Assembly (NCBI GenBank): GCA_017410445.1
Contig: JAFQQU010000063.1
Span: forward strand, 1 to 32,350
Reading direction: 5' to 3'
DNA: 32,350 bases
From: Clostridia bacterium
GTDB taxonomy: Bacteria; Bacillota; Clostridia; Christensenellales; Aristaeellaceae
Below the pieces are notes generated by a model. The model was not told where the DNA came from, searched no databases, and worked only from the letters and a program-made list of their open reading frames with translations. This document shows, in pieces, positions 1-32,350 of this stretch; the first letter of the stretch is position 1; the number at the start of each line of letters is the position of its first letter. A program made the translations under genes and the position numbers.

Positions 1-124
1 ACCCGTTCAGCGTCAACCGCACCTCATCCGGCAGCATATCCGCCTGCTCGACGATCGAATATCTGAATCCGACCAGCAGCAGCGCCGCCAGAATGATTGC
101 GATCAGAATCAACTTGTTTTTCAT
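1..124 (-). CDS. N-terminus of a membrane-anchored or secreted protein (cut by window edge)
   Basis: Only the first 41 codons are inside the window. The ATG is at 122-124 on the minus strand and follows an AAGGGG ribosome-binding site 7 nt upstream. The N-terminus is MKNK followed by a strongly hydrophobic stretch (residues 5-19) and then a polar segment, so it is a signal anchor or an uncleaved signal peptide. There is no lipobox cysteine. The family cannot be named from this fragment. It is the last visible gene of a minus-strand run and lies 124 nt after the GNAT gene, so it may have its own promoter, although no convincing one was found. Confidence 0.6.
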   Translation of the reverse strand, partial: MKNKLILIAIILAALLLVGFRYSIVEQADMLPDEVRLTLNG

Positions 125-248
125 CGTTCAACCCCTTACCCATAATGGTTATTGTGTTTCAGTCACGTCTTACAGACGGGCAGGGGACACAAAAAGTTTC
201 GCAAAACGCATGCATGGATAAATGTACCTGAGCCGCACATTTCTTCCC

Positions 249-722
249 TTACACCGCGCCCACCATGTTCCGGTACGCGCCGGGGACGGAGCCCTCGATC
301 GGAACCGCGTCGACCGCCTTTTTATAGAAATCCATCGGACCGGCCGAGCCGATGATCGCATAGGCATATCCGTTTTCGCGCATGGAAATCATGCAGCGGA
401 TGAGCAGCGCCTTGCCGATGCCACGGCCGCGCATGTCCTCCTGAACGCCGGTCGGGCCGAAGAAGTTCTTGAGCGTCGCGTCGTAGCAGGCAAAGCCGAT
501 CACCTGCTTGTCCTTCACCGCGATCCAGCAGCCGCCGGCGAGAATGCCCGCGGTGCATTCGTCCGCCCAGCCCTGTCCGAAGGTATCCTTCACCCAGGAA
601 GAAATCTTGGTCAGATCGGGCGCCATGGCCTTCTTGATGAGGATTCCCTCGTCCTTCAGCTTCGCCATGAGCGCAGTGTCGTCCTGAACGTCGTAGAGCC
701 TGACCAGCATGTCCATACCCAT
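249..722 (-). CDS. GNAT-family N-acetyltransferase
   Basis: A 157-residue protein. It should transfer an acetyl group from acetyl-CoA to an amine of a small molecule or protein; the substrate is unknown. The acetyl-CoA binding motif A is clear at about residues 91-104 (VQEDMRGRGIGKALL), in the middle of the protein as usual for GNATs, and the size is normal. The start at 722 is preferred over an in-frame ATG 18 nt upstream, because the upstream codons themselves contain the AAGGAGG ribosome-binding site, 8 nt before the chosen ATG. It lies 21 nt after the beta-helix/GNAT fusion gene and is probably co-transcribed with it, which puts two GNAT domains side by side. The family is certain; the substrate is not predictable. 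Confidence 0.85.
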   Translation of the reverse strand: MGMDMLVRLYDVQDDTALMAKLKDEGILIKKAMAPDLTKISSWVKDTFGQGWADECTAGILAGGCWIAVKDKQVIGFACYDATLKNFFGPTGVQEDMRGRGIGKALLIRCMISMRENGYAYAIIGSAGPMDFYKKAVDAVPIEGSVPGAYRNMVGAV

Positions 723-743
723 GTGTGCATCCTCCTTCATCCG

Positions 744-2264
744 TCACTGTGGTTTATCATCCATCTTCGTGTAGTCCTCGAAGCTGTCTTCCGTCAGTTC
801 ATAGTCCACCGAGGACTGAAGCCGCCCCAGCTGATCGCGCCACGAATCAGCGTTGACGCGCACCTTCCGAAAGCCGAGCTTTTCATACACATGCTGCGCG
901 CGCAGGTTGTTGAGATTGGTGTCCAGCACGATCTTCTCAAAGCCCCGCTCGAACAGATGCCGGATCAGCATGCTCAGAATCACCCGGCCGACGCCGCGGT
1001 TCTGATACTCCGCCTCGCAGATCTTGATGCCGATTTCGGCGATATCATCGCCCAGATCCCGCCAGCTGCACTCGCCGATGGGCGTTTCCCCAATTTCAAT
1101 GATCATCCTGCGGCCGGACAGCCGGAGTACCTCGGCCTCCACGGTTGTCCCCAGTCCGTTCGGGAACCCGGCGTGCGCCATGACGGCTCCGTCGTTCCAC
1201 CACTTGACCAGCTGCGGAACGTCATGAGACATGGCCGTGCGGATGGAATAGCCCAGATACTGAATCTCATGAGAGCCAACCGGCACGTTGTCCTGATCCG
1301 TAACGCCGCCGATAAACGGCTCTGTGAATACGCCCGAGAAGGTGTTCTCCCCGGCGAGGCAGGCGCTCTCGTCCGGGTTCATCATCACCACCGCATGCGC
1401 CGCCGCGCCCGGCTTCATGTCGGAGATAAACGCATTTTCGCGCACCTGAACGCCGTGCACCGGCTTCATGAAGATGATATAGCCCCGGCTCAGGCCGAAG
1501 CGGCCCGGCGCGCCGTCGAATACGTTATTCCGGATGACGATGTCCGTGTGCTCGTCGTTTCCGTGATGGCCGACAGCCGGGAACCCGGCGCATTTGAAAA
1601 TGCAGTTGTCGATGAGAATCGCCCGGCAGGCCGTCGCGTCCTTTTTAAAGTCGATCAGCCCGCCGTGCACGTCGTATACCGGGCCGTACACGCCCTGACG
1701 CGCGGCGTCCAGCTGAATCAGCTCGCTGATCAGGTTCTCGCGGATGGCGGTATAGCTGCCGCCGTCGAACGCGCAGCCGGTAATCCGCGCGTTCTCCGTG
1801 GAGTTGATCTCGATATAATGCCAGTTCGCGCCGCGGCGGAATCGGACGTTTTTGATGAGGATGTTCCGGCAGTGGACGGTGTTGATGATGGTCAGGCATT
1901 CCTGACTCTCGCCGCCGTCGAACACGCCGCCGGAAATCGCCGCGTCGTGCGTGCCCTCATAGCCCGGGGTATCCGGGTCGGAATAAGAGGCCAGCATGTA
2001 GTGCGCGACCGGCTCCCTGTCCGACCGCAGCAGCACCGCGCCGTCCGAAAACAGCAGGTGCTGATCAGAATAAAAGATCAGCGCGGCGGAAATCAGATAC
2101 ACTCCGTCCGGGAAATACAGCGTTCCGCCCTCGCGCATGTCGTCGAGGCGCTTCTGAAGCGCGGCGGTGTCGTCGTGAACGCCGTCCGCCCAGACCTTGT
2201 CCGCCGGCTCCCCGAAGAAAATCTCCTCCTCCGCCCGGACGTTCAGAAATCTCCGTCTGCTCAT
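744..2264 (-). CDS. Parallel beta-helix (pectate-lyase-like) protein fused to a C-terminal GNAT acetyltransferase
   Basis: A 506-residue two-domain protein. Residues about 19-330 look like a right-handed parallel beta-helix of the pectate lyase 3/GH28 superfamily. They open with the typical 'DGVHDDTAALQKRL' segment and 'GGTLYFPDGVYLIS', and then show repeated short strands with Asn-rich turns (for example INSTENARITGCAFDGG). Residues about 335-506 are a GNAT domain with 'YQNRGVGRVILSMLIRHL' as motif A and 'RAQHVYEKLGFRKV' as the closing motif. The start is backed by GGAGGAG 5 nt upstream. There is no signal peptide, so it is probably cytoplasmic. Both domain types occur alone elsewhere, and I know of no described fusion. 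The open frame runs through the junction without a stop or an obvious compositional change. It could act on a glycan and acetylate an amino sugar or cell-wall precursor, but that is speculative. Confidence 0.75.
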   Translation of the reverse strand: MSRRRFLNVRAEEEIFFGEPADKVWADGVHDDTAALQKRLDDMREGGTLYFPDGVYLISAALIFYSDQHLLFSDGAVLLRSDREPVAHYMLASYSDPDTPGYEGTHDAAISGGVFDGGESQECLTIINTVHCRNILIKNVRFRRGANWHYIEINSTENARITGCAFDGGSYTAIRENLISELIQLDAARQGVYGPVYDVHGGLIDFKKDATACRAILIDNCIFKCAGFPAVGHHGNDEHTDIVIRNNVFDGAPGRFGLSRGYIIFMKPVHGVQVRENAFISDMKPGAAAHAVVMMNPDESACLAGENTFSGVFTEPFIGGVTDQDNVPVGSHEIQYLGYSIRTAMSHDVPQLVKWWNDGAVMAHAGFPNGLGTTVEAEVLRLSGRRMIIEIGETPIGECSWRDLGDDIAEIGIKICEAEYQNRGVGRVILSMLIRHLFERGFEKIVLDTNLNNLRAQHVYEKLGFRKVRVNADSWRDQLGRLQSSVDYELTEDSFEDYTKMDDKPQ

Positions 2265-2306
2265 ACGGTCTCCTCCGCTTCTCTTCCGTTTCTTCTCTTC
2301 TTCGGA

Positions 2307-3311
2307 TCAGCAGATCTTCAGAAGCATCGTGTGCTGTTCGTCCATCTCGATGACCAGCAGATTTTCCTTCTCCAGCCGCTTCATGATGTCGCTGAAGCGC
2401 TTGAAGCCGATCTGCTTCTCGTCAAAGTCCGGATAATCGGCCTGAACCGCGGTCTTGAGGATGGAGGGATTGATGCGCTCGAAGCCCTCGTCCTTAAAGC
2501 GCAGCAGGCACTCGCGGAAGGCCGGAATCCAGTTGTTGCGGTTGAGCTGCTGAACGGGCTCGTCCTTGTCGGTCACGCTGACCATGAGGGAGGAATTCTC
2601 GGTGTGCGCGTGCAGGCAGTCGGAATGGCTGCACGCCAGCTGAATGAACTTTCCGAAGGTGGCGCAGCCGTAATTGCGCTCGTTGAAGTCGGGGCGCAGG
2701 CGCATGAGGGTATCCTTCAGCTCGCTGGCATACATCTGGTCCTCGTCCTGGTCCTCTACGATGGTTTCCAGCAGCTTGGTCATCTCCTCCATCGACATCT
2801 CCTGAATGGAGGTATCCTCGCCGCGCTCCTTCTTCTTGGCGCGCTCGGGCTTGGCCGCCGGCTTGGCCGCGGTGGTCACGGCTTCAAGGAAGATGAATTC
2901 GTTGCAGGCCTTGATGAAGATGCCGCTGGCGACCTCCGAGCGGGAGATGCCCAGAACATGCTTGCCCATGGCCTTGAGCTTGCCGACAAGCGGCATATAA
3001 TCGCTGTCGCCCGATACGATGCAGAAGCTGTCGATCAGGGGATTGGTGTATGCCACCTCCATCGCGTCGATGACCAGCTGAATATCGAGGCTGTTTTTCT
3101 GGTTCTTGCCGTACCTGAGAGAGGGTACGACCGAAAAGGTGTTGGACAGAAGGCATTCCTTCAGGTCCGAATAGCGGTCGGTGTAGCCGTAGACTTTGCC
3201 AAGCAGGATGTCGCCGCGGATTTTGACCTTCTCAATGATGTTATTGATGACGGTCTCCTTCGCGCCTGCGTTTTCAAGATCTACAAACACCGCAAAATTC
3301 GCGGTTCCCAT
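2307..3311 (-). CDS. NYN-domain (PIN-like) nuclease with C-terminal OST-HTH/LOTUS domains
   Basis: A 334-residue protein. Residues about 5-150 form a NYN domain of the LabA/limkain-b1 type: 'FAVFVDLENAG' holds the first acidic residue (D11), 'LDIQLVIDAMEVA' the second, and 'CIVSGDSDYMPLVGKLKAMGK' the third cluster. This is the fold of metal-dependent RNases related to PIN domains. After a charged linker (about 155-180, rich in Lys, Glu and Arg), two winged-helix LOTUS/OST-HTH-like units follow (about 185-255 and 265-334); these domains bind RNA. The start at 3311 is chosen because AAGGAG lies 10 nt upstream and the NYN fold begins at once; an upstream in-frame ATG would overlap the topB end. 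It lies 22 nt after topB, probably in one operon. Likely RNA processing or decay; the target is unknown. Confidence 0.85.
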   Translation of the reverse strand: MGTANFAVFVDLENAGAKETVINNIIEKVKIRGDILLGKVYGYTDRYSDLKECLLSNTFSVVPSLRYGKNQKNSLDIQLVIDAMEVAYTNPLIDSFCIVSGDSDYMPLVGKLKAMGKHVLGISRSEVASGIFIKACNEFIFLEAVTTAAKPAAKPERAKKKERGEDTSIQEMSMEEMTKLLETIVEDQDEDQMYASELKDTLMRLRPDFNERNYGCATFGKFIQLACSHSDCLHAHTENSSLMVSVTDKDEPVQQLNRNNWIPAFRECLLRFKDEGFERINPSILKTAVQADYPDFDEKQIGFKRFSDIMKRLEKENLLVIEMDEQHTMLLKIC

Positions 3312-3333
3312 ATATGTTTTACTCCTTATGGTT

Positions 3334-5454
3334 CTACTTTTTCTCAAACTTCGGCTGCTGACCCGGTTCATACCGGATCACGCCGGTGCTTCCGGCGACC
3401 TCGCGCCGCTCGATCACGAGCTTGACGAGCGCGGCGGTGAGCGTCGGGCCGCCCCTGCTTTCGAGGCAGTTTTTCCAGATGGTCATCTGGCAGCCTTCCT
3501 TCCAGCGGCTGCAGGAGAAGGCCTTCGAGTTTTCGGTCACATGCCCCTGAGAACAGATCGGGCAGACGACGTCCAGATCCTTGACCGCGGGCGTCTTCTT
3601 CCCCCGGCCCTTGCCCTTCGAACGCTCCTCGCGCTCGAATTCGACCTCCGTCTCCTTCGTTCTGGCCTCGTCCACGAGGAAGGACGCGTATTTCCGGATG
3701 CCGTCCATGAAGCGGGCGCTCAGCTGATCCATCTGCTCCCGCCCGGTCTCACGGGCCATGACCGCCAGCGCCTTTTCCCATCGTCCGGTCAGCTCGGCCG
3801 ACGTCAGCTGATCGGGCGCGACGGAAATCAGCTTTTCGCCCTTCTCGGTGGAGACAATGGTCTTGCCCTTCCGCCTTGCGTAGCCCACCTCAATCAGCCG
3901 CTCGATGATGGCGGCGCGGGTGGCGGGCGTGCCGAGGCCGGAATCCTTCATGCTCTCGCGAAGGGTCTCGTCGTCCAGCGTGCGTCCAGCGTTCTCCATC
4001 GCGGCGAGCAGCGTCGCATCGGTGTGCGGCTCGGGCGGCTTGGTCTTCATCGCCTTCACCTTCACAGACTTCACCGTGCGCTCATCGCCGACATTCAGCT
4101 CGGGCAGCATCTGCTCGACTTCCTTCTTTTTGGACTGCTGGTCCTGATAGACCTCCTTCCAGCCCAGCTTCACCGGGCGCGTGCCGGTCGAGCGGAAGGA
4201 ATGCCCCTCGGAGACGGTGGTCGCCTTTGCGGATTCGTATTCGTAATCCGGGAAATGCGCGGCCAGCAGGCGGCGGGCGATCATGTCGAACACCGCGGCC
4301 TCCTGAGCGGTGAGCGAGGACGGCATGCTGCGCCCGGTCGGGATGATGGCGTGGTGATCGGACACCTTCTGGTCGTTGTAGATGCGGGAGGATTTGATGA
4401 GCGGCGCGGAGAGCACCTTCTGCTTGAGCGACGCGCAAGGCTCGGTGGTCAGCGACTGAATCGCCTTTTTCACCTTCTCCGGCATGTCGTGGGTGAGATA
4501 GCGGCTGTCGGTGCGGGGGTAGGTGATCAGCTTGTGCTTTTCATACAGCGACTGCGCGATTTTGAGCGTCTGCGCGGCGGAGAGGCCCAATTGCTTGTTG
4601 GCCTCGCGCTGAAGGGAGGTGAGGTCGTAAAGCAGCGGCGGCAGCTGCCTTTTCAGCTCCTTCTCATATTCTGCCACACGCGCCGGCCTGCCCTTGACCT
4701 GCGCTTCGATCTCATGGGCGCGGGCCTCGTCCATGCAGCGGGTGTCGCCGGTTTCCGGATTGACCCACAGGCCCTCGTAATCGCCGAAATTCGCGCGGAT
4801 CTCCCAATAATCCTGCGGAACGAACGAGCGGATCTCCTGATCCCGCTTCACCAGCAGGCACAGCGTCGGCGTCTGCACGCGGCCGACCGACAGCAGCGCG
4901 CCGTATTTGATGGTGTAGGCGCGGGAGGCGTTCATGCCGATCAGCCAGTCGGCCTCGCTCCGGCAGCGGGCGGATTCATACAGCCCGTCATAGGCCGAAG
5001 ACGGCTTCATCTGCGCAAAGCCCTCGCGGATGGCGGCGTCGGTCATGGAGGAGATCCACAGCCGGTCCACCGGCTTTTTGCAGCCGGCCTGATGATAGAT
5101 ATATCGGAAGATCAGCTCGCCCTCCCGCCCCGAGTCGGTCGCGCAGACCACGCGGTCAATCTCCGGGCTGGTCAGGAGCTTTTTGAGGATCGAGAACTGC
5201 TTCTTCGTCTTGGGCAGCACCTTGGTTCTGAGGGTTTCCGGCAGCATGGGCAGCGTCTCCATGCGCCATTTCTTCCATTCGTCGCTCAGCTCGTCCGGGT
5301 CGCACAGCGCGACCAGATGGCCGATCGCCCACGAAACCACATACTCCCCGCCCTCGATCATGCCCTCCGCAGCCGCATTGCCCTTCACGCCCAGCGCCCG
5401 GGCGATGTCGCGGCCGACCGAGGGCTTCTCGGCCAGAATCAGCGTCTTTCCCAT
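3334..5454 (-). CDS. topB: DNA topoisomerase III (type IA)
   Basis: A 706-residue type IA topoisomerase, which cuts one DNA strand, passes the other and reseals, decatenating replication and recombination intermediates. The N-terminal TOPRIM domain starts 'KTLILAEKPSVGRDIARALG' and carries the acidic 'ATDSGREGELIFRYI' motif (about 106-119). The catalytic tyrosine is Y312 in 'LITYPRTDSRYL'. 'SVGRVQTPTLCLLV' (about 189-202) is the other family signature. Near the C-terminus, 'CPIC...SCSRWKEGC' forms a cysteine zinc-ribbon-like module. The length is typical for firmicute TopB. The start has AGGAGAG 3-9 nt upstream. It follows murA by 85 nt, with a possible weak terminator between them, and precedes the NYN-LOTUS gene by 22 nt. 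Confidence 0.95.
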   Translation of the reverse strand: MGKTLILAEKPSVGRDIARALGVKGNAAAEGMIEGGEYVVSWAIGHLVALCDPDELSDEWKKWRMETLPMLPETLRTKVLPKTKKQFSILKKLLTSPEIDRVVCATDSGREGELIFRYIYHQAGCKKPVDRLWISSMTDAAIREGFAQMKPSSAYDGLYESARCRSEADWLIGMNASRAYTIKYGALLSVGRVQTPTLCLLVKRDQEIRSFVPQDYWEIRANFGDYEGLWVNPETGDTRCMDEARAHEIEAQVKGRPARVAEYEKELKRQLPPLLYDLTSLQREANKQLGLSAAQTLKIAQSLYEKHKLITYPRTDSRYLTHDMPEKVKKAIQSLTTEPCASLKQKVLSAPLIKSSRIYNDQKVSDHHAIIPTGRSMPSSLTAQEAAVFDMIARRLLAAHFPDYEYESAKATTVSEGHSFRSTGTRPVKLGWKEVYQDQQSKKKEVEQMLPELNVGDERTVKSVKVKAMKTKPPEPHTDATLLAAMENAGRTLDDETLRESMKDSGLGTPATRAAIIERLIEVGYARRKGKTIVSTEKGEKLISVAPDQLTSAELTGRWEKALAVMARETGREQMDQLSARFMDGIRKYASFLVDEARTKETEVEFEREERSKGKGRGKKTPAVKDLDVVCPICSQGHVTENSKAFSCSRWKEGCQMTIWKNCLESRGGPTLTAALVKLVIERREVAGSTGVIRYEPGQQPKFEKK

Positions 5455-5479
5455 ACTCTCTCCTGTTTCCCGTCAAGCA

Positions 5480-5513
5480 AAACCAGCGCATCAGACCAAC
5501 CGTCCGATGCGCC
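5480..5513 (-). terminator. Possible weak terminator between murA and topB
   Basis: Read on the minus strand, a 7-bp stem GCGCATC/GATGCGC (5506-5512 with 5486-5492) with a 13-nt loop is followed by a short T-rich stretch (TGGTTTTGCTT). The T-tract is broken, so it would be leaky at best. It may separate or attenuate transcription from murA into topB. Confidence 0.35.
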
Positions 5514-5539
5514 AGTAGCTCTCAAATTCCTGTTGTATC

Positions 5540-6814
5540 TCAGTAGTTCGTCTCCCGGGTGATCCATTCGACCTTCGCGCCCAGCTGACGGAGCTTCACG
5601 TCGATGTTCTCATAGCCGCGCCGGATGAACTGCGTCGAGCCGATCTCGGTCGTACCCTCGGCGATCAGGCCCGCGACGATCATCGCAGCGCCCGCGCGCA
5701 GGTCGGTCGTGGTGATCGGACAGCCGACCAGATGGTTCACGCCGTCCACAATGGCCACGCGGTCCACCACGCGGATGTTCGCGCCCATGCGGCGCAGCTC
5801 GTCCACGAAGCGGAAGCGGGATTCGAAGATGTTCTCCGTCACGACGCTCTGTCCGCCGGCAATGGTCAGCATGGCGGTCATCGGCTGCTGCAGGTCGGTC
5901 GGGAAGCCCGGGTAAACCTGCGTCTTGACGTTGATGGGGCGCATGACGCCGTCGTAGCGGACGTGAATGCGGTCGTCCTCGTCGTGAACATAGATGCCCA
6001 TCTCGAGGAGCTTGGCGGACAGCGCTTCCATGTGGTAGGGAATCGCGTCCTGAATGACGATGTCGCCGCCGGTGGCCGCCGCAGCGATCATCAGCGTGCC
6101 GGTCTCGATCTGGTCCGGAATGACGGCATAGGTCGTTCCGTGCAGCGGACGGCCGCCGCGGATGCGGATGATGTCCGTGCCCGCGCCCTTGACGGACGCG
6201 CCCATGCTGTTCAGGAAGTTGGCCAGATCGACGATATGGGGCTCCTTGGCCGCATTGTGGATGAAGGTGTTGCCCTCGGCCATGACCGCCGCCAGCATGG
6301 TGTTGACGGTCGCGCCGACGCTGGCCATGTCGAGGCTGATCTCCGCGCCGGTGAGCCTGGTCGCTTCCGCCGCCATCACGCCGCGCATGGTATCCACCTT
6401 CGCGCCCAGCGCACGCCAGCCCTTGAGGGTCTGGTCGATCGGACGCGCGCCGATGTTGCAGCCGCCGGGCATGGGTACCTCGGCCTTGCCGAACAGGCCC
6501 AGCAGCACCGGCACCAGATAATAGGATGCGCGCATGCGGCTGACCAGCTCATAAGGCGGATTATACTTATTTACCCCGCGCGGATCGATGTGCATGACGC
6601 CGCCGGCAAAGTCCACCTTTGCGCCCAGCCACGTCAGCATCTCCTTGAGGACCTTGACGTCCTCAATCTCCGGGAGGTTCTCAATCGTACAGGGCTCGCC
6701 GGCCAAGAGAGCCGCCGGGATGATCGCAACGGCTGCGTTCTTGCCGCCGCTTACGCGAACGGTGCCCCGCAGCGGCACGCCGCCCTGTATGGACAGAAGT
6801 TCTTGAATCGCCAT
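5540..6814 (-). CDS. murA: UDP-N-acetylglucosamine 1-carboxyvinyltransferase
   Basis: A 424-residue cytoplasmic enzyme that transfers enolpyruvate from PEP to UDP-GlcNAc, the first committed step of peptidoglycan synthesis and the fosfomycin target. The substrate-binding 'SGGKNAAVAI' lies at about residues 22-31, with K25 and N26. The catalytic loop 'MPGGCNIGARPIDQTLKGW' contains C119, the residue alkylated by fosfomycin, so the enzyme should be sensitive. 'QVYPGFPTDLQQPMTAML' holds the conserved catalytic aspartate region. The length matches the family (about 418-430). No good Shine-Dalgarno precedes the ATG at 6814, but homology requires a start here. A strong promoter lies about 140 nt upstream, giving a long leader. 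Firmicutes often have two murA paralogues, and I cannot say which one this is. Confidence 0.95.
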   Translation of the reverse strand: MAIQELLSIQGGVPLRGTVRVSGGKNAAVAIIPAALLAGEPCTIENLPEIEDVKVLKEMLTWLGAKVDFAGGVMHIDPRGVNKYNPPYELVSRMRASYYLVPVLLGLFGKAEVPMPGGCNIGARPIDQTLKGWRALGAKVDTMRGVMAAEATRLTGAEISLDMASVGATVNTMLAAVMAEGNTFIHNAAKEPHIVDLANFLNSMGASVKGAGTDIIRIRGGRPLHGTTYAVIPDQIETGTLMIAAAATGGDIVIQDAIPYHMEALSAKLLEMGIYVHDEDDRIHVRYDGVMRPINVKTQVYPGFPTDLQQPMTAMLTIAGGQSVVTENIFESRFRFVDELRRMGANIRVVDRVAIVDGVNHLVGCPITTTDLRAGAAMIVAGLIAEGTTEIGSTQFIRRGYENIDVKLRQLGAKVEWITRETNY

Positions 6815-6953
6815 ATATTCAACACGCCGGCAGGACCGGCTCTCCCATATCTATCTTCAATGGACGCCCCATACCCGGATCGGCATGAGGGGCTCTGTTA
6901 TCCCGAAAAATACGCCTTTGCACAAAAAGGGTATCGTAAACCCATTTTTCATT

Positions 6954-6982
6954 ATTATACACTTTTTTCAGCCTCGATGCAA
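6954..6982 (-). promoter_or_regulatory. Sigma-A promoter for murA and the downstream run
   Basis: On the minus strand the -35 is TTGCAT (6977-6982) and the -10 is TATAAT (6954-6959), with an exact 17-nt spacer. It points to murA and predicts a leader of roughly 130 nt. Confidence 0.75.
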
Positions 6983-7026
6983 GTATTCCGGGCAATGCTT
7001 ATGTTAAGGAACTTTCGGGAAAGAGG

Positions 7027-7051
7027 AGATTTCGCCCCTTTGGCGAAATTT
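7027..7051 (+). promoter_or_regulatory. Hairpin in the leader of the YgjP-like gene
   Basis: The perfect inverted repeat ATTTCGCC (7029-7036) / GGCGAAAT (7042-7049) has a 5-nt loop. A third element, TTCGCC (7065-7070), directly precedes the AAAAGGAGGG ribosome-binding site (7071-7080), so GGCGAA could pair with either side. It may be an operator dyad or a translation-modulating structure. No function is demonstrated. Confidence 0.45.
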
Positions 7052-7085
7052 GCATGTAGATACTTCGCCGAAAAGGAGGGATTTC

Positions 7086-7793
7086 ATGATCCGGCAGGTG
7101 AAAAAAGGCGGAAAAACCCTTGAATATGATCTGCGCAGAACCGAGCGGCGCTCCCTTGAATGCCGCATGTCCGAAGAAGGCGCGGTGCTCTTCGCCCCGA
7201 TGCGCACGAAAGCAAGCGAGGCTGACGCGTTCATCCTTCAGCATTTCGACCGGATTCTCTCCTCCCTCGAGCGCCTGAAGAAAAACGGCGAGGCCCGCGA
7301 AAAGCAGCTTTCCGAATCGCTCACCGACGGCGCGCTCATTCCCGTCGAAGGACGGCCGCATGCGCTCCGCCTAAAGCCCGGCGCGCGGCTCACAGCCCGC
7401 ATCGCAGACGGGGAGATCATCGTGACCGGCGCGGGCAGAGACGCCGAAAAAATCCGCGAAGCCGTCCGCAGTCTCCTCATAAACAGAGCGAAGCTGCGCT
7501 TTCAGGAGCGGGCCGCACATTTCGCCCGCATCATCGGCGTTTCCTACGGACAGATCACCATCCGCGAGCAGAAGACCAAATGGGGCAGCTGCTCCTCCCG
7601 GAAAAACCTCAATTTCAACTGGCGGCTCATCATGGCTCCGCCCGGCGCGCTCGATTATGTCGTCGTCCACGAACTGTGCCACCTGATCGAGATGAACCAC
7701 TCCCCCGCCTTCTGGGCGCAGGTGGAAAAACACATGCCCGCATACCGCGAGTGGAAGGCCTATCTCGCTCAGGGTATCCGCGCGCCCATCTGA
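7086..7793 (+). CDS. YgjP/DUF45-type zinc metalloprotease
   Basis: A 235-residue protein of the YgjP-like metallopeptidase family (SprT/M48-like fold, DUF45). The zinc site is the 'HELCH' motif at residues 195-199 (H195, E196, H199), with a further His at H205 ('EMNHSPAFW'). The family signature 'KWGSCSSRKNLNFNWRLI' precedes it at about 165-182. There is no signal peptide and no membrane segment, so it is cytoplasmic. The start at 7086 has AAGGAGG 6 nt upstream; an in-frame ATG 36 nt earlier lacks one. It precedes addA by 51 nt and probably shares its transcript. The physiological substrate of this family is unclear; some fused homologues occur with type I restriction systems, but none is present here. 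Confidence 0.88.
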   Translation: MIRQVKKGGKTLEYDLRRTERRSLECRMSEEGAVLFAPMRTKASEADAFILQHFDRILSSLERLKKNGEAREKQLSESLTDGALIPVEGRPHALRLKPGARLTARIADGEIIVTGAGRDAEKIREAVRSLLINRAKLRFQERAAHFARIIGVSYGQITIREQKTKWGSCSSRKNLNFNWRLIMAPPGALDYVVVHELCHLIEMNHSPAFWAQVEKHMPAYREWKAYLAQGIRAPI

Positions 7794-7844
7794 CCGCAGA
7801 CCCATCAAATCATCCTTCCGACATGACCGACAGGAGGCGTCATC

Positions 7845-10800
7845 ATGACCAAATGGACACAGGACCAGCGCGCGGCCATCGAATCGCGGGGCACGGATCT
7901 TCTTCTCGCGGCGGCGGCCGGCTCGGGCAAGACCACGGTTCTGGTCGAGCGCGTGGCGACGCTGCTTCAGGAGGGCGCGGACGTCCGCAAGATGCTGATC
8001 GTGACCTTCACCCGCGCCGCCGCGGCCGACATGCGCATGGGCCTGATCAGGCGGTTGACCGCGCTGGCCGGAGAGGATGCGCGCTTCCGTCAGCAGGCGG
8101 AATATGCCGAGTTCGCCAGCATATCGACCATTCACTCCTTCTGCAGCGACCTGCTGCGCGCCAATTTCCAGACGGCGGGCGTGGACCCGGCCTTCCGGAT
8201 TGCGGATTCGGCGGAATCGGGCGTATTGAAGGCCAAGGCGCTGGAATTCGCGATGAACGAGGCTTATGAGGCCGATTCGCCCGACCACGAGGCGCTGATT
8301 GCGGGCCGGTCGCCCGACGAGGTGCGCGAGCTGGCGCTGAAGATGCATTCCTTCATCATGGAGCGGCCCGACCCGTGGGGCTGGACCGAAGAGAAAATCG
8401 CATCGCTCGAGCGCGGGGAGGACCTCTATTCCCCCGTTCTCGCCCGCGCCGCCGGACGCATGCTGAAAGACGCGCGCTCGGTGGGCGAATATCTCTACGA
8501 CCTGTGCCTCAATACGGAAAGGCTGGAGCCCTACGTCAAAACCTGCGAGGCCGACCTTGACCTCATCGAATCCCTTCAGGAAATGGACTACGTTCCGCTT
8601 CAGGCGGCGCTTAAAAAGCCCTCCTTCGCCCGCAAGCCCTCGGTCCGCGGCATGAAGGACGACCCGGACGGACAGCTCTACGATCAGCTGCGCGATCAGA
8701 TGAAGACGCTGGTCAAAAAAGCCGGAACTGCACTTCCGCTGGAGCTGACCGGCGCGCTTTCAGATCTCCCCGGATGCGCCGCCGAGCTGCGCGGCCTGTA
8801 TGCGATCGTCCGCACGCTGGATGAGGAATACACCCGCCTGAAGGACGAAAAATCGCTGCTCACCTTCTCCGATCTTGAGCGGCGCGCGCTGCAGGTCCTC
8901 TCGGACGAAACGGTGAGGGCCGCCGTGCACGAGCAGTATGAATATGTCTTCGTAGACGAATATCAGGACGTATCCGACGTTCAGGAAGCCATTCTCTCCC
9001 GGGCGGCGCGGGAAAACGGCCTGTTCTGCGTGGGCGACGTGAAGCAGAGCATCTACCGCTTCCGCCACGCCGAGCCCACCCTCTTCATGCGCAAATACGA
9101 CGCCTATCGCAAAGACGAGGGCGGACGGCTGATCGTGCTCAACCGCAACTTCCGCTCGAGAAAAACCGTTCTTGACTACACCAACTGCGTCTTCGCCCGG
9201 GCGATGACCGGCGGGGACAGCGAAATCATATACGACGACGCGGCGCGGCTCTATCCAGGCGCAGCCTTTCAGGGCGGCGACCCGCCCGTTGAGATTCACC
9301 TGATCGACAAGGCCGACCCGGACGGCGAGGAGCCCGAGGGCGAGGCGGCGCAGATGATCGCCGAGATGAAAGACGCGGAAACCGAAGCGCTGCTCATCAG
9401 CCGCCGCATCCGCGAGTTGCACGGCCAGATGATCTGGGACGGCAAAAAGGGCGCATTCCGCCCGCTCGACTGGCGCGATTTCGTCATCCTGACCCGTCAG
9501 GCGCGCGACGTCGCCCAGCAGATGCTGAATATCTTCCGCCGCGAGGGCATTCCCGCCTATGCGGACGTGTCCGGCGGCTATCTGGACGTCATGGAGGTAC
9601 AGGTGGCGCTGTCCCTGCTCCGGCTGACCGAGAACCGCCTGCGCGACCCCGAATGGATCGCCGTGCTGCGCTCGCCCTGTATCGGCCTGACCAGTGGAGA
9701 CCTCGCACGCATCCGCGCCCGCTTCCCGGACAAGACCTACGCAGAAGCTGTTTCCGAGTACGCAGCCCTTCACGAGGACGATCTCTCCGACCGGCTGGAC
9801 GCGCTCATCCGCCGCCTCGATCACTGGCGCGCGCTGTCCGCCGCCTTGCCGCTGGCTCAGCTGGTGTATCTGATTCTGAGCGAATCGGGCTTCTACTCGG
9901 TGTGCGGCGCGCTGCCGGGCGGCAGTCAGCGGCAGGCCAATCTGGACATCCTCTGCGACCGCGCCGCAGCCTACGAGCAGTCCCATGCCGGCGGGCTGAC
10001 CGGCTTCCTCGCCTACATCGAGGACATGCACAGCGTCAGCGAGGACATGGGCGAGGCGCATATTCTGGGCGAGAACGACGACGTCGTCCGCATCATGACC
10101 GTTCACAAGAGCAAGGGTCTCGAGTTTCCCGTGGTGTTCGGCGTGCTGATGGGCCGGAATATGGGCGGCGGCAGACGGAGCGAAATGGCGCTTCACCGCG
10201 AGGCCGGCGTGGGCCTTAAGCACATGGACAAAAACCTCGGCACCTGCCGCGACACGCTTCCCCGTCTGGCGGCAGCCGCTCTTTCGGACAGCGAAGCCGC
10301 TGCCGAGGAGCTGCGCATTCTCTACGTCCTCCTCACCCGCGCGCGCGACCGGCTGATCCTCATCGGCTCGGTCAAGTCGCTGGAAACCGCCGTCGAGCGG
10401 TATAAAATGAGCTGGAAGAGCCCGGTCACGCCCTCCTGCTATCTGGATCTTCTGATGCCGCCGGTGTGCGGCCTGCCGGGCGGCGAGGAGCTGCGCGGCG
10501 GCGAACTCATCGAAGACGAATCGCTTCCCAAAGTCGATCTGTATCTTCACTCCCGCCATTCCCTGATGAAGGCCGAGGAAGAGGAGGCCCGGGACAACGT
10601 GTCCCTGATGGACGAGGTCTGCGCCCGGGAGGCGGACGGGCAGTGGGTCGAAAAATATGTCTGGCAGTATCCGCACGAAGAGGCGGTTCTGCTGCCGCTC
10701 AAGCTCACGGCTTCCGGCATCTCCCGGGAAATCACCGGCCCCGCGCAGCCGCCCGAGCTGATTCCGCGCCCCGCCTTCCTCTCGGAGGACGGACAGATGA

Positions 10801-11318
10801 CCGGCGCAGAACGCGGAACGGCCACCCACGCCGCGCTTCAGGGGCTGGAGCTTTCCGCGCTGCGTTGGCTCAATGAAACAGACCTTCACCGGGAAGTGGT
10901 GCTGCAGCTCAACCGCATGGCGGAAAGCGGGCTTCTGACCCGCGCGCAGCGGGAGGTCGTGCGCCCCATGACGCTGGTGCGTTTCCTGACGGGCGATATC
11001 GGCCGGCGGATGCTGAACGCCCACACGCTTCACCGCGAATGGATGTTTACCCTCCGGATGGGCACGGAGGAGGCCGTCGGCATTCCCTCAGGCGAAACGC
11101 TGCTCGTTCAGGGCGCGGTGGACTGCTGCTTCGAGGAGGACGGTCAGTGGATTCTTCTGGACTACAAGACCGACCGCTCCGACGACACGGACGCGCTCAT
11201 CGCCCGCTACCGGCCGCAGCTTTCGCTCTACGCAAAGGCGCTTCATCAGATCACCGGAAAGCCGGTGAAGGAAACATGGCTGTGCCTGCTGACCGCAGGC
11301 GAAGCGCATCTCATCTGA
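7845..11318 (+). CDS. addA: ATP-dependent helicase/nuclease subunit A (AddA)
   Basis: A 1157-residue UvrD-like helicase with a C-terminal RecB-family nuclease domain. With AddB it would resect double-strand breaks to Chi sites for RecA loading. Walker A is 'AAAAGSGKTTVLVER' (about 22-36). Walker B is 'FVDEYQDVSDVQEAIL', motif III/IV 'GDVKQSIYRFRHAEP', motif V 'VRIMTVHKSKGLEFPVVF' and motif VI 'LYVLLTRARDRLIL'. Near the C-terminus, 'RGTATHAALQGLEL' and 'VQGAVDCCFEEDGQWILLDYKTD' supply the nuclease His/Asp/Asp-x-Lys residues. The start follows GACAGGAGGCGTCATC. The usual partner addB is not next to it; it normally sits directly upstream, where a YgjP-like gene is found here. The length is near the family norm (about 1200). 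Confidence 0.95.
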   Translation: MTKWTQDQRAAIESRGTDLLLAAAAGSGKTTVLVERVATLLQEGADVRKMLIVTFTRAAAADMRMGLIRRLTALAGEDARFRQQAEYAEFASISTIHSFCSDLLRANFQTAGVDPAFRIADSAESGVLKAKALEFAMNEAYEADSPDHEALIAGRSPDEVRELALKMHSFIMERPDPWGWTEEKIASLERGEDLYSPVLARAAGRMLKDARSVGEYLYDLCLNTERLEPYVKTCEADLDLIESLQEMDYVPLQAALKKPSFARKPSVRGMKDDPDGQLYDQLRDQMKTLVKKAGTALPLELTGALSDLPGCAAELRGLYAIVRTLDEEYTRLKDEKSLLTFSDLERRALQVLSDETVRAAVHEQYEYVFVDEYQDVSDVQEAILSRAARENGLFCVGDVKQSIYRFRHAEPTLFMRKYDAYRKDEGGRLIVLNRNFRSRKTVLDYTNCVFARAMTGGDSEIIYDDAARLYPGAAFQGGDPPVEIHLIDKADPDGEEPEGEAAQMIAEMKDAETEALLISRRIRELHGQMIWDGKKGAFRPLDWRDFVILTRQARDVAQQMLNIFRREGIPAYADVSGGYLDVMEVQVALSLLRLTENRLRDPEWIAVLRSPCIGLTSGDLARIRARFPDKTYAEAVSEYAALHEDDLSDRLDALIRRLDHWRALSAALPLAQLVYLILSESGFYSVCGALPGGSQRQANLDILCDRAAAYEQSHAGGLTGFLAYIEDMHSVSEDMGEAHILGENDDVVRIMTVHKSKGLEFPVVFGVLMGRNMGGGRRSEMALHREAGVGLKHMDKNLGTCRDTLPRLAAAALSDSEAAAEELRILYVLLTRARDRLILIGSVKSLETAVERYKMSWKSPVTPSCYLDLLMPPVCGLPGGEELRGGELIEDESLPKVDLYLHSRHSLMKAEEEEARDNVSLMDEVCAREADGQWVEKYVWQYPHEEAVLLPLKLTASGISREITGPAQPPELIPRPAFLSEDGQMTGAERGTATHAALQGLELSALRWLNETDLHREVVLQLNRMAESGLLTRAQREVVRPMTLVRFLTGDIGRRMLNAHTLHREWMFTLRMGTEEAVGIPSGETLLVQGAVDCCFEEDGQWILLDYKTDRSDDTDALIARYRPQLSLYAKALHQITGKPVKETWLCLLTAGEAHLI

Positions 11319-11351
11319 TTTTCCCAACGCATGCCGAGGAGGGATATTCCC

Positions 11352-12089
11352 ATGAAATCATACTACATCGCAAGCTGCCTGTTCACCGCGCGCTATCCGG
11401 AGGTCAGCATGGCCATTCAGGGCTACATCGAGCGCAGGAAGGACATCGAAATCGTCCGCTGCTGCATTCCGAACTTCCGCGCCAAATCCAGCGAGGACAA
11501 AATCATGAAAACCGGCGCGCGCTCGTCGTGGCTCGATCTGCCCTTCTGCGCCGAATATCAGCCCGGTGATACCGCCTATTCCCTGTGCCACAACTGCACC
11601 AACATCGTGGACGAACAGAACGAGGGCGTGCACGCGCTCTCCCTGTGGGAGCTGGTCGACGCGGACGAATCCTTTGTCTTCCCGGATTATTCGGGGCTGA
11701 AGGTATTCGTTCAGGACTGCTGGCGCACCCGTGAGCGCGCAGGCGAGCAGGCCGCCGTCCGCAGCATCCTGAAGAAGATGAACATCGAATTCACAGAAGC
11801 CCGCGAACACCACGAAAACACCGACTTCTGCGGCAGCACGCTCTACCGCGAGCAGCGCATCCAGAACGCGCAGTACGCGCCCAAACACTACGTAGAGCAG
11901 GCGGCCGGCAAATTCCTGCCGCACACCGAGGAAGAGCAGCTGGCCCTCATGAAGGACTACTGCGTCCAGTTCGACCACCCCGTCGTCTGCTACTGCCACT
12001 ATTGCCTCGAAGGCCTGCTTCAGGGCGGCGCAGACGGACGCCACATCGCGCACATGCTGAAGGAAGGATTTGAGCAGTCGCGGAGATGA
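11352..12089 (+). CDS. CCG-domain cysteine-rich protein (HdrB/LutA-like)
   Basis: A 245-residue soluble protein with 14 cysteines. It fits two CCG-type modules (general form C-x(31-39)-CC-x(35-36)-CxxC). The first module has C9, C37-C38 and C79/C82 (YSLCHNC). The second starts 'QDCWRTRERAGEQAAVRSIL' with C123, then 'DFCGSTLYRE', where C160-Gly stands with Phe in place of the first Cys of the CC pair, and ends in 'CYCHYC' (C213, C215, C218). In HdrB such modules bind noncubane iron-sulfur clusters in electron transfer and disulfide or lactate metabolism. The start at 11352 has GAGGAGG 8 nt upstream. It lies 33 nt after addA on the same strand. The specific reaction is unknown. Confidence 0.65.
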   Translation: MKSYYIASCLFTARYPEVSMAIQGYIERRKDIEIVRCCIPNFRAKSSEDKIMKTGARSSWLDLPFCAEYQPGDTAYSLCHNCTNIVDEQNEGVHALSLWELVDADESFVFPDYSGLKVFVQDCWRTRERAGEQAAVRSILKKMNIEFTEAREHHENTDFCGSTLYREQRIQNAQYAPKHYVEQAAGKFLPHTEEEQLALMKDYCVQFDHPVVCYCHYCLEGLLQGGADGRHIAHMLKEGFEQSRR

Positions 12090-12097
12090 CGGCGGCA

Positions 12098-12254
12098 TAT
12101 TCTTAGCCAAAGCGACCGGGAGAGCTGTCCCAAAGGGTGACTAGGGGGTAAGGCGACGATTCCTGCAAAGTTTTCAATTGAAACCTCTCACTCCTCAGCG
12201 CAATCTTTCAACCCCTCCGGCGCTCATGCGCCACCTCCCCTTGCACAGGGGAGG
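12098..12254. repeat. Dispersed palindromic repeat region
   Basis: This non-coding stretch contains two adjacent hairpins. One is ggcgc/gcgcc (12219-12232). The other is CCTCCCCT-TGCAC-AGGGGAGG (12234-12254). Before them is an imperfect hairpin around agctgtcc/gggtgact (about 12124-12143). The 19-nt core CTCCCCTT(G/A)CACAGGGGAG recurs at 24803-24821. From memory, similar short GC-rich palindromes are scattered through many gut Clostridia genomes, so this is probably a REP/MITE-like element rather than a gene. Confidence 0.55.
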
Positions 12255-12289
12255 CTTGAGTCGCATCCCGTAACTTCCTGTGAAAATCC

Positions 12290-12337
12290 AAAAAAGCGCT
12301 GCCGCAGTTTCTTTCTCTGCGGCAGCGCCCGTTTTTT
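12290..12337. terminator. Bidirectional intrinsic terminator (asd / CCG protein)
   Basis: A perfect 12-bp stem GCGCTGCCGCAG (12296-12307) / CTGCGGCAGCGC (12317-12328) with a 9-nt loop. It is flanked by an A-tract on the left and a T-tract (gttttttcg) on the right, so it can end transcription of asd (minus) and of the converging plus-strand genes. Confidence 0.85.
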
Positions 12338-12345
12338 CGTTATAT

Positions 12346-13434
12346 TCAGTTCTTGAAGGGGATGTAGCCCAGCTTGCAGAGCAGTTCTGCGGTCAGCACC
12401 GCGCCGCCGGCAGCGCCGCGGACGGTGTTGTGGGACAGGGATACGAATTTGTAATCGAAGATGCTGTCCTCGCGGAGACGGCCGATGCTCACGCCCATGC
12501 CGCCCTCGATGTCGCGGTCCAGGCGGGTCTGCGGACGGTTCTCCTCCTCAAAGTAATTGAGGAACTGCTTGGGCGCGCTGGGCAGCTCCAGCGTCTGCGG
12601 AAGGCCCTTGAACTCAGCCCATCTCTTCAGGATTTCTTCCTTCGTGGGCTTCTTATCGAAGGATACGGAGACGGCCGCCATATGGCCGTCCGCCGCGGCT
12701 ACGCGGTAGCACTGGGCGGAAATGACGGGCTTGTCGGCCTTGACGATCTTGCCGTCTTCCACATGACCCCAGATCTTCAGCGGCTCCTGCTCGCTCTTCT
12801 CTTCCTCGCCGCCGATGAATGGGATGACGTTGTCCACCATCTCGGGCCAGCTCTTGAAGGTCTTGCCGGCGCCGGAGATCGCCTGATAGGTGCATACGCT
12901 GATCTTGCTGATGCCGAAATCGCGCAGCGGGCTCAGCGCGGGAACATAGCCCTGAATGGAGCAGTTGGGCTTGGCGGCGACGAAGCCGACCTTGGTGCCC
13001 AGACGCTTTCTCTGCGCCTCGATGACGGCGGTGTGCGCGTCGTTGACCTCGGGAACCATCATGGGAACGTCCTCGGTCCAGCGGTGGGCGGAGTTGTTGG
13101 AGACGACGGGCGTCTCGGTCCTGGCATAGGCGTCCTCAAGGGCGCGGATCTGGTCCTTGGGCATATCGACCGCGCAGAACACGAAGTCGACGTCCGCGGC
13201 GACCTTCTCGACCTCGGAAGCGTCCTTGACGACCATCTTGCGGACGGCCTCGGGAATCGGCCAGTCGAACGCCCAGCGGCCCTCCATCAGGGACTCGTAG
13301 GTCTTTCCGGCGGAGCGGGAGCTGGCGGCCAGGGTCACGATTTCAAACCAGGGATGATTGTCCAGCAGGGAAATGAAGCGCTGACCGACCATGCCGGTCG
13401 CGCCGATAATGCCAACGCGATACTTTCTGTCCAT
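12346..13434 (-). CDS. asd: Aspartate-semialdehyde dehydrogenase
   Basis: A 362-residue enzyme that reduces beta-aspartyl phosphate to aspartate semialdehyde with NADPH, the branch point for lysine/diaminopimelate, threonine and methionine. 'RVGIIGATGMVGQRF' (about 6-20) is the dinucleotide-binding loop and 'AKPNCSIQGYVPAL' carries the catalytic C158. 'ADGHMAAVSVSF' contains the active-site His region. The sequence resembles the archaeal/fungal-type ASADH branch (about 350-360 residues) more than the E. coli type. The start at 13434 has GGAGG 8 nt upstream; an ATG 15 nt earlier would place the ribosome-binding site inside the gene. It follows the GNAT-like gene by 76 nt, with a GC-rich segment between them, and ends at a strong terminator. 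Confidence 0.93.
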   Translation of the reverse strand: MDRKYRVGIIGATGMVGQRFISLLDNHPWFEIVTLAASSRSAGKTYESLMEGRWAFDWPIPEAVRKMVVKDASEVEKVAADVDFVFCAVDMPKDQIRALEDAYARTETPVVSNNSAHRWTEDVPMMVPEVNDAHTAVIEAQRKRLGTKVGFVAAKPNCSIQGYVPALSPLRDFGISKISVCTYQAISGAGKTFKSWPEMVDNVIPFIGGEEEKSEQEPLKIWGHVEDGKIVKADKPVISAQCYRVAAADGHMAAVSVSFDKKPTKEEILKRWAEFKGLPQTLELPSAPKQFLNYFEEENRPQTRLDRDIEGGMGVSIGRLREDSIFDYKFVSLSHNTVRGAAGGAVLTAELLCKLGYIPFKN

Positions 13435-13510
13435 TTTGATATCCTCCAATATGTGTTGTTATTCCGTATTCCGGGCCGCGCGGCGCGTCCCGGGTGTTCT
13501 CATGGTCTCA

Positions 13511-14341
13511 TCATAGCGGAAGTCTGGGCGGCGGCGCGTCCAGATCAATGCCCGGCAGGCGCATGAGCACGTCGCTCTGCCGGTATCCGGCGCTTGCGGC
13601 TACCTTCATCATCGCCTTCATGCGGATGCGCACGTCCACATGGCTCTCCATCAGGCGGCAGCTGTAGAAATACCGGCGCGCGGCGCCCATCAGATAGAGC
13701 GCGACGCCCTTTCTGCGCCACGCCGGCGCGGTGTATACATGGCCGATGCAGCCCCCTCCCTTTTCAGCCCAGCAGACCAGCTCGCCCGCAAGGCCCTTGC
13801 GCGAGATGACCAGAAGCCGCTTCATCAGGGGCTTTCTGCCGATTTCCTCCAGCCATTCGGCGGCGTTTTCCCGGCCGAAGAGCTTTTTCTGCCGGTCGAT
13901 GAAATAGGCGCGCTCCTGCGGGTCGGTCAGGTCGTCCGTAAGGAACATGCAGGTTTCCGGCAGACGCACGGGAATCGGCCCAGGAACGACCGTGCGCGTC
14001 ATGCGGATGAGCGCGTCGTCGTCGAACAGGCCGATCGTCTTATACAGGCCCATTCTGATCTCGTCGTCCGGCGCGCACTCGGCGTAGACGCGGGCGTTGA
14101 CGCCGCTCTCCTTCGCCAGCGCAATGCCTCTGGCCAGCGCGGTGCCCAGGAGGTGCATCATCGCGCTGCCCTCTCCGCCGGCGGAAATCTTCACCTCGCA
14201 GGGCCGCTCCGGCATCATCTCGCCGAGGTAAAACGGCTCCGCGCGGCAGCTGCCCATCTTATTCTCCAGCTCGTCCACCGCGATAAACATATTCTTCGCC
14301 GCGCCGGTATCGCCCGGTCTGGCGACGCTGCGTATCTTCAT
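13511..14341 (-). CDS. GNAT-like acetyltransferase (possible tandem GNAT)
   Basis: A 276-residue protein. The C-terminal part (about 165-265) is GNAT-like: 'GELVCWAEKGGGCIGHVYTAPAWRRKGVALYLMGAA' ends in the acetyl-CoA loop RRKGVA. The N-terminal part (about 1-130) holds 'MMHLLGTALARGIALAKESGV' and 'ARVYAECAPDDEIRMGLYKTIGLFDDDALIRM'. The latter resembles the end of a GNAT domain (single late helix plus 'lGF' motif) and suggests a degenerate first domain. The start at 14341 has GGGAG 9 nt upstream. It starts 25 nt after the GH127-like gene and is probably co-transcribed with it. The substrate is unknown. Confidence 0.65.
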   Translation of the reverse strand: MKIRSVARPGDTGAAKNMFIAVDELENKMGSCRAEPFYLGEMMPERPCEVKISAGGEGSAMMHLLGTALARGIALAKESGVNARVYAECAPDDEIRMGLYKTIGLFDDDALIRMTRTVVPGPIPVRLPETCMFLTDDLTDPQERAYFIDRQKKLFGRENAAEWLEEIGRKPLMKRLLVISRKGLAGELVCWAEKGGGCIGHVYTAPAWRRKGVALYLMGAARRYFYSCRLMESHVDVRIRMKAMMKVAASAGYRQSDVLMRLPGIDLDAPPPRLPL

Positions 14342-14366
14342 GATATGTATCTCCCGCTCAGCCGAT

Positions 14367-15653
14367 TCAGTCAAAGAGGATTCTCTGGCTGCCCGTCATG
14401 ATGATTTCTTTGGGTACACGGTAGTATTTTACTACAGGCGCAAGGCTGTGTCCATCAACCTCTGTAAAGCCGTCGGCAAATTTTTCGACTCCGCCCATGG
14501 GCTCGGCATAGAGAATATCGCCGTCGGTATAGATTCCGCCCTCTTTCAGGGTGACTCTGCCTTCGGTTTCGGCATAGAGCAGCTCGCGGTTTTCATTCGC
14601 ATACCACAGGCCCTCGGCCAGACGCATGCTGCAGCAGAAGGGCGCTTCATACATCTGCGCCTTCAGCTCCTTCCATTTGCTGCCCTCGCAGACCAGCGTA
14701 TCCGTGCCCGCGCCGCCGTTGTCGCGCTGCGCGGTCGCAAGGCCGTTGTGGAAGACGCGCGCGGCCAGCGTGCGGTATTTTGCATCCTCCGTCGCCTTGT
14801 ACAGCTCGAGCGACAGCATCATCGAATCGACGATGGCGCACGGCTCGGTCCAGCTGTCCGGCCTGCCCCACCAGTTGAGGTTCTGGAAGGTTCTGGTCAT
14901 GCCTCCGCCGTTTACATACAGCGCCCAGATGTTCTTCGCGCCGGAGAGATATTTCTCATCCATGGTCTCGCCGTACATGCGCATCATGCCCCGCGCGGCG
15001 GTCAGGGTGCAGTGGGTCTGCGCGCGCAGGCTGACCTTGTCGATGGCCAGATACACATCGATCATCTCGTCGACCAGCTCCTTCACGCGCCAGTCCTCGG
15101 TGATGCGGTATACATGAGAAAGGCCGTCGATGCTCATGAACGCGCAGCCGATGTCGGTGGACAGCCTCCAGCCGTTCACAACGCCCAGCTCGGTGCCCGA
15201 TACGCCGCCCCTGTCGGCCGCGGCGCGCTCGACGGGATAGTCCCTGTAGCGGCCGGCGGTGGGCAGGAAGAGGTTTTCCGTGACGTCCTTGAGCAGAGAG
15301 AGCGAGTAGGCGTCGCCGAACTGCTCGTGATGCTCGCACAGGCCCCGGAGCAGCCACGAATGGCCCGACAGCTGCTGCTCGAGGATGACGTCCGCCGTCT
15401 CGCCCATATAGCGCTTCTCATTCAGATGCTTCTCCATCTCGGAGAGCATCTGCTGCATGCAGGGAATCTTCTTTCCCGAAATCTTATAATGCGACACGAA
15501 CGCCAGCAGCGCGCGGCCCTCCTTGTCGCCCGGCCAGTCGTATTCCGCCGGGGAGAACACGCCGCCGATGCGGTAGTATTCGTCCTCCGCCAGCCGCCGG
15601 TAATTGAGGTCGGTGCGCTGCTTGAGCTCCCGCTTGTCAAGAGGTTTATTCAT
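14367..15653 (-). CDS. GH127-type (DUF1680) beta-L-arabinofuranosidase-like glycoside hydrolase, short form
   Basis: A 428-residue protein, probably an alpha/alpha-barrel glycosidase. The GH127 zinc-cysteine centre is recognisable: E270 and C272 in 'DSWTEPCAIVDSMML' match the Glu-x-Cys pair (E338/C340 in Bifidobacterium HypBA1), and C340-C341 in 'YEAPFCCSMRLAEGL' match the C417/C418 pair, where the first Cys is the nucleophile. 'TEDAKYRTLAARVFHNGLA' is a further family segment. GH127 proteins are usually about 600-660 residues; this one lacks most of the C-terminal beta domains. There is no signal peptide, so it is cytoplasmic. It is the first gene of a minus-strand unit with a good promoter. 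Probably acts on imported L-arabinosides or a related sugar. Confidence 0.72.
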   Translation of the reverse strand: MNKPLDKRELKQRTDLNYRRLAEDEYYRIGGVFSPAEYDWPGDKEGRALLAFVSHYKISGKKIPCMQQMLSEMEKHLNEKRYMGETADVILEQQLSGHSWLLRGLCEHHEQFGDAYSLSLLKDVTENLFLPTAGRYRDYPVERAAADRGGVSGTELGVVNGWRLSTDIGCAFMSIDGLSHVYRITEDWRVKELVDEMIDVYLAIDKVSLRAQTHCTLTAARGMMRMYGETMDEKYLSGAKNIWALYVNGGGMTRTFQNLNWWGRPDSWTEPCAIVDSMMLSLELYKATEDAKYRTLAARVFHNGLATAQRDNGGAGTDTLVCEGSKWKELKAQMYEAPFCCSMRLAEGLWYANENRELLYAETEGRVTLKEGGIYTDGDILYAEPMGGVEKFADGFTEVDGHSLAPVVKYYRVPKEIIMTGSQRILFD

Positions 15654-15717
15654 ATCTGATTCCGCCTTTCACACAGCGCATCCGCGCCATGAGTATAAAG
15701 GTATATCATTTTCTTAA

Positions 15718-15747
15718 GAGGATAGCATCATCCTCCCGAAAGGTCAA
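15718..15747 (-). promoter_or_regulatory. Promoter of the GH127-like gene with dyad on the -10
   Basis: On the minus strand the -35 is TTGACC (15742-15747) and the -10 is TATCCT (15719-15724), with a 17-nt spacer. The inverted repeat GAGGAT-N6-ATCCTC (15718-15735) covers the -10 and may be an operator. Confidence 0.6.
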
Positions 15748-15869
15748 GTTATCATTCAGGGAACGGAGGGGTATCGCGGGTCTTTGGGGAGGATCTTTCG
15801 GGGACGGGAGGACATATTCCCGCGCGGAGTTAAGTTCCTGCAAGAACGGTTATGTTTTCCATTTCAATA
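15748..15869. other. Non-coding gap between divergent promoters
   Basis: The gene-free interval 15654-16120 holds the GH127 promoter, the mntP promoter and the manganese riboswitch. The piece between the two promoters shows no ribosome-bound reading frame and no clear structure. An open frame at 15689-15910 has no Shine-Dalgarno. Confidence 0.5.
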
Positions 15870-15898
15870 TTGACAGAAATCCTGCAGAATGCTATGAT
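15870..15898 (+). promoter_or_regulatory. Consensus sigma-A promoter of mntP
   Basis: TTGACA (15870-15875) and TATGAT (15893-15898) with a 17-nt spacer. Transcription should begin at about 15905, right at the 5' edge of the riboswitch. Confidence 0.88.
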
Positions 15899-15904
15899 TC
15901 TCTT

Positions 15905-16042
15905 GCTTGAGGGAGTAGCGAGCGCGCGGGCAGGCGCGTAGCAAGTCAACATACTGGCCGAAAGGTCTGGCTTGCTTTAAATCGCGAGACTCATGTATAA
16001 CTTCGTGAAGCTATGCATGCGGTCTTTCTACCCTCTTTCAAG
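15905..16042 (+). promoter_or_regulatory. yybP-ykoY manganese riboswitch
   Basis: The aptamer has the family hallmarks in order: the 5' stem CTTGAGGGAGTAG (15906-15918), the loop with AAGTCAACATACTG (about 15943-15956), CTGGCTTGC, the second docking loop TCGCGAGACTCATG, and the closing strand CTACCCTCTTTCAAG (16028-16042) that pairs with the start. In this family Mn2+ bridges the two loops and switches on the downstream gene. It sits between a consensus promoter and mntP, the expected target, which makes the call strong. Confidence 0.92.
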
Positions 16043-16057
16043 GTTTAAGAACGCTCA

Positions 16058-16091
16058 GGTATGGCCGAACGCCGTATCCGGGCGATTTTTT
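16058..16091 (+). terminator. Possible expression-platform terminator of the riboswitch
   Basis: Downstream of the aptamer, short stems can form (GGTATGGC with GCCGTATCC at 16058-16079, or CGCC with GGCG at 16070-16084), followed by six T residues (16086-16091). This fits a Mn2+-controlled terminator 30 nt before the mntP start, but the stem is weak and translational control is possible. Confidence 0.4.
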
Positions 16092-16120
16092 ATAGGTACA
16101 TCAGAATGGAGGAACTTACG

Positions 16121-16705
16121 ATGGCTCTCGGCTTCGATTTCTTCTTCACCAACATCCTGCTGGGCGTGGGTCTGGCGATGGATGCGTTCTCCGTGTCTCT
16201 GGCAAACGGCCTGAACGAGCCCTGCATGAAAAAGCGCAAGGCGGCCGGCATCGCCGGTCTGTTTGCGGCGTTTCAGGGCGTCATGCCGCTGGCGGGCTGG
16301 GTGTGCGTTCACACCATCGTTCAGTATTTCGGCGCGTTCGAAAAGCTGATTCCGTGGATTGCGCTGATTCTCTTGTGCTGGATCGGCGGAAAGATGCTCC
16401 ACGAAGGCCTCACCGGCACGGAGGACCCCTGTGAGAAGGGCGGAGTCGGCCTGGCCGCGCTGATGGTTCAGGGCGTGGCCACCTCCATCGACGCGCTCTC
16501 CGTCGGCTTTACTATCGCCGAGTACAATCTGGGCGCGGCGCTGCTGGCCGTTCTGCTGATCGCCATCGTCACCTTCTTCATCTGCGCTGCGGGCATCCTC
16601 ATCGGCCGTCATGCCGGAACGAAGCTCGCCGGCAAGGCAGGCGTTCTGGGCGGCTGCATTCTGATCTTCATTGGTCTCGAGATCTTCATCACCAGCTTCT
16701 TCTGA
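16121..16705 (+). CDS. mntP: Manganese efflux pump MntP
   Basis: A 194-residue inner-membrane protein that exports Mn2+. Six hydrophobic helices are visible. The two halves carry the family's acidic signatures: 'GVGLAMDAFSVSLANGL' in helix 1 and 'GVATSIDALSVGFTI' in the matching helix of the second half. The length fits the family (about 185-195). The start at 16121 has GGAGG 8 nt upstream; a frame extension to 16061 would run into the riboswitch platform. Expression should rise with Mn2+ through the yybP-ykoY riboswitch directly upstream. It is a single-gene unit, ended by a strong terminator. Confidence 0.95.
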   Translation: MALGFDFFFTNILLGVGLAMDAFSVSLANGLNEPCMKKRKAAGIAGLFAAFQGVMPLAGWVCVHTIVQYFGAFEKLIPWIALILLCWIGGKMLHEGLTGTEDPCEKGGVGLAALMVQGVATSIDALSVGFTIAEYNLGAALLAVLLIAIVTFFICAAGILIGRHAGTKLAGKAGVLGGCILIFIGLEIFITSFF

Positions 16706-16710
16706 TTCCA

Positions 16711-16759
16711 AAAAAACGGGCGGAAACGATGGATTTTCATCGTCTCCGCCCGTTTTTTG
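16711..16759 (+). terminator. Intrinsic terminator of mntP
   Basis: A long stem of about 16 bp, ACGGGCGGAAACGATG (16716-16731) with CATCGTCTCCGCCCGT (16738-16753), with a 6-nt loop and a run of T residues. Confidence 0.9.
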
Positions 16760-16792
16760 TCTTCCGGCTCTCTCTGCCGCGATATTTCCGCT

Positions 16793-16820
16793 TTGTTTTC
16801 ATGCAGAAACATGATATACT
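16793..16820 (+). promoter_or_regulatory. Promoter of the aldo/keto reductase gene
   Basis: TTGTTT (16793-16798) and TATACT (16815-16820) with a 16-nt spacer, 38 nt before the start codon and just after the mntP terminator. Confidence 0.55.
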
Positions 16821-16857
16821 GATTTCATCCATACACCATGCAGAGGAGGATGATCCC

Positions 16858-17850
16858 ATGACGTATGTGCCTGCCGAAAACCGGTATCAATCCATGACCT
16901 ACCGCCGCTGCGGAAGAAGCGGCCTCAAGCTGCCCGCTGTATCGCTGGGCCTGTGGCATAACTTCGGAGACATCACGCCCTACGGCGTTCAGCAGAGCCT
17001 GCTGCGCACCGCCTTCGACCATGGAATCACCCACTTCGATCTGGCCAACAACTACGGCCCGCCCTACGGAGAGGCCGAGCGCAATTTCGGCCGCCACATG
17101 CTGCAGGACTGGAAGCCGCACCGCGACGAGCTGGTCATCTCCACCAAGGCCGGCTACGACATGTGGGACGGCCCCTACGGCAACTTCGGCAGCCGGAAAT
17201 ATCTCATCTCCAGCCTCGATCAGAGCCTGAAGCGCATGAATCTCGACTATGTGGACATCTTCTATCATCACCGGCCCGATCCCGGAACGCCCATCGAGGA
17301 GACCATGGGCGCGCTGGATTACATCGTCCGCAGCGGAAAGGCGCTGTATGTCGGCATTTCCAACTACAACCCCGAGCAGGCGGCCGCCGCCATTCGCACC
17401 CTGCGCGAGCTGGGCACGCCCTGCCTGATCCATCAGCCCAGCTACTCCATGTTTAACCGGTGGATCGAAAACGGCCTGACCGACCTTCTGAAGAAAGAGG
17501 GCGTTGGCTGCATCTGCTTCGCCCCGCTGAGCAACGGCCTGCTCACCTCCCGCTATCTGAACGGCATCCCCGCCGATTCCCGCGCCGCGCACGACCCGCG
17601 CTACCTCAAGGCCTCCTCCATCACCGAGGAGAAGCTCACGAAAATCCGCGCGCTCAACGACATGGCGCTCTCCCGCGGTCAGGCGCTCTCGCAGATGGCG
17701 CTTCAGTGGGTGCTGAGGGACGACGCGGTCACCTCCGCGCTCATCGGCGCGAGCCGCCCCGAGCAGATCATCGAAAATGTCCGCGCGCTGGACGCAGCCC
17801 CCTTCACCGGAGAGGAACTGGCCGCCATCGACAGGATTCTGGCCGGATAA
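16858..17850 (+). CDS. Aldo/keto reductase, YghZ/L-glyceraldehyde 3-phosphate reductase type
   Basis: A 330-residue cytosolic NADPH-dependent reductase with the AKR TIM-barrel. The catalytic tetrad is present: D61 and Y66 in 'HFDLANNYGPPYGEAE', K97 in 'VISTKAGYDMW', and H137/H138 in 'DIFYHHRPDPGTPIEE'. 'DMWDGPYGNFGSRKYLISSL' is characteristic of the YghZ/GprA subgroup and of Kv-beta-like AKRs, which reduce L-glyceraldehyde 3-phosphate and methylglyoxal. 'SALIGASRPEQIIENVRAL' is the C-terminal NADP-binding signature. The start at 16858 has GAGGAGG 8 nt upstream. It has its own promoter and is followed by a terminator, so it is a single-gene unit. Any link to the downstream glycyl radical enzyme (for instance reduction of an aldehyde product) is only a guess. 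Confidence 0.88.
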   Translation: MTYVPAENRYQSMTYRRCGRSGLKLPAVSLGLWHNFGDITPYGVQQSLLRTAFDHGITHFDLANNYGPPYGEAERNFGRHMLQDWKPHRDELVISTKAGYDMWDGPYGNFGSRKYLISSLDQSLKRMNLDYVDIFYHHRPDPGTPIEETMGALDYIVRSGKALYVGISNYNPEQAAAAIRTLRELGTPCLIHQPSYSMFNRWIENGLTDLLKKEGVGCICFAPLSNGLLTSRYLNGIPADSRAAHDPRYLKASSITEEKLTKIRALNDMALSRGQALSQMALQWVLRDDAVTSALIGASRPEQIIENVRALDAAPFTGEELAAIDRILAG

Positions 17851-17956
17851 GCCGCGCGGCTCCCCCGGACAGATCAACAGAAACACTGCCCGCCGAAGGA
17901 CCTGCAGCCGGAAAATCCGCGTCACCGGCTGCTGATCCGCCTATCCAAAGCCTCCG

Positions 17957-18004
17957 CCGCCCCTCTCCGCTCAAAGAAAAGCGGAAAGGGGCGGGGTTCG
18001 TTTT
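17957..18004 (+). terminator. Terminator after the aldo/keto reductase gene
   Basis: A GC-rich stem CCGCCCCTCTCCGCT (17957-17971) / AGCGGAAAGGGGCGG (17980-17994) is followed by GGTTCGTTTT. The T-tract is short but the stem is long. Confidence 0.65.
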
Positions 18005-18037
18005 GGGGATGCTCCCTCCCAAAATTTTCCGGCATTG

Positions 18038-18066
18038 TGTGCAAACCGCATCCGCTGTGGTATAAT
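18038..18066 (+). promoter_or_regulatory. Extended -10 promoter of the glycyl radical enzyme unit
   Basis: TATAAT (18061-18066) is preceded by TGG, an extended -10. The -35 is weak (TGTGCA at 18038-18043, 17-nt spacing; TTGTGT at 18035 would need 20 nt). It lies 62 nt before the start codon. Confidence 0.65.
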
Positions 18067-18128
18067 GTAACCAAAGCATATCACACCGGCATAATCCCGG
18101 AGCACACATCATGAAGGAGGGAGCTCAT

Positions 18129-20321
18129 ATGCTCTGGAACCGCTATCACGCCGACCGAGAGTATCTGGACCTGTACGCGCATCCCGATTTTGCCCCCCAC
18201 ACCGGCGTCATCGACCGGGAGGAAGCCAAGGCCGCCATCGCCCGCATTCAGGGCCCCTCCAAGGACGTCGTAAAAGCCCGGGCATGCGCCTATGTCCTGG
18301 AGCACTGCGCGGTGGACGTCAACCCCAAGTGCTGGTTCGGTGCGAACTTCGCCGGCCGCGTCCCCAAATACAAGGAGGGCGCGAACCGGGCGATCGAGCA
18401 GCTGCACGGCAAGTGGCTCCGCGATCTGATCGACGCCGACCCCGCCGTTCAGCAGGCCATGGAGCATTTCACCGAATCCGGCGCAAACGCCTACTTTGCG
18501 GACTTTGCCCACTGGGTGCCCGACTGGGACTCCGTGCTGCGGCTGGGCTTCACCGGCCTGCGCGAACGGGCCCGCTCAGCGCGCGCCGCCAAGGAAGCGC
18601 TCACCGAGAGTCAGCAGGCCTATTATGATTCCGTCGAAATCGTGCTCACCGCCTGCATCCGCTTCGTGGGCCGGCTGGCAGACCTCGCCGAGGAGCGCAT
18701 CGACCGGGACGAGCGCATGCCGCTGCGCGTGAAGTGCCTGCGTCAGCTGGAACAGGGCGCGCCGACCGATATCTACGAGGCGCTTCAGCTGATCTATCTG
18801 TTCCACTTGATCGGCCAGTTCGTCGAGTGCGCGCAGGTGCGTTCGCTGGGCGATATCGACCGCCTGCTCTACCCCTACTATCTGCGCGACCTCTACGCCG
18901 GAACCTATACCCGCGAGCAGATTTACGAGCTGTTCCAGTATTTCTTCCTGCTGTACGACTTCCAGAAGCACGCATACAACCAGCCGGTCTCGGTGGGCGG
19001 CACGGATATCTTCGGAAACACCGCCTTCACCGATCTGACCAATCTCATTCTGGACGCCTATTACGACGCAAAGCTCGACAATCTCAAAATCCACGTATTC
19101 GTCTCCGACAACACGCCGGACGCGGTGCTGAGAAAGTGCATGGACATGATCCGCAAGGGCCGCGGCTCCTTCGTGTTCATGAATACCAAGGTCGGCGCGT
19201 CCGCCATGAGCAAGGCGTATCATCAGCCGGTCGAAGAATGGATGCTGGGCTCTCAGGGCTGCTACAACTTCAACCTCCGCGGCCAGCCCCAGCACGCCAA
19301 TCAGACCCGCCTGAACCTGCCCAAGGCGATCGAGCTGGCGCTGTTCGAGGGCGCGGATCCGCTCACCGGCTACAAGGTCGGAGCATCCACTCCGCCCGCC
19401 GAGGAAATCACGAGCTTTGATCAGTTCCATTCGGTCTTCTGGCAGCAGATCGACCATCTGCTCGGCCGCGCGCTGGTCATCTCGGATTTCTACGACAGCC
19501 ACATGGCTGAAATCAACCCGACGCCGCTCATGTCCTCCACCTTCGAATTCAGCCTGAACGCGGGCAGAAACTGCTTCACCTACGGCCCGACCTCCATGCT
19601 GATGATGGGCCTCGGCACAACGGCGGACTGCCTTACGATGATTCAGAAGCACGTTTTCGAGCAGAAGACCTGCACGCTGACCGAGCTGCGCGACGCCCTC
19701 GCCGCCGACTGGCAGGGATACGAATCCCTCCGCCAGACGCTCTACAACGATCCCGAAAAATACGGAAACAACCTCGACCGGCCGGACGCCTTCGCCGTGT
19801 CCGTGTCTCAGGGCCTGATTGACCGCATTGCCGACCGGCCGAACAAGCGCGAAAGCCGCTATATCTGCCACTTTGAGACCATCGACCGCTGCTTCCGCTC
19901 GGGCCGCCTGACCGGCGCGACTCCGGACGGACGCTTCGCCAGAAAGCCCTTCTCCAAAAACCTCAACGCCGCTTTCGGACAGGACAGAAACGGCCTGACC
20001 GCCATGATGCTCTCCTCCGCCAAGCTGAACGTCGAAATGATGCCCATGGGCGCGCCGGTGGACTTCATGCTGCATCCCTCCGCCACCAAGGGCGAGGAGG
20101 GCCTGACCGCCATGGTCGCGCTGCTGCGCGCATTCCTCATGATGGGCGGCTATGCGCTGCAGGGCAACGTGCTGGACGCGGAGGTCATGCGCGAGGCGCA
20201 GAAGCATCCCGAGCAGTATAAGAACCTGCAGGTACGCGTGAGCGGCTGGAACTGGAACTTCGTGGATATGGAAAAGGAATATCAGGATCTGTTCATCCAG
20301 CAGGCCGAGGCGTGCGTATGA
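18129..20321 (+). CDS. Divergent glycyl radical enzyme (PFL/dehydratase superfamily)
   Basis: A 730-residue glycyl radical enzyme. The C-terminal radical site is 'VRVSGWNWNFVDM' with G706. The thiyl site is C378 in 'LGSQGCYNFNLRGQ', followed by the family segment 'LNLPKAIELALFEGADPLTG'. In glycerol/diol/choline-type enzymes the site reads Gly-Cys-Val-Glu, with the Glu as general base; here that Glu is Asn (N380). It also lacks the Cys-Cys pair of true pyruvate formate-lyase. So it is probably neither PFL nor a standard dehydratase, and its substrate is unknown. It is shorter than most relatives (about 780-850). The start at 18129 has AAGGAGG 8 nt upstream. Its stop overlaps the activase start by 4 nt. 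Oxygen-sensitive, cytoplasmic; no microcompartment genes are nearby. Confidence 0.88.
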   Translation: MLWNRYHADREYLDLYAHPDFAPHTGVIDREEAKAAIARIQGPSKDVVKARACAYVLEHCAVDVNPKCWFGANFAGRVPKYKEGANRAIEQLHGKWLRDLIDADPAVQQAMEHFTESGANAYFADFAHWVPDWDSVLRLGFTGLRERARSARAAKEALTESQQAYYDSVEIVLTACIRFVGRLADLAEERIDRDERMPLRVKCLRQLEQGAPTDIYEALQLIYLFHLIGQFVECAQVRSLGDIDRLLYPYYLRDLYAGTYTREQIYELFQYFFLLYDFQKHAYNQPVSVGGTDIFGNTAFTDLTNLILDAYYDAKLDNLKIHVFVSDNTPDAVLRKCMDMIRKGRGSFVFMNTKVGASAMSKAYHQPVEEWMLGSQGCYNFNLRGQPQHANQTRLNLPKAIELALFEGADPLTGYKVGASTPPAEEITSFDQFHSVFWQQIDHLLGRALVISDFYDSHMAEINPTPLMSSTFEFSLNAGRNCFTYGPTSMLMMGLGTTADCLTMIQKHVFEQKTCTLTELRDALAADWQGYESLRQTLYNDPEKYGNNLDRPDAFAVSVSQGLIDRIADRPNKRESRYICHFETIDRCFRSGRLTGATPDGRFARKPFSKNLNAAFGQDRNGLTAMMLSSAKLNVEMMPMGAPVDFMLHPSATKGEEGLTAMVALLRAFLMMGGYALQGNVLDAEVMREAQKHPEQYKNLQVRVSGWNWNFVDMEKEYQDLFIQQAEACV

Positions 20322-21187
20322 CCGGCATTCTGATGGACGTCAAGCGCATGGCCGTGCACGACGGCCCGGGCCTGCGCACAACGCTCTTCCTCAAGGGCTG
20401 CCCGCTGAGCTGCCTGTGGTGCCACAATCCGGAGGGCCAGCGGCCGAAGCCGGAAATCGGCCTCTTCCCGGAAAAATGCATCGGCTGCGGAAAATGCCGG
20501 GAGGTCTGCCCGAACGGGACGGCCGGCCGCGCGGCCTGCATCGTCTGCGGAGCCTGCGCGAGCGTCTGCACGGCGGGCGCGCGCAAGCTGTACGGAAGGG
20601 AGATCACCCTCGACGAAGCGCTTCGCATCGCGCTGGAGGACCGGATTTTCTACGGCAGCACCGGCGGCGTCACCCTGTCGGGCGGAGAACCTCTGATGCA
20701 GGCAGATTTTGCCGCGGCGCTCCTTCGCGAGCTGTGCGCCCGGGGCGTTCACACCGCCGTAGACACCTGCGGCCACGCGCCGTGGAGCGCGTTTGAAAAG
20801 ACGCTTCCTTACTGCGGCCTGTATCTGTTCGACGTGAAGCACATGGACAGCGAAAAGCACCGCGCGGCGACCGGGCGCGGAAACGGGCTGATTCTTGAAA
20901 ACCTCGCCCGCCTGTCGGCCGCCGGCGCGCGCATACAGGTCCGCATTCCGCTGATTCCGGGAATCAACGACGACGAGGAGAACATCCTAAGAACCGGCGA
21001 ATTCCTGAAGAAAATCGGACCGGAGAAGATCAAGCTCCTGCCCTATCACGACATGGCGCACGTCAAATACCGCGCCATCGGAATGGAGGACACGCTGCCC
21101 GCGCGTCCGGAGGATATGATGGAGCGGCTGCACCGCTCGCTGGATCTTCTCAAGGGCATGAATCTTCCGGCCTACAGCGATCAGTAA
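20318..21187 (+). CDS. Glycyl radical enzyme activating enzyme (radical SAM)
   Basis: A 289-residue radical-SAM protein that cleaves S-adenosylmethionine to place the radical on the Gly of the partner enzyme. The radical-SAM cluster motif C28-x3-C32-x2-C35 is in 'LKGCPLSCLWCHNPEG'. A ferredoxin-like insert carries two further CxxCxxCxxxC clusters: 'CIGCGKCREVC' and 'CIVCGACASVC'. This is typical of activases of dehydratase-type enzymes and not of PflA, which lacks the insert. 'GVTLSGGEPLMQ' is the SAM-binding GGEP motif. The chosen ATG overlaps the upstream stop as ATGA, and GAGG lies 7 nt before it; a GTG 6 nt earlier is an alternative. Translational coupling with the enzyme is likely. Confidence 0.95.
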   Translation: MTGILMDVKRMAVHDGPGLRTTLFLKGCPLSCLWCHNPEGQRPKPEIGLFPEKCIGCGKCREVCPNGTAGRAACIVCGACASVCTAGARKLYGREITLDEALRIALEDRIFYGSTGGVTLSGGEPLMQADFAAALLRELCARGVHTAVDTCGHAPWSAFEKTLPYCGLYLFDVKHMDSEKHRAATGRGNGLILENLARLSAAGARIQVRIPLIPGINDDEENILRTGEFLKKIGPEKIKLLPYHDMAHVKYRAIGMEDTLPARPEDMMERLHRSLDLLKGMNLPAYSDQ

Positions 21188-21194
21188 ACCGCAC

Positions 21195-21235
21195 AAAAAG
21201 AACTTCCCGCAGATCAGCAGGAAGTTCTTTTCTTA
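21195..21235. terminator. Bidirectional terminator between activase and BNR gene
   Basis: A stem AAGAACTTCC (21198-21207) / GGAAGTTCTT (21220-21229) with a 12-nt loop, an A-tract before it and TTCTT after it. It serves the two converging units. Confidence 0.8.
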
Positions 21236-21242
21236 TGCCCTT

Positions 21243-22559
21243 TTAGTCGTCGTACTCGACCAGCATGACCGTGTCGCAGTGCCAGCCGCCGGTATGCGCG
21301 GAGTAGGTGCCCTCATGCCAGTATACCTGCAGGTTGTCCTGCGCGTGAATGGGCACGATGGGCCGCCACATCTTGCGTCCGTCAGAAGCCGGAATGCGCT
21401 TGATCTCCTGTTCGAGCTGATAGGTGGCGCCGCAGTCGTGAGAGACGTAGCTCTCGACCGCCCAGCCCTCGTCGTCGGCTCGGGCGATAAACACGCGGTT
21501 GGTTTCGGTGTCGCCGCCGTTCATGTAGTGCAGTCCATCCTCGCCGACGCCGTAGTAATAGGCCATGCCGCCCACGTAGGTCTGCGAGCCGTCGGTCTGA
21601 TAGGGCGCGAGGAACGAACCGCCCTTCGCAATGGGCTTGCTGAGCGCCCACTCGCCGCTGCGGTAGGTCACGCCGTAATAGGTGATCGATTCCGGATGCG
21701 CCATCTGGAACGCCGCGATGCCCACGCGCAGCGGGCGGGTCGGCGCAACCTCGAGCAGGCGTACGGTCGTGCCCGCGGGCGCAGAATAGACCACAGACAG
21801 CTCGGGCAGGCGGAGCAGGGTTTCGGTCTTCTGTCCGTCAGCCTCGCCATAGAGGTTGATATCGGTGCGCTCGCCTTCCATGGTCAGCAGCCAGCCGTCC
21901 GCATCGAAGATACCGGAGCGGATGGTATGATCCCGGGAGATGCGCGGATGGCCGTACAGCGCGAACACCCACTGCTCCTCGACCGCCGTCTGAGACGGGA
22001 CATACTGCTTGCGGACGTCGAAGTAGAACAGGCCTCCGGCGTCCGAAATGAGGAACTTGTTGGGCACGCTCCATGTCTCGCCCTCGTCGCAGGAATAGCG
22101 GAATTCCCACGTGACCGAGTTGACGCGGGTGAACAGCCAGAGCTGATTCTGCTTCTCGTTTTCAAACAGCTGGGCGTAGGTGACGCTCTTGTCGTAGATG
22201 AGCGTGTGCTCCTCGCCGAAGGACATGATGTCGTAAGGATTTTTGGTAACGCGGTATTTGAGCGTCGCGGTCTGGGCATGGCCGGTGTAGGCGACGATGA
22301 TGCGGCCGCTCTTCATGATGCACATGGACGGCGCGTTGTGCTCGTCCGAATAGAAACAGTTCAGCCGGCAGATGCGCACATCGCGGCTGATCGAGCGGCT
22401 GCATTTGGCGTCCAGCTCCTTGACGTGGATTTCGCCGATGTCCGTGACATATGCAATGTAGGTCATGCCGTTGTCGGCCACGATGGATTTTTCGTTGATC
22501 CACCAGTCGGTGTTGGCGCGCTTGATGCGCAGTTCCTTGGCCCGTTCCTTCATAATCAT
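21243..22559 (-). CDS. BNR_4-type beta-propeller protein, candidate polysaccharide lyase
   Basis: A 438-residue protein with the BNR_4 repeat family pattern: 'WWINEKSIVADNGMTYIAYV' near the N-terminus, then 'DEHNAPSMCIMKSGRIIVAY' followed by TGH, the conserved His-Asn-Ala-Pro and Gly-His signature. Later blades include 'WEFRYSCDEGETWSVPNKF' and 'YVSHDCGATYQLEQEI', which are Asp-box-like. This seven-bladed propeller fold is used by ulvan lyases (PL24, PL25, PL40 type) and by related uncharacterised proteins. There is no signal peptide. The start at 22559 has AAAGGAG 9 nt upstream; a second ATG lies 6 nt downstream. It is the last gene of the transporter operon, 36 nt after the toroid-like enzyme. 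It is probably a lyase or hydrolase for imported acidic oligosaccharides; the exact family is not assigned. Confidence 0.72.
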   Translation of the reverse strand: MIMKERAKELRIKRANTDWWINEKSIVADNGMTYIAYVTDIGEIHVKELDAKCSRSISRDVRICRLNCFYSDEHNAPSMCIMKSGRIIVAYTGHAQTATLKYRVTKNPYDIMSFGEEHTLIYDKSVTYAQLFENEKQNQLWLFTRVNSVTWEFRYSCDEGETWSVPNKFLISDAGGLFYFDVRKQYVPSQTAVEEQWVFALYGHPRISRDHTIRSGIFDADGWLLTMEGERTDINLYGEADGQKTETLLRLPELSVVYSAPAGTTVRLLEVAPTRPLRVGIAAFQMAHPESITYYGVTYRSGEWALSKPIAKGGSFLAPYQTDGSQTYVGGMAYYYGVGEDGLHYMNGGDTETNRVFIARADDEGWAVESYVSHDCGATYQLEQEIKRIPASDGRKMWRPIVPIHAQDNLQVYWHEGTYSAHTGGWHCDTVMLVEYDD

Positions 22560-22595
22560 GACGAATCGCTCCTTTCAGACAGTTCCTTATCCGGT

Positions 22596-24761
22596 TTACT
22601 TTGCGGCCAGCAGCACAGCCTCGCCCGGCTTGAGCGCAATCTCGCCCGCTGCCGCGCCGGTGCGCAGGTCGGTCATTTCGCCCATGTTCAGGCTGCATTC
22701 GCAAAGCGCGCAGTCATCTTTTCCGAAATTCGCCGCGAGGACGTATTTCTTTCCGTCCCGACCGGTCACGCCGACCGCCCGCAGCCCGGGCAGCTCCGGC
22801 TCGAACAGGGTATCGGCCATGGCCTTCACGTCCTCCGGGCCGCCCAGCGTCATGGCAAAGCCGGCCTTGAGCAGGTTCTCGCCCCGGTCATACCAGCGGC
22901 GGCGCATCGAGAAGGGCGCGCAGATTTCCTCGGCATACAGGGTCGCGCTGTTTTCTCGGCCCTTGATCTCCACCTGACGCTCGCCCATGCGGACGATGCT
23001 CAGCGGCGCAAGCGAGGCAAGGCCGATCTTTCCGTCCACATTGACCCAGCGGCCCGCGTCGATGATCTCAAACCGCTTGGCGTAATCGCCGCCCTGCAGG
23101 ATATCCCTGCCGTTTTCATGGACGACGGTGCGGACGCGTTTGTTGAAGATGTCGTTGGCCACGTTCCAGTAGACGCCGCGGACCGAGGAGACAAAGGTGC
23201 GGTTGAGCGCGTCTGCATGCTGCAGCGCCAGAACGGATGCGCCGTCCGGCAGCGCGGCAAAGGCGACCGACTTGCGCGCCATGGTCTCTTTCAGCTGGCC
23301 CTCGGCCATGAAGTCATCCGAATAGACGATGGTGCTGCCCGAGGTCAGGAAGCCGCCCTCGAACATCCACTCGCTGTGGCCGTCCACCTCGTCGAAGTTC
23401 TTCCGGCCGACGCCCTGAATGCGGCCGGCGAGATTGTATCTCCATTCGGCCAGCGAGCTGTCGTCCATCGGCAGCAGCATGCCCTGCGGCTTCTCGGAGG
23501 AGCGCCATACAAAGGAGGCATAGCGCCTGTCATCGGCGACCATGGACGCGCCGTGGTAATCGTCGTGCCAGGAGGCAAGCGTTTGAGTCGGCTTATCTCC
23601 GCCCAGGCCGTACTTTTTGTGCCAGTAGATCGCCATGGAGATGACGTTTGCGCGGTCGGTCTCAAGGCGGGTGTAGTATACCGGCGACAGCTCCTCAAAC
23701 GCGCCGAAGCGGTTGGACAGGAAGGAGCCGTCTCCGTTGGTTTCGGTTTCCTTCTCGAGAATCTTCAGCCAGCCCTGCTCGAGCATGGAGCAGTCCTCGC
23801 CGTACAGGTCCTCGATCATCGCCCACATGGGGATGGCGTAGTCCTGGCAGTAGCAGTATCTCGCGCGGCTGTCTCCGCCGATTCTCAGCAGCCGTCCGTC
23901 GTCGAAGGTGCAGGTGCGGATCAGCTCCCACTGGCCCTTCATGTTGTGATACACGATATCGTCCGCCTTCAGCCCGCGCGCCTTCAGTGAGAAGTGCAGC
24001 ATGGCGATATTGGAGAGGCTGATGACCATGTATCCCACGTTCATATAGCCGTGGTGGTTGCAGGCAAAGGAATCAAACATATTCGCGCCGACGAACATAT
24101 CGCCCACGCGGCGGCCGTCCACGATTTCATCGGAATTCTCGTCCGACTCGATCGAGATGCCGTTGGCGAAGAATCGCTGCGCCTTCTCGATATAGCGCTC
24201 GCGGTTGGGCGCATCCGGATACATGAATGCGCCGCGGTAGAGCGTCGCGCCGTTCCAGATGTTGCTCTCGGGCTTGTTGTCCTTGACGAGGCCCGCTTTG
24301 ATGGGATATTCCTCCAGCAGGAAGTCGCATTCGTTGATCATCATGGCGCGGAGCATGGCCTGATCCTTGTCGGTCAGATGCTCCCAGATGGCCTCGACCG
24401 CGTGGAACATGCGCTCGACGCCCAGCACGTAGATCCAGTTATTGCCCCACTTCTCGCCGTCCGTGCAGACGAAATCGCCGGTCAGGTGGGTGGAAAGGTT
24501 ATAACGGAGCATGCCCAGCGCCTGAGAAAGCACGGTTTCGCGGGTCAGGCCGTACTGCGCCCAGTCGATGTCATCGCACATCGCGGCGACGGCGAAGCCC
24601 GAGAAGGCCTTCTGATGGGTATGCACGCCCCAATGGCCGTGCTCGCCCGCGCCGTAGCAGATCAGCCCTTCGCGCTCGGGGCAGTAATAGAGATGCTTCT
24701 GGGAAAACGCGACCCACTTCGCCAGCAGATCGACATAGCCTTTCATGGGAAAATGAGACAT
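22596..24761 (-). CDS. Large putative alpha/alpha-toroid polysaccharide-active enzyme (family not recognised)
   Basis: A 721-residue soluble protein without a signal peptide. The N-terminal half (about 1-400) is helix-rich with many aromatic and charged pairs, as in alpha/alpha-toroid lyases and hydrolases: 'WGNNWIYVLGVERMFHAVEA', 'NHHGYMNVGYMVISLSNIAM' and 'ARYCYCQDYAIPMWAMIEDL'. The C-terminal half (about 410-721) is beta-rich ('WRYNLAGRIQGVGRKNFDEV', 'SEWMFEGGFLTSGSTIVYSD') and fits an antiparallel beta-sandwich. The two-part layout is that of the heparinase II/III and alginate-lyase-like superfamily, but I do not recognise a specific family. The start has AAAGGAG 9 nt upstream. It sits between permease and propeller genes, so it probably works on the same imported oligosaccharide. 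Confidence 0.6.
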   Translation of the reverse strand: MSHFPMKGYVDLLAKWVAFSQKHLYYCPEREGLICYGAGEHGHWGVHTHQKAFSGFAVAAMCDDIDWAQYGLTRETVLSQALGMLRYNLSTHLTGDFVCTDGEKWGNNWIYVLGVERMFHAVEAIWEHLTDKDQAMLRAMMINECDFLLEEYPIKAGLVKDNKPESNIWNGATLYRGAFMYPDAPNRERYIEKAQRFFANGISIESDENSDEIVDGRRVGDMFVGANMFDSFACNHHGYMNVGYMVISLSNIAMLHFSLKARGLKADDIVYHNMKGQWELIRTCTFDDGRLLRIGGDSRARYCYCQDYAIPMWAMIEDLYGEDCSMLEQGWLKILEKETETNGDGSFLSNRFGAFEELSPVYYTRLETDRANVISMAIYWHKKYGLGGDKPTQTLASWHDDYHGASMVADDRRYASFVWRSSEKPQGMLLPMDDSSLAEWRYNLAGRIQGVGRKNFDEVDGHSEWMFEGGFLTSGSTIVYSDDFMAEGQLKETMARKSVAFAALPDGASVLALQHADALNRTFVSSVRGVYWNVANDIFNKRVRTVVHENGRDILQGGDYAKRFEIIDAGRWVNVDGKIGLASLAPLSIVRMGERQVEIKGRENSATLYAEEICAPFSMRRRWYDRGENLLKAGFAMTLGGPEDVKAMADTLFEPELPGLRAVGVTGRDGKKYVLAANFGKDDCALCECSLNMGEMTDLRTGAAAGEIALKPGEAVLLAAK

Positions 24762-24795
24762 ACGGATACTCTCCTTTCCAATTCATGCTGAAAGA

Positions 24796-24826
24796 TAAAA
24801 AGCTCCCCTGTGTAAGGGGAGCCTTT
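24796..24826 (-). terminator. Hairpin/terminator inside the operon, made from a dispersed repeat
   Basis: On the minus strand GCTCCCCT-TACAC-AGGGGAGC is followed by TTTTTAT. The core matches the palindrome at 12234-12254. Lying between the permease and enzyme genes, it probably lowers read-through and sets the expression ratio. Confidence 0.7.
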
Positions 24827-24866
24827 CCAGTTACCCCTCAATCCGGCAGCATAAGCCGAGACGTCA

Positions 24867-25793
24867 TCAGCCCTTCAGAGAGCCGATCATGACGCCCTTG
24901 ACGAAATACTTCTGGATGAACGGATAGATGCACAGAATCGGGACCGTCGCAACGACGATCAGGGAGTACTTCAGCAGGTCCGCCATGCCCTGCATCGCGA
25001 TGGCCGCTTCGGGGTCAACGATGTCGTTGACGTCGATCTGATTCATGACCAGAATCTCGCGCAGGAAGATCTGCAGCGGATACTTGTTGGAATCGGATAG
25101 ATAGATGAACGCGCTGAAGTAGGAATTCCAGTGGCCGATGGCGTACTGCATGGCGATAACCGCGATGACCGCCTTGGACAGCGGCAGAACGAATTCAAAG
25201 AAGAAGCGGAAGTCGCTGCAGCCGTCGATCTGCGCGGCCTGCAGCAGATCGTCCGGAATGGTGGAATTGAGGAAGGTACGGGTTACGATCATCTGCGAGA
25301 CGCCCAGCGCGCCCGGCAGCACCATGACCCAGAAGGTGTTCAGGATCTTCAGGTTGCGCATGACCAGATAAGAGGGGATCATGCCGCCGCCGAAGAGCAT
25401 GGTGAAGGTGAAGAGGAAGGTGAAGAAGCCGCGGTGAGGCAGCGTCTTTCTGGCCAGCGGATAGGCGCAGATCAGGGTGATGGCGACGTTAATCAGCGTG
25501 CCCAGCACGGTGTAGAAGATGGTGTTGCGGTAGCCGATCCATACCTTGGCGTTTTCAAATACCTTCTTGTAGCCTTCGATGCTCGGTTCGACCGGCCACA
25601 GAACGACCTGTCCGGTGCTGACGGCGTTGGCCGAGGAGAAGGAACAGGAGAGGATGTAGATCAGCGGGTAGAGAACCGCCAGCGTCAGAAGGCCGACGAC
25701 CGCATAGCTGACTGCGTAGAATACCTTGTCGTCCAGAGAGCGGCGGGGACGCGAATAAGTATGCCGGATTTTCCGGGTCTGAGTTTTCATCAT
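24867..25793 (-). CDS. Carbohydrate ABC transporter permease (LplC/YtcP type)
   Basis: A 308-residue inner-membrane permease of the MalG-like group. Six transmembrane segments are visible, the first at about 27-48 (YAVSYAVVGLLTLAVLYPLI). The EAA loop that contacts the ATPase is 'DDLLQAAQIDGCSDFRFFFE', followed by 'FVLPLSKAVIAVIAMQYAIG'. The insertion 'FGGGMIPSYLVMRNLKILNT' is typical of LplC/YtcP permeases, which import complex oligosaccharides. The start at 25793 (third codon of the frame) is chosen because the AGGAGG is only 3 nt before the first ATG but 9 nt before this one. It lies 15 nt after the LplB-like gene. No ATPase gene is in the operon; such systems often share a multitask MsmK-like ATPase encoded elsewhere. 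Confidence 0.93.
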   Translation of the reverse strand: MMKTQTRKIRHTYSRPRRSLDDKVFYAVSYAVVGLLTLAVLYPLIYILSCSFSSANAVSTGQVVLWPVEPSIEGYKKVFENAKVWIGYRNTIFYTVLGTLINVAITLICAYPLARKTLPHRGFFTFLFTFTMLFGGGMIPSYLVMRNLKILNTFWVMVLPGALGVSQMIVTRTFLNSTIPDDLLQAAQIDGCSDFRFFFEFVLPLSKAVIAVIAMQYAIGHWNSYFSAFIYLSDSNKYPLQIFLREILVMNQIDVNDIVDPEAAIAMQGMADLLKYSLIVVATVPILCIYPFIQKYFVKGVMIGSLKG

Positions 25794-25808
25794 GTTCATC
25801 GTCCTCCT

Positions 25809-26735
25809 TTACCACAGACTGGTCTCGCTCACGCGGCGCGAAATCGTGTTGACGGTCGTGATGAGAATCAGGTTGACAATCGAGTTGAACATGCCGATGG
25901 CGGTCGAATAGGAATAGTCGTTTCCGACGCCCGCGCCAAGGCCCTTCTTATAAACGAAGGTAGAAATGATTTCACTGGCGCTGATGTTCAGGCTGTTCTG
26001 CATGAGGTAGGTCTTTTCGAAGCCGATGCTCATGATGGAACCCATTCGGAGGATCAGCATGATGACGATGGTGGGCACCAGCGCCGGGAAGTCGATGTGG
26101 ATGACGCGCTGGAAGCGGGATGCGCCGTCCACCTCGGCCGCCTCGTGCAGCTCGCCGCTGACGTTGGTCAGCGCGGCGATGTAGATGATCGAGTTATAGC
26201 CGAAGCCCTGCCATACGCCCGACCAGACGTACAGATGCTTGAACATCGCGGGCTTGGAGAACAGGTCGGTAGCCATCTCGCCGGTGATCGCCTTATAGAA
26301 CTTGCCGTACAGGCCGACCATCGGATGGAAGATCTGCATCAGCATACCGACCAGAACGACGATGGAGATGAAGTGCGGCATGTAGGTGATGGTCTGAACG
26401 ATCTTCTTGTATTTCGCGTTTTCAACGACGTTCAGCACCAGCGCGAAGATGATCGGGAACGGGAACGCCGCAATCAGCGCATACAGCGACAGCGTCAGCG
26501 TGTTGGTGATGACCTGCTCGAACTGGTAGGCGTTGAAGAACTTGATGAAGTTCTTCATGCCGACCCACGGGCTGCCCGCGATGCCCTTGACGATGCTGAA
26601 CTTTTTGAAGGCGATCTGCAGGCCGAACATGGGCCAGTAGGCGAAGATCAGAATATAGGCAACCGGGATAATCAGAAAAACAAACAGCTGCCAGTGCTGC
26701 TTGTAGCTTTTGAACAGCTTTTTGGTATTGACCAT
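25809..26735 (-). CDS. Carbohydrate ABC transporter permease (LplB type)
   Basis: A 308-residue MalF-like permease of the LplB group. It has six membrane helices, starting at about residues 15-40 ('WQLFVFLIIPVAYILIFAYW'), and the N-terminal 'PMFGLQIAFKKFSIVKGIAG' that marks LplB/YtcP-type systems. The EAA loop is 'GELHEAAEVDGASRFQRVIH'. It pairs with the downstream LplC-like permease (15-nt gap) to form the membrane channel, and with the upstream solute-binding protein (103-nt gap with a hairpin). The ribosome-binding site is AAAGGAAGAGG before the ATG at 26735. The substrate is probably an oligosaccharide of the same polymer attacked by the neighbouring enzymes. Confidence 0.93.
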   Translation of the reverse strand: MVNTKKLFKSYKQHWQLFVFLIIPVAYILIFAYWPMFGLQIAFKKFSIVKGIAGSPWVGMKNFIKFFNAYQFEQVITNTLTLSLYALIAAFPFPIIFALVLNVVENAKYKKIVQTITYMPHFISIVVLVGMLMQIFHPMVGLYGKFYKAITGEMATDLFSKPAMFKHLYVWSGVWQGFGYNSIIYIAALTNVSGELHEAAEVDGASRFQRVIHIDFPALVPTIVIMLILRMGSIMSIGFEKTYLMQNSLNISASEIISTFVYKKGLGAGVGNDYSYSTAIGMFNSIVNLILITTVNTISRRVSETSLW

Positions 26736-26761
26736 AAGCCTCTTCCTTTCTGAATGAGAAA

Positions 26762-26795
26762 CGGCCCTGCCCCCGACTATCGGAGAGCAGGGCCG
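26762..26795 (-). terminator. Intergenic hairpin between binding protein and permeases
   Basis: A 9-bp stem CGGCCCTGC (26762-26770) / GCAGGGCCG (26787-26795), followed on the minus strand by TTTCTCATT. It is probably a partial terminator or 3' stabiliser that keeps binding-protein mRNA in excess, as in many ABC operons. Confidence 0.55.
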
Positions 26796-26838
26796 CAGCT
26801 TGAGCTAACTATTCAGTTGCATCAATTGATCAGCCGGA

Positions 26839-28470
26839 TTAGTTGGCGCCGTACATGCGGGCGAAGCAGCTGTTGACAGCGTCCATGTAAGCATCCAGGC
26901 CCATCTTGTCGAACTCGGCAACGTAAGCATCCCACTCGGTCTCAACGTCGCGGGCGCCGGTGATGAACTGGGAGAAAGAGGTCAGGACGTAGTCGTTGAT
27001 GGTGCTCTGCAGCTCGGTGACGACTTCCTGCTCAGCCTCGTTGAATACCAGGCCGTTGATGACGGGGGTAGCAGTCTCATACTCACCCATGATGTTCTGG
27101 CCCATGTGGTAAGCGGCGTTGTAGGCCAGCGCGTCGGGCGCGGCAGCCTGACCGGCGGTAACGCGGTCGCTCAGGATGCGCGGGCCGGTCTGAGCCCACC
27201 ACTGATTCTGCAGAACGCCCCAGGAGGACAGAACCTGCATGAAGGGCTCGAAGCCCAGGGTCTCGAAGGTGCCGACGGCCTCTTCGGAGGGCTTGATCCA
27301 GTCAACGCCCTCTTCGCCGTAGCGGGTCCAGATGGACATCAGATCGGAGCACAGATAGTCGCCTACGCGGAACGCGGCTTCCGGATACTCGCAGTTAGCG
27401 GTAATGACCATGGCGATGGAGGGAACCTGCTCGGTCCACTGATGGTTCTTAACGCCAGCGGGGCCCTCGAGGGGATCCAGGCAGGTGTAGTGGCCGCGGC
27501 GGACGTCGGTCGCGCCCAGGTTGGTGGCGGAGATGCGGGCTACGCAGCCGACTACTTCGGGTTCGGGGTTCATAACGGCGGTCAGGGAAGCGGCGTCCTG
27601 GGTGATGGACAGCTCGGAAATCAGGCCTTCCTCAACCAGGGAACGGATCCACATGACGCCTTCCTTCCACTCGGGCTTGTTGGCAGCGAAGCCGACGGTG
27701 CCGTCTTCATTGCGCAGGTAGTAGTTTTCCTGAGTGTAGATGAAGGGATTCATCAGGAAGCGCATCAGGTTGCTCTTCAGCGTGCCCTTCTCGCCCATCA
27801 GAGCGATTTCATCGGCCTCGCCGTTGCCGTTCGGGTCGTCGTTCTTGAAGCGGCGCAGCATCTCGGTGAATTCCTCGGTGGTCTTCGGGAACTCGATGCC
27901 CAGAGCATCCAGCCAGGGCTTGTAAACCAGCATGCGGCTGGCGGACAGAGAGTTGTTCAGGAAGCCGTGATAGGCGAATACGCCGTAGATCTCGCCGTCG
28001 TAGCAGGTGACGTAGGGCAGCAGATCTTCCTTGTTCAGGTTGTTGAGGGCCAGCGTCTCATCGATGAAGCCGGTCTGAGTCTGATAATACTCGGTGGTGG
28101 GAACGATCATGCCCATCTCGCCGTACTTGACCAGATTGGCCAGGCCGCCCAGACCGTGCATGATGACGTCGGGCAGCTCTTCGCCGCCGGCCATGATCAT
28201 CAGCTCGACCTTCTGGATCAGCTCATTGCCGTCGCTGGGCAGCTCGACGAACTGCAGGTCAACATTCAGGTCCTTTTCGAGGCGCAGGGTCTGGCCGTTG
28301 GTTTCCCAGTCCTCAACAACAGCGCTCTGCGGAACGCCGACGGTGAAGGTGATCGTCTCGCTGGACAGCGGGATCTGACCGGGGGCGGACAGCTCGATCG
28401 CCATGGCCGGGGCAGTCAGCGCCAGCATCATGACCATCAGAAGGGCGAAGAAGCGACGAGTGTTCTTCAT
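26839..28470 (-). CDS. Extracellular sugar-binding protein of the LplA type
   Basis: A 543-residue solute-binding protein of the family 1/LplA-like group, which captures sugar oligomers outside the cell and hands them to the LplB/LplC permeases. Residues 1-24 are a classic signal peptide (MKNTRR, hydrophobic core, then 'APAMA' before 'IELSAPG'). There is no lipobox cysteine, so cleavage by signal peptidase I is expected instead of lipid anchoring. 'LEKDLNVDLQFVELPSDGNE' and 'FKNDDPNGNGEADEIALMGE' are typical of this group; the Asp/Asn-rich loop is a calcium-site-like motif. The start at 28470 has AAGGAGG 8 nt upstream. It is the first gene of the operon, directly after a strong promoter. Confidence 0.92.
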   Translation of the reverse strand: MKNTRRFFALLMVMMLALTAPAMAIELSAPGQIPLSSETITFTVGVPQSAVVEDWETNGQTLRLEKDLNVDLQFVELPSDGNELIQKVELMIMAGGEELPDVIMHGLGGLANLVKYGEMGMIVPTTEYYQTQTGFIDETLALNNLNKEDLLPYVTCYDGEIYGVFAYHGFLNNSLSASRMLVYKPWLDALGIEFPKTTEEFTEMLRRFKNDDPNGNGEADEIALMGEKGTLKSNLMRFLMNPFIYTQENYYLRNEDGTVGFAANKPEWKEGVMWIRSLVEEGLISELSITQDAASLTAVMNPEPEVVGCVARISATNLGATDVRRGHYTCLDPLEGPAGVKNHQWTEQVPSIAMVITANCEYPEAAFRVGDYLCSDLMSIWTRYGEEGVDWIKPSEEAVGTFETLGFEPFMQVLSSWGVLQNQWWAQTGPRILSDRVTAGQAAAPDALAYNAAYHMGQNIMGEYETATPVINGLVFNEAEQEVVTELQSTINDYVLTSFSQFITGARDVETEWDAYVAEFDKMGLDAYMDAVNSCFARMYGAN

Positions 28471-28528
28471 GACAGTGACCTCCTTAAAAATTTGCACGTC
28501 CATAACGCGTGCTTTAATTTCTGGATTG

Positions 28529-28557
28529 ATTTTACCACATCTCTTAACACTTTGCAA
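28529..28557 (-). promoter_or_regulatory. Promoter of the transporter/enzyme operon
   Basis: On the minus strand TTGCAA (28552-28557) and TAAAAT (28529-28534) are 17 nt apart, with TGG just before the -10. It is back to back with the promoter of the divergent enzyme, so a shared regulator could act here. Confidence 0.75.
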
Positions 28558-28591
28558 GAGGATTTAAAAAATGTCATACTTGTTTTCAACA

Positions 28592-28620
28592 TTGCATCCA
28601 TCTCCATGCTGTTGTATAAT
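28592..28620 (+). promoter_or_regulatory. Promoter of the divergent enzyme gene
   Basis: TTGCAT (28592-28597) and TATAAT (28615-28620) with a 17-nt spacer, 57 nt before the start codon. The two divergent promoters are about 35 nt apart (28557 to 28592). Confidence 0.8.
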
Positions 28621-28677
28621 GGAAGAAGAAATTCAGCCGGAAACGGCGCAGCATCATATACAGGAGGCAGCGGAAAC

Positions 28678-30369
28678 ATGAAAGAGCTCTATCTGGACAT
28701 CATGGAAAAGGCGGTCGGTGCCTACACCGTTCCCCTCATCGAGGAATACATCGAAAAAGTCAGAACCGAAGGCCTTTCCGAGCATGGTTTTCCCCGGCTG
28801 ACGTCGGACGTGGGCATCATGGTCGCGCGCGGGCGGATGCCGCACCTCAGAGACCTGTTCATCAGGCTCATGGACCTGTGCTGCGCGGAAATGCCGGTGG
28901 CATACGGCCGGGCGAAGAATGGCGCGGTCGGCAACGAGTTCAGCGTGAAGGAAGTCGTCATGTGCCTGCTGACCCTCGAGGAGACCAACGCCTTCCCGGA
29001 TGAAATCGGCCGCTGGAAGGACGCCATCCGCTCGATGGACCCCTACGCCATCTATGCAAACATCGCGCCCGTGCCGCCCAAGCCCATGCACAACTGGGCC
29101 GCATTTGCCGCCGCCAGCGAGCAGCTGCGCATCTACGCCGGCCTCGGCGCGCCCACCAGCGCGGCCTTTGTGGACAATCAGGTGGCCTCTCAGCTGTTCA
29201 ACTTCGATGAAAACGGCATGTACCGCGACCCGAACGAGCCCTTCGTCTACGACCTGACCACCCGCGCGCAGCTGGCCATGGCCCTGCACTACGGATACGA
29301 CGGCAGCAACAGCAAGGAGCTCTACGACAATCTCTTCAAGGCAAGCAAGCAGTCGCTCCTGATGCAGTCGGTCACCGGCGAGATTCCCTTCGGCGGCCGC
29401 AGCAATCAGTTCCTGCACAACGAGCCCATGTTCGCCGCGCTGCTCGAGTATGAAGCGGTTCAGCACAAGAAACACGGCGACATGGAAACCGCCCGCAAGT
29501 GCCGCCGCGCAGCCCTCAGGTGCGCGAAGAACTCGCTGAAATGGCTGAGCATGGATCATCTCTACCACATCAAAAACGGCTACGAGCCCTTCAGCGGCTT
29601 CGGCTGCGAGCCCTACGGCTACTTCCACAAGTACATGGTCACGGTCGCCTCCTTCGCAAACTTTGCCTATCTTCTGGCGGACGACAGCATCGACCCGCGG
29701 CCTGAGGAGGAAACCGCCGAGAAATACATCCACAGCACCAGCGAGCACTTCCACAAGACCTTCATCAAATTCAACGATTACTTCCTCGAATACGAGACCC
29801 GCGCCGATTTCCATTACGACTGCAACGGTCTGGGCCGCATCCACAAGAAGGACGCCCCCTCGCCCATCTGCATGTCCGTGCCAGTCACGCCCACGCCCTC
29901 CTATGGTCTGGACCTGACCAACCCCGCTCCCCTCTCCCTCTGCGCCGGTCTGAAGACGGCGGACGGCGTCGAATACTCCTGCCTGCCGGGCACGCAGTAT
30001 GAAATGAAGGAGCAGGCGGTGACCGACGGCATGGCGAAGCTGGTCTGGAAGGTCACTTTGCCCGGCGGAAGCGCGTTCACCGAGGAATGCACCGTGACGG
30101 ACGAGGGCGTCTGCCTGCGCTTCAGCGCGGACGGCGAAATCTCCGTCCTCCTGCCCGCCTTTGAGAGCGACGGCTGGAGAAAGAGCGAAATCACGGTAAG
30201 CGGCGCGGACGCCTGCGTGGCCTATGAGGGCTGGAAGTGCAGCTACTCTGCCTCTTCTCCCCTCTCCCTCGCGCCCGAAACCTACGGAAACCGCAACGGC
30301 CATTACCGCGCCCTGACCCTCGCCGCCGACAAGACCGCGGAAATCCGCATCGCGATCGAAAAGGCGTAA
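28678..30369 (+). CDS. Second putative toroid-type carbohydrate-active enzyme (family not recognised)
   Basis: A 563-residue soluble protein with no signal peptide. Residues about 1-350 look like an alpha/alpha toroid: 'PKPMHNWAAFAAASEQLRIY', 'YRDPNEPFVYDLTTRAQLAM', 'GEIPFGGRSNQFLHNEPMFA' and 'GCEPYGYFHKYMVTVASFAN' are aromatic- and His-rich helices that would line an active-site cleft. Residues about 400-563 are beta-rich. It resembles heparinase-like lyases or unsaturated-uronyl hydrolases in outline only; I cannot name the family. The start at 28678 has AGGAGG 10 nt upstream. The same frame is open far upstream, antisense to the binding-protein gene, but the promoter and ribosome-binding site fix the start here. 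It is divergent from the transporter operon and probably part of the same pathway. Confidence 0.6.
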   Translation: MKELYLDIMEKAVGAYTVPLIEEYIEKVRTEGLSEHGFPRLTSDVGIMVARGRMPHLRDLFIRLMDLCCAEMPVAYGRAKNGAVGNEFSVKEVVMCLLTLEETNAFPDEIGRWKDAIRSMDPYAIYANIAPVPPKPMHNWAAFAAASEQLRIYAGLGAPTSAAFVDNQVASQLFNFDENGMYRDPNEPFVYDLTTRAQLAMALHYGYDGSNSKELYDNLFKASKQSLLMQSVTGEIPFGGRSNQFLHNEPMFAALLEYEAVQHKKHGDMETARKCRRAALRCAKNSLKWLSMDHLYHIKNGYEPFSGFGCEPYGYFHKYMVTVASFANFAYLLADDSIDPRPEEETAEKYIHSTSEHFHKTFIKFNDYFLEYETRADFHYDCNGLGRIHKKDAPSPICMSVPVTPTPSYGLDLTNPAPLSLCAGLKTADGVEYSCLPGTQYEMKEQAVTDGMAKLVWKVTLPGGSAFTEECTVTDEGVCLRFSADGEISVLLPAFESDGWRKSEITVSGADACVAYEGWKCSYSASSPLSLAPETYGNRNGHYRALTLAADKTAEIRIAIEKA

Positions 30370-30380
30370 ATACCGCACAA

Positions 30381-30430
30381 AGAAGGCCTGCCGCACCGGA
30401 GCAATTCCATGCGGCAGGCCTCTTTTTATT
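30381..30430. terminator. Bidirectional terminator between the enzyme and the Ig-like protein
   Basis: A perfect 12-bp stem AGGCCTGCCGCA (30384-30395) / TGCGGCAGGCCT (30410-30421) with CTTTTTATT on the right. On the opposite strand the tail is TCTTTG, so it is better for the plus-strand gene. Confidence 0.85.
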
Positions 30431-30444
30431 CTTCGGGCAACAGG

Positions 30445-32350
30445 TTATTTCTCTATATAAACGATATTATAGACCATTCCGTTCTCGCCATAGCGGACAT
30501 ACAGACTGCCCGGATACTTACCGGACGTGAAAACCTGATCCGACACGCAGTATTTGTCCTCCCAGTAAAGCTTATCCTTCGAGGAGCCGGTCGTCAGCGT
30601 CCATCCCCTCCGGCTCAGCTCAGAGGATACCTGCACAGGCTTCTGATCCGGATACACGCCGAACAGATTATATTTTCCATCCGTCTGCGCATACCGCAGC
30701 ACAATGCCTTTCACCTTTCCAATGCTGTCCGTCAGATACACAGTGCTCAGATAATCACACTGATAGTGACGGTACAGATCGTTCTTATACTGCGATACCG
30801 GCTGCTCCAGCAGCTGGTTGACCTCATTGATGTTCTTGCCGACCAGCCCGGACAGATCGCCGTAAAAGCGTGTCGGCGCGGATACATACACCGGACAGGA
30901 GACGCCGTAGGAATGGGTCAGTTCGGCCCTGATATATGCCGTACCTCCGCCCACAGCAGTTACAGTGCCGTTCTGATCGACCACAGCAGCCTCGGGATTG
31001 CCGCTGGTCCAGACGAATTTCACCTGTGCCGTGCTGGGGGTGAGGACGACATTCAGCTTCTGCTGCTCGCCCACCTGCATATGCACGTACTGCCTGTCCA
31101 TTTCGATATGCGTCGGCTGTTCTCCGAAGCCCGCAGCAATGAGATCTCCATAGAGCACACCGGTTATCTTCCCGGAATCGTCCTTCATCGTAAGCACGTT
31201 CATCTCAGGATGCTTTTCCGAATAATACATCCGTTCGCCGCCGATCTCAATCAGAGGCGTCCATTCCTTCGCAATCAGCGCGGAATCAGCTCCCCTCTGG
31301 TTCTGCGTCAGGTTCACGCCGAACAGATTGTACCTGCTGCTTACCCGGTTAACCTCCCCCAGCATACCGATCAGTACAACGCGGTCGGCCGGATTGGTCA
31401 TCATAATCAGATACTTGTTATAAAAGAGATTCTGATCCAACGCCTGCTGCATGGGATCAGCCAGCCGCAGATTGATATCCCGGATGGTCATGCCGAGACA
31501 GACGGATACATCGCCCTTGATCTCGGGCGGATCGACTACCTTGACGGTAACCCTGTCCTTCTTGCCGCCATAGGCATAAACCGTAATTCTGGCCGTCCCT
31601 TCAGAGACCGCAGTGAGAACGCCATGTGAATCCACTCTCACGCACTTCTGATTATCGCTGTGCCACTGCACGCTCTGTTTGGCGGTAGCGGGCTCGACAG
31701 CGGCCGTCAGCTGCAGGGTGTCTCCGGTGGTAACGCTTATCTGATCCGGTCCGTCGATGACCACCTTGTCCGGAATGTATGGATCGATGACGCGGACGGT
31801 GATGCTGGCCTTCTTGCCGTTGTGGGTCCTGACAGTGATTTTCGCTGTGCCGTCAATTCCAGGCGTGATCACGCCCACGCCATTGATGTTGGAAACCATC
31901 GCACAATCGGTGTCGGAACTGGTCCACGTCAACTCACTTCGTGCGGTGGAGGGCGTCATCTTCACTTCGAGGCGCAGTACATCTCCCTTCAGCACAGTAG
32001 GTATGCCGCTTTCGACAAACTCTATCTTCTCCGGCTTGTACGGATCGACCACCTTGATCCTGACGGTATCCTTCTTGCCGTTATATGTCTGAACCGTAAT
32101 CGTCGCAGTGCCTTCCGTCAAGGCGGTCACCATGCCGTTTACGTCAACCAACGCATATTTGCTCCTCGAACTGCTCCATGTCAGATCGCTCTTCGCCGTC
32201 GCGGGCTCCATCCCGGCGCTCAGCTGCAGGGTTTCGCCCCTGCCAAGCACCAGCGTTCCGCTCTGCTCCAGCTCTATCTTCTCCGGCTTGTACGGATCGA
32301 CCACCTTGATCCTGACGGTATCCTTCTTGCCGTTATATGTCTGAACCGTA
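30445..32350 (-). CDS. Repetitive Big_2 (bacterial Ig-like) surface protein, N-terminus beyond the window
   Basis: The C-terminal 635 codons are in the window; the frame continues past 32350, so the true start is not seen (a GTG at 32304 is internal). Layout from the visible N-side: an incomplete Big_2 unit, three full Big_2 units of about 84-87 residues ('VDPYKPEKIE', 'ATITVQTYNGKKDTVRIKVV' signatures), a non-Ig module A (about 120 residues), one more Big_2 unit ('PTHIEMDRQYVHMQVGEQQK'), and a related module B to the end. Modules A and B share 'YNLFGV...Q', 'W' and C-terminal 'GKI.GVLY/GSLYVRYG' positions, so they are duplicates. Big_2 domains are common in secreted adhesins and glycan-binding proteins. 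No LPXTG anchor is present at this C-terminus. Confidence 0.85.
   Translation of the reverse strand, partial: TVQTYNGKKDTVRIKVVDPYKPEKIELEQSGTLVLGRGETLQLSAGMEPATAKSDLTWSSSRSKYALVDVNGMVTALTEGTATITVQTYNGKKDTVRIKVVDPYKPEKIEFVESGIPTVLKGDVLRLEVKMTPSTARSELTWTSSDTDCAMVSNINGVGVITPGIDGTAKITVRTHNGKKASITVRVIDPYIPDKVVIDGPDQISVTTGDTLQLTAAVEPATAKQSVQWHSDNQKCVRVDSHGVLTAVSEGTARITVYAYGGKKDRVTVKVVDPPEIKGDVSVCLGMTIRDINLRLADPMQQALDQNLFYNKYLIMMTNPADRVVLIGMLGEVNRVSSRYNLFGVNLTQNQRGADSALIAKEWTPLIEIGGERMYYSEKHPEMNVLTMKDDSGKITGVLYGDLIAAGFGEQPTHIEMDRQYVHMQVGEQQKLNVVLTPSTAQVKFVWTSGNPEAAVVDQNGTVTAVGGGTAYIRAELTHSYGVSCPVYVSAPTRFYGDLSGLVGKNINEVNQLLEQPVSQYKNDLYRHYQCDYLSTVYLTDSIGKVKGIVLRYAQTDGKYNLFGVYPDQKPVQVSSELSRRGWTLTTGSSKDKLYWEDKYCVSDQVFTSGKYPGSLYVRYGENGMVYNIVYIEK
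32020..32098. repeat. 79-bp direct repeat, copy 1 (within Big_2 region)
   Basis: Identical to 32272-32350, with a period of 252 bp (84 codons). It encodes the end of one Ig unit and the start of the next on the minus strand. The identity indicates recent duplication or gene conversion. Confidence 0.9.
32272..32350. repeat. 79-bp direct repeat, copy 2 (runs to the window edge)
   Basis: Identical to 32020-32098; the match may continue beyond the window. The repeat would cause slippage or assembly collapse in this gene. Confidence 0.9.

Follow-up and report, generated by a model that had tools for sequence, protein, structure and literature searches.

A glycyl radical enzyme lineage of Clostridia with asparagine or serine in place of the CXE glutamate

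The stretch of DNA analysed here, 32,350 nucleotides in length (hereafter the window), encodes a glycyl radical enzyme (GRE) and its activase between an upstream aldo/keto reductase and a downstream set of carbohydrate-related genes, with the following features.

16729-17850: aldo/keto reductase, upstream of the GRE
17954-17996, + strand: terminator-like hairpin, then a T-rich tail TTCGTTTT, between the aldo/keto reductase and the GRE
18061-18066, + strand: promoter-like element TGGTATAAT for the GRE unit, with a -10 TATAAT after TGG
18129-20321, + strand: GRE of 730 aa, N-type (GCYN); PF02901 309 bits, PF01228 73 bits
20318-21187, + strand: GRE activase, radical SAM, with two ferredoxin-like 4Fe-4S motifs; TIGR02494 318 bits (cut-off 174)
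21243-22559, - strand: BNR_4 repeat protein, convergent neighbour; PF15892 54 bits; 66% homologue in L116
22596-24761, - strand: 721-aa protein of the downstream cluster, no Pfam match
24867-25799, - strand: sugar-type ABC permease (CUT1-like); PF00528; 89% homologue in L116
25809-26735, - strand: second sugar-type ABC permease (CUT1-like); PF00528; 89% homologue in L116
26839-28557, - strand: extracellular solute-binding protein of an ABC transporter; SBP_bac_8 E 1.3e-4, below the cut-off; 87% homologue in L116
28678-30369, + strand: protein of ~563 aa, no Pfam match, divergent from the transporter; conserved in L116
30445-32304, - strand: protein close to the window end, with at least four Big_2 Ig-like domains

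The GRE reading frame is uninterrupted (open frame 18111/18129-20321), and the start proposed for it in the preliminary description, ATG 18129, proves correct, with a AAGGAGGGAG Shine-Dalgarno sequence upstream. The activase start at ATG 20318 (GTG 20312 is an alternative) overlaps the GRE stop as ATGA (20318-20321), and the activase is translationally coupled to the GRE. It carries a CX3CX2C motif at residues 30-37 and two CX2CX2CX3C motifs at residues 56-66 and 76-86; the latter pair, along with a TIGR02494 score above the cut-off, agrees with the two-ferredoxin-cluster insert described for it earlier.

Upstream of the GRE, the segment 17945-18016 folds at -40.4 kcal/mol (z -4.4). The TATAAT at 18061-18066 was recognised by direct reading and is absent from the promoter list of a consensus scanner. 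As the terminator-like hairpin and the promoter-like element both lie between the two genes, the aldo/keto reductase and the GRE are probably transcribed separately. Further, the reductase is missing near the GRE orthologue in L106. On these grounds it was rejected as a pathway partner: it does lie upstream as first described, but a pathway link is doubtful.

The ABC transporter is situated 3.7 kb downstream of the GRE unit in convergent orientation, which corrects the earlier statement that no transporter is adjacent, and its linkage to the GRE is kept in another genus. In that genome (G165), the contig with the GRE and the one with the transporter (L116) have near-identical ends with 145 shared 25-mers, and the joined order is GRE-activase, a heparinase II/III-like gene (sub-threshold in Pfam), BNR_4, permeases and solute-binding protein, with an alpha-L-rhamnosidase farther along the locus; the transporter and BNR_4 proteins are 66-89% identical to those of the window. 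A second genome (G236) has a transporter of the same type immediately upstream of GRE-activase, with proteins 28-47% identical to the window's; its solute-binding protein, at 28%, is yet the best match in that genome. Transporters of this type are abundant in these genomes (59 matches in G020), and hence proximity alone is weak evidence; the idea that the transporter is strictly co-inherited with every member was discarded, as it is orthologous only in G165. The GRE is part of a conserved carbohydrate-utilisation locus with a sugar-type ABC transporter, the near-GRE locus being orthologous in the window and G165 only. PDB searches gave no match for the BNR_4 protein or the 721-aa protein, and the latter was not found in L116. 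The proteins at 22596-24761 (-) and 28678-30369 (+) may be new carbohydrate-active enzymes; the ORFs at 28654-30396 (minus) and 27106-30369 (plus, taken whole) were set aside as antisense or shadow ORFs. Scanning of the main ORFs with Pfam and NCBIfam yielded neither a microcompartment gene nor an aldehyde dehydrogenase gene, in keeping with the preliminary description.

GRE eliminases are characterised by a CXE motif with a glutamate two residues after the thiyl radical cysteine (Cys+2) (PMC7077986, PMC8473560), as the preliminary description had noted for known dehydratases and as holds for E. coli YbiW and PflD; the window GRE has CYN. A scan of GTDB genomes recovered orthologues at 83% (L031), 69% (L032) and 69% (L033) identity, all with GCYNF and all from rumen or caecum Clostridia assemblies, which by identity and contig position match G165, G236 and G234, members of other genera in the window's family. 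The same family also supplies a GCFN relative at 49% identity, in G020, and a GCFS relative at 48%, the second one in G234, while outside it G945 contains a 39-40% relative with GCNN. Among 95 genomes of the order of G945 no further N-type members were found, and the re-read matches all have GCYE. In total, the Asn/Ser type occurs in 6 of ~1,770 genomes searched, weaker candidates having been scored only in part, and in a phylum sample 29/29 GREs fetched and aligned, mostly HypD-like, have Glu. Viral contigs contained no relative of the window GRE, and the best plasmid relatives are ~27% identical to it.

Comparison of the window gene with its 83% orthologue gave dN 0.109, dS 0.83 and a dN/dS of ~0.13, a value from this one pair, synonymous sites being near-saturated in the remaining pairs; the GRE gene is under purifying selection. 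Given this ratio and the presence of Asn380 in three further genera, each assembled independently, the residue is neither chance nor error, and the window GRE is a real, conserved and rare variant without the glutamate that defines the eliminases.

Trees were built by a quick method only, from a group of 45 sequences (7 Asn/Ser, 35 Glu and 3 Asp) and an outgroup of 14. In these, all seven Asn/Ser sequences group together as a single clade (SH-aLRT 99), nested in the 45-sequence group, which is itself set apart from the HypD-like and other PFL2-like GREs with a support of 100. The clade stays (99) when the Cys loop, residues 318-326 and residues 578-592 (strand beta-8) are removed; on the column-removed tree, a mostly GCYEY group is its probable sister (support 90), and three changes are required at residue 380. 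At this position the Asn/Ser clade has N in 6/7 and S in 1/7 members, the sister groups in the remainder of the 45 have E (35/35) and D (3/3), and the outgroup has E in 13/14 and D in 1/14. The Asn/Ser group is accordingly placed by its sequences as a derived branch in a Glu-bearing clade, a branch where the substitution is fixed and not sporadic. The preliminary description had held that GCYE homologues would mark the Asn as a sporadic substitution; such relatives do exist at 31-38% identity, but the second half of that expectation fails.

Some observations on the wider collection can be recorded here. A GCWD subgroup (L085, L068, L090) has Asp in place of the CXE Glu, and an operon of this subgroup in L099 contains SGNH, SASA esterase, EamA and activase genes. 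One GRE of the group (L071/L157, G1029:C29) has two in-frame stops, TGA and TAG, and is apparently either in decay or misassembled. Distant GREs outside the group have other Cys+2 residues (GCND and GCHW, at L040:7027-9360 and L046:5358-7577).

Within the alignment of 59 GREs, the following residues of the window protein are relevant to its activity.

18510-18512, + strand: His128, aligned with HypD His160; 45/45 in the group
18840-18842, + strand: Arg238, group signature, two residues past the HypD Asp278 column; 44/45 in the group, 0/14 in the outgroup
19086-19088, + strand: Lys320, group signature; 45/45 in the group, 2/14 in the outgroup
19260-19262, + strand: Cys378, thiyl radical cysteine (GSQGCYNF); same in 59/59
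19266-19268, + strand: Asn380, replacing the CXE glutamate
19875-19877, + strand: Glu583, candidate replacement acid/base, placed by alignment on strand beta-8, two positions ahead of the HypD Thr645 column
20244-20246, + strand: Gly706, radical glycine (RVSGW); unchanged in every aligned GRE having its C-terminus

Cys378, Asn380 and Gly706 thus occupy the positions first given for them. As an AlphaFold2 model from four orthologue sequences was unusable (pLDDT 50.6, pTM 0.39), the active-site positions rest on an alignment at ~30% identity. Asp125 is conserved in 45/45 sequences of the group, Gln236 occupies the HypD Asp278 column in the window GRE, and Arg394, found in 6/7 Asn/Ser members, is in or beside the HypD Tyr450 column. 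Two changes track Asn/Ser380, namely the loss of a basic residue at 324 (K/R in 33/35 E-type sequences, lost in 6/7 Asn/Ser members) and the gain of Glu583 (5/7 in the clade, 0/52 among the other sequences). By alignment, Glu583 is on the same beta-8 face as HypD Thr645, a substrate-binding residue (PMC7077986), and may face the cavity. However, the GCFN and GCFS members have Ala at 583, and so a relocation to Glu583 cannot cover the whole Asn/Ser clade. Separately, 33/35 E-type relatives have Cys directly before the radical Gly (RVCGW; e.g., L034:8624-10906 and L036:8588-10840), as opposed to Ser/Thr in N-type members. Such a Cys is also found in class III ribonucleotide reductases.

GREs are oxygen-sensitive radical enzymes. 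The coupled activase and the catalytic Cys and Gly, intact throughout the seven members, favour an active GRE, and purifying selection on a gene without the Glu that HypD and IslA need points to one with altered proton chemistry; the window GRE is likely to be catalytically active. From the gene, its motifs, phylogeny, conservation and context, we infer the following radical chemistry, substrate class and proton route. The activase would put the radical on Gly706, which would generate the Cys378 thiyl radical; this in turn would take a hydrogen from its substrate, a small carbohydrate-derived anion bound by Arg238 and Lys320, a substrate class suggested by residue charge and neighbour genes only. 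A lyase or elimination step might come next, with residue 380 merely hydrogen-bonding the substrate, and proton transfer, if any, could fall to a different group; for the GCYN enzymes the likeliest choice is Glu583 on beta-8, together with His128. Our main reading is hence of an active GRE with a coupled activase, belonging to the Asn/Ser subclade of the Arg238/Lys320/Asp125/His128 group, in which the base has moved elsewhere; we give it a probability of roughly 0.4. For the subclade as a whole, we put at somewhat short of even odds the view that it performs an unseen reaction or mechanism, cleaving or rearranging, by radical chemistry and with no CXE base, a substrate that is anionic and sugar-derived, with descent from Glu-using ancestors and a carboxylate (Glu583) regained in some members.

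The strongest alternative is that the chemistry requires no hydroxyl deprotonation, being instead a C-C cleavage or formation, or an epimerisation or isomerisation, with a sugar or sugar acid as its substrate. It would fit with the Glu being lost outright rather than just converted to Asp, and with the occurrence of Ser. Further, there are non-eliminase GREs without the Glu: PFL has CC, and BSS has been modelled via Cys493 radical steps alone (PMC13298812). We nevertheless regard it as unlikely, as the surrounding group is eliminase-like, with Glu/Asp and the conserved His128, the window GRE has no CC pair and reaches 87 bits with the PFL model, whose cut-off is 994, and BSS-like subunits or partners are absent.

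A less probable alternative is an ordinary eliminase, such as a diol dehydratase of deoxysugar catabolism, that can do without the Glu and tolerates Asn. The nearest named families are indeed eliminases, and the rhamnosidase of the G165 locus and the upstream aldo/keto reductase would suit propane-1,2-diol metabolism, but the reductase is probably transcribed on its own. HypD Glu436, His160 and Asp278 are each essential, with E436Q and H160Q losing all activity (PMC7077986), and IslA E470Q is inactive (PMC8473560). These Glu-to-Gln effects show that the Cys+2 position matters and stand against a dispensable Glu, as do the fixation of Asn/Ser throughout a clade, the Gln at the HypD Asp278 position and scores of at most 292 bits to the best eliminase models against cut-offs of at least 678.

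Lower still is the probability that the N-type GRE is a second enzyme or partner subunit of an E-type GRE, acting in consecutive steps or as a heterodimer. This derives from the three deeper members (L034, L093, L094), at 3/3 of whose loci an N/S-type GRE, an E-type GRE and an EamA permease lie in one apparent operon. Against this, no E-type GRE was found near the GCYN genes (32 kb in the window, 19 kb in L106 and ~14 kb around the G165 gene), no other GRE scoring like a group member was found in the window's 84%-complete genome, and E-type GREs also occur in tandem with one another. Finally, although a residue essential elsewhere is lost, a catalytically altered pseudo-enzyme or decaying gene is very improbable in light of the invariant Cys and Gly, the activase kept adjacent, the dN/dS of ~0.13 and the lack of stops.

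Paired or tandem GRE genes, often with one activase, are seen in L034, L093, L094, L037 and L098, and the G020 genome has about ten GRE matches. Neighbour genes vary between members of the group: fucose-isomerase-like, xylose-isomerase-like and LacI genes lie beside the G945 member, and others adjoin SGNH/SASA esterase-like, SMP-30-like, NAD-dependent epimerase and AraC regulator genes. The theme common to these neighbourhoods is carbohydrate or sugar-acid metabolism, and the wider group looks like a set of unassigned radical enzymes that take part in breaking down carbohydrates in Clostridia of the gut and rumen, with several Arg238/Lys320 paralogues per genome in some genomes.

The CXE glutamate is regarded as the hallmark of GRE eliminases, and its neutralisation abolished activity in both enzymes examined in the cited papers (HypD and IslA). 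A natural lineage without this Glu, with Glu-bearing relatives at hand, is therefore an evolutionary experiment on its role, and makes changes in GRE chemistry open to test. In open-licence literature, nothing relevant was found on CXN-motif GREs, YbiW function or an anhydroglucitol lyase; the 45-sequence group is apparently uncharacterised, a novelty that is provisional on that literature. Since no characterised family is represented, known eliminases have Glu at Cys+2 and the substitution is clade-fixed, an unusual reaction or mechanism may fairly be inferred. The "uncharacterised reaction class" of the preliminary description can be retained to this extent; the class itself would go further, elimination with a moved base (e.g., Glu583) being an alternative.

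As to known systems, the protein has the attributes of the GRE superfamily, i.e., the PFL-like domain, the C-terminal Gly radical domain, the Cys and Gly residues and a dedicated activase. No named family claims it: every NCBIfam equivalog is far under its cut-off, consistent with the earlier view that it would not cluster with a characterised family. All seven Asn/Ser members match the same NCBIfam models with a best E-value of 2e-98, as against values near 1e-200 or 0 for true members of named families, and the closest PDB chains to the window GRE score ~220 bits. PflB, of the same superfamily, has the Cys-Cys pair expected from the preliminary description, unlike the Cys-Tyr of the window GRE. 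The fumarate-adding BSS and MasD are likewise GREs, and the BSS mechanism as modelled uses no CXE base; however, similarity to them is low (87-111 bits to PDB chains), and no small partner subunit genes of their kind were seen beside the window GRE. YbiW and PflD are PFL2-like GREs like the window protein (PDB matches of 161 and 153 bits) but have GCIE and GCVE. The eliminase architecture is common by homology to CutC (TIGR04394; 218 bits against a cut-off of 1050) and the isethionate lyase IslA (PDB 7KQ3), from which the window GRE differs in lacking the CXE Glu, replaced by N/S in 7/7 clade members, and its locus in showing no microcompartment genes. The best named-family score, 292 bits against a cut-off of 678, is to the glycerol/propanediol dehydratase-type GREs (TIGR01774; PDB 1R8W, 5I2A), again without their CXE Glu. 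Relative to HypD (NF043068; PDB 6VXC/6VXE), the GRE scores 262 bits against a cut-off of 1100 and the activase 310 against 425; CVE is replaced by CYN and the catalytic Asp278 by Gln236, and the loop with Ser334, Asp339 and Phe340 is missing or shorter. The likeness to HypD lies in the GRE domains, the Cys and Gly loops and the His160 equivalent, His128, an eliminase feature that is kept in 7/7 Asn/Ser members.
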